Source: Macrotis lagotis
Lineage: Eukaryota > Chordata > Mammalia > Peramelemorphia > Peramelidae
DNA: 64,000 nucleotides
Assembly: GCF_037893015.1 (NCBI RefSeq)
Contig: NC_133658.1
Coordinates: 12,586,304 to 12,650,303 of the forward strand
Reading direction: 5' to 3'
Of this stretch, positions 1-64,000 are shown piece by piece; positions within the stretch are counted from its first letter, which is position 1, and the number at the start of each line of letters is the position of its first letter. The notes under the pieces are model-generated. The model did not search any database, was not told the DNA's origin, and worked only from the letters and a program-made list of their open reading frames with translations. The translations under genes were made by a program, and so were the position numbers.

Positions 1-288
1 AACTACACAATAGAATTAATATAGTATATACCATCTGAGTACATTTCTGTGCAAATCATATGAAAATAGAGACAAACAGATTGCTAGATGGATGAGAGAG
101 AGAGCAATTCTCCATAAAATTTGGCCGTATTTTGTACATTTTTGTACATATTTTCTATCATTTCTTCCACAAAGCAGACAAGGCAAATAAACATATGCTA
201 GTAAGACAAAAAGAACATCCCTGGATTTAAAATCAAAGATGTAAGCATTGACTCTTGCGATTTCTTTCATTAGCTCTATTATGTTGGG
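1..288. other. unassigned AT-rich sequence
   Basis: Seen: AT-rich sequence with no recognisable repeat or coding signal. The reverse-strand open frame here lacks any domain I know and is rejected as a gene. Confidence 0.5.
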
Positions 289-1023
289 TACTATATTTTA
301 CCATTATAAGATGCACCCTTTTTCGAAAAATTTGGGTCTAAAAATTAGGAACATCTTATACAATGGCTGCAGATTTTTTTTAACTTGCATTTCTTGCTTT
401 TATGTGTCTTAGTGCTCATTGTTCGCATTTGTTACTGGCATATTAGGCTACATTGTGCCACGTTCTGCCCAGAAATGGCTCAGAAAAGATTTTCATTCAC
501 TGCTGAATTCAAGTTCAAAGTGATCCAGTTTGCAAAAATGAATGGCAATCATGCTGCTGAACATAAATTTGGTCCTCCTCCAACTGAGAAAACAATCCAA
601 GACTGACTACTGGAAGAGGAAATCCTACTGAAAATGCCCCAAGCAGAAGGCCATGAGAGGTAAGGAAACAAAAATGGCCTGATTTTGAGAGGGAATTGAA
701 GATTGGGATTGAAGAGCCCAAAGACCATTGGAATTCCTGTATCCATGCAGATGCTTCAGGAGGAAATCAGAAGAATGGCCAATGAACAATAAGTTCCTTA
801 TTTCAAAGGAGGAGACAATGGGTGCTTCAGTTTCATGAGACTGAATGGACTAAGCATGTGTTCACATGCCAGATGTGCCCAAAATAAACCTGAAAGCTAA
901 GACAGAAGGTCCTTGAATTTCATGATGAATAAATCTTAAATTCAATTACTTCATGTACTACATTATTTTTCAAATTTCAGACCCCAATATTAAGGTTCAT
1001 CTTATACATGGAGAAATGTAGTA
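289..1023 (+). mobile_element. pogo-type (Tc1/mariner superfamily) DNA transposon, internally deleted
   Basis: Seen: terminal inverted repeats. The left end reads TACTATATTTTACCAT then TATAAGATGCACC. The reverse complement of the right end reads TACTACATTTCTCCATG then TATAAGATGAACC, about 25 of 30 positions matching. Both ends carry TA, as expected for a TA target. Between them lies a decayed ORF for a DNA-binding region (see next entry), but no room for a full DDE transposase domain. Family knowledge: pogo/Tigger relatives use TA targets and encode HTH_CENPB-type domains. Inference: a non-autonomous internal-deletion derivative of a pogo-like element, about 735 bp. The exact family name is unknown. 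Confidence 0.72.
475..937 (+). pseudogene. decayed pogo transposase N-terminus (Brinker-like plus CENP-B-like DNA-binding region)
   Basis: Seen: from the ATG at 475 the frame reads MAQKRFSFTAEFKFKVIQFA then KMNGNHAAEHKFG. This fits the Brinker-type helix-turn-helix seen in pogo-derived proteins such as POGK (pattern TAEFKLKVI.FAKENGNRAA..FG). A stop follows at about residue 44. Further downstream, peptides like GIPVSMQMLQEEIRRMANEQ and FMRLNGLSMCSHARCAQ match the next DNA-binding segment (pattern F..RNGLS.R). Several in-frame stops break the reading. No DDE catalytic domain is present. Inference: relic of the transposase DNA-binding half. It is not expected to make a working protein. Confidence 0.65.
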
Positions 1024-2514
1024 AGTCATTTAACATCAATAAGGTTCAGTTTTTGTATTTCTAATAAGGTTAGAATAGATGATACCCAAAATTTCTTCTA
1101 TATTTAATATTTTTTTAGGTTTATGCTTACATTTGGGGGGGGGTAATTCTGGCAAATGCTGTAGTGAGTTTCTAGTTCAGAATATGCATTTTTTCAACAA
1201 AAATTTGAGTACCAGTGAGGTACAGTAACTTACTCTCAGCCATATTGTGTTATTAATTTAGACTTTTTTAGAAGTCAGGTCCCCATCTGCTTAGGCCACC
1301 ACATACCAAACTCTAATCTAAAGAAGAGTTTTTAAAAGAAATGAGCAATTGAAATTGGTCAAATGAGAACAGGTTGTAGTTTTTTTTTTTTTTTAACAAT
1401 TTTTGTGTTGATTAAAGTAGACTTTTTTAAGGGTTGCACGGGTGACTGCGGCTGAAAAGTATTAATTGTGCTATATAAGAAGGGATTAAGTTTCATTTCT
1501 GTATCTAATTAACATGAAGGTGGAAAGAACAGACTAACACAATAGACAGAGAGTTCTATGCAGGTATCCAGGGAAATGAACCAGAAGACTTGATGGGGCT
1601 TGGCTGTCTTTCAATTATTTATGATAAGAATCTGAATGAGAGAAATTAAATGTTATTTATAAACTTAGATAATTAGAAAGAGAACAATCATTTCTCATTG
1701 GATTCTGTATCTGATATTTGTCAGAATCATTGCAATCTAGCACTCTGTGTATAAGATCCATTGCAAGCAGAAACCTGTAATTAGGCTAAAGAAGCTAGGG
1801 ATGCTCAGAATGAGGATGTAGACATGTGAGGAAGCCAAATTCCAGGACTGTCAGGTGGAATGGAATAAATTGTGAGGAGTTAAAAGCAGACATTGAGGCT
1901 TGATGGGAAGAAAATCAAAACAAAGCAAGGAACAAATAAAACACAACAAAACAAAACTTCCCAAACATGAAAGCTATCCATGAGGGAATTGTTCTACTTT
2001 GGGAGATGGAGAATTAATTTTCATTAGACATCTTCAAACATTGGCAAAATGTCAACTGAATTAAGCCTTCTTGCGCTTTTCCATCTATGATGTCCCACTT
2101 GCCATTTCTATTCCATTTAATGGAACATGTTCTTATTTTGAATTACTTTGCCCATAACCTCTATATAAAATCAAAATGTAACAAAACAAAACAGAATCTT
2201 GTTTCTTTGAAGTATAGCTGAAAGGAGGCTTCCCTTGATCTTTATAACTGATCCCCCCACCAACATCAGTTAATATTAAGTTATATTTATCCTATATATA
2301 CATTTCATTTTTATTATGTAATCCTGAAATTGTTTAAGGCAATTCCCTCTTAGAATACATTTTGAAGAAGGGATGCTGATTTTCAATACATTAAGTTTTT
2401 ATTGTATAATTAGGAATTTTTGTTACAGATTTAAATTAATCTATTTATAAAATCTATATAAATATTTGTATATATAATGTATATTTGTGTGCATTTTGCC
2501 TCTGCTTCTTTTAG
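1024..2514. other. no recognised feature
   Basis: Seen: about 1.5 kb of AT-rich, apparently unique sequence with short homopolymers (a G-run near 1135 and a T-run near 1380). I see no ORF with a domain, no RNA gene and no repeat I can name. Confidence 0.5.
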
Positions 2515-4445
2515 AATTTGAGGTCCTTGAGAGCAGAGTCAAGATGATGGAATAAAGTCAAGATTCCCTCAAGTTTTCCCCCAAACCTTTGCAAATTCCT
2601 TTTAATAATCATTCTAAAGAGAAGCCAAAAACTTCCTTAAGCTCATCCAGTCTTCCCTAAAACACAGAATTAATCAAACCTCTAAACAGATTCTGGAGTG
2701 ACAGAACTCACAAAAAAAACAAAATAGAGTATTTTCCAGTTATCTGCCATAGGTGAAGGGGAGCATACCTAGGAGAAGGGTAAGTTCAACTACCTTGGGT
2801 AGTGTATGAAGAAGGCAAGGCAGAAGTTTTAGATACAGCTGAGGCCCCTCAGATCCCAATTCAGCAGAACAATGGTGTAGATATCCAGTTAGGAGGGTTT
2901 CAACAAAAGGACACTAGAACCCCTATTCAGCCAGCACATTGGGTTGGATTGCCCAGTAGAATGAGCAAGGCATGGGTGTTCTTATCATAGGCTCCTGCCC
3001 CAAGATGAGATGCTGTGGACAGAGCCCAGGGATAAAATGATTAAGAACAGTCAGAGAAAAGTTGGGACTATAGAAAGTTTCTTTGAAGATAAGGAAAAGC
3101 CCAAGATCATCTTAGAAGATGATAGCAGAAAGAGTAATACATGTGAATCAATGGATGAGAATATGACTTGGTCTCCAGCTACAAAAGACTGCTTGGAAGA
3201 ATGCAAAAGGAATTTTAAAAATCAAACAGAAAAACAGGGAAGCAAATGGAAGAGAAATTCAATATCTTGCAAAAAGATGATCAAAAATTGACTGAAGGGG
3301 TGGCTAGGTGGCTCAGTGGACAGAGCACCGGCCCTGTAGTCAGGAGTACCTGAGTTCAAATCTAGCCTCAGACACATAATAATTACCTAGCTGTGTGGCC
3401 TTGGGAAAGCCACTTAACCCCATTGCCTTGCAAAAACTAAAAAAAAAAGTTGACCAAAAAATAAATCCTTTATAATAAAATTGGATAAATGTGAAAAGAA
3501 AATTATTTTTTAAAATTTAATTGTTTAAATGGAAAAAGATAAGTACATTAAAATAGAATTGACTGATAGAAAATGAAATGAAAAAACGAAATGAATTCCC
3601 TGAAAAATTGTTCTTTGGCAAGAATCAGACGAAATCAAAAATAATCATAAAAAAGGAAAATGTAAACCTCTGGAAAAAAATTTACCTTAAAAATATATCC
3701 AGAAAAGTCATGATCTAAAAAAAAAAAGAGGAAAAGAAAAGAAAAAAAAAGACCCACTCCAACACCTTTCAAGAAATCAAGGGAAACCACCCTGATAAAC
3801 TCAAACCAGAGGGTAAAGTAGTCATTAAAAGAATTCACTATTCACCTACTGAAAGGGATCCCAGAATGAAAACACTAAGCAATATTGTAGCCAAATTCCA
3901 GAACTATCAGATCAAGGAAAAAAATTCTGCAGGTAGCCAGAAAGAAGCAATTGAAAAGGAGTCAAAGTTAAGACAAAACAAGATATGGCACATTCAACAT
4001 TAAAGGATGTAAAGGTCTCGAATATGATATTCTGGAGGACAAAGAAGCTTGAATTATGACCAATAATTAACTAGTCAGAAAAAAATGAGCATAATAGGTC
4101 AGGAGAAAAGATGGATAATTAACAAAATAGAAATCTCAAATTATGCTTGGGTGGGGAGTGAACAGCTGAGCAGCAAACTTGATCTTCAAACTTGAGATTC
4201 TAGACAATAAAAAAAATAAACAGGCCAAATCAAAAGAAAAAAATTAAATTGTTATGTACCTACAGGGGAAGATGATACCCAGAACTCTTTGGAACAGTAT
4301 CTCTATTAGAGGGAGCAAACTCAGAAGTATGGACCTAAATTGATTTTGATAAAATGATGAAAAAATTCTATTAAAAAAGTTACTCTATGGAGATATGAAA
4401 AAGGGAGAGGCAGAATAGAGTAAATTGTATCACACAAAGAGGGGC
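2515..4445 (+). mobile_element. marsupial L1 LINE, 5' portion (5' UTR, ORF1, start of inter-ORF spacer)
   Basis: Seen: it opens with an L1 5' UTR-like start (AGTCAAGATGATGGAATAAAG). A broken ORF1 from about 3010 has an N-terminal coiled-coil-type segment (IESFFEDKEKPKIILEDDS). The ORF1 C-terminal domain appears near 3860-4010 (NIVAKFQNYQIK, then a segment like STLKDVKVSNMIFWR). An A-rich inter-ORF spacer follows. A SINE interrupts it at 3297-3448. Compared with a full L1, ORF2 is absent: at about 4446 the sequence switches to an L1 3' end in the opposite orientation. Several stops and indels make it non-functional. Confidence 0.7.
3297..3448 (+). mobile_element. tRNA-derived marsupial SINE (WSINE1/MAR1-like)
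   Basis: Seen: the A/B-box-type head GTGGCTAGGTGGCTCAGTGG, then GAGTTCAAATCTAGCC, then the tail CACTTAACCCCATTGCCTTG and an A-run. Flanks TTGACTGAA and TTGACCAAA look like a decayed target duplication. It is inserted in L1 ORF1. Confidence 0.85.
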
Positions 4446-4897
4446 AAAAACATGTATATTTTCAGAATTTGTAGATTATTTTTCCCAATTACAGGCCATG
4501 AAAGCTTTTCAACATCCATCCACCTGCACATTTAAAAATTACATAAGTTACTTCCACCCTACCTCCCTACTCCTGCTCTTAAAAAGCAGTCTGGCAAAAA
4601 TTGCACATATACATTTGTGTCTAACATGTTTATAGATTAGTCATTTTTGATATGAGGAATTAGGACTAAGAGAAAAGAATGAATACCATGAGATAGGAAG
4701 GAAAAAATATAAGAGAAATTTTTAGAAAGAGAATGTAATGTTCATTCAGACTACATAGAATATTTTGTTTGCTTGTTTCTCCTTTCTTTCGCTGAATGTG
4801 GATAGCATTGTCTATATCAGATCTCTCATGGTTGTCAGAGCTCTCTGAACTGCTGAGAGGAGCTGCATCCATCAAGGTTACAGTGATATAAATGGTT

Positions 4898-5302
4898 TGT
4901 GAATACTTAGTCCATAAAGTTTTAAATGTTTTTCTATTAAGTCATCTTAATAAATGGCACACCTCTCTCAAGGGAAGAGGGTCACTGAATCCTGGGAATG
5001 CTGGGTGTAACATGCACTTAGAAAAGCTTTGTTTCTGTCCCTTGTGCCAATTATTGGTTAGGGTCACAAATTTAATAGATAACATTTGTCCCCATACAAT
5101 TTCCCCACCCTGCTCATTATACTAATGAACAAGAAGAGCTACCTCCTGGAGTATGTGCAAAGGAGGACACAAACCCTGGGTTAACTCAGAGCTAGGTGGG
5201 CAAACCTGATCTAATCTCAGTTTTGATCAGATTGAGGCTAAATCCTAACAATACAGGCAGACCCCAGTCTTTGTAATGTAAACTTAACAATCTCCCTTCA
5301 CA
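4898..5302. other. unknown ~405-bp insert in L1 3' UTR, possible solo LTR
   Basis: Seen: it interrupts the antisense L1 3' UTR. It begins TGTGAA and ends TTCACA, an inverted six-base pair that starts with TG and ends with CA. No convincing target duplication is visible, and no coding sequence. Inference: it could be an old solo LTR or another short element. The family is unknown. Confidence 0.25.
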
Positions 5303-6913
5303 TTCTTATGGAACACAGACATCCCTATATTCCTTTCATTGAGCAATTCACAATGTTGTTGTGTACAGTGCTCTCTTGGTTCTCCTCCCTTCACTCAGCA
5401 TCAGTTCCTATAATATGTTCCATGTTTCTCTAGAGTCTGACCATTCATGGTTTCTTATAGAATAATAGGACTCCATAACATCCATATGCCATAAATTGTT
5501 CAAACATTCCACAGTTGATGGATATCCCCTCAATTTCCATTTCTTAGCCACTACAAAAAAAAACCTGCTATGAACATTTTGGAACATGTGGGAAATTTTT
5601 TCCACTTTTATGATTTCTTCTAAATATAAGCCTCTTGTTGGCATTGCTGTGTCAAAGGGTTTGATTAGCTTTATTGCTCTCTGGGAATAGTTCCATATTG
5701 CTCTTCAGAATGATTGGATCAGTGCTCAATTCCACCAACAATGGATTAATGTCCCTATCCTCCCACAACCTCTCCAAAATTGATAATTTTTCCTTTTTGT
5801 CACCTTAGACAGTTGGATGGGTACAAAATGGTACCTCATAATTATTTTTATTTGCTTTTTCTCTATTCAGTATTGATGTGAACATTTTTTCATCTGGTTA
5901 TATATAGCTTTAATTTCTTCACTTAAAAACTGTCTTTTCATAGCCGTTGACAATTAATTAATTAGGGAATGACATGTAACCTTCTCAATTTAATTCAATT
6001 CTCTATATATTTTAGAAATGAGACCTTTATCAGAAACCTTAACTGCTAAATTGCCCAGCTTTCTGTTTTCCTTCTAATCTTGGCAGCACTGGTTTTATTA
6101 GTGCAAAAACATTTAAATTGAATATAGTCAAAATCACATACTTTGCAATTTATAATGGACTCTATTTCTTGTTTGATCATAAATTTCTCCCCTTTCCATT
6201 GTTATGAGAAATAGAATATTTCTTGATCTGTTTATTGTTTGATGGTATCACCTTTTATATCTAAATCCTGTAGCCATTTTGACCTTCTCTTAATAAAGGA
6301 CATGAGATAAAGATCTATGCCTAGTTTTTGCCATACTATTTTCCTGTTTTCCCAAGAATTTTTGTCAAATAGTGAATTCTTATTCCAGAAAGTAATGTTT
6401 TAATTTTGTCAAATGGTAGAATTACAATAATCATCTATTACTTCTTCTTCTAAACCTAACCTAATCCAATGGTCTATTACTCTTTTTCTTTAGCTGTACC
6501 AGTAATTTTGATAACTGCCACTTTATAGTTTAGTTTTAGATTTGGTAGAGTAAGGTTATGTTCCTTTACATTTTTTTCATCAGTTTCCTTGATGTTCTTG
6601 ACCCTTTTTTGCTCCATATTTACTTTGTTACTATTTTTTTGAGCTCAGGATATTAGTTATTTGATAGTTTGATTGGCATGACACTGAATAAGTAATTTAA
6701 TTTGGGTAGAATTGTCATTTTTTATTTTAGCTTGACCTAACCATGAGCAAATGACATTGTTCTAAAAGTTTAGAGTTCACTTTATTTGTGTAAAATGTGC
6801 TTTATAATTTTGAATACATTGTGCTATCTACCTCTCTTTTATGGAAGAATTTTCTCCATTCACATTTATAGTTAAGACTACTTATTTTTTATTTCCTTCC
6901 ATGTTACCTTTCT

Positions 6914-7705
6914 CATTGACAATGAGGTTGACACTAACATTGCCAGAGCTACCTCTGTATCTGGAAAACTCCAAAAGAAAGTATGGGAGAGAAGAGGTAT
7001 TAATTAGACTGACTACCAAACTGAAGGTCTACAGAGCCATTGTGCTGACCTCATTGCTATATGCCTGTGAAACCTGAACAGTCTGCCAGCAAAATTTCAG
7101 GAAACTGGATTGGTTCAATTTAAATTGTCTTAGGAAGATTCTGAAGATCCCCCGGCAGGAGAAGGGACCAGACACTGATGGCCTTTCTCAAGGTAAACTG
7201 CCAAGCATCACAACTTTACTACATAAGAGTGTAACTACAATGGATAGGACAGGTTGTTAGAATGCCAGGTGTACACTTGTCAAAACAGTTACTTTATGGA
7301 GAATTTACCTAGGGCAAGCACTCACAAGTGAGTCAGATAAAGCAATACCGAGATGCCCTGAAGGTCTCATTGAAGAACTTTAGAATTGATTGTACAGCTT
7401 GGGAGACACTGGCCTAGAACCACCCAGCATGATGTGCCCTCATCAGTGAGGGTGCTGTGCTCTATGAGGAAGGCAGAGCTGAAGCAACTCAAAGGAAAGG
7501 TGATATCTGTAAATATAGACCCACCCCAGGTGTTCACATGGACTATTTTTGCCCAACCTATGGTAGAGGATTTCAAGCTCTTAGCATTCTGATCAACCAC
7601 AGTAGGACACACTGTCATTTGTCTCAAAAATAATGATATCATTTTGATCATATGATTTAGTCAAATCATTTTGTCCTTTGATAATGAAGGACAAGAACCA
7701 ATGAA
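6914..7705 (+). mobile_element. RTE-like LINE, 3' end (ORF C-terminus with C2H2 finger, 3' tail)
   Basis: Seen: peptides such as LTTKLKVYRAIVLTSLLYAC followed by ET and then FNLNCLRKILKIP, in the order known for the C-terminal region of this LINE class. They are followed near 7540-7600 by remnants of the terminal zinc finger (GLISH then SRTH-like). The 3' tail reads TGATATCATTTTGATC...GATAATGAAGGACAAGAACC. It is 5' truncated and inserted in L1 inter-ORF sequence. Several stops and small indels break the frame. The clade (RTE versus a related non-LTR clade) is from memory. Confidence 0.72.
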
Positions 7706-8150
7706 CCAATCATCTTTTCTAGTTTGTAATTTTTTCTTTTCTTTTCTCATTTCACCACACCAATGTTTTCTTCCCTTTCCCCTTTAAGTTTTCTTTTAAA
7801 TTTTTCCTGTCAGTTAACTTTCATTTATACCTTTGTTTTCCCTTTTATCAATCCCTTATTCCTTTTTCTTTCCCATTCCCTGTCCTCCATCCCCCACCTC
7901 TCCCTACTTCTCTAAGGGGTAAGATGGATTTTTAAATCTAATTGGAAATATATATTATTCCCTCTCTGGGCAAAATCTATTGACTAGGATTTACTTGGTG
8001 TTCACATCCTCCCTTCATTCCTCTACTATAATAGGTCTTTGTGCCTATTCACCTGTTGATATTTATCCATCTCTGTCTTTTTTATGTTTTTTATTGTTTT
8101 AACCCTGTTTTGAACTTGCATTCTTTTTGTCAAATTATTTTATTTTGTCT

Positions 8151-8680
8151 GGCCTGATAAGAGTACTATCAGTCAAGGTACAATCAATCAAAGATTTATT
8201 GGCAAGTAGCATTGCCTCATAGTCAATAATTATCCTCCCTTATTCTATCTCATTAGAAATGCACTTTTGATGAGTCATCTACCATATCAAATTATAACCA
8301 CTATATAATCATTTTGAAGTATCCTCTACAGATATAAAATCTTCATGAGACAAAGTATCATCCAAAGCCAATCATTTAATGAACCATTTGTACCCCCACC
8401 CCCAAAACATACTCCCTACAATTGTAGTCAAAGCATGAAACCAAGCAAAATATTTTAATGATGTTTTCTTTTTAATTAAATCAAATGTTGCTTAATTAAC
8501 ACATTTTCTAAATTTAGGCTATTTATTTTCCAATTAATTTATCTAATTCTGATTAATTTATTTAATTTATCTTTCCATGGCCCTTTATTACCTACAATTT
8601 TATTACATCATGATCTGACAAGGGTGCATTTCATATTTCTGCCTTTCTGAAATATTTCTGAAGTTTTTTATGCCCTAGAT
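8151..8680 (-). mobile_element. L1-related sequence (spacer remnant, then ORF2 antisense)
   Basis: Seen: 8155-8440 shares landmarks with 10447-10720 (a CTGATA..AGTAC start, an ATCAATCA-type block, AGCATTGCCT, AAGTATCCTCTA), so both belong to the same L1 spacer. From about 8455 to 8680 the sequence matches the antisense of L1 ORF2 (TTTCCATGGCCCTTTATTAC, then CATGATCTGACAAGGG). It continues beyond the hAT insertion at 8681. Confidence 0.5.
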
Positions 8681-8860
8681 CAGTGCTATCCAAAATGTGA
8701 CTCATAGACAGCATGCAGCCTGCAGTGTGATTTTATGTAGTCCTCTGTGGATTTAATAAATGAAGCTGAGATACCACAGAGCTCTCACTAAAATGGAAAA
8801 TTAAAATATAATGTATATTGTTTCAAGAAAAACTTTTAGAAGTAAGGTTGAACAGTCCTG
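8681..8860. mobile_element. hAT-type non-autonomous DNA transposon, 180 bp
   Basis: Seen: ends CAGTGCTATCCAA and (reverse complement of the right end) CAGGACTGTTCAA form hAT-like inverted repeats. Flanks CCCTAGAT (left) and CCATAGTT (right) match at 6 of 8 bases, fitting the 8-bp hAT target duplication. The surrounding L1 reads continuously across the site if one flank is removed. Interior GACTCATAGACAGCATGCAGCC resembles the NACCTGCGGCCCGCATGCGG-type interior of mammalian hAT relics. No transposase is encoded. Confidence 0.68.
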
Positions 8861-9344
8861 CCATAGTTCATAGTCAATTTTTGTATAGTTGCCACATACA
8901 ATAGAGAAAAAGGTATCCCTTTCTATCCCCATTCAATTTTTTCCAGAGGTTTATCATGTCTAACTTTTCTAAAATTCTATTTACCTTCTTAACTTCCTCT
9001 TGTTTACTTTTTTGGTTATAGTCATCTAATTCTGAGAAAGGGAGACTGAATTCTCCCAGTATTTTGTTTTGAATGTCTGGGTTTCCCTGTAACTCATTTA
9101 GCTTCTCCTCTAAGAATTTGGATACTATACTTCTTGGTACATGAATTTTTAATAAGGATATTAGTCCATTTCCTATGATATCTTTTAAGAAGATAGAATT
9201 TTCTTTCTTATCTCTTGCAATGAGATATGCTTTAGTTTTTGCTTTGTCTGAGATCAACATATCTATCCTTGCTTTTTATTTTTTATTAATTTTTGCATCA
9301 GTGAAAGTATATTATGTTCTGCTCCAGTCTTTTACCATTACCCA

Positions 9345-9812
9345 GATAGGTGGTACAGTGGAAAGAAGACTGACTTTGGCGTCAGGAAAAACAGTTTCAC
9401 ACCAACCTCAGAAACTTGTCATTTACTAGTGGTGTGATCTTGAGCAAGTCATTTAACCCTGATTGCTTTGCATCTAAGGCCATCTTTTCCTAATTCATAT
9501 AAGATCACTGAACCCAGTGGATTAAAATGTGAAGCTGGTGACTTAACATAATAACACCTTATTCAAGTCCAATTTATGCCTTGTCATGTTATCACCTCCC
9601 TGATATCATAGCCTTCTTCAAGAATGAAGGACAATGGGCTGCTAAGTGGCACATTGGATAGAACACCAGCCCTGGAGTCAGGAAGACCTGAGTTCAAATA
9701 TGGCCTCAGACACTTAATAATTACCTAGCTGTGTGGCCTTGGGGTAGTCACTTAACCCCATTGCCTTGCAAAAAAAATTTAAAAAAAACTGAAGGACAAA
9801 CATCATTATCAC
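9345..9812 (+). mobile_element. SINE with RTE-like 3' tail (WALLSI-like), split by a second SINE
   Basis: Seen: a tRNA-like head CCAGATAGGTGGTACAGTGG, then a CORE-like GTGATCTTGAGCAAGTCATT, then a 3' tail TGATATCATAGCC then TTCTTCAAGAATGAAGGACAA. That tail nearly equals the end of the RTE-like LINE in this window. The younger SINE at 9635-9789 splits it just at the tail. It sits inside an antisense L1 ORF2. Confidence 0.65.
9635..9789 (+). mobile_element. tRNA-derived marsupial SINE (WSINE1/MAR1-like)
   Basis: Seen: the full head-to-tail SINE with an A-rich end. A direct repeat TGAAGGACAA occurs at 9625-9634 and 9790-9799, a 10-bp target duplication. Confidence 0.88.
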
Positions 9813-10937
9813 TGTTTGTGTCTCTCTACTTCATTGGTTTTCTTGTAAACAGCATAATTTAGGATTCTGGCTTTTAATCCATTCTGTTATCTACTTCTGT
9901 TTTATGGGAGGATTCAACCCATTAACATTTATTAAGTGACTTACTAACTTTGAATTTTCTCTATGCTTTCTTACCCTGTTTATGCTTTCTTCGTTCTTTT
10001 CCACTTCTTCCTCCACATCAAGGTTTTACTTCTGATTGCTGCTTCTTGAACTACCCTTCTTATTATCAGAACTTTTCTCTTTCCACTTTTACATTTCTCT
10101 TTAAATTTACCTTTACTTTACAATTACCTTGACCTTTACTTTTACCCTCCTTTTTACCAGTCCCTTTTCCCTTTCTTCCCCCCATTATCCTCTACGTAAC
10201 TGAAGAGTAGGATAAATTTTTATATCCATTTGGGAATGTAAGTTATTCCCTCTAAAGCAAATATGTTGATCATAGAATTTATTCAGTTGTCACATATTCC
10301 CCTCTTTCCCTCTACTATAATAGGTCTTTATGTCATTTATTCATTAATGACTTGCCTTCTCTTAACATGGTCCCTCTTTGCATATATTAATTATTTTTAA
10401 ACCTTTATTGCACACACAACTTCATCAAAATATACTCTTTATCTGTCCTGATAGAAGTACAGTTCTAGAGTGTGAAATGAATGAACGAATGAATGATTGA
10501 TTATTTGATTAATAAGCAACATTACCTTCTAGTCATTTCATTCTCACAACCCCTATTCAAGTACACTCCCAAAAACTGTCACATTAGAAATACCATTTTC
10601 AAAATCCACAAGCATCATCAAATTATGATGAATTTATACCAAACCTTCTTTTCAAGTATCCTCTATAGTGTGTCTTGTAAAACAGCATCGTTTCATGATC
10701 CTTTTGTGCCTACTTCCTCTGAGTTCAGTTCCTCCAATTGTATAGTGCAAAGTAAAGCAAATTCGCATCAGGATCTTTATGTTCAGACACTATAAATCCA
10801 TTCCCTCTAACTAATGTAAGGCTTTCCAACCTTACTGTTAAAAGTTTTTGTTGAAACAATAGACTATATTTTGTCTTGCCACACCAGATTTTAGTAGAGG
10901 TATTCACAAGCAAAACATATTTGAGGAGGAAGAGAGT

Positions 10938-11716
10938 GAAAGTTTTCTCTGACAAAAGCCTCATTTCTAAAACATAAAGAAATAAGTCAAATTTATTTAA
11001 AAAAATGAGTCATTACTCAATTGATAAATGATCAAAAGATATCAACACCTATCATATTAGGCTCTCAATGCTATCAGCAATCATACTTAAAAATATGTTC
11101 AAACTTACTAATGATTGTAGAAACACAAATTAGAACAATTCCTTGGTCCTAACTTATACTTTCTGAATTGGCAAATAGGACAGAAAGGGAAAATGACAAA
11201 GCATGGAGGGGATGCAGGGAAAATGAGACATCAAGCACTGTTGGAGTTGTTAAATGTCTCAACCACTCTTTAGAGCAATTTGAAAATATGCTCAAAGAAT
11301 TATAAAACCATTTATGCCCCTAGACCTAAATAATGCCAATATTAGTTTTCTATTCTAGAAGAGATGAAAAACAGGAAGGAAAAGGACTTATATTTATAAA
11401 GATATTTATAGCAGCATGTTTCTGGTTGCAAGGCATTGGAAATTTTCCATCAGTTGGTGAATGGCTGAAAAAGTTATCATATGTGATTGTGCTGCAATGT
11501 TATTCTATAAGAAATGATAAGCAGCACTAAATGTTCTATATGAATCTGTGTTTTGTATGGGTATAAATGAAGAGCCTATATAAGATTGCTTTTAGTCATG
11601 GGAAGGGAGGGAGAAAAATGTAAAACTTAAGACCTTGCAAAAAATGATTGGCTAAAAACTACCATTGCATGTAGTTGGAAAACAAATAAATAAAATATTA
11701 AAATAAATAAATAAAG
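10938..11716 (+). mobile_element. 5'-truncated L1 3' end
   Basis: Seen: starts within ...TCTGACAAAAGCCTCATTTC. It carries the L1 3' UTR order: CAATTGATAAATGATCAAA, GGCAAATAGGACAG, a decayed GGCATTGGAAATTTTCCATC with AGTTGGTGAATGGCTGAA, then GTTGGAAAACAAATAAATAAA as the terminal A-rich tail. No coding function remains. Confidence 0.75.
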
Positions 11717-11935
11717 AGGCAATAATATGAGTTTCTAAATTTTGAGGCACAATTTTGTTATATCCTTCAGACAGGATAGTAATAAATTATTAAATTCAAT
11801 TGGGGGGGGTAAAGGAAGAAAGAAAGCCTTTGTACTATCGAGATTCATATACATTTAAGGGTCATGTGTAGAAACACAAAACCAATCTGATTTTATTTAA
11901 ATAAATAAACAAAAAAAATAAAAAATGAAAGATGG

Positions 11936-11961
11936 ATTGAAAGAAAGAAAGAAAGACAGAC

Positions 11962-12014
<53 letters not shown>

Positions 12015-12040
12015 GAAACGAAGAAACAAAGAAAGAAAAT
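11936..12040. repeat. (GAAA)n microsatellite
   Basis: Seen: GAAA units with GACA, AACA and GAAACG interruptions. Confidence 0.95.
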
Positions 12041-12858
12041 GATGAGCAGGATGCTCTTAATAAAACCTGGAAAGGCTTATATGAGCTAGATGTGATGGGA
12101 AATGCACTGTAAACAAAATAACAAGAATATTGTAGGATGATCAGCTGTGAATGAAAACTGTCTTCAGGATGCTATGATGCAAGATAGTTCTGAAAGACGT
12201 ATGATAAAGAATGCTATCCAACCCCAGAAAGCTGATGTTTGAATTTCAATCGAAGCATCCTTTTCTTTCACTTTATTTTTTTGTTTTCTTTTTTTTTTGA
12301 GGATAGTAGTCTATGTTTTCTTTCACGCATGACTGTTATGATGCTGTTTTGCATTACTCTCTTCTCTCTCTCTTTCTCTCTCACACACACACATACACAC
12401 ACATACATAAACACACACACATATAGATATGCATTTATGCACATAGGTTACAGTTTGATTAGATTCCTTCTGATCTACTTATTGTTTCTTTTGTATTCAA
12501 AATCATTTCTCTGAAAACGGATTCATAGACTTTGCTGTACTTCCAAGTGGTGCATGATGCACAAGACCACTAAGCAGTATGGTGTTTCCAATAGTGGCAA
12601 GTACTTCCAAAATCAAAACTTTTTGTCTTTTCATCAATTCATTTTAAAGAGTTTCCTTGCACTTATTTGAATAACTCTTCTATTGGCATGAGTGACCACA
12701 CTTAAGCTAGCTCCAGAATAAAAAGTTCCTTCAATGAGTAGATCGAATTACAGGCTACATATCCTTGAGATATTGCCAGCATAACAGGTGAATCATAGTA
12801 ACCTCAATAATTGTATCTTGGATATTTTTGTTTATTTGATTAAAAAATAAAAGAATCA
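12041..12858. other. no gene recognised; contains (CT)n/(CA)n 12361-12425
   Basis: Seen: a CT run at 12361-12381 running into an interrupted CA run to 12425. The rest is AT-rich with no feature I can name. Confidence 0.6.
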
Positions 12859-13050
12859 GGGCAGCTAGGTGGTTCATTGGGTAAAGCACCAGCCCTGGAG
12901 TCAGGAGTACCGGAGTACAAATATGGTCTCAGACACTTAATAATTACCTAGTTGTATGGCCTTGGGCAATTCACTGAACCACATTGCCTTGCAAAACAAC
13001 AAATAAATAAATAAATAAATAAGCAAATAGACACATAAATAAATAAAAGA
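12859..13050 (+). mobile_element. tRNA-derived marsupial SINE with (AAAT)n tail
   Basis: Seen: a SINE head GGGCAGCTAGGTGG, tail ...CATTGCCTTGCAAAA and an AAAT-repeat A-tail. Target duplication: AAATAAAAGAATCA (12845-12858) and AAATAAAAGATTCA (13041-13054), 13 of 14 matching. Confidence 0.9.
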
Positions 13051-13054
13051 TTCA

Positions 13055-14102
13055 TATAGAATGTGAAAATGTTGTTTATGTTTATCATGATAATTACTAT
13101 TGGATATCTCTCTCTTTACTTTCTAGTATTCCATAGAAAAGAAATTGACCTGTATTTATAAATACTGAAGAAAAATTTGTAAGATTCTTATTATGCATTG
13201 GCTAGTGATAGAAATTCAGATGAAAAGTTCTTTTTTCAAAAGTTTATAAACTAATTTGACATGTATGACACATATATAGGAGCCTCTATGAGTTATTTAC
13301 CCAATTAAACACTCATTTAAAGTCTAGTTACTCAGAGAAGTGAGGACTCTGATTCCATTAATATTGTTTATCGGCACCAATCTTGTATATTCCATATTAT
13401 CATACACTGTGAATAGCATTGTGAAACTTTTAGAAAACCACTACTAAGAAGATAAAAACAAAAGCAATAGTTACAAAAAATGATGCCACCTCCTACCTTG
13501 CAAAACAATAACCACTACTATCTATTGCCTATCATAAGGATTCTAAGGAGAGTGAGGTCACCTTTGAAATTTAACTATAGCCAGGTGCCTATATATAGAA
13601 CCTATGTGGCTAAGGGGCACCTCAAGACTCTTGTGTAAAGGAGTCTTTTTCTCCCTATGAGGGTTTTTCATGATAAAACTCTCCACTGGGCTCTGAGACT
13701 GAGTAGTTTTTAAAGATCAGACCCATCATTTTTCCCCTCAAACATCAAAATAACTGATCTACTGCCATACTGCAGCCATTGTTCTTCCTCTTACATCCAT
13801 CTCAAATTTCACTGTTATCAGTCAAACGTGCTTCAGATTCCTAACCCCAGTCTCATGTTTATATAGGGAAAAAGTGGATTCTATTATTTCAGAAACTATC
13901 TTAATAAACTATTGTAAATGCCATTAATTGTAAATAAATTTAAAAAATTAAATATTGAAAATAGTTTCCAATAAAATTTCCATAATAATTTGTTCTCTTA
14001 TTTACCCTTCTATTATATTGCTTTTTGTTTGGGAAATTTTCATCATTTTTCAATGACAAGATGAAATTCAATAGGAATAAATTTAAATACTTTTAGTTTT
14101 CT
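13055..14102. other. no gene recognised; possible L2-like relic at 13170-13290
   Basis: Seen: mostly unique AT-rich sequence. ATGCATTGGCTAGTGATAG with AAAAGTTTATAAACTAA resembles, weakly, the antisense of an L2-type 3' region. Confidence 0.35.
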
Positions 14103-14425
14103 CTTTTTTCCTGCTTCCTATTTTTTCCTTCCTTCCTCCTTGCTTATTTCCTTCCTTCTCCTTCCTTCTTTTCTTCCTACCTTTCTTCCTTCCTTCCTTT
14201 CTTTCTTTCTTTCTCTTTCTTTCTTTCTTTCTTTCTTTCTATTTCTTCCTATCTTCCTATCTTCCTTGCTTTCCTCTTTTCTTTCCTTCTTTCCTTTCTT
14301 TCCTTCTCCCTCTCTCTTTCTCTTTCTTTCTTTCTCTTTCTTTCTTCCTTTCTTGACTCCTTTCTTTAGTTCCTCTTTCCTTTCTTTCCTCCTTCCTTCC
14401 TTTCTTTTTTTCTTCCATCGTTCCT
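14103..14425. repeat. polypyrimidine tract (TTCC/TTTC)n, ~320 bp
   Basis: Seen: almost unbroken C/T on the plus strand in TTCC, TTTC and CTTT units. The long serine/phenylalanine/leucine open frame across it is an artefact of the repeat. Confidence 0.95.
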
Positions 14426-14514
14426 TTCATAAGAGGATCAAGCTGAGAAACACAATTTAGAGTGGAGAAGCGAGGATTTGAAGAAGAAATGACAATTTTG
14501 CAGTATTTAAAGAG

Positions 14515-14755
14515 AAATAACTAGATATCTCAGTGAATAGTTGTGGCACTAGTGTCACAAAAATCTCCATTCAAATCCAGCCTCAAACACTTACTATATA
14601 TGAAACCCTGGGCAAGCCATCTAACCACTCTTTTCCTTAATCTCCTGGAGAAAGAAATGTATAATCGCTCTAGTATCCATGCCAATTAAATGTGATAAAC
14701 AGTATAGACAAGTAATGGTCTATGAAATCATGTGCAGACAGAAATAACTGAACAT
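14515..14755 (+). mobile_element. old SINE relic with BovB/RTE-type tail (MAR4-like)
   Basis: Seen: CAAATCCAGCCTCAAACACTTACT, then CCCTGGGCAAGCCATCTAACC, then CTCCTGGAGAAAGAAATG. This is the order of marsupial SINEs ending in a BovB-like tail. It is diverged and lacks a clear target duplication. Confidence 0.5.
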
Positions 14756-14892
14756 CAGCAACATTTAAAGAGCTTTGATATAAATGAGGATTACAATTGT
14801 TTGGCTTGAAAATTACTGAGAACAATAGATAGGAGATACAAATAATTGGATTTCAGCTTCAGGAAAGGTAATAGATAAAAAATATAATTAGA

Positions 14893-14986
14893 GATACGTC
14901 AAACTGGAATAATTTGCTTCAGGAGGCAGTGAGCTGTTCATTGCTGGATGTTTTAACATTGAGACTTTTTGTTATTTTGCAGAGTT
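14893..14986 (+). mobile_element. CR1/L3 LINE 3' relic, cut by assembly gap
   Basis: Seen: CTTCAGGAGGCAGTGAGCTG then TTCATTGCTGGATGTT, like the conserved 3' end of CR1-clade LINEs (CAGGAGGCAGTGAGCTCCC...GGAGGTGTTCAAGC). It stops at the run of N. Confidence 0.5.
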
Positions 14987-15086
14987 NNNNNNNNNNNNNN
15001 NNNNNNNNNNNNNNNNNNNNNNNNNNNNNNNNNNNNNNNNNNNNNNNNNNNNNNNNNNNNNNNNNNNNNNNNNNNNNNNNNNNNNN
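14987..15086. other. assembly gap (100 N)
   Basis: Seen: exactly 100 N, the usual placeholder for a gap of unknown size. Left flank is a CR1/L3 relic and right flank is L1 ORF2, so the gap probably hides an L1 5' segment. Confidence 0.98.
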
Positions 15087-16555
15087 TGGAAAATAGTATG
15101 ACAAAAACTAGGCATAGACCCACACCTCACACACTATGCCAAAATAAGGTCAAAAATGGCTACAGGATTTAGATATAGCAAACAACACTATAGATAAATG
15201 AATAGACCAAAAATATTCTATCAGATCCTGGAAAGGGGATTAAATTTTAAAAAGTTTTTGCACTTATTAAAATCAATGCTGCCAAAATTAGAAGGAAATC
15301 AGAAAGCTGGGAAACAATCTTCACAACTAGGAGTTCTGAAAAAATTCTCATTTCTAAAATATATAGAAAATTGAATCAAATGTATGAGATCACAAATTAT
15401 TTCCCAATTGATAAGTGATCAAAGGACATGAACAGACAATTTTCAAATGAAGAAATTAAAACTATATATAATCATATGAAAAAAGACTCCAAACCATTAT
15501 TGATTAGAGAACTGCAAATTAAAACACCTATGAGCTGTCACCTGACACCTGTCAATTTAGACAAGATGAGAAAAAGCATGTTGGAGAGGTTGTGAGACAA
15601 TTGGGACATTGACACATTGCTGATGGAGTTGTGAATTGATTCAACCATTCTGGAGGGCAATATGAAATTATGCCTAAATAGCAATAAAAATATTCATTCC
15701 CTTTCACCCAGAAATTCCAATTCTAGGCCTATATACAGAAGAAATCATAAAAAATAGGAAAAGTCCCACATATTCCAAAATATTCATAGTTCTTTTTGTA
15801 GTGGAAAAGAATTAGAAATTGAGGGGATGCCCATCAACTGGGAAATGACTTAACAAGTTATGGTGTATGAATACTATGGAAGATTATATTCTAATAAGAA
15901 ACCATAAATGGGTATCCTCTAGAGAGGCATGGAATGACTTACAGGATCTGATGCTGAAAGAAGGCAACAGAACCAAAAGAACACTGTAAATGTTTTTTTT
16001 AGGTTATTGCAAGGCAGATGGGGTTAAGTGACTTGCCCAAGGCCACACATCTAGGTAATTATTAACTGTCTGAGACTGGATTTGAACCCAGGTACTCCTG
16101 ACACCAGGGCTGGTGCTTTATCCACTGCTCCACCTAGCTTCCCAGAACACTGTAAATGTCAACAACATCATTGTGAGATTATCAACCTTGATGGAAGCAG
16201 CTCCTCCCAGAAGTTCAGAGTTAGGAAAACCATATCAGACCAGCAGCTATGGACATTGTTATCCCCATTCAGGGGAAGAAAAACAAAACAAAATAAAAAC
16301 AACAAAAAAAAAACTTTCCGAATCTGATGAAACTTTATAAAAATATCTCATGTATCCCTTTTAATTAATCTTAATTCACCATACAGACAATGACTAAACT
16401 GTAAGCATGTTTATCAAACTATCTATGTACATTGCTAACTTGACTGTTTGCCATAGAGGGGAGAGGAGATAGGAAGGGAGAGTGGAAGGAAATTTTGTAA
16501 CTTAAGAATATTCATCTGCATATGAATGACAAAATCATAAGTAATTTTTAAAAGA
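15087..16555 (+). mobile_element. L1 LINE, ORF2 C-terminus and 3' UTR
   Basis: Seen: the ORF2 C-terminal peptide pattern (MTKTRHRPTPHTLCQNKVK then NGYRI) follows the gap. Then comes the 3' UTR order: CAAATGAAGAAATTAAAAC, GAATTAGAAATTGAGGGGAT, AAACCATAAATGGG, GCATGGAATGACTTACAGG, TTGATGGAAGCAGCTCCTCC. It is interrupted by a minus-strand SINE at 15994-16143. It serves as the single-copy reference for the duplicated segment in the L1 at 20.3-21.3 kb. Confidence 0.82.
15994..16143 (-). mobile_element. tRNA-derived marsupial SINE, clean insertion in L1
   Basis: Seen: antisense SINE (GCAAGGCAGATGGGGTTAAG ... CCACTGCTCCACCTAGC). Perfect 16-bp target duplication AGAACACTGTAAATGT at 15978-15993 and 16144-16159, with the T-run next to the left copy as expected for minus orientation. 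Confidence 0.95.
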
Positions 16556-16649
16556 GAAAAAAGTGATAATAATAGCACCTAAATATACCACAAATATTGT
16601 AAAGTTCAGATGAGATAAGTGCTGCATTTTGTACAATTTGATGTGAATG

Positions 16650-17364
16650 AATGAGTGAATGATAACATTAATCAAACACTTTCTATGTTTCAAATGTTAA
16701 ACTAAGCATCATGGCTAAATGACAAAAGACAAAACAAAACTTGTTTCTTTTTATTTTCTTTTTTAGACAGTCTCTGTTTTGAAGGGGGACAACAGATATG
16801 GAAAGCTTCAGCCTTCAGTCAGATGGAAAAATCCCATATTTCTTGTAGTTCTTCATGTGCATGATAGCTTCTACTATTATTGCTGTTATTATTAGGGTTA
16901 TTATTATTATGCCATCGTTGCTGTTATTGCAGACTTCTCCTTAGTAAACATCACAGATACACTGGTCAGCTCCCACTGGGGATATTGGATCTAGTTTAAA
17001 TGTTGTTTGGACCAGATAGCCTCTGAGTTCTCTTACAAATCATAAATTCCATGATTTTAACCTGCTCAGTTTTCTCCTTCCTTTGTCTGTCTAGACAGTG
17101 ATGGTTGCCTGTAGAATTCATTTGCCAATGAAAGCCTGTCTGGAACTGTTACTCACATTTTGCATTAATACTTAATGTTTCATGTGGGTTTTTTTGTTTT
17201 TATTTTAGTTTGTCTTCTTGACTATATTAAAAGCTTTTTTTTCATATCAAAGCCTCTTTCAGAGAATGGGGAACAGAAGGGGAATGAGTAGAGCAGGTGA
17301 ATATAGGAAATGAGAATATGAATCCAAACTTCAACGAATATGGGTGAGTTTAAGAGCTTCATAG
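16650..17364. other. unassigned; weak L2-like relic at 16650-16760
   Basis: Seen: AATCAAACACTTTCTATG then GTTAAACTAAGCATCATGG resembles the antisense L2 3' end (the ...CACTATGTGCCAGGCACTG order). The remainder is unique, with an ATT-rich patch near 16875-16915. Confidence 0.35.
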
Positions 17365-17525
17365 GGCCTGAGTTTGAAACTCAGATATGTTTCTCATTAT
17401 ATGTGTTACCTTGGGCAATTCACTTAACCTCTAAGGTATTCTATTTACTAACCCATAAAATCAGTAGGTTAGATAAATAACCCCAAACACTTTAGTGAGT
17501 TTTATATCTATTATTCTATCATTTC
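17365..17525 (+). mobile_element. MIR/CORE-SINE relic
   Basis: Seen: CCTTGGGCAATTCACTTAACC then AACCCATAAAATCAGTAGG fits the MIR CORE (GGGCAAGTCACTTAACCTC...CTGTAAAATG). Diverged. Confidence 0.55.
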
Positions 17526-17984
17526 TATAATACTGAGAAAATCATTATAGGAGACTAAATCAAAGTACATAAAAACCTCTTTGCACTTTTGGTTGGTTTT
17601 AAATCTCAGGATCAACTCACAGATTATTTTAAAGCTGGAGAAAAACTTAAATGTCCTCAATTCCAGCTATTCTGTTTCACAAAGGCACAATGGGGGGTTC
17701 CTAGAATGATTTTGTATATTATATTTCTGTTTGTATTTTGCCCATCTTTCATAGTACTTCAAAGTAATATGTGATCTTCTAGTAAATAGAATTAGACTGG
17801 GGACAAAACTAAACGAAAGATATTCATATAAAAATTTAGAATTTTTTTTTTAATCTGAAAACTCCCATTAGCCCTAAGAAGATCAGACTTAAAATACTTT
17901 AAGCTGTTGTTCATAATCTAATACTTTATGATGCCTGGATCATAGGTTAGGTTTAATTAATGCTTGTTTCCTAAACTGATTGTA

Positions 17985-18290
17985 ACTCATAATGATTTCC
18001 AAAGTCATAGTTGACAGGAAACTCAATGGCCATCTGGTCCAATTCATAGATGAATAAGATTCCTTGGGACTATTTACCCAATAAGTGTTCATCCCACCTC
18101 TACTTGGAGACCATTGTTGAAGGGATACCCAAATGCAAATACCATTTCCCATTTTTATAGTTCTGTTTGGAAATGTTTCTTTTCATCAAACTTAAATATG
18201 TTCTTTGCAATTTCTGCAGTTTTCTTAGAGTGATAAGAACAATTATTATCTTCAATCCATTGGAAATCAATCAATTAGATGTACCTTTGT
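17985..18290 (+). mobile_element. CR1/L3-like LINE 3' relic
   Basis: Seen: GGCCATCTGGTCCAATTCA, ACCTCTACTTGGAGACC, then GTTTGGAAATGTTTC fits the order of CR1-clade 3' ends (ATCTAGTCCAACCCC ... AGGAAGTTTTTCC). Diverged. It could also be a related MIR-like repeat. Confidence 0.4.
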
Positions 18291-18544
18291 AGGCTGAACT
18301 ATGGTAGATTGTAAAATGATGGTACCTAGCTTCTCTTGACCCTTCTCAAGCCCATTAAGTGATACCCATATTGCTGCTGCCTTCCCCATATCCCTTCCCA
18401 CAGCCCTACAGTTGTCCAGAAGAATTGACTTTTATTTTATATCTCTACTGATCTTAGCAATGTGTAGACAGTCTATACTGGTTAACCTTAATCAAAATCA
18501 TATTGGGATGATTCACAGAAATATTTATCATGTTATATTTTCAT

Positions 18545-19030
18545 GTTGCTATTTAATCAACCCTTCAAGACCTAGATCAAATATTTCTACCTATGTGAAA
18601 CCCTTTCTCAACAAATTAGCATTCTTACTAATCCTCATACACAGCATGCATCAACTATCAGCTAGTCTTTTCACTGACTGTGCCCCTTGGGTGGATAGTC
18701 CAGCCACTTCAAATGAAATTCTTAGAATCTCTAACATCTTTTGTTTGTTTGTTTTTTTCTCCTTTGTTCGAAACTAACCTCAAGCAATACTTTCATGATA
18801 ACAGCTTTCCTTTTCCCCAGTTGCTAGTGCTTTGTGTACTACAAACTCTTAAAATTATATTTTTATTATTTTGAATTTAGTTTAATATATTTAGATATCT
18901 ATATAGATGCATTTTCTCCCCTGATAGAATGTAAGTTCCCCATGGTCAGGGACTGTCCTTGTTTATTCTTTGAGTCTCCAGAGGCAATGTAGTACCTTGT
19001 TGGTGCTTATTAAATGTTTATTCAATACTT
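18545..19030 (+). mobile_element. L2 LINE 3' end
   Basis: Seen: CAAGACCTAGATCAAATATT, ATAGAATGTAAGTTCCCC then ATGGTCAGGGACTGTC, and GGTGCTTATTAAATGTTTA, the typical L2 3' order. Confidence 0.72.
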
Positions 19031-19099
19031 TCTTAATTTTATTATATAGAAAATGTTTTTACGTATAAAAATATATATATACATATATACAATTAATCC

Positions 19100-19934
19100 A
19101 ATACAAAATACATAGAAATTAAATGCAAGGAGATGCTAAATGATTTTTTATGTGTCAGATAACTAATAAATGTCAGAAGTCAAATTTGAAGACAGGAAGG
19201 TTTCCATAAGGTAGGTTGACCATTTCATCAAGGTGTCTCATGCATTTTCGCTTGTGATTCTTGAGCAAAATGATTATTTTCCTCATGCTCCAACTGAACT
19301 TAAGATATCAAGATGCTTACTACATGAGCTGGGAGAAAGGGAGGCTGAAGAACAATGGAAAACCCTTTGAAGTTAAATGCACGATCTTAACATATTGACC
19401 ACATTATTCAGTGTTCCTTCCCTAGACATGGAAGAGGGCCTGTAGGGCCTAAATAGTAATTTTCTTCTAAATATACCCATGTTTCACTTTCTTAAGGAAC
19501 AGCCTCATAAATCATGCCACCAGCTGTTTTGAGCTGAGAATAACTCAGAATTTATTTTTAGATAAGTGTGGCATAAGTCAGAGATTAAACCTGTGCTATA
19601 GAATTCCAGCTATTTTGTTACTTAGTGAAATTATTTTGCCAAGAACACAAAAGAAATATTTGGAAACATACCAAAACACTGCTCTCTAGCTCTATGGAAA
19701 TTACCTCAACATGCTAATTAATAGAAGCTGCAAATTCAGCAGGGCTTCCTGCTGGACAGCTACTCTGGGTTGCTGCTAACTTGTGGATTTTGGTTTGAAT
19801 ATAGAAAAGATGATAGCACATAAGGGAGTGTTTGATACATTTATCCCATTTTAAATGTGTGTATGTATTGTTTTACAAAATGCTTCAAACAGATAAATAG
19901 GAATGAAAACACAGGATGTAAAAATTTATATAAG

Positions 19935-19936
<2 letters not shown>
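19100..19936. other. no recognised feature
   Basis: Seen: unique AT-rich sequence with a short TA run just upstream (19068-19088). No gene or named repeat. Confidence 0.45.
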
Positions 19937-19978
<42 letters not shown>

Positions 19979-20065
19979 GGAGACAGAAACTAAAAGACAG
20001 AGAGAGACTGAAAGAGAAATAGAGAAAAAGAGACAGAAAGAGATAGTGACAGAAATAGAGAGACA
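19937..20065. repeat. (GA)n microsatellite and purine-rich extension
   Basis: Seen: a pure GA run at 19937-19975, then GA-rich sequence with ACAGAGA and AAAGAGA units. Confidence 0.95.
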
Positions 20066-20074
20066 AAGAGATAC

Positions 20075-20205
20075 ATGTTGTATGTTTAACACTGTGATAA
20101 GCATAGAAGACACTGTACCAAGCAAGTAAATCCCTTCTCAGAAAGAATTTGCATTCTAACAGGAGAAGACAACAAATAAATGGAAGATGTGACAAGGGTA
20201 TATAA
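20075..20205 (-). mobile_element. L2-like relic
   Basis: Seen: ACTGTGATAAGCATAGAAG, AGAATTTGCATTCTAACAGG then AGAAGACAACA fits the antisense of an L2-type 3' region. Confidence 0.45.
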
Positions 20206-20282
20206 AGCATATAATATTTAATAGAGGTGGCTGAGAAATTTTTTTTTTAGATTCATGACCTCCTCCCAAGAGATAAAGGCAA

Positions 20283-21270
20283 GAATTCAATTGATCCAAC
20301 CATTTTGGAGAGCAATATGGAACTAAGCCCAAAAAGTAATAAAATTGTTCATAACCTTTGACCCAGCCATTTTAATACTAGGCCTATATCCAGAAGAAAT
20401 TATTAAAAAATGGGGAAAATCCCATATGTTCCAAAATATTTATAGCAGTTTTTTTTGTAGTGTCAAAGAATTGGAAATTGAGGGGATGCCCATCCATTGG
20501 GGAATGGTTAAAGAAGTTATGCTACATGACTTGGTATTATTATTCTATAAGAAACCATAAATGGTTGGACTCTAGAGAAGCATGGAATGACTTATGGGAT
20601 CTGATGCTGAGCAAAGGGAAAAGAACCAAGAGAATAATGTACACATCAACTGGGGAACGGTTGAACAAGTTATGGTATATGAATATTATGGAATACTATT
20701 GTTCTATAAGAAACCATAAATCATTGGACTCTAGAGAAGCATGGAATGAATTACAGGATCTGATGGTGACCAAAGGGAGCATAACCAAGAGATCATTCTA
20801 CACATTAACAAAAGCATTGTGAGATGGTTAACCTTGATGGATGCAACTCCTCTCAGCAGTTCAGAGAGCTCGGGCAACCCTATTAGATTCCCTATTCAAG
20901 GGAAGAAAAATCAAACCAAACCAAACCAAATATATATTAAAGAAAGAAAACTTCAGAATCTGATGAACACTGCATTCACTTTTAAAAAAAAATATCTCTT
21001 ATGTATTTCTTTCCTTTAATCCTAATTCCTCATATGGAAAATGACTAATCTATAAATATGTTTAACCCAAATGTCTATGTACAATATTAACCTGACTGTT
21101 TGACACTGAGGGGGAGGGCGAGGGGAAGGGAGGGTGGAAGGAAATTTTGTAACTTATAAACATATGTATTCATATGGATGAATGTTGAAAAGCTTTCATA
21201 ACATGTATTTGGAAAAATAAAATATCAAGAAAAATAAAGAAAAATTTAAAAAATTTAAAATTTAAAAAAA
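20283..21270 (+). mobile_element. 5'-truncated L1 3' end with internal tandem duplication
   Basis: Seen: L1 3' UTR from TTGATCCAACCATTTTGGAG through GAAACCATAAATGG, TTGATGGATGCAACTCCTC and TGACTGTTTGACACTGAGGG to an A-rich end. AAAGGCAA occurs at both edges (about 20275 and 21270), possibly a short target duplication. A block of 153-159 bp is present twice in tandem (20493-20645 and 20646-20804). The sister copy at 15.1-16.6 kb has it once. Non-coding now. Confidence 0.8.
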
Positions 21271-21274
21271 AGGC

Positions 21275-21635
21275 AAAACCTGACTTGTGAGAGCTAAAGG
21301 TCTGATTAAGACATACCAGGGGTAGGTGTGATGGTCAGAGTGGAGAAAGCATGGTTGTGGAAGTGGCAGGCATTTGATTTTAAGTGTTGTGATTCCATGT
21401 TCTGTATTCCCTGGGTCTCATACTCCACTGTGTCACTCTATCTCAATGTTTTGAGAGGACTAAAAATAAGAAAGAGTTCAAATTAAACAGACTACTTATT
21501 TAGATACAGTCTTCTATAGTGAAGAGAGACTCCTTACTGGTATGGGAAGCATGCAAACTTAGGTTCTTACACCCTAATCCACCCACACATAGAGATGAAT
21601 GACATTGACCTTTTTGCTATTCTAAGTTCAAGATG
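21275..21635. other. no recognised feature
   Basis: Seen: unique sequence without a supported gene or repeat. Confidence 0.45.
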
Positions 21636-21639
21636 ATTA

Positions 21640-21975
21640 TTCTCTGGACTTTATGTATTTTTCCTGGCTTTCCCCCATATCTGAAATTCTTTATATTCCC
21701 ATTTCTCTCTTTAACTCTCTTGAAATCCTTCCCAAAATGTAGGAATCCCTTTGTAAGAATTCCTTAATCTTGGTGCATTGCTTTTATGATTAAATTTTGT
21801 ATATAATTTGTTTGTGTGTAGTAATGAGCATGTTGGCAAGACCTTTAGAATCTGATCTTTTTTGAGAGCAGAGATTCTTTTTGCTTTGTTTTCCTTTCAT
21901 CGAATCCCTGAACTTAGTATTATGCCTAAAACATATCAGACACTTAATATATATCTGTTGACTGACTAATTGTAT
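21640..21975 (+). mobile_element. L2 LINE 3' end
   Basis: Seen: AAATCCTTCCCAAAATG, GAGAGCAGAGATTCTTTTTG, then CAGACACTTAATATATATCTG and TTGACTGACTAA fit the L2 3' end. Confidence 0.65.
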
Positions 21976-21979
21976 TCAT

Positions 21980-22680
21980 ATCCTAGCTCTGGCAATATTT
22001 CTGTGGTTCTCATGTTTTTGGAATAATCTATTAAGTCATACATATGTTGTCTCTAGGGTTGTTGAGTGGAGTTTATGAGATGATCTCATTTTTTTTAGAA
22101 GAAAACACAAATATGAAAAAAAAGTTATAAAAATGTCTGTTAAATCATTGAGCAGAGGAAGGAAATAGAAAGTTATGGTTCACTCCCCCAAACCCCTGAA
22201 AGTTTTATATTTTGTAGAATTTGAGCAAGAATACACAGATACAGTAAATCAAATAGTCTGCATCTTGATAGTTGTCAAAAATAAAACATGATTCCTTCAC
22301 AGAGAGTTTCCAGATTAGACACTTATGTTATCTCAAATGAATGACAGTAAGTCTAAATATTCAATAAAATTCTTAGTTTAAGGTCCAGAAAAAAGATGTT
22401 GTCATGTTTCAAGCATTCCTTGTAGTGATTCTCATCTCCCCTGGAAGAACTTTGGAGTCAGAAGTCTTTACAGATCCTGGGTTAAGCAATATCTCACCAT
22501 GTAAGTTAGGCTCAAACAACAATAAAAAATGAAAAGATATTTTCCCCACTGGGGGCGAAAAATGAAACCACAGAACTTTTTTTCCTAATACATGTCACTT
22601 AACTAGGGAAATAATTCATAGTTCTTTCCTGGGTTGTCTCTCTTTTTTTATCTTTATTCTATACTAATACTATTCTCAAA
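21980..22680. other. no recognised feature
   Basis: Seen: unique sequence. No gene or named repeat. Confidence 0.45.
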
Positions 22681-22684
22681 AACC

Positions 22685-22865
22685 TCCAAGCATTCAACAT
22701 CATCTCCATAGAGATGACTCCTGAAATTCCATATTCATTCCCAAATTCCATTTTGGATACAATCCCTACATCAGGAACATCTGATTGATTGGACATTTCC
22801 AAATGTATAAACATCTCAAACTCAAAATATTCCAACTAACTCATTATCTCTACAGTAAAACTAAA
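22685..22865 (+). mobile_element. L2 LINE internal relic
   Basis: Seen: ATCTCCATAGAGATGACTCC, then GGACATTTCCAAATG, then AACATCTCAAACTCAAAATA and AACTCATTATCTC. This is the order of an L2 ORF2 C-terminal coding segment. Diverged. Confidence 0.6.
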
Positions 22866-23185
22866 GGACCTGCATCATGTTTAGACAAAAAGCAAATAAA
22901 TGTGTTTAAGCCTTTGGAACTGACCAAAAATGAAATGAATTTATTTTGAGAAGTGAGATTATGATTACTGGATGGATGGGTGACTAATTTTCAGGAAAGC
23001 TTCAGAAAATATTCTTGGTGTAGCAGGTCTCTCATCATCTCACAAATGACTGAGATACTGTAATTCTCTGAGAAACCAGCTAAGCTCTTCTCCATGATGT
23101 GATAAAACATTAGAGTAAGATATGGTGGAGATTTCCCCCTCTATTGAACTTGTCAGTCTACTTACTAGACTGACTTACTTTTTAA

Positions 23186-23450
23186 AAATTCTCAGTTAGG
23201 TAGTGTGATGAGAAAGACATTGGATCAGGAGTCAGGAAGAAGTGAGGTCAATCCTGTCCTTACACAATTCCCAGTTGTATGACCCAAGGCAAGTCTCTTC
23301 AATCTCTCTGCCTCACATTCCTCATCAGTAAAATGGAAATAATAATAATAATAATAATAATAACACCTATCTCCCAGGTTTCTGATTAGTATTAAGACAA
23401 AAATGTTAGTAAAGACCTTTGGTTACCTTAATAACAATATGAATGGTCAT
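23186..23450 (+). mobile_element. MIR/THER1 SINE with (AAT)n
   Basis: Seen: AGGTAGTGTGATGAGAAAGAC, GTATGACCCAAGGCAAGTC, CCTCATCAGTAAAATGG, then an AAT run (23337-23364) and CACCTATCTCCCAGG. This is the complete MIR/THER1 order. Confidence 0.8.
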
Positions 23451-23479
23451 TATTAACATTATTATTACCATGACTGGTT

Positions 23480-23567
23480 CAAGTTTTATTTTTATATCCC
23501 TGGGATATTGTAAATTGTCTGGCACATATTAGGAGCTTAATTAATGCTTTTTGATTGATTGACAGAT
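23480..23567 (+). mobile_element. L2 LINE 3' terminus
   Basis: Seen: CTGGCACATATTAGGAGC then TTAATTAATGC fits the L2 3' terminus. Confidence 0.6.
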
Positions 23568-24189
23568 ACTAGGATTCCCCTGTCAAAATCTTTATCCCCC
23601 AATGATAGCAAATCCATTACTCAACATATTTTTCAGAATGAATCATTTAATTGACTTTATATCCCCCTAACTTTAATATTATCCAGTTCATTTTTCTCCA
23701 TTTGGTTCACAAACCTAGAATGAGAAACTTTTTGAAATGTCATTTTGAAGTCTTATATTTTATAAAAATCGAGGGTATGCAGCAAGATGACCTCTCAGGG
23801 ACCTTCCAATTCTAAATTTATCACCATACAATCCTATGATATCATATTCCCCTAATAATCCTGTCAAATAGGGTAATGAGTTTAATAAAACTACACTGGT
23901 AATGAATTTAGACCTAGCTTTAAATGCCAACCCTGTAACTTACTGCTTGGGAGATCTTAGACCTCTCCACTCTGCATTTGCTCCCCTTCCTGGTTTCAGC
24001 TTCATGGAATGAGTTCATCATTTCTAATCTGATCACCTTTTTTGTTATCTCAAATTGTGACTGGCACCACCACCTTCAGAATTCTCTTCCCTTTGGTGGA
24101 AGAGTCCCACACTTCTCTCAATGATTTTTATTACAAAGGGCAGAAATTGGACATGTTGACTCACTCTATTCTGTATCTGTTGATCTGTT

Positions 24190-24385
24190 TTTTTTCAAAT
24201 CAAGAGAAAAAGATACCTCAAGGAGTTTCCCCATCCTTTGCAGCCTCCTTTTGTGCATTCTCTCTTATTGGATTATAATTTCCTTGAGGCAGAGACTGCC
24301 TTTTTTTCATGAATTGTATCCCCAGTGCTTACACTATTGCATCGCACATATTAGGTATTTAATCAAGGTTATTTGATTTATTGGT
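24190..24385 (+). mobile_element. L2 LINE 3' end
   Basis: Seen: GATTATAATTTCCTTGAGG then CAGAGACTGCC, then TATCCCCAGTGCTTACAC and GCACATATTAGGTATTTAATC. Upstream 23930-24190 has weaker L2-like wording. Confidence 0.7.
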
Positions 24386-24439
24386 TTGGGTCTTTGGTGA
24401 TCAATTACCAATCATTTTAAGGGCTAAGTATGTGATCAT

Positions 24440-24590
24440 CATTGTTCTTAAGTGAGTGACCTCTAGGAATCTCAGTTTCATCATTTGTAAAAGGAGTTTG
24501 AATAAGCTGACCTCAAGAGTTCTTTAAGTCTTAATATGTTTTCCTTTTTCCTAGTATCCTATGATTTACTATAACTAAACTTCCATTCAG
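24440..24590 (+). mobile_element. MIR relic
   Basis: Seen: AATCTCAGTTTCATCATTTG then TAAAAGGAGTTTGAATAAG, then GACCTCAAGAGTTCTTT fits the MIR 3' half. Confidence 0.6.
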
Positions 24591-24839
24591 ATTTCAAACC
24601 CCTTCTTGTCAACTCATTTCAAGTCAATTTGATTCTATTCAGACTTTAAAATATGATTAAGCCAGAAAATGTGTTTATAGAATGTTTGACTAATTAGTCA
24701 ACTCAGGGGTTTGTAAGCTAGGGTCCATGAACAACATAGATATATAAATGCATTGTGCATGTGATTGAGTAATTTCAGACCCGTATGATTTACCATGACA
24801 CCAAATGAGAATTTTTTTTGGAGGGAGAGAACAAAGATA

Positions 24840-24980
24840 GAGGAATAGTTTGCCACTTTCTTCTCTAACTCATTTTCCAGATGAAGGCCAGCACTTGCCC
24901 ATGAGCATACAGCCAGTAAGTAGTAGTCTGAGACTGCATTTGAACTTAGGTGCTCCTGACTGCAAACCTAGTGATTTATA
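24840..24980 (-). mobile_element. marsupial SINE relic with BovB-type tail
   Basis: Seen: antisense GTTTGCCACTTTCTTCTC, CATTTTCCAGATGA, TGAGCATACAGCCAGTAAG and TTTGAACTTAGGTGCTCCTG. Confidence 0.65.
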
Positions 24981-25021
24981 GGTTTATACTTAGACATATA
25001 TGTGTATCTGTATGTATGTTT

Positions 25022-25023
<2 letters not shown>

Positions 25024-25068
<45 letters not shown>

Positions 25069-25150
25069 ATTATATATGGAGGGAGATTTATATTTCCTGT
25101 ATTTATTATTTATATTATATATTATATATTATTTATTATTTATATTTTCC
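25024..25150. repeat. (CA)n microsatellite and AT-rich flank
   Basis: Seen: uninterrupted CA at 25024-25062, then TATA-rich sequence with TATTATTTAT repeats to about 25150. Confidence 0.95.
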
Positions 25151-25264
25151 TGTAATTCTATGTATTTTATTTCATGCATTTAAAAATATTCCTAGATAAA
25201 GGATCTACATGCTCCAGCCTACCAAAGGGTTTAGGATATAAATAAATGTTAAATACTCCTATGT

Positions 25265-25365
25265 TAAATAAATGCACAGTTTATATAGGAAATGGCCCTT
25301 GCCCACATTTAGTCTATAGTCTAGTAAGGAGATAAAAGATACATATAATTCACTTTAGCACTATT
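25265..25365 (-). mobile_element. L2-like relic
   Basis: Seen: GAAATGGCCCTTGCCCACAT then TTAGTCTATAGTCTAGTAAGG fits the antisense of the same old repeat seen at 20075 and 61320. Weak. Confidence 0.35.
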
Positions 25366-25369
25366 GCAT

Positions 25370-26394
25370 CTGGTACCCAATCTGCCTACTTGAGGTGCTG
25401 TCCAAAATACATAATTTACATATTTTGATAGATGAAATCAAAAGGCTGCTTATTAAACTATATGTCACTGTCAAGGCAATATGTGTTTTTCCCATCTCTT
25501 TTTCTCACCCTAGTGTGGGAGGTGGAACCAATTTCTTCTTCATTGCTGTGAATGTCATAGAGGATACAGCTTTGCGGTGTTCTTGGTCTCAAGGCAATTA
25601 GGACAATGTCACCTGCACAATGGAACATTGGGAGACCCTCCACTTCGATTGGCAAGTCACCTTTTGCTTGACCTCCCTGCATTGTCATTTTTCCTTAGAA
25701 AATACCTGCAGTGAACCCATATTCATCTCTGTAATAATGTATACCTCTCCCAAAACCAATACATATTGGATCTCTTATAATAGCTGTCATAAAGTCTCTT
25801 TCACATTTCCCATTTGTTAGGGAGACATCATGTTTCACAAAACATTTCATTCTTTTTTGATCAGTCTATTTTTATTTTTACAGAATTAAGAAACAATATA
25901 TCTGTGAATTTTCAGTATATTTTGTGACACAATTATGTCATCTGTTGAAGGAAAATAAAAATTTTAACTAGGTAATGCTACTTTGAATGTAGCACAGTGT
26001 CAGCCACATGGTAATCACATAATAAAAATTTACTGAGCTACCAGCTCATGGGAGATATTTTTCAAGGGCAGGAACATGTAAGATGCTTATTTTCTCTCCA
26101 AGGTAGTCCTTCACCCAAGGAATATTCTAGGTTCCCATAGGATTGGTCCTTGTTTGAATAATATACCAGGATAGGTTGCACTGGAGATATGCTACAAATA
26201 TAAATCAGGTGTGGCCTAAGACAGAGGACAAGGACAGGTCCCAGTAAATTCTGGTACAATAAAGATTCTAGGAACTGGAGAACTTTCTAACAGGGGAATA
26301 TAATATAAAAAGAAGCATCTCAATGTTTACTTCTCCCCCAACTTCAGTCTTCTTGAATTGTAATAATTAAATGCCCAAATTCCTCCCCCATGCT
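25370..26394. other. unassigned; L2-like tail near 25985-26045
   Basis: Seen: mostly unique sequence. TAGCACAGTGTCAGCCACATG then GTAATCACATAAT fits an L2 3' terminus. The minus-strand open frame at 25458-25688 has no supported family. Confidence 0.4.
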
Positions 26395-26690
26395 CTTGTG
26401 CAGCACACTCACGCTTGTGTAAATATTTATACACGTGCAAATCAACATGCAAGCACACACAGCTGCATTCATGTGAAAATACATGTGCATGATTGCATGT
26501 GTGGCTGTATGTGTATGTGCATGCACAAGAACATGGTCATGTCCATGGGAATACACACATACATGTTTGTGGGTATAAATCTGTGTATGTGTGGTGTGTG
26601 CATGCATGTGTGTGTCTATCTCTCTCTCAATCTATATCTATTTCTTTAAATCTACATGTATATAGATACATGCATGCATTCATATGAGTA
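26395..26690. repeat. degenerate CA/TG-rich, ATGCATG-rich tract
   Basis: Seen: about 300 bp of mostly alternating purine-pyrimidine words (ACACACAG, ATGTGCATG, TGTGTATGTG, GTGTGCATGCATGTGTG). The cysteine/histidine-rich open frames on both strands reflect this base pattern. Confidence 0.8.
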
Positions 26691-27054
26691 GGAGTTGTTT
26701 CCCTGGACAGAAGTAAGCTATAGGAAGGTAGAAATAATTGTGTTTTTTTCTTTTTTCTCCTTAAAATGGAGAGTATCAGTAGAGTTGGTCTTTAATCAAA
26801 GTAGTGTGTCAGACAGTCAATTTGCATTCTGAAGTATCTGCTATATGCCAAACTCATAGTAGGGCTAAGCACAGGTAGATCACTATTCTTTGGCACATCC
26901 TGACCATGCAAGTCATTTAAGATTTAATTGGCCATGGAAGTCTCAGACTATAAATTGCAGATTTAAAGAGTTTTTTGTTTCCCTTTATTTTTGCTTGGAA
27001 AGTATCTTTACATGAGTATCATAGGTCCAATCCCTATCTCTCTGTAATACTAGC

Positions 27055-27125
27055 ATCAAACTCTGTCCCAGACACATAGCAATTGATTACTAAGTTTTTA
27101 TTGATTGAGTTGATAAAATTTTCAG
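27055..27125 (+). mobile_element. L2 LINE 3' terminus
   Basis: Seen: CCCAGACACATAGCAATTG then ATTACTAAGTTTTTATTG fits the L2 3' terminus. Short and diverged. Confidence 0.45.
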
Positions 27126-27129
27126 GTAC

Positions 27130-28735
27130 CTATCGTTCTATAGTATTTCTGTGAATTTAAATGTTATATTAATGTTATTATTATGAAAGGTTCTTAGGTG
27201 AACTGCATCATTTATTCTGGAGAAAAAAAAGTAGCAGATATAGGGAAGTCCCAGAATGTACCTTGGACAGAGAAACAGAGTCTGGTGCAGTAGGCCATGT
27301 TGTTTGATGGAGTCTGCTGGCTACTCCCAAATTCTTAAACACACTGCAGAAAATTGGCCTATTCTTCTCCTATATTTTTTTTCATAGTCATAACAGAAAA
27401 ATAAATCTCTGAGATACAAGAAATACTCATAAGAAATCTCAAGAAACTAAACATCAAGCTTATGGGCTAGTAGTTTCCAAAGTTTTTGCGGGTCTTTTTT
27501 TTAAAAGCCAAAAATGTTTAAAATTTTATATATTTATTATTTTAGAGTCTAAATGATGGAAAAGCTTGGCATGGATACATGCTGTTTCAATTTCTGACCC
27601 ATTCCATGAAGACACCTAGTAGCACCCTATAAACAGAGCCTGAAGAATGACGGAATATTCCATTGGGCCAATGTGCAGGGTATTTCATATGCAGATTTGA
27701 TACTTCTATGAATATGTATGCAAATATTTGTTCAAAGGAATGCACACAGTAAGGTCCATAAATATTTCAGTATCCTAGAGCTTCCTACAGTAGGCACCAG
27801 ACAGTATTACGGAAGGCTGGCTAGACTTCCAGCAAAATAAGTAAAATTTGTTTTGGCCTTTTTTTTTTATCTCTCTCTGCTAAAAAGCCTGTCAGGTAAA
27901 TGTTTGTGAATCCACATAGCTTGGCAGATTGGTGTTATCAAGTTGATGGCATAAATATAGGACTTTGATTGGTGCCTCTTGGGAGCTGGCAGGTAGAGAA
28001 AATGATTTTGAAATCACTAGGTTTTTTTCTTTTTTGTTTCATTTTTTCCCTGTGCCTTCCTAAATACACTGTGGCTACAACTGATAGAGACTCCCCAGGT
28101 ATTCTAAGTCACCCCTGCTTGACTAATGGTGCAGAGAATTGACCTTTTCGGTCACTAAGGTCCAGAAATAGATGAAATGGATTTTAGAGTGTCAAGGGGG
28201 AACTGAGATCAGAAGCATGGGATCCATTGGCCAAGGACAAAGGGGATGTACACACATGATTTTTGCCAGCATCTCCCTTTGGGACTTGGCTCTAGAAAGA
28301 TAATCTGGATTGATTTTCTGGGCTGCCTACATTCCAATGTTAGGGTTTTGTTGACAGGAGGCACAGTCTGCTCTGCCATCTGTATGTATTACAAGTAGCC
28401 TCCTGTTGAAAGTCTAATGTCTTCCACCAGCCTACAGATGGCCACCCTTAGGGAATTCCTCCATTGCAATATGTATGAAGTTCACATTGCATACTTCCAG
28501 CTAGCTCTTGAGATCTCCAGGAAATTTGCATTGACTTCTCATTTGCAGTTATTGCTAGAATAGTTGGTTAGGCATTATAGTCTAGGACAAAGAACACAAC
28601 TTATGGATAAAAGGAACAATCTGCTTTGATTCTTATTTCTGGAACCTCCTACTTATGCAACATGAGACAAGACACCTTGCTTTTTTCTCTCAGTTTATGC
28701 AAATAGAAAATGGTGGAAATGATATCTGGAGTCAG
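27130..28735. other. repeat-poor unique sequence, 1.6 kb
   Basis: Seen: no SINE, LINE or microsatellite is evident. No ORF with a recognisable domain and no splice-bounded exon that I can defend. GC is slightly higher than the flanks around 28080-28500. Confidence 0.5.
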
Positions 28736-28739
28736 CTGA

Positions 28740-29020
28740 TCTATTTAAAGTTGAAAAAGACAGGAGAAAACCCTTTTTAAAGATGAAACATAGAGAAGTT
28801 AACTGATTTTCCTAAGGACATGCAGATAAGAAGAAAAATAGGAATACTCTGATCCCAAGTCCCCTGGGCTTGAAAGTTAATATCCTCTTCACTCTACTAG
28901 GAAGCTACAAATTTAAAGTCAGAAGGGAAATAAGGTCAGAATGAGTAACTGAGGTACAGAGATGTTAAATTATTAGACTTGTATTCATACCACATAAACG
29001 AACTGGGATTCTAAACCAGA
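28740..29020 (-). mobile_element. MIR-like relics (two adjacent)
   Basis: Seen: antisense GAAGTTAACTGATTTTCC then TAAGGACATGCAG, and again ACTGAGGTACAGAGATGTT, fit the CORE of MIR. Diverged. Confidence 0.45.
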
Positions 29021-29079
29021 TATTTTGATAATCAATCCAGGATGCTTTGGATGTTGCCATATTCCTGCCCAATTGAGCA

Positions 29080-29290
29080 TCATTTTGTAAAGCATTTTTC
29101 ACAAGTGATTGGATATAAGTTTCACAACAAGCCTGTGAGGTGGATGCTAAATATGATACTCACCCAATATTTCTGATTAGGAAATGGAGGCTCAGAGAAG
29201 GTAAATATCTTGATAACGGCCTCACAGCTAATGAGTGTCAAAGGTAGAATTAGAATTTGTTCTCTTTATCCACCTCTTAGAATCACTTTA
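29080..29290 (-). mobile_element. MIR SINE
   Basis: Seen: antisense CACAACAAGCCTGTGAGGTGG, GGAAATGGAGGCTCAGAGA then AGGTAAATATC, and CTCACAGCTAATGAGTG give the full MIR order. Confidence 0.75.
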
Positions 29291-29374
29291 TTCCTTCTAT
29301 TTGCAGTTCAATTACCAACTTCTGTGTTAGCCATTTCTTGATTGATTCAATTCTAAGAGCACCCTCTGCTGAAA

Positions 29375-29550
29375 TTCTTTCTATTTAGCCACCTTGTATA
29401 CATGGTCCATTTTATTTTGTGTATCCTTGAATCTCTTCCAACAAAATGTAAGTTATTTGAGACTAAACATTGTTTCCTTCTGTGTGTTTCTATCCTGGTG
29501 TTCAGTTGCCTGTCAACCTCACAGGAGATGTTTAATAAATGTTGCCTGAT
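29375..29550 (+). mobile_element. L2 LINE 3' end
   Basis: Seen: AAAATGTAAGTTATTTGAGAC then TAAACATTG, then GAGATGTTTAATAAATGTTG. Confidence 0.6.
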
Positions 29551-29779
29551 AGAATCTTTCTCCAAGGCCAAGTCTTTATCCATTATGTAATTTCTGAATC
29601 GTTTAAGTTTGTACCACAAAGAGATGTGTGAATATCAAATGAAAAGACAAGCAAAGTTCTTTGAAAAATTTCAAAAGCCATAAAAACATCATTTTTTTTT
29701 ATCATTGGTAAGAATATTGCTATTCAGTCAACTTTTGAGATAGATTTCTTTGAACACTGTCTAGAAATAACTGAGTTTC

Positions 29780-29816
29780 ATCCAACCCATCACTAAAAAT
29801 CCAACCCATCACTAAA
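29780..29816. repeat. 19-bp tandem duplication
   Basis: Seen: ATCCAACCCATCACTAAA at 29780-29797 and again at 29799-29816. Confidence 0.95.
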
Positions 29817-29984
29817 TGAGCATATTTTTAATGAAATGTCTACAGTGGAGCCAACCTCTATGCTGAACACAGAAGATAGAACAGATTGAGTCACGAGATA
29901 AGGTCATTTCTATGGTATACAAAGTTTAGAGTAAGGAATTTCCTTTTCTGAAGCAGAGTGATACCTTCTCTATGATTTCAGAGT

Positions 29985-30115
29985 CTTAAAGATTTGCAGG
30001 CATCTCAGAAGTTAATGCTTTTTGCCAGAGTCACATCATATACTCAAGATATTTTGGATTAAGGACTTGAACCCAAGGCATTGTATTCAACTCTCTACCT
30101 CTCTCATTCTTTAGT
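29985..30115 (-). mobile_element. MIR-like relic
   Basis: Seen: antisense GCCAGAGTCACATCATA and GACTTGAACCCAAGGCATTG. Diverged. Confidence 0.4.
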
Positions 30116-30119
30116 GTGT

Positions 30120-31085
30120 GATATGTTGCAGAACAAAACAGTGCCAATAATTAAGGAAAATGATCTCTAACCAGAGGAAACATACATTTGTATGTTTATG
30201 TAATCCAAGATTTAAAAGTCCATCCAATAGAGAATATTACTATATCTTAAAGAGAAATAGAATCTTGGTTGAGGGGCAAGTTAACAGATTCTCTAGAGAG
30301 TATTGTAATGCTGGGAGAAACTAGAGGAGTCAGTTAAAGGTGGGGGGAAGCATTACTGAAAAACTGATGAAGACAAATGTTTTATTTAGTGGGGGTGGAA
30401 AAGACTGAAGAGATTTTAACTGTCAAATCTGGTTTTAATTCATCCTAGGAAGAAGGTATTCAGAAAAAAAAAGAATTGAAAGACTGCCATCTTGAATACT
30501 TAAATATTATAGCAGTATCTTCAAAATTGAGAAATGAGAAATTACAGTTGATGAGCAAAAGTAACTTTGAATGTTATCCTCCTTATAGTATTTCAATGTT
30601 ATGTGTGCCCTGCTGTTTTTATTCTATTCTTAATACATTTTATAGTAACTGATATTCATAATTATATAATCCTCTTGACTAGTAGATTTAAGAAAGAGAA
30701 TACATAGGAGGAAAAAGAGATTTTTCTACCTTACTTTATGAACTGACTTTGGGTCTCAGAGTTAATTAACTAGTTAAAGAAATTGTATATTTCTATTGAT
30801 TTATGAGAAAATCTTTGAACATTTCCCTTGATTGCCTAAAACCAGGGTAAAGAGTGAATAAAACAATAGGTCAAGTGGTTGGATGGATATAAGAATTTTG
30901 TTGTTGTTGTGGCTATTTGTTTTTAGCTAGTAAATTCGCCTATGCACTCTATTTGATCCATGTTATCCATCAATATTAGGGATTCATTTTATTGTTGTCA
31001 TCCATCATTTATTACCATCATCATTCATACCATATAGGGGTACAAAAAGGAAATATAAAAAAGAGATACAAGAGTGAAGACTGAC
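30120..31085. other. no recognised feature
   Basis: Seen: unique AT-rich sequence. No gene or named repeat. Confidence 0.45.
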
Positions 31086-31089
31086 ATCT

Positions 31090-31450
31090 GGAGAATCTAG
31101 GAAGGCTTTCTCTAGATGGTGGCATGGGAGTATACCTTTCCAGGAAACTAGATAGTTTGAGATACAAAAGTTGGTGGGATTGCATTACAGGCATCTCAGA
31201 CAGCTAAGCATGAAGGTAGGAGGGAGAGATATATGTCTAAGGGAATACAGTTAAAAGGCAAGTTGGGCTGAATCACAGAATTCATGGAGATATATAATTT
31301 TTAATAACACTGGAGATCTATATTGTGACCATGTTTTAAAGGAGTTTATATGTCAAATAGAAGAATACATATTTGATGTTAGAGCTATAGGTAGTTGCTA
31401 GTTTGTTTTTTGTTTTTTTACTGTAGAGGAGTCAACTGGACATTTTGGGA
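31090..31450. repeat. old dispersed mammalian repeat, family not assigned
   Basis: Seen: AGGAAGGCTTTCTCTAGATGG, GGGATTGCATTACAGGCATC, GCAAGTTGGGCTGAATCAC, TTTAAAGGAGTTTATATG. This order (GGCTTC..GAAGG, GCATTCCAGGCA, GGCTGGA, AAGGAGTTTG) recurs in mammalian genomes. I recall it as L2-associated but am not sure. Confidence 0.4.
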
Positions 31451-31454
31451 AAAT

Positions 31455-32518
31455 TAGTTTGGCAGCCGAATTGAAGGGTGAATGTGGAAAGCTGTGAAGC
31501 AAAAACAATTTGTACAATATTCTGCTAGTTTAGGCAATAATTTGAAATAGATGGAAGTTGTATGAGAAGAGAAGAGAGAATGGAATGAATGAATGAATGA
31601 ATGAGTTACTGTGTGATTAGAAAACAAATAAACAATAGAATAAGTTTTGGAGCACAGATGTGGAGTGACTGAATGAGTGTAGGGAGCCCAAGTTGACACT
31701 TATGTTGAAGTCTTATTTCCATTGTGATAGAAACTCCCTTATACAGGAAATACCTTTCTTTTGTCTTTGTCCAGATGCTGTCATATCATAAACACCTATT
31801 TAGAACTTGTTAATGGATTGATTCTTCCACTGCCCTCCTATGTCACCTCCATTGCAGATATCTCATTAGTATCTAACCCTACTAATCTCTGTTTCCTTTC
31901 CCCCAGAAATACAACAGAGAGAAAAGGACAGATAGCTCCAGATATTTCCAGTTCATAGTTCCTGTTTTTGGTTGGTCAGTCCCACAATTACTCTTTGCCC
32001 AACTAAGATTTTGATATAAATATATTAACCTACGGAACAAGTGCTAGCCAAATAAGGGATTGAAGAATTCTATTGACTATAGACCATAACCAATAGACCA
32101 TAAGACCTCACTGTCTACTGAGTCAAAGGGTTATAGCCCTTTAATTTCCTCCTCCATCGCCCCCATCCGATTTTTTTGCAATTCTAACTAGGGTTAGAAA
32201 ATGCAAATTATCCTCGCATTCATTACTGACAGTAATGGAGCTGCGTGTAAGGCTCATATTCCCATTATATAAAAGACAATTATTCTTTTTCTGTTACACT
32301 CATTGAGACAATAAAAGAAAAAGGGGGCTTCCTCATTGGCAAGGATAGATAAAGTTAATTTAGCACTCTGCAGAGAAAAGGGATCACTACCCAATTCTGA
32401 TTTCAGTCATGGCTTTTCCACCTAGCACAATGGTTTTTCTAACCAGGAGGAACATAACAATGTGAAGAGAAAATGGAAGATAAAGATAAATGAATTCATT
32501 CTAGGAGAGTCTTTGGAA
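31455..32518. other. no recognised feature
   Basis: Seen: unique sequence with a short GAAT run near 31583-31603. Open frames here lack any domain. Confidence 0.45.
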
Positions 32519-32714
32519 CAGGGTGGGGAACCTTTTTGCTGTCCACAACCAAACCTTAAAATTTAGCCTGCTACATTTAGTCAAACATTTAATGAATTCA
32601 CCCCCATAAAAGATCCAAAAATTATAGAATTTCAAGTCCTATCTGTGATTGCCTTGGCAGGGCCAGATATCACTGATCTTATATGGTCAGTGGGCCAGAC
32701 GTTCCCTGTTCCTG
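32519..32714. mobile_element. hAT-type non-autonomous DNA transposon, ~196 bp
   Basis: Seen: left end CAGGGTGGGGAACCTTTTTG. The right end, reverse complemented, is CAGGAACAGGGAACGTC. Interior AAATTTAGCCTGCTACATTTA then GTCAAACATTTAAT and GGGCCAGACGTTCCCTG matches the interior I recall for marsupial Charlie-like hAT elements. The possible 8-bp duplications CTTTGGAA and CTCTCAAA match poorly (5 of 8). No transposase. Confidence 0.6.
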
Positions 32715-32787
32715 CTCTCAAAACTTGAGAGACACCTTACTAGGTTCCAGACTCATATGCATTGCAGTCCTGGTTTTAGATTTTTTT

Positions 32788-33670
32788 TTTAATTTTTGTG
32801 TTAACTAACACCAAGAAAATGCAGGTGCTCTGTTCACCAGCACCACACCATCCAAATGTGGAACCATCAATTACAGCAGATGGAGAAGTTATGAGTTCTG
32901 TGGACAAGTTCACTTACCCCAGTCTTGTCCTTTCCAAGAAGGTCCACATTGACAATAAGACTGACACAGGCACTGCCAGAGCTAACTCAGTATTGGGAAG
33001 GCTCTGAAAGAAAGTATGGGAAAGTATGACCAGACTGAAGGTCAACAGAGCCATTGTGCTGACCTTATGGCTATATGCTGTGAAACCTGGACAATCTACA
33101 AGCTCCATGTCAGGAAACTAAGTCACATTTAAATTGTCTTAGGAAGATTCTGAAGATCTCTTGGCAGAAGATACCAGACACTGAGGTCCTTTCTCCAGCT
33201 AAACTATCTAGCATTCCAACATTTCTACAGAGAACACAACTATAATGGGCTGACCATGTGGTTAGAATACCAGATGTACACTTGCCAACAAAGACTATTT
33301 TAAGAACTCCTACAGGGCAAGTTCTCACAATGGGGGTCAGAAGAAGTGATATTGAGACACCTTGAAGGTCTCATTGAAGAACTTTACAATTGATCGTCCA
33401 GCATGGGAGATACTGGCACAGGACCACCCAGCATGGTGTGTCCTCATCAGTGGAGGGGCTGCACTCTATGAGAAGGGTAGAATTGAAGCAGCTCAAAGGA
33501 AATAAGTCACATGTAAGTTTAGAGTAACTCCCTATGTGTTCACATGGATTATTTGTGCCCAACCTGTGCTAGAGCTCACATTGGTCTGATCAGACAATCA
33601 GACACACTGTCATTTGTCTCATAGTGATGTCATTTTGGTCTTCCTTGATAAGGAAGTACAAGAACCAACC
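32788..33670 (+). mobile_element. RTE-like LINE, 3' ~0.9 kb
   Basis: Seen: it begins in the FGLTINTKK-like motif (TTAACTAACACCAAGAAAATG). Peptides PSITADGEVMSSVDKFTYPS, then VLSKKVHIDNKTDTGTARAN, follow. Then ILKIS and GLISH-like zinc-finger wording, ending in TGATGTCATTTTGGTC..AGTACAAGAACCAACC. It starts at nearly the same motif as the copy at 39.6 kb. Frame broken in several places. Confidence 0.78.
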
Positions 33671-33712
33671 GATTTTAGAATGTTAAGGTAATCATTGCTA
33701 GTTACTGCTAAA

Positions 33713-33990
33713 GAGTACCTAGGTGGTGCAGTGGACAGAATACTGACTTTGGAGTTAGGAGGGTAGGAGTTCAAATCCAGCCTCAGACACATGCCAGTTA
33801 CTAGCTGTGTAAGTGGACCTTGGGCAAGTCACCTAGCCCTGATTACCTCTCTCCAGGGCTATCTCATTTTCCTGATTCATATCTGGTCCCTGGACCCAGT
33901 GGGCTCTAGAAGAGAACACCCCCCCACACACTACCCCCCCACTCAAATCCAATTTCTGAGCTTGTTTCTGTATCACTTTCCTGCTGCTTT
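33713..33990 (+). mobile_element. SINE of the RTE-tailed class (WALLSI-like), 3' truncated
   Basis: Seen: CTAGGTGGTGCAGTGGACAG, TTCAAATCCAGCCTCAGACA, CTTGGGCAAGTCACC, then CTGATTCATATCTGGTCCC then TGGACCCAGTGGGCTC, the distinctive middle of this class. The RTE-like tail is largely missing. Confidence 0.65.
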
Positions 33991-34324
33991 TTCCATGACA
34001 AAGGCTTTAAGTGCCCAAGGTCAATGCTTTAAGGTTTGTGCTGCTTCCAATGCTCCACCTAACTACTCTTAATTGCTAATTCTTTTTAATGTGGACTTCC
34101 ATTGTTGTAGGTAAAAGCCACAACTGATAAGATAGGAGGAGTATGAGCCTCAGGATCTATGTATTATCTAGTCCCCTTATTTGATAAGTTTAGAAAGAGA
34201 GAGTCTTAGGTAATGAGGACAAATATAAGGCTGAGTTGAAGATAGCTTGAGGGAACAGAATCTTTGAGAATTGATAATGTCTTCTAAGACTTTCCCTTAT
34301 TCTTGCTGGTTTGACCATAATTAT

Positions 34325-34440
34325 TTGATTATTTTTCAAATAAATTATTTATTTATACATTTTTAGCATTACTATTTTTCAAATTTTGAGTTCCAAATTA
34401 TTTCCCTCCCTTTGTCCTCCACCCTGACCATTCAGAAGAC
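34325..34440 (-). mobile_element. L1 3' terminal fragment
   Basis: Seen: ATTTTTCAAATTTTGAGTTCC then AAATTATTTCCCTCCC, the antisense of the far 3' end of marsupial L1 as also seen near 35930-36000. Confidence 0.45.
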
Positions 34441-34495
34441 TAGCAATGTGTGTTTGTGTGTGTCTTAAGTACGTATTTGCAAAACAAGACAGAGA

Positions 34496-34654
34496 GGGCA
34501 GCTAGGTTGCTTAGTGGATAAAGCACCAGCCTTGAAGTCAGGAGTACCTGGGTTCAGATTTGGTCTCAGACACTTAATAATTACCTAGCTGTGTGGCCTT
34601 GGGCAAGCCACTTAATCCCATTTGCCTTGCAAAAAACTAAAAAAAAAAAACAAC
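34496..34654 (+). mobile_element. tRNA-derived marsupial SINE
   Basis: Seen: complete SINE from GGGCAGCTAGGTTGC to an A-run. Target duplication ACAAGACAGAGA at 34484-34495 and 34655-34666 (12 of 12). Confidence 0.93.
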
Positions 34655-34659
34655 ACAAG

Positions 34660-34915
34660 ACAGAGAAAGAGACTGACAGAGAAACAAGAGTCAGGAAGAG
34701 ATAGACACAGAAAATGAGACAGAGACAATTATAGAGATAGAGGGAGAGAGAGAAAGAAATGGGCAGACACACAGAAAGAAAAAAGCACAGAAAACAGCAA
34801 CAGAAGCATAAATATAGAGAGACAAAGGTAAAAAGAAAAAGATAGGCAGATAGAAAAACATAGATGTAGAAAGAGAAAGAAGTAAAGAAATTAGGGAGAG
34901 AGTGAGTTATCTTCT
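34660..34915. repeat. purine-rich low-complexity tract
   Basis: Seen: GACAGAGA, AGAAAGAG and similar words over about 250 bp. Confidence 0.8.
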
Positions 34916-35142
34916 GCTTTCAGGACAACTTTAGAGGTTGGAGGAGTAATCAGTTCCCCTACTAATTCCACAACATTTAATAGCAAAGTTCTGTAAATGA
35001 ATGATGATATTTCAAACATTATCACTGTGCATTAAAAAGTGAGAATAGATTCTGTTGTCCAAAGCTTGAGTTCAATTGAATGTCATTTGCTAGCTAGTTG
35101 GATCCTTGTGGATAGAAAGTTCAGAGAATATTACTAATGAAA

Positions 35143-35190
35143 AGAAGATCAATGGTACTTCCCAATAGAAGATCAGTGGTACTTCCCAAT
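35143..35190. repeat. 24-bp tandem duplication
   Basis: Seen: two head-to-tail units (35143-35166, 35167-35190) beginning AGAAGATC and ending TTCCCAAT, with one difference (A/G). Confidence 0.95.
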
Positions 35191-35299
35191 AATGGCCATG
35201 CTACTCTAGATTTGTAGAATGATAGGTGCCCTAGCACCCATCAACCTCCTTATACAAGCACAAGTATCTATGAGACAAGTATCTTTGAAGACTTTTGTC

Positions 35300-35445
35300 T
35301 AACTTTTCTCAGCTGTGGGGCCCTGGGGACACACATAACTCCTATAGCCTTTGTTTCTTTATTTGCAAAATGGAGAAAATAAGACTTGCAAGAATCCCTT
35401 TGAAGACCTTAAAGCTTTTATAGAAATGGTAATTGTTATTGATCT
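35300..35445 (+). mobile_element. MIR-like relic
   Basis: Seen: AGCTGTGGGGCCCTGGGGAC, then TTTGCAAAATGGAGAAAATAA fits the MIR order. Diverged. No supported feature from 35450 to 35885. Confidence 0.5.
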
Positions 35446-36371
35446 AAAGCAGAGCATAGTGGGTTCCCTTCTTCCCTCTCCAAAGCTCTAGGTACTCACT
35501 GCCATATCCCTTCAGATACGGTTAGCAAAAGAAATCTCTTTTTTTTTGACCTTGAATGTTTGGTGGTTAAAAGTTAGAGGGAACAGAGATCCTGGATAGG
35601 CTTTCTTTACAGAATTAGGATTGGATCAGAAAGGATCAAAGATATGCCTTTGCCCATATTGAGCATCCTCAGGAACCTTGAACACAAATAATTTTGATAT
35701 TGTTGGGAAGCCTATACAGAATGGTATCCCATAATTATCTTTGAAGTAACTATCTTGCCGGAGTGGAGAAGATTGATAGGGAAGAAGGGGACCAGGGAAA
35801 AGACTACAGAACAAATAAAGCTTTCATGGAAATTACAAGAATGTGGAGGAACAACAAGAGCAACAGACCCTTTTATTATTTTTATAACCTTAACAAATGC
35901 TATATAATCATTTTATTTGCCCAATTATATTTTAAAACATTTTTCACATTCTTTTACAAAAATTACTTTAAATTCTCTTTCTCCCTCCCATTTGGGAGCA
36001 GGCAAGTAATTTGAAATAGATTATAAATGTGCAGTGCTGAAAAACATTTACATAATAGCTCTTTTTAAAAAGGAAATACAAGCCAACAAAAGAAAATGAA
36101 AGTTTTAAAAAATGGATTTTACCCATCAGAATTCAGGTTCTATTAATTCTTTCTTATATAATGGTTTTCATAATAAATCCTTTAGACTAGTTTTTGATTA
36201 TTGTATTTCTAAAAACTGTCAAGTCTTTCACAGTTGATCCCTGTGCAATATTGATATTCCTGGGTACAATATTCTCTTTGCTCTGCTCACTTTAGTCTGC
36301 ATCAGTTCATGTAAATCTTAACAGTTTTTAATTTTTTTCTGAAAGTACCCTGTTTATTTTTATTTTTTTAA

Positions 36372-36553
36372 AACCCAAATAGTTATTTTTTCATTTTTAT
36401 TTTCTTTTTAGTTTTTGGCTAGGCAATGGGGTTAAGTGGCTTGCCCAAGGCCACACAGCTAGGTTAATTATTAAGTGGCTGAGACTGGACTTGAACCCAG
36501 GTACTCCTGACTCCAGGGCTGGTGCTTTATCCACTACACCACCTAGCTGCCCC
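36372..36553 (-). mobile_element. tRNA-derived marsupial SINE
   Basis: Seen: antisense SINE with an A-rich end (as T-rich sequence) at 36372-36406. Target duplication TATTTTTATTTTTTTAA (36355-36371) and TATTTCTATTTTTTTAA (36554-36570), 16 of 17. Confidence 0.92.
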
Positions 36554-37121
36554 TATTTCTATTTTTTTAAGGACAATAGTATTTCATAACAGTCATATAA
36601 AACCATTTATTAAGTCATTTCCCAATTGGTGGGCATCCTCTCAATTTTGTATATATAGGGGTTTTTCTTTTCCTTTTATTTGGTGAACAGATCAAATGTT
36701 ATTGCTGAATCGAAGGGTATAAGTAATTGTATACATGTTTGGTCACAGCTCCAAACTTCCTAACAAAATGATTGAATCAGTTCCCAGTGTCGCCAATCAT
36801 GAATTGTTTCCATTTTCCTGCCTGCTATCCAATATTTGTGATTTTATTTTCTGTAATATCAGTCAATCTGATGTTTGTGAGGTATAACCTAAGAATTGTT
36901 TTAATTTGCGTTTGTCTAATCAAAAGTGATTCAGATCATTTTGTTCATATAATCATAAATGACTTTGACTTCTTCAACTAAAATCTGCCTGTTCATATCA
37001 TTTGACCATTTATCGATTGGAGAATTCCATTTAGTCTCATAAATTGTACTGTTATCTAATATATTTTAGAAATGAGGTTTTATGTCAAAAATTTGTTGTA
37101 AAATTTCCTTTCCCCCAAAAG

Positions 37122-37888
37122 TTTTTTTTTTAATTTTCCTTTTACAATTGATTGCATTTATTCACCAGCTGGTCAACTTTAATTTTAAAATTATTGCTTT
37201 CTTCAGTTAATTTTTCAAAATTCTCTTAAATAACTCTCATTTATTTCCTCCATATTTCTTCTTTCTCTCTTTTTTGTTTTCAAAATTCTTTTTTGAACTC
37301 TTGCAAAAGGTCCTTTTGAATTGAGATCAGTTCATCAAACCCTTAGAGGCATCGTATATAAGTATTTTGTCATTACTTTCCTCTTCTGAGATAGTGTTTT
37401 TATCACCCCATAAGAATATTGGCTGTCAATGATTAGAGATTTTTTTTGTTTGCTAGTTTTTCCAGGCTTTTTCCAGTTGAGCCTTGTTCCTGTGGAATAG
37501 AGTGTATTGTTCCCTGCATTTTTAGCTGGGGGCTTGGATTTGTTCCCCACTTTCAGTTCTGGCATGTCTGCTGTTTCCAGTTTGCTCTCTGCAACAGCAT
37601 AGCCCAACACTGCACCAGCATTTCAAGTCTTGAAAACTTTGCTCTCCAGGCTAGAGTTGGGACCTTTCTTACTCAGGCTCTTGGCTCAACTATGGCTAAA
37701 AAGCTCTTGCTGGTTTCCCAGCTCTTCCACTTACACTGGGCTAAACTTCCCTTTTACCCCAATTGACAGAATTCTTGCTGCAATTCCTCCAGCTTTTCTC
37801 ACTGAAAACTTGTTTCACTTGTTTTGGTGTGTTCTGTCACTTTAGGATCTCTTTGGAGGCTTTATTCAAAGTCTTTTATGGAAAATCT
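37122..37888 (-). mobile_element. 3'-truncated L1 copy (5' UTR plus ORF1 N-terminus) inside another L1
   Basis: Seen: a T-run at 37122-37131, then antisense of an ORF1 coiled-coil region (CAGCTGGTCAACTTTAATTT) and antisense 5' UTR wording (GAATATTGGCTGTCAATG, TTTTTCCAGGCTTTTTCC, AGCTGGGGGCTTGGATTTG). CCCAAAAG flanks both sides (37114-37121 and 37889-37896). The outer L1 ORF2 resumes after it. Inference: insertion of an L1 transcript polyadenylated early, within ORF1. Confidence 0.6.
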
Positions 37889-39329
37889 CCCAAAAGTGTA
37901 GATTTTTTTTTCTCATCTTGGTTGCATTGGTTTTGTTTGTACAAGAACTTTCTAATTTAATATAATAAAAATTACCCATTTTACATTCTAAAATGTTCTC
38001 CCTTTAAATTGATTATAAATTCTTTCTATAGGTAACTACTCCATGTTCCCCTAATTTGATTGTAATATAGGGTGCTATATATTTAGATTGTGTACCTATT
38101 TTTAGCTTATATTGGTATACAGTGTGAGAAATTGATATAATTTAGTTTCTCCCAAACTAATTTCCAATTTTTACAGTCATTTTTTTCTTTTGTTTTTTTA
38201 TTAAACGGTGAGTTCCCGTCTTAAAGCTTGGATCAAATACTAGTTTATTATAGCGATTTACTACCATATATTGTCTATTTAATCTATGGCAGTGATCCAC
38301 CATTCTATTTCCAAGCCATACCAGGTTTTGATAATTGCTGTTTTGCAGTCAGTTGGCTGTCAGTTAATATTCTTCCACCTTATTTTTTTGAATGATTAAT
38401 TAAATTTTCTTATCCTTTTGCCTTTCCACATGAATTCCACATGAATATCAGTTCTATAAAATACATTGCTGTTTTTCTTTTATATTTATCAGTATGGCAC
38501 TGAATGAGTTAATTAATTAGATAAAATTATCATTTCTATTTTATTGTCTAAGTCTACCAGTGAAAAATTGACATTTTTCCAATTCTTTAAATCTGACAAT
38601 TTCTAAGAAAAGTATTTTTTAATGGTATTCATATAGTTCTTGGGTTTGTCTTGATAGACTTCTAAATATTTTAAGTTGTCTGCACTTATTTTAAACAAAA
38701 TTTCTTTCTCTACTGCTGGACTTTGTTGATAATGTATAGAAATACTGATGATGTCTATGAAATTAATGTATATTCTACAATTTTAATGATATTGTTTTAG
38801 TTGATCTCTAGGATTCTCTAAGCACACCATCATAATATTTGCAAAGCATAATTGTTTTGCTTCCTCGGTGCCTATTCTAATTCCTTTAATTTATTTTTCT
38901 TATCACACATGATAGCTAGCTTTCCTAGTGCAATACTGAACAATAATAGCAATGATAATCATCTTTGTTTCACTTCTGATCTCTTTAGGAAGGTTTCTAG
39001 TTCATCCCCATTAAAGATAATTCTTGCAGATGATTTTAGATAGGTCCTAATTAATATTTTAAGGAAAATTCTTTTCCTATGATTTCTAATATTTTAATAG
39101 CAATAAATGTTTTATTTGATGAAAAAACATTTATATATTCTTTGAAATAATTATGTTTTGTTTTGTTATTGATATCATTATTTATATTGATAGATTAAAT
39201 AATATTAAAGGAGACCTGTATTCCTAGAGGTTTATAATAAATGATGTGATATATTGGATCAATATTGACTAGGGAAGCTGATTTAGAGTTTTCTATCATC
39301 GTTTTTACTTTTCCTCATTTAGGTATCTG

Positions 39330-39590
39330 CTCTGTTTGTAACACAGCAACCAGGTAACAAAGTGGACACAGAGCCGAACTTAGAGTCTGGAAGTCCTGAC
39401 TTTAAATCCTGACTCAGACACTTAATAATTGTATCATTTAACACACATTGACTTATTTTCCTCATCTGTAAAATAAAATAGAAGAAGGTAATGACTGTCT
39501 ACTCCACGATCTTTGCCAAGAAAATCCAAATGAGGTCGTGAAGATTTGGACTTAATTGAAACAACAAAACAAAAACAACATTACCATTAA
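39330..39590 (+). mobile_element. SINE with BovB/RTE-type tail (MAR4-like)
   Basis: Seen: GTAACAAAGTGGACACAGAGC, AGTCCTGACTTTAAATCC then TGACTCAGACACTT, CCTCATCTGTAAAATAAAAT and then CCAAATGAGGTCGTGAAG then ATTTGGACTTAATTGAAAC. The last part is the BovB-like 3' tail (GGGTCACGAAGAGTCGGACACGACTGA). Confidence 0.72.
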
Positions 39591-39603
39591 ATATAAAAGT
39601 GTT

Positions 39604-40506
39604 CATTTTGATCTAATAATTAACACCAAGAAAACCCAGGTGCTCCATCAGCCAGCACCACACTATCTATAGGTGGAACCATCGATTACAGCAAACGGAG
39701 AAGTTTTGAGTAGTGTGGACAAGTTCACTTACCCTGGCAGTGTCCTTTCCAAGGAGGTTCACATTGACAATGAGGTTGACAATCACATTGCCAGAGCTAG
39801 CTCAGTATTTGGAAGGCTCCAAAAGAAAGTATGGGAAAGAAGAGGTATCAGATTGACTACCAGACTGAAAGTTTACAGAGTCATTGTGCTGACTTCATTG
39901 CTATATGGCTATGAAACCTGGGCTGTCTACCTGAACCATGTCAGGAAACTGAGTTGCTTCCATTTCAATTGTCTTAGGAAGATTCTGAAGATCCCTTGGT
40001 AGAAGAGACCAGACACTCAGGTCCTTTCTCCACCTAAACTGCGCAGCATGCCAACATTACTACACAGAGGGCAACTATGATGGACTTGACATTATTAGAA
40101 TGTCACATGTGTGCTTACCAAAAAGACAATTCTATGGAGCACTCACACAGGGCAAGTGCTCACAAGAGGTCAGAAAGAGTGATACTTAGACACCCTGAAG
40201 GTCTCTCTCTTAAGAACTTTGGAACACTGGCACAGGATTGCCCAGCATGGCCTGCTCTCATCAATGAGGGGGCTGCGCTCTATGAAGAAGGCAGAATGGA
40301 AGCAGATCAAAGAAAACATGACATTCATAAATTTTAGAGTACCCACCCCATGTGTTCACATGAATTATTTGTGCCCACCACTGTGGAAGAGCATTCTGAG
40401 CTCTTATTGGTCTGATCAGCCAAAGTCGGACACACAGTTAATTTGTCTCAAACATAGTGATGTCATTTTGGTCTTCTTTGATAATGAAGGACAAGAACCA
40501 ACCAAC
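39604..40506 (+). mobile_element. RTE-like LINE, 3' ~0.9 kb with C2H2 zinc finger remnant
   Basis: Seen: it begins TTTTGATCTAATAATTAACACC (an FGLTINTKK-like motif). The frame at 39673-40002 reads PSITANGEVLSSVDKFTYPG, VLSKEVHIDNEVD, RASSVFGRLQKKVWERRGIR, LTTRLKVYRVIVLTSLLYG, FNCLRKILKIPW. Downstream frames give the ARRAY around TAQD, ALINEGAALYEEGR and, at about 40360-40430, a C2H2 finger remnant (C..CGRAF..LIGLIS.SRTH). Tail TGATGTCATTTTGGTCTTC..GATAATGAAGGACAAGAACCAACC. This is the best preserved copy in the window, still broken by stops and small indels. Confidence 0.82.
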
Positions 40507-40678
40507 AAATTTGGTAGTACTCCTTTACCTATTTTTTCTATATAGTTTTTATAGCATTTGGATTAATTATTCTTTAAGAGTATGTTAGATTTCACTTGGA
40601 AATCCATTGAAATTTGAGGATTTTTCTTAGGAAGGTCTTATATGGGTGGTAAAAGTTATTTATTAAGAGAGGGTCATT

Positions 40679-40847
40679 GGGGTGGCCAGGTGGCACAGTG
40701 GATAAAGCACTGGCCCTGGAGTCAGGAGTACCTGGGTTCAAATCTGGTCTCAGACACTTAATAATGACTTAGCTGTGTGGTCTTGGGCATGCCATTTAAC
40801 CCCATTTGCTTTGCAAAAAAAAACCTAACAAAAAACCAAACCAAAAA
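40679..40847 (+). mobile_element. tRNA-derived marsupial SINE
   Basis: Seen: complete SINE with an A-rich tail. Target duplication AAGAGAGGGTCATT at 40665-40678 and 40848-40861 (14 of 14). Confidence 0.95.
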
Positions 40848-41184
40848 AAGAGAGGGTCATTTAAGTCCTTTACTTTCTCTTCTATATTTTTGGGAAATAT
40901 GCTTTGTTTTGTAAATAATCATCTATTGCATTGAAGTTGTTAGATGTATTGTCCAAAATAGGGGCAAAATAACCCCTACTAATTTTCATGGATGGTACAT
41001 TCACTCTTTTCTTTCTTTTTTTTTTCAAGAAATTAAATTTGGACTTCTGGGGTACAGCCAAAATGGCAGCCTGAAGCTTACATGCTCATGGAAGTTTTCT
41101 CTACCTAATGTTAAAAGAAACCTCTATATAGATATTAAAGTTATAGACTTCAACAGAAAAGAAAAAAAAATTTGAAACAATTTT

Positions 41185-41344
41185 TTTTTTAGTTTTTCGT
41201 TTTTTTTTCAAGGCAATGGGGTTAAAGTGGGTTTCCCAAGGCCACACAGCTAGGTCATTATTAAGTGTCTGAGGCCAGATTTGAACTCAGGTACTACTGA
41301 CTCCAAGATCAGTCCTCTATCCACTGTGCCACCTAGCCACTCCA
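41185..41344 (-). mobile_element. tRNA-derived marsupial SINE in L1 5' UTR
   Basis: Seen: antisense SINE (AAGGCAATGGGGTTAAAGTGG ... CTGTGCCACCTAGCCACTCC). Near-duplications GAAACAATTTT (41174) and GAAACAAATTTT (41345) flank it. Confidence 0.88.
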
Positions 41345-41926
41345 GAAACAAATTTTCAACTATAAAGCTCATGAAAGGTCTTCAGTGAAGGTCTATCTCA
41401 GCGGAAGATTGCTAGTCACACTATAGTCAAGGTCTTGGCAGTCAGAGAGCAGGCAAGCAGGGAAGGTTCCATTCCCAGGAAAAGTTTGAATCTTGGGAAC
41501 ACTGGAACAGATAGGACTAGGTTGGGAACAAACATATTGGCTGAGCCTGGACATAGAGAAGAAACAAACCTCTGTTAGGCAATGCCTGGGCTGGAAAGGC
41601 AACATCTTGGCAAGCCATGAGGAAGGGATCAGCACTGAGCCCCAGCCCCAAAAGCTTAGGACTACACTTTCTAAACCCCAGGAACAGAGCTCAACAATCA
41701 AAATGAGCAAAAAAAAAAAAAAAGAGCATTAACCAAAGAAAACTACAATTCAGATAGAGATGATAAAAATGCCATCTCAGAAGAAGAAACCAGTGACATG
41801 TTACCTATTTGAGAAGTCTCGAAAGAGTTTATGAATTGGGCACAAATCCAAAATCTCAAAGAAGAGCTTGAAAAAAAGATTTTAAAAACCAAAAAAAGAG
41901 AGAACGAAGAAAAAAGGAAAAACATT

Positions 41927-41942
41927 AAAAATTGACCAAAGA
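41927..41942 (+). repeat. left target site duplication of the RNASEH1 retrocopy
   Basis: Seen: AAAAATTGACCAAAGA, preceded by TT, so the insertion point reads TT/AAAAA. This is the L1 endonuclease nick preference. The identical 16-mer recurs at 42884-42899. Confidence 0.95.
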
Positions 41943-42883
41943 CGTGTCCTGGGCTACCCGGGCCCGCCGGCCGCGGGCCTCCTCCCGGTGCCTACTATGC
42001 CCCGGAGCGGGCCATGCAGAGGCTCTGGGCACGCTCCCCAGAGTCGCCACGGGTGTCCTCAGCTGTGGCGGTGCCCGCCGCCTGAGGGGTGGCAAGACCA
42101 GCGTGTTCCCCACCTGGAGTGAATGCCAAGCACAAGTGAACCGATTTCCTGCTGCTCGGTTCAAGAAATTTGCTACTGAGGATGAGGCTTGGGCCTTTGT
42201 CCGAAATACTTCAAGCCCTGAACGTACAACAGAGCAGACAAAGAAATGCAACACAGAGGACCCCAGAGTGAAACCAAACAAGAGACCCTGTGAATCATCG
42301 GATGAAGACGAGCCTTGCAAAAAAAAATTGCAAAACAAGATTCTGAACCTTTACTTAGCAAAGATAAATTTTCTTATATGGGAGATGCAACCGTGGTTTA
42401 CGCAGATGGCTGCTGCTCCAGTAATGGGAAGAGGAAAGCCAGAGCGGGCACTGGTGCTTATTGAGGACCAGGCCATCCCTTAAATGTAGGTGAAAGACTT
42501 CCTGGGAGACAGACAAATCAAAGAGCAGAAATACATGCTGCCTGCAAAGCAACTGAACAAGACAAGAATCAAAACATCGGTAAGCTGGTTCTTTACACAG
42601 ATAGTATGTTTACTATAAATGGTATAACAAATTGGGTTAAAGACTGGAAGAAAAATGGCTGGAAAACAAACACAGGAAAAGATGTGATTAACAAAGAAGA
42701 CTTCATTAAGCTTGATAAACTTATTCAAGGCATAGACATTGAATGGATGCACGTTCCCGGTCATTCAGGGTTTCCAGGCAATGAAGAAGCTGATAGATTA
42801 GCAAGAGAAGGAGCTAAAAAATTTCAAGATTCAACTTAGTATAATTTTTAAAATCTAATTAAAGAGCAAACCAAGAAAAAACG
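41943..42883 (+). pseudogene. RNASEH1: RNASEH1 processed pseudogene (ribonuclease H1 retrocopy)
   Basis: RNase H1 cuts the RNA strand of RNA-DNA hybrids in nucleus and mitochondria. Seen: intronless and colinear with mammalian RNASEH1. It starts at GTGTCCTGGGCT (V-S-W, where the parent has M-S-W), so the first ATG is lost or truncated. The hybrid-binding domain follows ([20 protein letters not shown], then [14 protein letters not shown]), then a linker, then the RNase H domain. All four catalytic positions are kept: [27 protein letters not shown]. It ends normally at TAG 42837-42839. Damage: a one-base shift in the A9 run 42319-42327, and TGA at 42462-42464 where the family has Trp (Y-W-GPGHPLN). 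ATTAAA at 42858-42863 and an A-rich tail complete the retrocopy. The HBD and C-terminus identify it as cellular, not retroviral. No start codon or promoter is evident, so it is probably inactive. Confidence 0.95.
42858..42863 (+). promoter_or_regulatory. ATTAAA polyadenylation signal of the RNASEH1 retrocopy
   Basis: Seen: ATTAAA 19 bases after the stop codon, about 15-20 bases before the A-rich tail (42868-42888). This implies an mRNA with a very short 3' UTR. Confidence 0.75.
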
Positions 42884-42899
42884 AAAAATTGACCAAAGA
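42884..42899 (+). repeat. right target site duplication of the RNASEH1 retrocopy
   Basis: Seen: AAAAATTGACCAAAGA, identical to 41927-41942, immediately after the A-rich tail. Confidence 0.95.
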
Positions 42900-43329
42900 A
42901 ATAAGTTTTTTTAAAAGTAAAAATAACAGTGGAAAAAAAATGAAACTCATCTAAAAGTCAAACTGACTCACTGGAAAAGGAATACAATTCATCAAAGTCA
43001 AATTAATCAAATGGAAAGGAAACAACTCACTGTAGAGTAAAAGTGGAGAAGGAAACACAAAAGCCAACTAAGGATAATAAAATCTTAAAAATTAGAATTG
43101 GACAAATAGCAATTAATGAATCCAAGAGACACCAAGATTCCATCACACAAAATCAAAAGACTGAAAACAATTGAAGAAAATGTAAAGTACCTTTTATGAA
43201 AAAAAACATGAACTGGAAAATAGATCTAGACAGTACTAATTTTCAATCTACCAGAAAGCCTAGATTTAAAAAAAAGAGCCTGGAAAATGTTTTTCAGGAA
43301 ATTGTCATGTAGATCTTAATAAAATACAC

Positions 43330-43472
43330 AGGGACAGATAGGTAGCACAGTCCTGGAGTCAGGAGGATTTGAGTTCAAAACTGTCTTCAGACACTTAATT
43401 ATTATCTAGTTGTGTGACCTTGGACAAATCACTTAACCCCACGGCATTGTAAAATTAAAAAACAAAAATGAA
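43330..43472 (+). mobile_element. diverged tRNA-derived marsupial SINE
   Basis: Seen: GGACAGATAGGTAGCACAG, GTCCTGGAGTCAGGAGGATT, CACTTAACCCCACGGCATTG. More diverged than its relatives, with an internal deletion in the head. Within L1 ORF1. Confidence 0.82.
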
Positions 43473-43804
43473 AATGCAGAACACCTCCAGAAAGAGATCC
43501 CAGGATAAAAACTCCAAGGACTAATATAATCAAGTTCCAAAATTCTCAAATAAAAGAAAAAATATTGCAAGCATTAATAAAGAAGCAATTTTTATCCAAA
43601 GAAGGTACAATCAGAATTACAAAGGATTTATTAGCCTCATCATTAAAGAATTAGAGGGTCTGGAATATAGTATTTCCAAGGTCAAAGGAACTTGAATTAC
43701 AACCAAGAATATTGTCTGGGGTTAAGATGGATTTTCAATGAAATAGAGTGCTGACCAAATTTTCTGATAAAAAGAACAGATCTGGATAGAAAATGGTACT
43801 TCAC

Positions 43805-43872
43805 TAAAATTTGTCTCAAATATTGTGCTGTCATTTTGATCTTTTTCCTGAATGAAGGTCAAGAACCAACCA
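43805..43872 (+). mobile_element. RTE-like LINE, tail-only insertion (68 bp)
   Basis: Seen: TTGTCTCAAATATTGTGCTG then TCATTTTGATC, and AATGAAGGTCAAGAACCAACC. This equals the last ~70 bases of the RTE-like copies, so it is a severe 5' truncation. It sits at the L1 ORF1/spacer boundary. Confidence 0.7.
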
Positions 43873-44932
43873 GACCCATATCCATCAAGGAAAATCCCTT
43901 CAATTAGATTCAGGCCTATAATTATGCTAAGAGAAACATAATTTTCAAGACTTACAACTATTAGCTTCCATTGTAGGGATATAGACAATCTTGCCTCACA
44001 TTAGTCTTTTTTGTTTTTATCTCCCATTTCCATTTGCATTTTAATGCGTCTCTTGAGTCTTGTATTTGATGATCAAATTTTATTTTCAATTCTGTTCTGA
44101 CTACTTATCAATCAATCAAGTAAGTAATCAACCAAACTTTGAGAATAGTAATTCTATTAGGACAGATAAAAGAAGGATATTTCGACAAAGGAATTGTAAA
44201 TACAAGACAGGCTTAAAACAATAAAATTATAAAAAGAACAACAATGCTAGGAGAAGGTTAGGCAGTGGTGGATAAAATCCACCAGGTGGAGAGATACAAA
44301 TAGCTATTATTGCGGAGGGAAAGAAGGGGGCATGTGAATACACAGTAAATCTACTCAATAGATTTGGTCCAGGGAGGGAATGACATATATTCCCAACTGG
44401 GTTTACAGCTTTCTTACCCCCACAGGGAAGTGGAAGGGGAAGGGAAAGAAAGAGGAAGAAGGGATTGTTACAAGTAAGGCAAAGGTAAACATGAAAGTAA
44501 AATTAAAATCAGAATTTCAAAGAAAAACTAAAGGGGAAAGGGAGCAAAACTTTAGTGAGGAAAAATAAGAGAAAAGGGAGAAGTATCAACAAGAAAAGAC
44601 AGTCTGGAGGGAAATCCAGAATAAGTAATCTTAACTTTAAATTTAAATAGGATGTATTCTCCCATGAAATGGAAGCAGACAGTGGAATGGATTGAAAAAC
44701 AAAATCATATAGTATGTTGTTTAAAGGAAAAATATTTGAAGTGGACAGATACAGGTAGGCTAAAAGTAAAAGTCTGGACCAAAATATATTATTTTACAAT
44801 GGAAGTAAAAATTTCAAAAGAATCAGGTGCAGCTATCCTTATCTTAGACAAAACAAGCAAAAAATAGATCTCATTAAAAAGGAATATGGGAGGAATCTAC
44901 ATCCTCCTAAAAGCTACCATAATCAATGAAGT

Positions 44933-45002
44933 TATATTATTATATTATTATTAAATATATAATATAATTAATATAATATATAAATATATTATTAAATATA
45001 TA

Positions 45003-45041
<39 letters not shown>
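44933..45041. repeat. AT-rich tract with (TA)n
   Basis: Seen: ATATTATTA repeats then uninterrupted TA at 45006-45041, within L1 ORF2. Confidence 0.95.
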
Positions 45042-45044
<3 letters not shown>

Positions 45045-48000
45045 GCGAGTGGCTATAGCATTAAAATTCTTAGAAGATAAGCTGACTGAATTACAAGGTG
45101 ACATAAGACTTTCATGATGGGGGACTTTTACTTTCCTCTCTCAGAATTATATAAATCTATTCACAAATAAGCAAGAGGGATGCGTAGAAAGTGAAAAAAT
45201 TCTTTGAAAATATAGATATTAGAGATCTTTGGAGGAAACTGAATGGAGATAGAAAAGAGTATACTTTTTTTCTTTGCAGTAAATAACATTTATAGTACAA
45301 TGGACTGTGAACTAGGGAATAAAAACCTTACAATGAAAGACAGAAAGGTAGAAATGCTTTTCAGATCATAATGCAATAAAAATACCTTTAATAAAAGGTC
45401 ATGGAAAGATATACCAAAAATTAATTGGAAAACATATAATTTAATTTAAACAAATGAATGGATCAAGAAACAAACCACAGAATTAATCAACCGTTTCATC
45501 CAAGAAAATGATAACAATTTGACATCATACCAAAATTTATGGAATGTAGCCAAAGCATATTCTAGGGGAAATTTTATGTTTCTAAATTCTGATATGAATA
45601 AAATAGAGAAAGAGGAGACCAATGAATTGAGTACGAAACTAAAAAAAGCTAGGAAAAGAACACAATAAAAATTCCCCCAAATTAACAAATTAGAAATTCT
45701 CAAAATCAAAGGAGATGAACAAAAGTGAAATCAAGAAAAACCACTGATCTAATAAATAAACCTGAGTTGGTTTTATGAAAAAGTCAACAAAATAGATAAA
45801 CCTTTGTTTAATCTGACTTTGAAAAGAAAAAAAGAAGAATATCAAACTGCCAGTATCAAAATGCATACAATGAACGCACCACCAATGAAGAGGAATGAAA
45901 GTGATACTTCAGGACTATTTTGCCCAATTGTGTGCCAATGAATTTGACAACCTGAGTGAAATGGATGAATATTTACAAAACCTCAAGCTACCCAGATTAA
46001 CAAAAAATACATAACCTTATTTCAGAAAAAGAAATTAAAGAAGCCATAAATAAAGTACCTAAGAAATAGTTTTTAGATTCAGATTGATTTACAAGTGAAT
46101 TCTACCAAACATTTAAGGAACAATTAATTTCAAATCTACATAAACTATTTTTTAAAAAAAGGAGAAGACTCAAAACAGTAAAATTGCAACGATCTCTCTA
46201 ATGAAAATTGATGCAAAAATCAAATAAAATTTTACATCAAGTTATTACTAAGATAATATATTATGATTAGAAGTTGAATCTGTACCATGTAGGCAATGAC
46301 AACCTTTGGCAAAATGCAACACTCATTCCTACTGAAAACACTAGAGTATAAAAATAAAGGGAGTTTTCCTTAAAACAAGCAGTATCTATTTAAAACAATC
46401 AAAAAATATTATATGCAATGGGGATATATTAAGAATATTTCCAATAAGATCAGGGGTGAAAGAAGGATGCCCATTATCACCATTATTATTCAACATAGTA
46501 TTAGAAGTATTAACTTTGACAATAAAAGAAGAAAAAGAAATTGACAGAATTAAAATTTGCAATGAGGAAGCAAAACTTTTACTCCTTGCAGATGATATGA
46601 TGGTATACTTAGAGAACCCCAGAAAATCATCTAAAGAGTTCCTTGAAGCAATTAACAAATTCAGCAAAGTAGCAGGATATAAAATATACCCACAAAAAAA
46701 TTATCAACATTTCTATCTATATATGAACATCAAAGCCCAAGAATAAGAGATAGAAAGAGAAATTCCATTTAAAGTTAACTATAGACAAGATTAAATACTT
46801 GGGAACCTACTTCCCAAGACATACCCAGAAACTATACAAACACAATTACAAATCCCTTTTCAAACAAATAAAATTAGATCTAAGCAATTGGAAAAATGTC
46901 AATTGTTCTTGTGAGGCTAAGCTTATATAATAAAAAAATTTTTTAAATTGCTACCTAAATTAAAATACTTACTCAGTGCCATATAATCAAACTAGCAAAT
47001 AACTATTTTAGAGCTAGAAAAATAATGATAAAATTCATTAAGAGAAACAAAAGGTCAAGAAAATCAAGAGAACTGATGAAAAAAATGTAAAGGAAGGTGA
47101 CCTAACTGTACCAGATCTAAAATGGTACTCTAAAGCTACAATCATCAAAACTGTTTGGCATTAGTTAAGAAATAGAGTAATGGGTCAGTTTATTAGGATA
47201 GCTTCACAAGAAATGGGAGTAAATGACTGCAGTAACCGATTGTTTGACAAAGCCAAAAACCTTAGTTTCTGGAATAAGAATGCACTTTTTGAGAAAAAAT
47301 TGTTGGGAAATCTTAAACATAGTATGGCAAAACCTAGGCATAGAACCACAACTCATACCATGTATCAAAATAAGGTCAAAATGGGTACAGGATTTAGATA
47401 AAAAGTTGATTTTATAGATAAATTAACAGATCAAGAAATACTATAACTAATAGGTCTATGGAAAGGGAAGATATTTATGACCCAAACGATTAACACAGTT
47501 CATTGTAAAATGCAAAATGTATGTAAATAAAAATTTCTGTTAATAATTCAATATTGCCAAGATTAGATGGAAAAAATGTTGGGAAGCAATTTTCACAATT
47601 ATGGTTCTGACAAAAGTCTCATATAAATGAGGAGTTGAATCTAATTTATAAAGTTACAAGTCATTTCCCAACTGACAAATGATCAAAGGATATGAACAGG
47701 TAGCATTCCCATGAAGAAATTAAAATTATATATAATCTTATGAGAAAATAGTCCAAATTGTTATTGATTAGAGAAATGCAAATTAAAACAATTTACCACC
47801 TATTAGATTGGCTAAGAAGAGAAAAAGGGGAAATGATCAGTGTTAGAGAGCTTGGGGGAGAATTTGAATATTAATGCACTAGGGTTGGTGGAGTTTTGAA
47901 TTAATCCAACTATTCTGGAGAACAATATGCAAATATATCCAAGAGCAATAATACTGATCATACCTTTTGATCCAGCAATACTAAAACTAGGCATATATTC

Positions 48001-48649
48001 AGGAAAAAATTATACAAAAAATAGGAAAAGTTCCATGTTCCCCAAATATTTGTAGCAAACAATTGCACATTGAGGAGATAGTGATCGTTTAGGGAATGAC
48101 TGAACAAACTGATATATGAATATTATGGAGCACTATTGCCCTATAAGAAACTATGAATGGTCAAATTCTAGAGAAAAAAAACACTGATGCTTAATGAAGG
48201 AACCAGAACCAAGAGAACATTGCACATATTAACAAAATTGCAAGTTGATCAGCTATGATGCATGCGGTTCTCAGTAGTTCAGATAGTTAGAACATCCCTG
48301 GGAGACTTGTTATGGGAACAACCATGCACAGCATGACTTAAAACAAACCAATCCAATAAAAATAGAGAATCTGAACACTTGGTTCACTTTTTCAAAATTT
48401 CCCCTGTTTTTCCTTTGTATCCCATGGTTTTCTTTCTTTTCCCATAGTCCTAATTTCCCATACATAAATGACTAGAATGGGAACATAATATGTTCACTAG
48501 ACTGTTAACTACTGAGAGCGGGGGGAGGGAGGTTGGAAGAAACCTGAATAACATAAATATGTAAGTGGATGAATGTTGATAAACTTCCATTATGTAATAC
48601 AAAAATTAAAATAACAATAAAAAATCAAATTAATTGATGGTTTATTTTA

Positions 48650-49430
48650 TATTTTTTCATGAAATCATCTCTCAGTTTTGCCTATAATTTAATGATTTTT
48701 TTTATCAAGATACAATTCTTTACAGGTATCAAATTAAGTTTTTAATTGAGAATTTAATTTCTTATTTTTTTTCTTGGTTACTTTTTTATTTTTAGTTGCA
48801 TGCCCCATCATTAATTTGCTCTTTATTTTATTGATAATAGCATTTAGGGATATACATTTTCTTTTAAGTACTGCTTTGACGGTGGCCTAAAAATTTCAAC
48901 ATGTTAGCTTATGGTTGTCATTCTCTTAATGGAACTGATTGTTTTCTAAAATTCCATTCAGCTCCTTGTTTTCTTTCTTGTTTAGTTTTTGACTATATTT
49001 GACTGGTCTTGAAACAGAAATGTTGGGGTCCCCCACAACTATAGGCTTACTATTTATTTACTCCTGTAATTCATGTGCCTTTTTAAAAATTTCAATGATA
49101 GACTAATGAATGCATATTTGTTTAATTTTGATATTACCTCATTGTCTATGGGACCTTTTGACAAAATGTAATTTTCCTGATTATTTCTTTTAATTAGATG
49201 TATTTTAGATTTTCACTTTTTTTAGAACAAGATTACATTCTTGAAAATTTTATTTCATTTGAAATATAATAAATTCTGCTGCAGTCCATTATCTTTAATA
49301 TGTGTGTGTCTTCTTGTAAACAACATATTGTAAGTTCTATTTTTTAATCCTTTTTCTGTTTTTATTTAATTAGTGAGTTTATCCTGGTCACATTCACAGT
49401 GACTGTTATTACATATTCCTTCCAACCTTG
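48650..49430 (-). mobile_element. old L1 LINE relic, ORF2 5' half antisense
   Basis: Seen: TAGGGATATACATTTTC then TTTTAAGTACTGCTTTG, GTTGGGGTCCCCCACAACTA, TTCTTGTAAACAACATATTG then GAGTTTATCCTGGTCACATTCAC. This is the antisense order of an L1 ORF2 N-terminal half. It directly follows the A-rich 3' end of the plus-strand L1. More diverged than the other L1s. Confidence 0.6.
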
Positions 49431-49456
49431 CCCCTCATTCAGTGCCCCCTTGTCTG

Positions 49457-49565
49457 TGTGTGTGTGTGTGTGTCTGTCTCTGTCTCTGTCTATCTCTGTC
49501 TCTGTCTCTTTCCTCTCTGTCTCTCTGTCTCTGCCTCTGTCTCTGTCTCTCTGTCTGTCTGTCTC

Positions 49566-49611
<46 letters not shown>
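49457..49611. repeat. (TG)n/(TCTG)n/(CT)n compound microsatellite
   Basis: Seen: TG run, TCTG and CTCTGT units, then a CT run. Long open frames on both strands are artefacts. Confidence 0.95.
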
Positions 49612-49612
<1 letters not shown>

Positions 49613-49639
49613 ATTCACCAAGTTGCATCAATATTCATC

Positions 49640-50160
49640 ACTTGGACATCTCCTATGGGTGAAGTTCAGCATGTCAAATTCTACTTACTTAAAAGTGAAC
49701 TCCCCTTTCCTACAAATCCCAAATTTAACCAGATTTTCATTCACTATCAAGGGCATCCCAATAGTCCTAGTAACAGACTCTAGCTTATGTATCATCTTCA
49801 ATTACTCTCAAAAGTACTTTGCTGACCTAATCCATTGTCATATCTTTTTTCTATCTTTTCATTATTCTTCAAATGATATCTTTTCTCTCCTTTTCACTCA
49901 TGAGCTCCAAAACAAGTTCAGCCACTTATCCTTTATCACCTAGATTACTGGAATAACCTGCTAAATGGTTAAACCTCAGGATATGTCAGTAAATGCTGTA
50001 CTTTCCAGTTTAGTTATATACGTAACATTCTGGCCATCAGTTTCTTAAATCTAGAGTCCTGACAAAACCATATACTGTAATATTTAGTTATCATTATTAC
50101 ACTCCCAGTGCTTGATATAAGGTCTGACCCATTCTAATGCTTAATAAATATTTATTAATT
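49640..50160 (+). mobile_element. L2 LINE relic
   Basis: Seen: CACTTGGACATCTCCTATGG, CAGCATGTCAAATTCTAC, CTAGATTACTGGAATAACCTG, then CTTAATAAATATTTATTAATT. These are L2 ORF2 C-terminal landmarks followed by an L2-type end. Confidence 0.6.
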
Positions 50161-50289
50161 AATAAAACTTCTCTATTTAGAATTAAATCTTTTTATAATC
50201 TTGTACATTTAAAAATTCCAACCGTAATGCATTATGCATCAAATTAATTTATACACTTTAACTGCACTAATTGTTCACAGTTCCTCACA

Positions 50290-50516
50290 GCTAATTCTCC
50301 ATAACTTCATCCTTTTCCCCTTGTACAAATTGTTCCTCATATCTGGATTAGTTTACCCCTTAGTTTCTTTGCATTTCTTTAAGACTGAATTGAAATTTTA
50401 CCATTTGCAGGAATCCTTTCTACAATCTTGTCACTGTGGATCCCTGCCCCTTTCAGAGAGGGTTCATATACTTGCATAGATTTCTTTTTCTTTCTTTCTT
50501 TCTTTCTTTCTTTCCT

Positions 50517-50582
<66 letters not shown>

Positions 50583-50815
50583 TCTCTTTCTTTCTTTCTC
50601 TCTTTCTTTCTCTCTTTCTTTCTCTCTTTCTTTCTTTCTTCTTTCTTTCTTTATTGTTTTTTGTCATCTTCATTACAATGTATGCCGCTTTAGAGCAGAG
50701 GCAATTTTGGTTTTGATTAGTTGTTCTTGCTCATGGTTGTTGGTTGGTTTTGTTTCATTTTCCCTTTCTGTGGGAGACAAGGACTTATCAGTAAGCACTT
50801 AATGTTTATTGACGT
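50290..50815 (+). mobile_element. L2 LINE 3' end split by a microsatellite
   Basis: Seen: AAGACTGAATTGAAATTTTACC, GCAGGAATCCTTTCTACAATC, then after the CTTT run AGTAAGCACTTAATGTTTATTG. Confidence 0.6.
50481..50655. repeat. (CTTT)n microsatellite, ~175 bp
   Basis: Seen: nearly perfect CTTT units with CTCT and CCTC interruptions from 50580 onward. Confidence 0.97.
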
Positions 50816-51184
50816 ATTGGGGAATAGAAAGTATACATCAATAGCGGGCAATAGTCCATAGTGGGATATAAGTTAATGTATGAGATTCAGAAGGAAATGT
50901 GATCACTATGAGCGAATACAGATGATTAAATTGAATGATAAAGTAGCTATGTGTTAGTATGCGTTACGTTGTTTAACTTTATTTTTTGTTGACATGATGA
51001 TCAGCTAGGGAGAGAATACAAAAGACCCCATGTGTCTTGACTGCACATGATCACTGGACAAAATTTCCCCCCAAAACCTTTTGAATACATTTGAGTTAGG
51101 AGTTGACTGCTGCCTCCATAGTGTGTTTTCAGCTATTTCTACCACTTGGCTAAAGAGCAGTGATTAATAGCTTGGTCTAACCCT

Positions 51185-51480
51185 GAGGGGAGGTAGTGTG
51201 TCACAAGCCTCAGTCATCATTCCTGACATGTTCAACATTTTAATCAACAACTCAGATAAAGATACAGAAGAGAACTTAGAAAATCTGTAGATGGCAAAAA
51301 AGTAATGAAAGGTGGGATGACAGATGACACATTCAAGATGCTCTTGATGAGCTGAGAGAGTGAGGTAAAATCAGCACGACAAAATGAAGATGAGATAAAT
51401 GTGATGTCCAACATTCAAGTTTAAAAATATAACTATAAGCACATGTTGGGGAGGATCTGACTCAGCAAGAGCTGCATTCA
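51185..51480 (+). mobile_element. CR1/L3 LINE coding relic
   Basis: Seen: CATGTTCAACATTTTAATCA then ACAACTCAGATAAAG, CTGTAGATGGCAAAAAAG, GATGACAGATGACACATTC. This fits the CR1-clade RT C-terminal segment (FNIFINDLD, FADDTKLGG). The FADD-type region is decayed. Confidence 0.58.
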
Positions 51481-51820
51481 CCTGGCTGAATAGTTGGCAA
51501 AGGGGAACAAGTCAGCCTTCATTTTCCTGAGAACTTACCCTGTGATATTTAGAAAACAGAATGTTGCACATAGTAGGGATACGATCAAAGGCTGATGGAA
51601 TAAAAGGAAGCCTTCCATTAAAGGTCCTGATGGAAAAAAGAACAAAGCAGCAGTTGGGAATAGCTCTAATGAAGGCACAGATAGCTTCCCCTCTCTAAGA
51701 AACAGAGTTGGATAGTGTTCATCAGATAGCTAATGAGCTTAGAGAACAGCAAGGGTAGCAGAGATCATGTAACATTTCTCTGTTCATCATCCCAACGGTA
51801 TTTTCAGTCACCTATAACTC

Positions 51821-52257
51821 TCTGCTAATGGCATATTTGAATTTTACTTAAGAGCAACCATATCTCTATCATTGGAAAAAAGAGTGACCGTTGGCTACAT
51901 TGTTGGCACAAAGATTTAATAAATGGGAAAATTGGGGAAAAAATACAGCAATATTCATTTCTGTAAAAAAATGTTTCAAGACTGCCATGTTTACTAGGTA
52001 ATACAAATATTAATATTCCCATTTCTTACTGATGGCATATTTGAATTATACTTAAGAACTACTGTGTCCATTTCATTGGTGGAGGTAGGTGAGAGTGATT
52101 GGCACAAGGTATGATTTAATGCATAATAAAATTAGGGGAATGAAAGTCCAATAAAACTCCATTAAAATCCATTTCCGCAAATGCCTCAATGTTTGCAAAG
52201 TTCATTCATCAAAACAGTCATAAATATCAGGTAATGCAATTAATAGTATTTCCATTT
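51821..52257. repeat. tandem duplication, ~204-bp offset, ending in MIR-like sequence
   Basis: Seen: unit A 51821-52024 and unit B 52025-52257. Both carry (T)GGCATATTTGAATT.TACTTAAGA, an ATTGG...GAGTGA block, TTGGCACAA, ATTTAAT...AATGGGAAAATTGGGG or its relative, CAGGTAAT/TAGGTAAT, and end TAATA..TTCCCATTT. The end overlaps an antisense MIR (CTGAGGCTTAGAGAGGGGAAA at about 52272-52292). Units differ substantially, so the duplication is old. Confidence 0.75.
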
Positions 52258-52529
52258 TGTTGATGAGTAATCTGAGGCTTAGAGAGGGGAAATTATTTTC
52301 AATTATAATTTACTATATAAAGAGTTGTACTTCAAGTTGACCTTTCAAGGTAGAGAGCATTTGTTTGGCACATCTGTCCCTTTTTAAGAGGGAAAAAAAG
52401 ATCTGTATTTGTTTGTTTTTTTTTTAAATAAGGATGATGGCTGCCTCTGTATGATTTTTTGACTGATACTCTTGGAGGGTTGGCTAATGGAGTCTTGATT
52501 CTGTGCTATCCTATAGAAAAGAGTGAACA

Positions 52530-52675
52530 GAGTGGCTAGGTGACATGGCCCTGGAGTCAGGAGAACCTGAGTTCAAATCCAAACTCAGACACTTAATAAT
52601 TACCTAGCTGTGTGGCCTTGGGCAAGCCACTTAAACCCATTGCCTAAGCAAAAACCTTAAAAAAAACTCAAGAGA
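52530..52675 (+). mobile_element. tRNA-derived marsupial SINE
   Basis: Seen: AGTGGCTAGGTGACATGGCCC, TTCAAATCCAAACTCAGACAC, CACTTAAACCCATTGCC, then an A-rich end. The head is shortened by an internal deletion. Confidence 0.88.
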
Positions 52676-53089
52676 GCATTTTTACTTATTTGGTGTTTGG
52701 GTATAGCCTTGATAACTTTCTTTCATTTAGATGCAGATCACATACAGCACCCTTATATACTATCTCAGGTGGCTTGAGAGGAGAATTCCAAAACTTCAAG
52801 TTATTGGCTGTATTTTGTGGAATTGTCTTCCCAAACTTCCATATGAAAAAGCACCCATGAAAATCATGTTCTTTTCAAACTCAGAGTAACCTTTGACTCC
52901 CTAGATTGCCTTTCCAGTTGCCCTCCAACTGTTCTCCCTTTCCCCAGTTTCCTTCATTTGTCTTAATGGAACCTCCTTGCCTATACTGACCACCTTTATT
53001 TTTGTCTTCCCAGAGCTTATGTCAGTGTCTTATTCACAATGAACACTTGAATGATACTTTATTGTCCCAATAGATTTCAGAGAAAATTG

Positions 53090-53400
53090 ATTCCAAATTC
53101 CAGTTCTACCATTTTAGGAAAGTCAAATAAATTCTAGGACTTTCTTTCCTTGGTTGTAAAATCAGCACTATTAAGATATTAGGTGATTGTGGGCTTCAGA
53201 TATTGATCCATAAGATAAATATCAGTTCTTATCATTGGTATAGTGTTAGCAAAGAACAGTAGATAGTGAACTGGTTTAGTGATCAAACCATTTTTTTTCA
53301 ACATGAATAACCATGAGTCATCAAGCAAGTCAATTAACATCTGGGCGCTACAAACTTGGTTTAGGTCTTAGTCGATTGAATCATTAACAGATGGTCACCT
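53090..53400 (+). mobile_element. two MIR-like relics
   Basis: Seen: AATTCCAGTTCTACC then TTGGTTGTAAAATCAG, and AGTGAACTGGTTTAGTG then CATCAAGCAAGTCAATTAAC. Diverged MIR CORE wording. Confidence 0.45.
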
Positions 53401-53404
53401 ATCT

Positions 53405-54929
53405 TGACAAAGAGAATTCCCTAGGTTGCCAAACCCATGCATTCAGCGTGTATCTGCATGTCATCATCCTGCCAGTGTTGTAGTCTGAGAATAAGAAGTA
53501 GCATTCCCACCTGGAAACTTTCCAGTCTGGGTTTTGTGAAGTATATGAAAATTTTAACATAATATTTAACATCACAGATTAGAGAGGACTGAATTGTTTT
53601 GATCAGGAATATGATAATTGTAGAATACATAACATACTGTGAACAGGCTATGTTTAGGATGGAGAAACCTAATGGATGATAGTGTTACTAACTTCAAATA
53701 TATGAAAAGGGGATTTTCTATATTGCTATAGATGACAAATTGGCGGGAACTATTTAGGACTCACACAACAAACAGACAGTAGTTTATGTTATTTGAAGAG
53801 AAACTTTTTTACATATTTGTGGAATTTACAAGAGCTAGATGTCAATTTTTAGATTTTTAGCATTAGATAATCCCTTGTTTCAATGTAATTATCAATTGTT
53901 AAATACACACTTTGGGAAAAACACATGCCTGATAAAGTGGAGTGAAAAGGAAAAAAACAAAGTCATTTCTGTGTTGTAGAAACCTAACTTCTACTCAAGT
54001 GTAGGAGGCTAGAAAATAAACAGAGAGAAAAATTATACAAGATATAATTATATGGAGCTGAGAATTTATTGACATGTTCCCTGTGATAAGTTAGAGCATA
54101 GCATATACACCTGACTGCCAATTCCTGGTGATCTCAATATAGTCATTCCATTGATATTCCAAAGATATCGGGCCTCATCCTTGCCACATGATTCTGCTGT
54201 CTCATTTTTGGATCATATATTTTCCTAATAATGTTATTCATTCCAGGATATTTTTTGGTTATGAGCTACAGCCTGCTCAAAACTTCCACAATCCTCTCCA
54301 TTGCCTCCTATCTGATGTTCATTATCATTGCTTAAGACAATAGAGTTCTGTGTCTCACATCCCTTTTACAAAGGCAGTTTCAGGCAACATGGGGAACTAG
54401 TTCAAATTAAGGTCTTTCTAACTCTTTGGCTTCCTTCTTATCTGATTTAGTTCAAGAGAAAGCAGGGGGAAAAAAACTATTAAAAGACCATCTTGGCATT
54501 TCAGGGCCTAAAGGAATAAGAACTCCCTTTTAAATTCCTTCCCCAAAGACATGCCAGCCAACTGCTGTGTTTGTTTTTTCATATTAAATTTTGTCCTGTA
54601 GGTTTGATTTTAGGCATATTTTCAGTTAGTATTATCTTGCAGCAAGAATTCCAAATGGGTTACCATGTGGAGATGCTAACTAGTGAGTTCCTGGGGATCG
54701 ACAATTGCCTCTTTATTGGATTAGTTTATGGATTAGTCCTCTCCTTGTGATTTAACATCCTTTTAAGCCTCTGTATCATAAATTCAACCCTCATAGAAAA
54801 TATTGGAAATAAGATATTTAAAGAAAAACCTGAATTTATCAAGCTGAAAAGATTTTTGTGTTCTTTTTTCTTTCTACCCAGCCATTATATTTGGAAAGAA
54901 ATCTTCTACATCTGTCACTTTACCTCTGA

Positions 54930-54930
<1 letters not shown>
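53405..54930. other. no recognised feature
   Basis: Seen: about 1.5 kb of unique sequence. Open frames lack domains. No named repeat. Confidence 0.45.
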
Positions 54931-54934
<4 letters not shown>

Positions 54935-54998
<64 letters not shown>

Positions 54999-55089
54999 GT
55001 CTCTTTCTCTTTCTCTGTCTCTCTCTCTCTGTCTCTGTCTCTCTGTCTCTGTCTCTGTCTCTCTGTTTCTGTCTCTCTCTCTTTCTCTG

Positions 55090-55141
<52 letters not shown>

Positions 55142-55162
55142 TCTGTCTCTCTCTCCCTCTCT
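54935..55162. repeat. (CT)n/(CTCTGT)n microsatellite, ~230 bp
   Basis: Seen: a long pure CT run then CT interrupted by GT and TTTCT units. Confidence 0.97.
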
Positions 55163-55164
55163 CA

Positions 55165-55730
55165 CCCTTTCATTTATATATTATTTTACAATTCTTCTGT
55201 CCATCCACAAGACCCCTTGTAATAATTTTGGAATGATTAGAATGGTGATGGTGGACGGTGCAGATGAAAATTAAATGTAAAAAAGTGAAATTTATGGATG
55301 AGTATCTTGAAGCCATAGAATGTAAGAACAAAATATTTTATAAGAGAAAACCAGCAAGGCATGTTCAGAAATAGATTGTGAATTGAGGGAAGATGTAACC
55401 AGCTCCTAAGTGCAAGGGCATTATTAAATGAAGACTAGGATGGGGTGGTAAGGTTGGGGAGGGAATATGTCCACAAAATATGCCTTTCAAAGTAAAAAAC
55501 AGGCCAGGGAAGACTGAAGCAGAATTGGGGGAAATTAATAGAATTATCAAGCATCCCTTCACTCCTGAGCATCAAAGAAATATATGAATCAGAATCTCTC
55601 CTTTCCTCTAAGCTATATACATATACATAAGCATATAGAAATTGAGAGAGATGAAGAGAGAAGTAATCAACAAAAACACAAGAGAAATAAAGAATCAAAT
55701 GAACAATGAAAATGGGGAAAAATTGATAGA
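55165..55730. other. no recognised feature
   Basis: Seen: unique sequence. The minus-strand open frames at 55365-55755 have no known domain. Confidence 0.4.
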
Positions 55731-55734
55731 GACA

Positions 55735-55948
55735 GACACTGAGCAACAAAGTCAAAGATAGAGAAAGAGACTCAGAGAGAGAGAGGGAGGAAGACAGACA
55801 GACTGACAGACAGAAGAAAAGAATATAAATGAATGAGAAAAAAGAAGTGAGTTTCAGTTAGCCAAATGATCATAAGATTTTTTTAATATGTAATTTTGTA
55901 TAAACATAAAAATGTACTTATATTTGTATATATACATGTTTGTGTATG

Positions 55949-55993
<45 letters not shown>

Positions 55994-55995
55994 TT
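55735..55995. repeat. GA-rich tract (55735-55815) and (TA)n (55953-55993)
   Basis: Seen: GAGA/GACA words, then AT-rich sequence ending in a TA run. Confidence 0.85.
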
Positions 55996-56219
55996 ATCTA
56001 CACAGATGTGAAATTTAAAACTTCATCAAAAGTTTTGGGATGCTGTGCATTTCTATGGACCTATACCTAACTAGTGATATATAGATTATTTAGATAGATA
56101 CATGTTTATTTAGATAGATCCAAGGAGTAGACTTGTGATCTTACTATTCTAGGAAATTTCCATGCTAAGAAACTCTTTAAACCAATGCAAGTTGGAACTT
56201 TCACTGAAACCTATATTAT

Positions 56220-56290
56220 TAGAAAATTGTACAGGGGATTGAGAAGTTAAATGATTTGCCCAGAGTCACAAAGCAAGAACATAGAAGAAA
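56220..56290 (-). mobile_element. MIR relic
   Basis: Seen: GATTGAGAAGTTAAATGATT then TGCCCAGAGTCACAAAGC, an antisense MIR CORE. Confidence 0.55.
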
Positions 56291-56344
56291 ACCTTCAATA
56301 CTCACAAGGAATCTGCTTCCCATTGGTGAGGACAAATATATGTA

Positions 56345-57040
56345 CACAAGCTGCTTGGCTGTTGTTCTTTGTGTTCAAAGAGGGCCAAACTGACCGCTAT
56401 TTTATGGTCAAGGTAGAGTGACTCTAACTATGACTGATCATACCAACATAATTCAGAATGCTTTACCCCAGATTGGACATAAACAGACCATGTGAAAATT
56501 TGGCATGGATTTTCTAAATTTGTCTATCTTATGGTTTTAAGCTCCTTCTCTGATGAAAGTGCACCATGCTGGGTGGTCCTGAGTCTGTGTCTCCCATGTA
56601 GCATAGTTAATTCCAAAGTTCATAAGAGAGACCTTGAAAGTGTCATTATATTGTGAGTTATTTTTCTGTATGAATTTTCCATAAAATGGTTTTTTGGTAG
56701 TTATACATTTGGCATTGGAACAATGTGATCAATCTGTCAGAGTTGCATTCTCTCTAGTAGTGTTCAAATGATTGCAAATTTCATTTGAGAAAGGGCTTCA
56801 GTGTCTGCTATACTATTCTGCCAAGTGATCTTTAGAATCTTCCTAAGAAAATTCAGAAGAAAACAATTTAGTTTCCTGGTATAGTACTGGTCTGCTGTCC
56901 AGGTTTCACAGTTATAAGACAACAGGGTCAGCATAGCTGCTACAGAGCTTCAATTTGGTAGTCAGTTTAATATCTCTTCTCTCCTACACTTTAATTTAAA
57001 ACCTTCCAAACATTGACTTAGATCTGGCAATGTAGATATC
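56345..57040 (-). mobile_element. RTE-like LINE 3' end, oldest copy
   Basis: Seen: antisense tail CTTTGTGTTCAAAGAGGGCC then AAACTGACC. Then antisense of the RT C-terminal region: GATCTTTAGAATCTTCCTAAG, GTCCAGGTTTCACAGTTATA, TTTGGTAGTCAGTTTAATATC then TCTTCTCTCC. About 0.7 kb. More diverged than the three plus-strand copies. Confidence 0.7.
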
Positions 57041-57114
57041 AAATTCATTATTTGTAAATATATATGCATATATATTACTTGCAAATATCTGCCTATATAT
57101 ATATACCCCAATTT

Positions 57115-57312
57115 ATAGACACGTAGAAATAGACATACATAAAGAACAGATAGAGACAGATACACACAAAAAAGAATAAAGAAAGATTGAGCAACAAGTT
57201 CAAAGAATAGAGTCAGACAGTGACAGAGATAGTCTAGAAAGACAGATAAAGAAATATAAAAGCAGAAAGAGAAAGAGAAGGAGAAAAAGCATAAGAAGAG
57301 CAACCTCAACAA
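57115..57312. repeat. purine-rich low-complexity tract
   Basis: Seen: GACAGATA, AGAAAGAG and AAGAGCAAC words. The minus-strand open frame is a low-complexity artefact. Confidence 0.7.
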
Positions 57313-57384
57313 AGAACAAGAGAAACAAGATCAAGAATAGCAGGAAGAAATGATTCATTGTTATACATTTCTCTTAAGAATGGA

Positions 57385-57510
57385 AAGATCATTTGGAACT
57401 TGAGTGCATATCCTTTGGTTAAATGATTCTGGGTTTGACATTCTCACCCATAAAATAAAGTAGTTGGATTAGATTACTTCTAATGCCCCATCCAACTCTA
57501 TGCTATGATG
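57385..57510 (+). mobile_element. MIR relic, 3' half
   Basis: Seen: CACCCATAAAATAAAGTAG, TTGGATTAGATTACTTCTAA then TGCCCCATCCAACTC. Confidence 0.6.
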
Positions 57511-57599
57511 GATCCGGAGATTAAAATGAACTGTAATTTTAAGGGACCAAGCATATTTGCCCCAGTCATTTGCCAAAAAAAGAAAGAAAATGACAATAT

Positions 57600-57785
57600 G
57601 ACATGAAGGAAAAGTTTGGGAATGGGAGTCAGGGGACCAAGGTTCAAATCTAGGCTCATTTTTCAATCAGTTGTGTGACCTAAGGAAAGTTACAGCATCT
57701 ATAGGTCCCTCATTTTCACAGTAATGAAGTGAAGAAATTCTGTTAGAGTACTTCTGGCTTCATCTCTTGTGTTATATAATTCTAA
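57600..57785 (+). mobile_element. MIR SINE
   Basis: Seen: GGGAGTCAGGGGACCAAGG, TTCAAATCTAGGCTC, TTGTGTGACCTAAGG, CCCTCATTTTCACAGTAATG. Confidence 0.7.
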
Positions 57786-57994
57786 ATCATGGAACTAGAC
57801 AGAATGTCAGAAGAGCTGACCTAAGTTCAAATCAAAATTTTGGGAGACTATATTTAATCATCCCTAAAATGAGCAAACAATTTTTTTTACTGTCTACCTC
57901 TGACCCTGTCATGAAGAAAGACCTCAATATTTATGTTATAACACTAAAAACTCACTCTTTTTCTTGCATCAATATTTTCAAGTATAGTCAGGGA

Positions 57995-58240
57995 GCATAA
58001 AACTCCATGAGAGCCAATGTAGACCAATGGTTACAAGCAAGGGACTTAAAGTTAAGTGAGACCTTGCTTTAAAGTCTGACTTTGACATTTACTAACAATG
58101 GGAACTTAGGTAAGTTCCATTCATTTAATGAATATGTATTAACGACTTATTCTGGATCTATATTTTCATGAGTACTTAATGGACAAAATAAAAAAAATGA
58201 GTCATGCCCTTTCATCTGGGTTATTCATTATGTAGACTAT
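57995..58240 (+). mobile_element. MIR head, then L2-like relic
   Basis: Seen: CAATGTAGACCAATGGTTAC then GGGAACTTAGGTAAGTTCC (MIR). Then TTAATGAATATGTATTAACG then ACTTATTCTGG, with GTCATGCCCTTTCATC (antisense L2-like). Confidence 0.45.
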
Positions 58241-58244
58241 TAAA

Positions 58245-58915
58245 TATAGAAAAAAATAATATGGGTGAGCAAGGAAACACAGAAATCTCCAATTCATTCT
58301 TCCCGTCTATAAAAGGGGGGGGGCAATTTTAAGGATTTTGCCTTCAAATGCTTGTCATGGCCCACTAATGATATAATTAGGGTCAATTACTTTGTATACG
58401 TTAAAGCTCTCTAGTCAAGGAAGTTATTAGCATCAGGTCATGCCTCCATGCACAGTTTCAATTTTGCCTTCAGAAGTCCAAATGGGGCCAATCTATCTGC
58501 TCCAAGGGTTTGATTTTTGTTCAAGATTCCCTACTGTGTTCATCAGGTTAGTTTTCATCTAGCCACCATCTCTTTGAATTTAAGTTCAAAAACTGCATCC
58601 CCTTTCCTTATTCTAGACAAAGCTACTTTAAAGAAGCAAAAGAATGAAACTTTCAGTCAGGTCTTAACTATAAATGACTATCAAGTCCTCAGCATGCTCT
58701 TTGTCCAACCATATGCCCTCTCCACTGGCAATTTGGGGCAATTCTACTAATAAATCAAATGTTCTTTTCCCTTTGCCAGGTTTAAGAGTCATAGTTGGTG
58801 TTCTGATTAGCCTGTTGCCTGTATTGTTCAATTTGTGGATTGTCTCTCTTCATCCCAACATGTCTGCGGCTTTGCTTCCTTCCACCTTGTTTCAGTATTC
58901 TATCTACCATGTTCA
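58245..58915. other. no recognised feature
   Basis: Seen: unique sequence with a G-run at 58315-58323. Open frames here lack domains. Confidence 0.4.
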
Positions 58916-58919
58916 GTGA

Positions 58920-59118
58920 ATCATCCTTTTGGTTATGGCACATAACCTGACTCCAATACTCCAGGAAAAAAGCTAAATATTCTCTTTGACTCTTCCTATC
59001 CCTTTTTCCTTTCTGCCTATTCTCCAACCTTTGTTCAATGTATTTTATGGTAAATGTGGATTGGATCCCATCTTGTCTCTGTTGAGGTAGCTTTAATGAT
59101 TCTCCATCACCTAAATAA
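58920..59118 (+). mobile_element. L2 LINE internal relic
   Basis: Seen: TCTCTTTGACTCTTCC, GGATCCCATCTTGTCTC, then AGCTTTAATGATTCTCCATC then ACCT, like L2 ORF2 C-terminal coding wording (AGTGGCTCCCTATCACCT). Confidence 0.45.
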
Positions 59119-59119
59119 A

Positions 59120-59375
59120 AGAAGCGGATTATGGATCTGTAGACAGAGAACTGGGTTTGGGGTCAGGAAAATGTGAGTTCAAATTCAGCTTCAGATACTG
59201 CCTAGCTAGGAGACCCTGGGTATTTCCCTTAACCCGACTGTCTGACAAAAATACTCAATCCATTTAATCTACTGGAGAAGGAAATGACAGACCAGGCCAG
59301 TGTCTTTGCCAAATATATGTGCTCATGTGATTTTGTTAATCTGAGTGAATGTAGGAGGAAAACAAACAATTTGGG
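59120..59375 (+). mobile_element. SINE with BovB/RTE-type tail (MAR4-like)
   Basis: Seen: GGATCTGTAGACAGAGAACTG, TTCAAATTCAGCTTCAGATAC, CCTTAACCCGACTGTCTGAC, ACTGGAGAAGGAAATGACAG, CAGTGTCTTTGCCAAATATAT. This is the order of the 39.3-kb copy, with a decayed end. Confidence 0.6.
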
Positions 59376-59379
59376 ACTT

Positions 59380-59600
59380 GATATGCCACCAAGTTATCCT
59401 TTGAGGATGTCTGATTTGTCATCCAAAAGTCTGTAAGTTATTTATTCTACGTCCATCTCAATTTTCTCATTCCTAAAATAGGAACTTTATTTTACAGTCA
59501 TGAGAATATAACATACAGAGTTAATTTTACAAATCTTAAAGTGATTCATAAATGTTATAACTGCTGAATATCCTTTTCTTTCTGACTACATCTGTGAGTA

Positions 59601-59635
<35 letters not shown>

Positions 59636-60415
59636 CTTCCTTTTTCATCTTTCCTCCATTTTATTTTACTTTCTCAGGTAAGTTTCTAAAATCTCAAAAC
59701 CTCACAGATACTGAGCAACAGAACCATAGTTTCTTTATAAGAAGCTTTCCATCAGTACCTTGGGCAACATGAGAGGATTTTGGTTATGTTCCTTGGGAAG
59801 ATTTGGTGCCTTTCCTCTTTGTTTGTTTTTCTTTATGAGTCCTAGTTACTGGGAAATACGGAAAACGATATCTTGCAAATAGTTCTCTCTCTCTCTCTCG
59901 GAGAGCTCCTTGGAATTGCTTTGGACTGCTCTGGAGAAATGCTCTCATTTCCTGAATTTTCTGACTTTAGTCTTTATTTCTCTCCAACATGTGCTAGGTT
60001 ATAACACCAAGAGATGGGGAGGTTATTTTTGCCATGCTCTCCTGAAGCATCTCTGTTTATGATACTCCCTTCTAATCTCAATAACTCATTTTTCTTTCTG
60101 GGTTGTTTCTAGTGAAGGGAAAATAGAATGGTGAAAGGGACACAATAAAATTGGTCAAGATAAATAAGGGTATTTAGACTATAGAAGAGGAGTCTTAGAG
60201 TCAGAAACTGATTTGCACATGGTACTTAGGTGGGTACTTGACGTTGGCTAAATGACCTTGCTTGATGATGATGTTTTCAAGGACTGTCTTCAATTCTGCC
60301 ATTTGTAAGAAATTATATTTATCCTTTTTGACTCCAGAGAACAAGACTATCATACCTAGGTATATGACGAAAACTTAACTATTAAGCTGTAGATATTTTT
60401 TTAATCAAACTAATG
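59380..60415. other. unassigned; (TG)n at 59603-59631
   Basis: Seen: mostly unique, with a TG microsatellite and a short CT run at 59885-59899. No gene or named repeat. Confidence 0.45.
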
Positions 60416-60419
60416 ATTT

Positions 60420-60550
60420 CATCTTTCTAGGAGTAGCTGGAAGAATTGAAAGACTGAGTGATTTCCCCAGGATAGCCTAGTTTCTATACTAAAGAGATAG
60501 AAATGGAAGTCAACTCTTCTCGATGCTGAAGTTGCTTTCCAATCCTCTGG
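60420..60550 (-). mobile_element. MIR-like relic
   Basis: Seen: AAGACTGAGTGATTTCCCC then AGGATAGCCTAG fits antisense MIR. Diverged. Confidence 0.4.
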
Positions 60551-60891
60551 ATGCCCTTGTGACAATTTATAAATACATTATTATATAAACAGAGGGGAGC
60601 AATCTTATTTTAGGGCTAACTCACAATGAAGGAATTGATTCTTCCTTATTAGATATCTTCACTTATAAAGTTACCCTGAATATTTTTGGATCAATCTCTT
60701 TCAGTTTTGCTGCTCGGGTGATTCCACAAGTAGAGCTGACTTTGTCTCCCAAAATTTACAAATTGTTCAACAGTGATATTAAATTATTTAAATTAATTTT
60801 AATAGTGATAATTGTAAATACCCAAATTAACTACAAAAGACAGATGAAAGAAGACAGTATCTGCATTCAGAGAAAGAACTGATAAATAGAA

Positions 60892-60892
<1 letters not shown>

Positions 60893-60921
<29 letters not shown>
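60893..60921. repeat. (TA)n microsatellite
   Basis: Seen: an uninterrupted TA run. Confidence 0.95.
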
Positions 60922-60924
<3 letters not shown>

Positions 60925-61324
60925 GTTGTAAACATATACGCATACATATATACATATTTTTGGTTAATGATAGATATCTCTAGGGTGAGAGGGAAAGAAG
61001 AAGAAATTAATTTCATAACTTTTATTATATATGTAAAAGGATCAACAAATTATACCCAATCGGTGTGAAGTTTCAGGTTCTGCTATCTTATGGAAATGTT
61101 TGTTTTTTCCATTTATTAAATTTAATAAATAAAAATTTTTGAAAAATAATAGTGATATCATTTTTTTTTGTATTGGGGCAACATTCATTTAAACATCCTT
61201 ATATAAAAATGCTTAGCTCAGGAAGTTTTACATCAGCAAGAAAAGGAACTTCATTTCAGTTAAAAAAAATTGGTGAATGATGATGAGCCCATGTCAATTA
61301 ATTTCCGTTAGACATTGTTCTGGT

Positions 61325-61540
61325 TGAAATTCTGAGTTCCTGTCATCATTTATTCAATTACCAATATTTCAGGAAACATTTGTTGTGCCTGTTGTTGCTC
61401 TTGTCTTAGCTGACTGCTTTATTCGGCTCACTCTACTAGGTCCTCAGGATTCTACAGTATTTAGCTAAACTAGCATCTCTGCCCTTATGAAGCTTATAGT
61501 CTAGTTAACTAAGTAATACACTAAATAAATACCCCATGAA
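61325..61540 (-). mobile_element. L2-like relic
   Basis: Seen: AACATTTGTTGTGCCTGTTG, CTAGGTCCTCAGGATTC, CTGCCCTTATGAAGCTTATA then GTCTAGTTAACTAAG. This is the antisense order of an old L2-associated repeat. Confidence 0.55.
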
Positions 61541-61549
61541 TCCGTAAGT

Positions 61550-62170
61550 TCATCTCTGTGGGTAGGGGCTGTTGTAAGAACTCATCTGATTAAGATGGAA
61601 AATAATGCATCTATGACCTCATAGATAAATGCCTTTGTTGTTTATTTTTCTTTCTAGAAAAGAACCATGATATCAGGGGTGAAAGATCATGATATGGAAG
61701 GAACTGGATTCATGTAGGAAAGGACTGTGCAAAGTCAATAGCTTTGCTTTCTCCTCTGGAATCATATGGCTGCAGTGGCCAAATATTGGTCAGGATAATG
61801 GGAGATGGCCCTGATTTCGGGGGAGGCTGCCTTTGTAAGCTAGAGACTAACAGCTCTCAGTTTGACTGAAGCAAGTCCATTCAACAATTAAGGTTAGTTA
61901 AGAAAGAAATGAGGCAGAAATGGGTGTATTTAACCTATTCTCTCTCCTCTCAAAAAGTAAAGTTTGAAGGGGAAGATGCTCAGCGTTTCTGTCAAAATAG
62001 AAAGAGAGAATATGGATATTCATTCAACCAATTAGATCCAAAACAATGACGTAATGGGACTTGACCTGTGACCTACTGTTGATCAACTGGAGAGAGTTAG
62101 AATGATTTGGACCCTGGGAAGGATATGCAAATAAAGTCTCTTCACAAAATGATTATTTAACACCTGTCTA

Positions 62171-62177
<7 letters not shown>
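61550..62177. other. no recognised feature
   Basis: Seen: unique sequence without a supported gene or repeat. Confidence 0.45.

Positions 62178-62222
<45 letters not shown>
62178..62222. repeat. (CT)n microsatellite
   Basis: Seen: a pure CT run. Confidence 0.97.
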
Positions 62223-62223
<1 letters not shown>

Positions 62224-62224
62224 A

Positions 62225-63540
62225 ATATATATACATTCACCCACATAAACACATTCATAGACAAAATAATGATTATATTTTAATAATTACATTAAATACA
62301 TGGTTTCACATATATTTATCTTTTTCTGGCTCACTTCCTTTATGGAAATTATCCTATATGTTAATGATTTTTCTAGTACATAATTTTTAAAAAGTCATTT
62401 AATTACAGTGATTTAGTCTTATAAATATCTCCAACTTGGCTCTTCTATTTTTGTTTTAATATGTAAATCAGTTCTGATTCATTTGAGAAACTTTTCTTCC
62501 TTCAACAAGGGGCAAGGAAATTCAAATTTCTGTTTTGTGCCTCTATTATGACATCACTAGGCAACAATGACTTTGGCAAAATAAATGAAACTGCAAAACA
62601 CATTTCATCTTTTCAATGCTCAGATAAAATTTCATTTCTATGAACTCCCTCCAAAAAACCCCCAGGTTTTCACTCATTTTTGCTTTGAAACATATTTTAT
62701 ATTAGTTTTGCCAACAAACTGAAATGACAATCTACTGGAGATGAAAGAGAAACTCGAGGAAAGTTTCTGTAGAAATCTCTCTTTTGCAAATCACTTGTAG
62801 TTTAGAATTTCTTAGATATATTTTAAAAGGAAAAAATGAGAATTTGGAGAACTTAGCCTCTGATGTATTTTTACTAATAACAATAATGCTAGGGAGAATT
62901 CATAAGGTGGAAAAGTCGAGAATTTGATTGGGCTAATTATTGGAGTCATGCAATTGACATCCACTCTATTCCCATTGGTGAAAAGATTTCACTCCCATTA
63001 TATTGGGTAAACCACATATATACATTTGGACTTTGACAGCAAAATAAATTGAGAATGGAAATGTCTGAAGTCAGAAATGAATCAAATTCCTTCGATTTTG
63101 TGGCAAATAATTAGGCCCTCAAGGATTTGGTTGTTGCAATTGTTCTATTCACTTGCTGTAGCTACCTCTCCTCACTTCATCTCTCAGAGACCTCACAGCT
63201 AGACATTTTGACAGGAGCCCTGAGGAGTAACACCTCAAAGAAAAGGGGAAAACATCCCAAACTTTTAGGGTCAAATTAAAGTGATACAGTTTCCATTTAG
63301 GGAAGCTGTCCTACTGGGAATTAAATCATAATATGATGGAAATAAATCTTTTAAGTTTGAAAGAGAAAAGTTCAATTTGTGCTTTCAACATTTGTCCATT
63401 TAATTGAATACTTTATTCTGGTGGCCTGAGAAAGACCAGGATTCTGAGGTTTGTAATCACTTCTGGAAGCTATCTAGGGGTGTTGAGTGTCGAATTCAGA
63501 TATGTTGATAAGCAAATTGAATCAATATTGTGTTTTTATT
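62225..63540. other. repeat-poor unique sequence
   Basis: Seen: about 1.3 kb with no repeat, RNA gene or domain-bearing ORF that I can support. Confidence 0.45.
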
Positions 63541-63544
63541 TTGG

Positions 63545-63665
63545 TTTTAGAGTTGGAAAGGACCTCGTTAATTATGTTCTAGATGAACAAAGAGAAATTT
63601 GGAAATTTGAAATAGCTAGTCCTATGGCATACAAGTAGATAGGGTCCTGAGACTCCAAATACAGT
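63545..63665 (-). mobile_element. MIR-type relic
   Basis: Seen: TTTAGAGTTGGAAAGGACCTC, AAGAGAAATTTGGAAATTTG, TAGGGTCCTGAGACTCCAAAT fits the antisense of an old MIR/CORE repeat. The 109-aa minus-strand open frame across it is not a gene. Confidence 0.5.
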
Positions 63666-63669
63666 TCCC

Positions 63670-64000
63670 TATTTAGCATATAGGATCGCCTTTCCCATAT
63701 CACATGTTTTGCAACCATCTGATGAAATGGATTTCTTGGGGATATACTCACAGCAGAGCAGTATAGCTCTAAGAATGGCAAGCTGTTGTCGATTGTCAAC
63801 TCTATCATAGTGAAGTGTAGCTCACATTCAAAGGTAAAAGATTTGAAAGGAAAGACTTGATTGACAATTAGCCCATGAAGAGAAAGGTTAGGTTGTGTCA
63901 CATTCCATCACCACATAGCCCAAGCTACTGCTTGTCCTGCCTTGACGACCTGCAGCCGTGCCTTTTTGACTGGGGAGGCATCAAAAATCATTTAAACTTC
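63670..64000. other. no recognised feature
   Basis: Seen: unique sequence to the end of the window. Confidence 0.4.

Follow-up and report, generated by a model that had tools for sequence, protein, structure and literature searches.

A processed RNASEH1 retrocopy inserted into an older repeat, one member of a large retrocopy family

The RNASEH1 copy and its surroundings

An RNASEH1-derived sequence lies at positions 41943-42883 (+) of the window, by which we mean the whole 64-kb stretch of DNA analysed, located at C1:12586304-12650303 by a search of the 3.66-Gb genome. It is a processed, retroposed copy, hereafter called the window copy (Table 1). Pfam profile searches recovered a hybrid-binding domain (PF01693, E 1.2e-13) and, in the piece 3′ of a premature stop, an RNase H domain (PF00075, E 4.2e-34). 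Human RNase H1 was the top PDB match (E 5.6e-68), and frameshift-aware alignment to the human protein placed identical residues at 182 of 262 aligned positions. The catalytic codons for D (42405), E (42528), D (42600) and D (42792) are all kept, as is that for the catalytic histidine (42762). Together with borders that fit an insertion to the base, these matches agree with the original prediction of an RNASEH1 copy containing both domains and, at the level of codons, all four catalytic acidic positions.

Table 1. Features of the RNASEH1 retrocopy and its host repeat (window positions)
Feature	Positions	Strand	Remarks
Older host repeat, LINE-like, split by the insert	41640..43011	+	Joined flanks match 37531-37125 (-) across the junction
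Left target-site duplication AAAAATTGACCAAAGA	41927..41942	+	16/16 against 42884-42899; preceded by TT
5′ UTR of RNASEH1 mRNA, 71 nt	41943..42013	+	Aligns with parent exon 1 5′ of ATG; includes GTG 41944
Degenerate RNASEH1 coding region	42014..42839	+	ATG 42014-42016 to TAG 42837-42839
Exon junctions	after 42116, 42232, 42381, 42481, 42536, 42621, 42746	+	
1-nt deletion point, mRNA 90, frameshift	42031..42032	+	Common only to L026 among 18 other aligned long copies
In-frame 27-nt deletion point, mRNA 143-169	42083..42084	+	Second start Met of parent (codon 28) lost; common only to L026
Hybrid-binding domain remnant (PF01693)	42094..42207	+	32/38 residues as in human
A9 run (parent A7), 2-nt insertion, frameshift	42319..42327	+	mRNA 404
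RNase H domain remnant (PF00075)	42369..42836	+	D-E-D-D and catalytic His codons
Premature stop, TGG>TGA	42462..42464	+	Parent codon 159
3′ UTR, 36 nt, ATTAAA 42858-42863	42840..42875	+	Same as parent genomic sequence up to ...CCAAG
Short decayed A-tail AAAAAACG	42876..42883	+	Runs into right duplication
Right target-site duplication	42884..42899	+	16/16 against left

The parent gene was found on the same contig as an intact eight-exon RNASEH1 locus encoding 283 aa (G000:C1:207883272-207908202, minus strand), its exons accounting for nine of the 41 genome matches to the insert. All seven introns carry a GT donor and an AG acceptor, the borders having been placed by us to fit both the copy and the GT-AG rule. 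Joining the exons yields an mRNA of 959 nt, both ends of which are defined by the extent of the match to the window copy. Each of the seven exon junctions is contiguous in the window copy, as expected of a spliced-mRNA origin, and 899 of 931 aligned sites are identical. A separate, intron-containing gene elsewhere on the contig thus confirms that the locus in the window is a retrocopy, as predicted, rather than the parent.

The ends of the insert recur in other copies of the gene. Its 5′ end falls within a few nucleotides of the ends of several of them (mRNA 1-6); L026, L037 and L039 are among the copies extending ~39 nt further 5′. The 3′ end lies 12 nt past ATTAAA, at most ~5 nt from where the A-tails of L029, L032, L034, L035, L039, L040 and L041 start, and other copies extend to distal 3′ ends. 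ATTAAA is followed by the short, decayed tail and then by the A5 of the duplication.

The target-site duplication is identical at 16 of 16 positions, adjoins both insert borders and has TT before its left copy. As 23 of 2000 simulated 60-nt flank pairs shared a stretch of at least 16 nt anywhere, its length alone would be a ~1% event in A-rich DNA, and exact abutment on both sides renders chance even less likely. The TT/AAAA context is presumably of the L1-endonuclease type. A longer duplication (42846-42888 vs. 41880-41922, 81% similar) was considered and rejected, because the parent genomic sequence itself carries 42840-42875. The likeness, which was reached by 1/1000 and 0/1000 shuffles and by one of ~242 other window segments, is for the same reason taken as an A-rich coincidence.

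The interrupted host repeat, which we take to be ORF1-like, has an unoccupied relative within the window: its joined flanks are 63.6% identical to 37531-37125 (-), with gaps near the insertion site. To the right of the host repeat, 43482-43710 matches 3843-4067. Elsewhere in the window, a tRNA-derived SINE core, presumably of marsupial type, was matched 13 times between 3336 and 59183 with at most three mismatches (0.00 expected); the core had no exact match in the viral collection, and its letters were not found in the text of the literature searched. The open stretches at 39673-40002 (+) and 8874-9260 (-) appear to resemble RTE-like and L1 ORF2 protein fragments. Positions 14987-15086 are an assembly gap of exactly 100 N, and no RNA families or tRNAs were found in the 64-kb window. 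In the viral collection, 14 loci encode RNase H relatives, with 49% identity for the first listed and 34-55% over the list.

Lesions, divergence and age of the window copy

Alignment to the parent revealed four lesions: a 1-nt deletion (mRNA 90), a 27-nt deletion (143-169), a 2-nt insertion (404) and a TGG>TGA change at codon 159. The original prediction had named two clear lesions, the frame change in the A9 run and the in-frame TGA; both are real, and the 1-nt and 27-nt deletions come on top of them. With two of the four lesions shifting the frame, its description of the copy as nearly intact does not hold. The GTG proposed as initiator (41944) corresponds to a GCG in the parent 5′ UTR, 70 nt 5′ of the parent ATG, which is itself intact in the window copy at 42014. 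In an alignment to human RNase H1, a start at this GTG scored 8 as opposed to 14 for ATG 42014, the parent alignment having been decisive. A score of 14 was matched or beaten by 15 of 5000 simulated sequences, and the best-scoring start was position 42013, which misses the ATG by one base and is no ATG itself.

With its frame shifted twice and cut by a stop, the window copy has no ATG-started ORF longer than 77 aa. A 183-codon open stretch holds the hybrid-binding part; it begins in the flank, with a TTG, and passes through the 5′ UTR, into which the frame seems to continue owing to the 1-nt deletion. The window copy also differs at 10 of 114 sites that are alike in three other RNase H1s, mouse and chicken among them, a yardstick since replaced by the parent. 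Its codon changes, 14 nonsynonymous (N) and 9 synonymous (S) where neutrality predicts 72% N (test for constraint, p 0.18, with little power), appear to fit neutral decay. Pooling 17 copies gave 321:146 (p 0.09), the N fraction (0.687) being slightly lower than the neutral one (0.716), and L035 taken alone gave 8:9 (nominal p 0.03, uncorrected).

The window copy carries 32 substitutions over 931 sites relative to the present parent mRNA and 28/931 relative to the consensus of copies, the latter comprising 19/867 non-CpG and 9/64 CpG-type changes. At six of the 32 (mRNA 52, 89, 105, 115, 350, 365), the window copy agrees with 13-17 of the 18 other long copies, and it is the present parent that stands apart. 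An estimate of divergence from lesion counts, made without the parent, was 1.2-3.6% with outer limits of 0.4-10.5%. Along the insert, the CpG observed/expected ratio runs 0.68/0.52/0.31 compared to 0.10 for the window, an excess partly owed to the CpG-rich source exon. A slower rate of 0.0022, which we assume and apply to non-CpG sites of the window copy, gives an age of ~10 Myr. At the substitution rate of 0.0045 per Myr that the available text of PMC3403934 gives for WSINE1, the age would be ~6.7 Myr. We infer that the copy inserted very roughly 6-10 Myr ago, both rates being borrowed from outside this species. The predicted youth of the copy next to its surroundings is upheld by these substitution counts, set against the 63.6% identity of the best second copy of the host repeat in the window, and by the CpG ratios. 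The idea that the copy stands out is not: in nine of the 18 other long copies in the genome, substitutions relative to the parent make up a smaller fraction of sites.

A family of RNASEH1 retrocopies

Once the parent exons are set aside, the 41 DNA matches to the insert resolve into 29 places; this count has the window in it and treats each of three pairs of adjacent pieces as one place. Sixteen of the 28 further RNASEH1-like places are independent copies longer than 850 nt, 1.9-9.1% diverged from the parent. Twenty-five of the 28 were retrieved, the remainder being three weak matches of 74-330 nt with 65-78% identity. The alignment comprised the 19 copies longer than 850 nt, the window copy included, and left out the shorter L043, L044 and L046-L050; L045 (24% diverged) was kept outside the tree, and L045 and L032 outside the analysis of homoplasy. 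L029 and L032, separated by 32 kb, have a common duplication and were therefore counted as one insertion that was later copied as DNA.

Flanking matches of 11-18 nt occur at all 18 loci examined (the window, L026-L029, L031-L041, L046 and L047, with L030, L042-L045 and L048-L050 outside the set), four of them with one mismatch; some lie up to ~40 nt 5′ of the aligned 5′ end, and they were called without a shuffle control. The tree of copies is ladder-like along the line of the parent, the shape that a single evolving gene copied again and again should give, with mostly weak support. Compared with the parent, none of the 19 aligned copies is free of frameshifts. The window copy is an ordinary pseudogene in a prolific RNASEH1 family.

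For comparison, two control genes were searched in the same genome. RNASEH2A (PF01351 model) gave at least one exon-sized match and no detected retrocopy. Thymidylate synthase (PF00303 model) gave at least 13 matches, which we grouped into one spaced-exon locus and about five retrocopy-like places (G000 C4:263535224, C1:320726058, C5:239533400, C9:291639991 and C5:30109603). This comparison of copy number, resting on two control genes, is rough, as the controls were searched by protein model and RNASEH1 by DNA, and the counts are lower bounds. According to the available text of PMC13251070, parental genes in most mammals usually have one retrocopy each, and a minority have many. No title on marsupial RNASEH1 retrocopies was found among the literature matches listed. 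This raises the question of why RNASEH1 has so many copies here, given that none was detected for one control family and about five for the other.

The copies may also bear on the start codons of the parent. Codon 28 of the parent is another in-frame Met, within an MFYAV motif whose human RNase H1 equivalent begins with Met27, which we take to be the start of the nuclear isoform. In humans and mice, one gene encodes both nuclear and mitochondrial RNase H1, as stated in the available text of PMC9181182. Among the long copies, the codon-28 start (mRNA 154) reads ACG and not ATG in seven of 15 informative ones, with L029/L032 counted once and with the window copy and L026 lacking the site. Five codons further 3′, an AAG>ATG change (mRNA 169) is present in L030, L033, L034 and L037, and in three of these (L030, L034 and L037) this new ATG is joined to ACG at codon 28. 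As an alternative to polymorphism, part of the split could be due to CpG decay of an ancestral ACG.

Origin of the window copy and comparison with known retrocopies

With its spliced structure, parent gene, target-site duplication, tail, lesions and divergence in evidence, the window copy is almost certainly a spliced, polyadenylated RNASEH1 transcript that LINE-1 inserted into an older repeat and that then decayed, one of many such copies. A fully spliced, polyadenylated transcript would have been copied into DNA and integrated at a TT/AAAA site of the LINE-like repeat through LINE-1 target-primed reverse transcription; the hallmarks of the insertion point to L1 machinery. Decay would have followed with no constraint detectable, and the copy is predicted, judging from its sequence, to give no RNase H1 product. 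Many RNASEH1 retrocopies, this one among them, would have been generated over a long period in this lineage. The immediate template may already have had the 1-nt and 27-nt deletions, since L026 on contig C7 shares both.

Two readings of the locus itself compete with retroposition followed by decay. A functional retrogene, encoding a working or truncated RNase H1-like protein, would account for the retention of every catalytic codon and for a hybrid-binding part that sits within a long open stretch, but the two frameshifts, the stop and an ATG-started frame of only 77 aa speak against it, the 183-codon stretch opens at a TTG outside the insert and crosses the 5′ UTR, and the codon changes are compatible with neutrality; we consider this highly improbable. 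A reading of the window copy as the parental locus, or as a duplicate made from that locus at the DNA level, draws on sequence identity and nothing more. It is refuted by the lack of introns, the A-tail, a duplication of its own and the separate intact eight-exon locus, and deserves practically no weight.

What the template was is a finer matter, on which L026 (C7:11198611-11199540 and beyond) bears most directly. L026 and the window copy share both deletions (1 nt and 27 nt) as well as 177C>G, none of which occurs in other aligned long copies, and a genome-wide search for the 27-nt deletion junction (at most two mismatches) found these two places only. L026 starts ~39 nt further 5′, uses a distal poly(A) site and has a duplication of its own (GAAAACTACATTTGC, as opposed to AAAAATTGACCAAAGA); with different duplications and 3′ ends, neither can have arisen from the other by duplication at the DNA level. 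Further 3′ of L026, the piece L052 (C7:11194000-11203500, 8768-9501) contains RNASEH1 3′ UTR sequence whose identity is 98.4% with L026 and 95.6% with the parent; part of L026 has probably been duplicated locally to give it.

These shared deletions suggest a refinement of the retroposition reading to which we give an even chance, namely that both copies stem from the same transcribed retrocopy, perhaps L026 itself, which was retroposed again. L026 keeps a 279-aa open frame from an ATG in the 5′ UTR despite its frameshift relative to the parent, although its codon changes (N:S 10:8, p 0.11) indicate no significant constraint. In the substitution-only tree the window copy groups with L029/L032 (46% support) and not with L026; a tree forced to pair it with L026 was not rejected (delta lnL 0.38, AU p 0.435), and substitutions thus neither back nor reject the pairing. 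Against a common source, the two copies have two derived non-CpG substitutions in common, no more than the window copy has with L031 or with L039 (two each), and at two sites, mRNA 47 (CpG) and 254, L026 departs from the present parent while the window copy matches it. Another possible, if doubtful, explanation is that the deletions are recurrent reverse-transcriptase errors, made independently at structured, GC-rich exon-1 RNA. An identical 4-nt deletion (174-177) scattered over the tree in L029/L032, L031 and L038 favours such recurrence, as do its location in the 5′ arm of a GGUC-GCAA-GACC hairpin predicted in four of four folds, a 3-nt GAG match at the ends of the 27-nt deletion, and a higher non-CpG homoplasy in exon 1 (15/64 steps) than in exons 2-8 (21/223; tree from exons 2-8 only). 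However, three identical separate changes (90, 143-169 and 177) would be needed twice, and the predicted folds do not juxtapose 142 and 170. The probability left after these two explanations falls to a parental variant or gene conversion behind the sharing.

On the tree of all exons, non-CpG homoplasy was 10/59 in exon 1 and 23/225 in exons 2-8. Exon-1 changes are shared reticulately among copies, so the simple scheme of one parent mRNA followed by decay fails for some sites. At the predicted hairpin arm, the 174-177 deletion (L029, L031, L032, L038) may mark a hot spot of reverse-transcription error. A broader reading with multiple source RNAs, in which a transcribed retrocopy or variant allele gave rise to the window copy and L026 and other sources reflect a long-lived polymorphism of the codon-28 start, strikes us as unlikely; if true, RNASEH1 retrocopies would be a fossil record of shifting mitochondrial and nuclear start use.

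On its own, the window copy matters little, being a textbook processed pseudogene, and the family is the more useful object: across ~2-9% divergence, the RNASEH1 copies record the parent mRNA over time, with its start sites, two or more poly(A) sites and allelic states. The few human RNASEH1 pseudogenes (RNASEH1P1 and others) are presumably the same kind of copy of the same parent gene, in a different species and from different insertion events. Relative to the RNASEH1 gene, the window copy is mRNA-derived but has no introns, bears four lesions and has lost the second start. It resembles the processed pseudogenes and L1-mediated mRNA retrocopies of mammals, by the hallmarks set out in the available text of PMC7692494, in being intron-less, with an A-tail, duplications, a dead frame and an unlinked site. 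The window copy itself is no different from the typical mammalian processed pseudogenes described there; what sets this case apart is a parent gene that has been copied many times in one genome.
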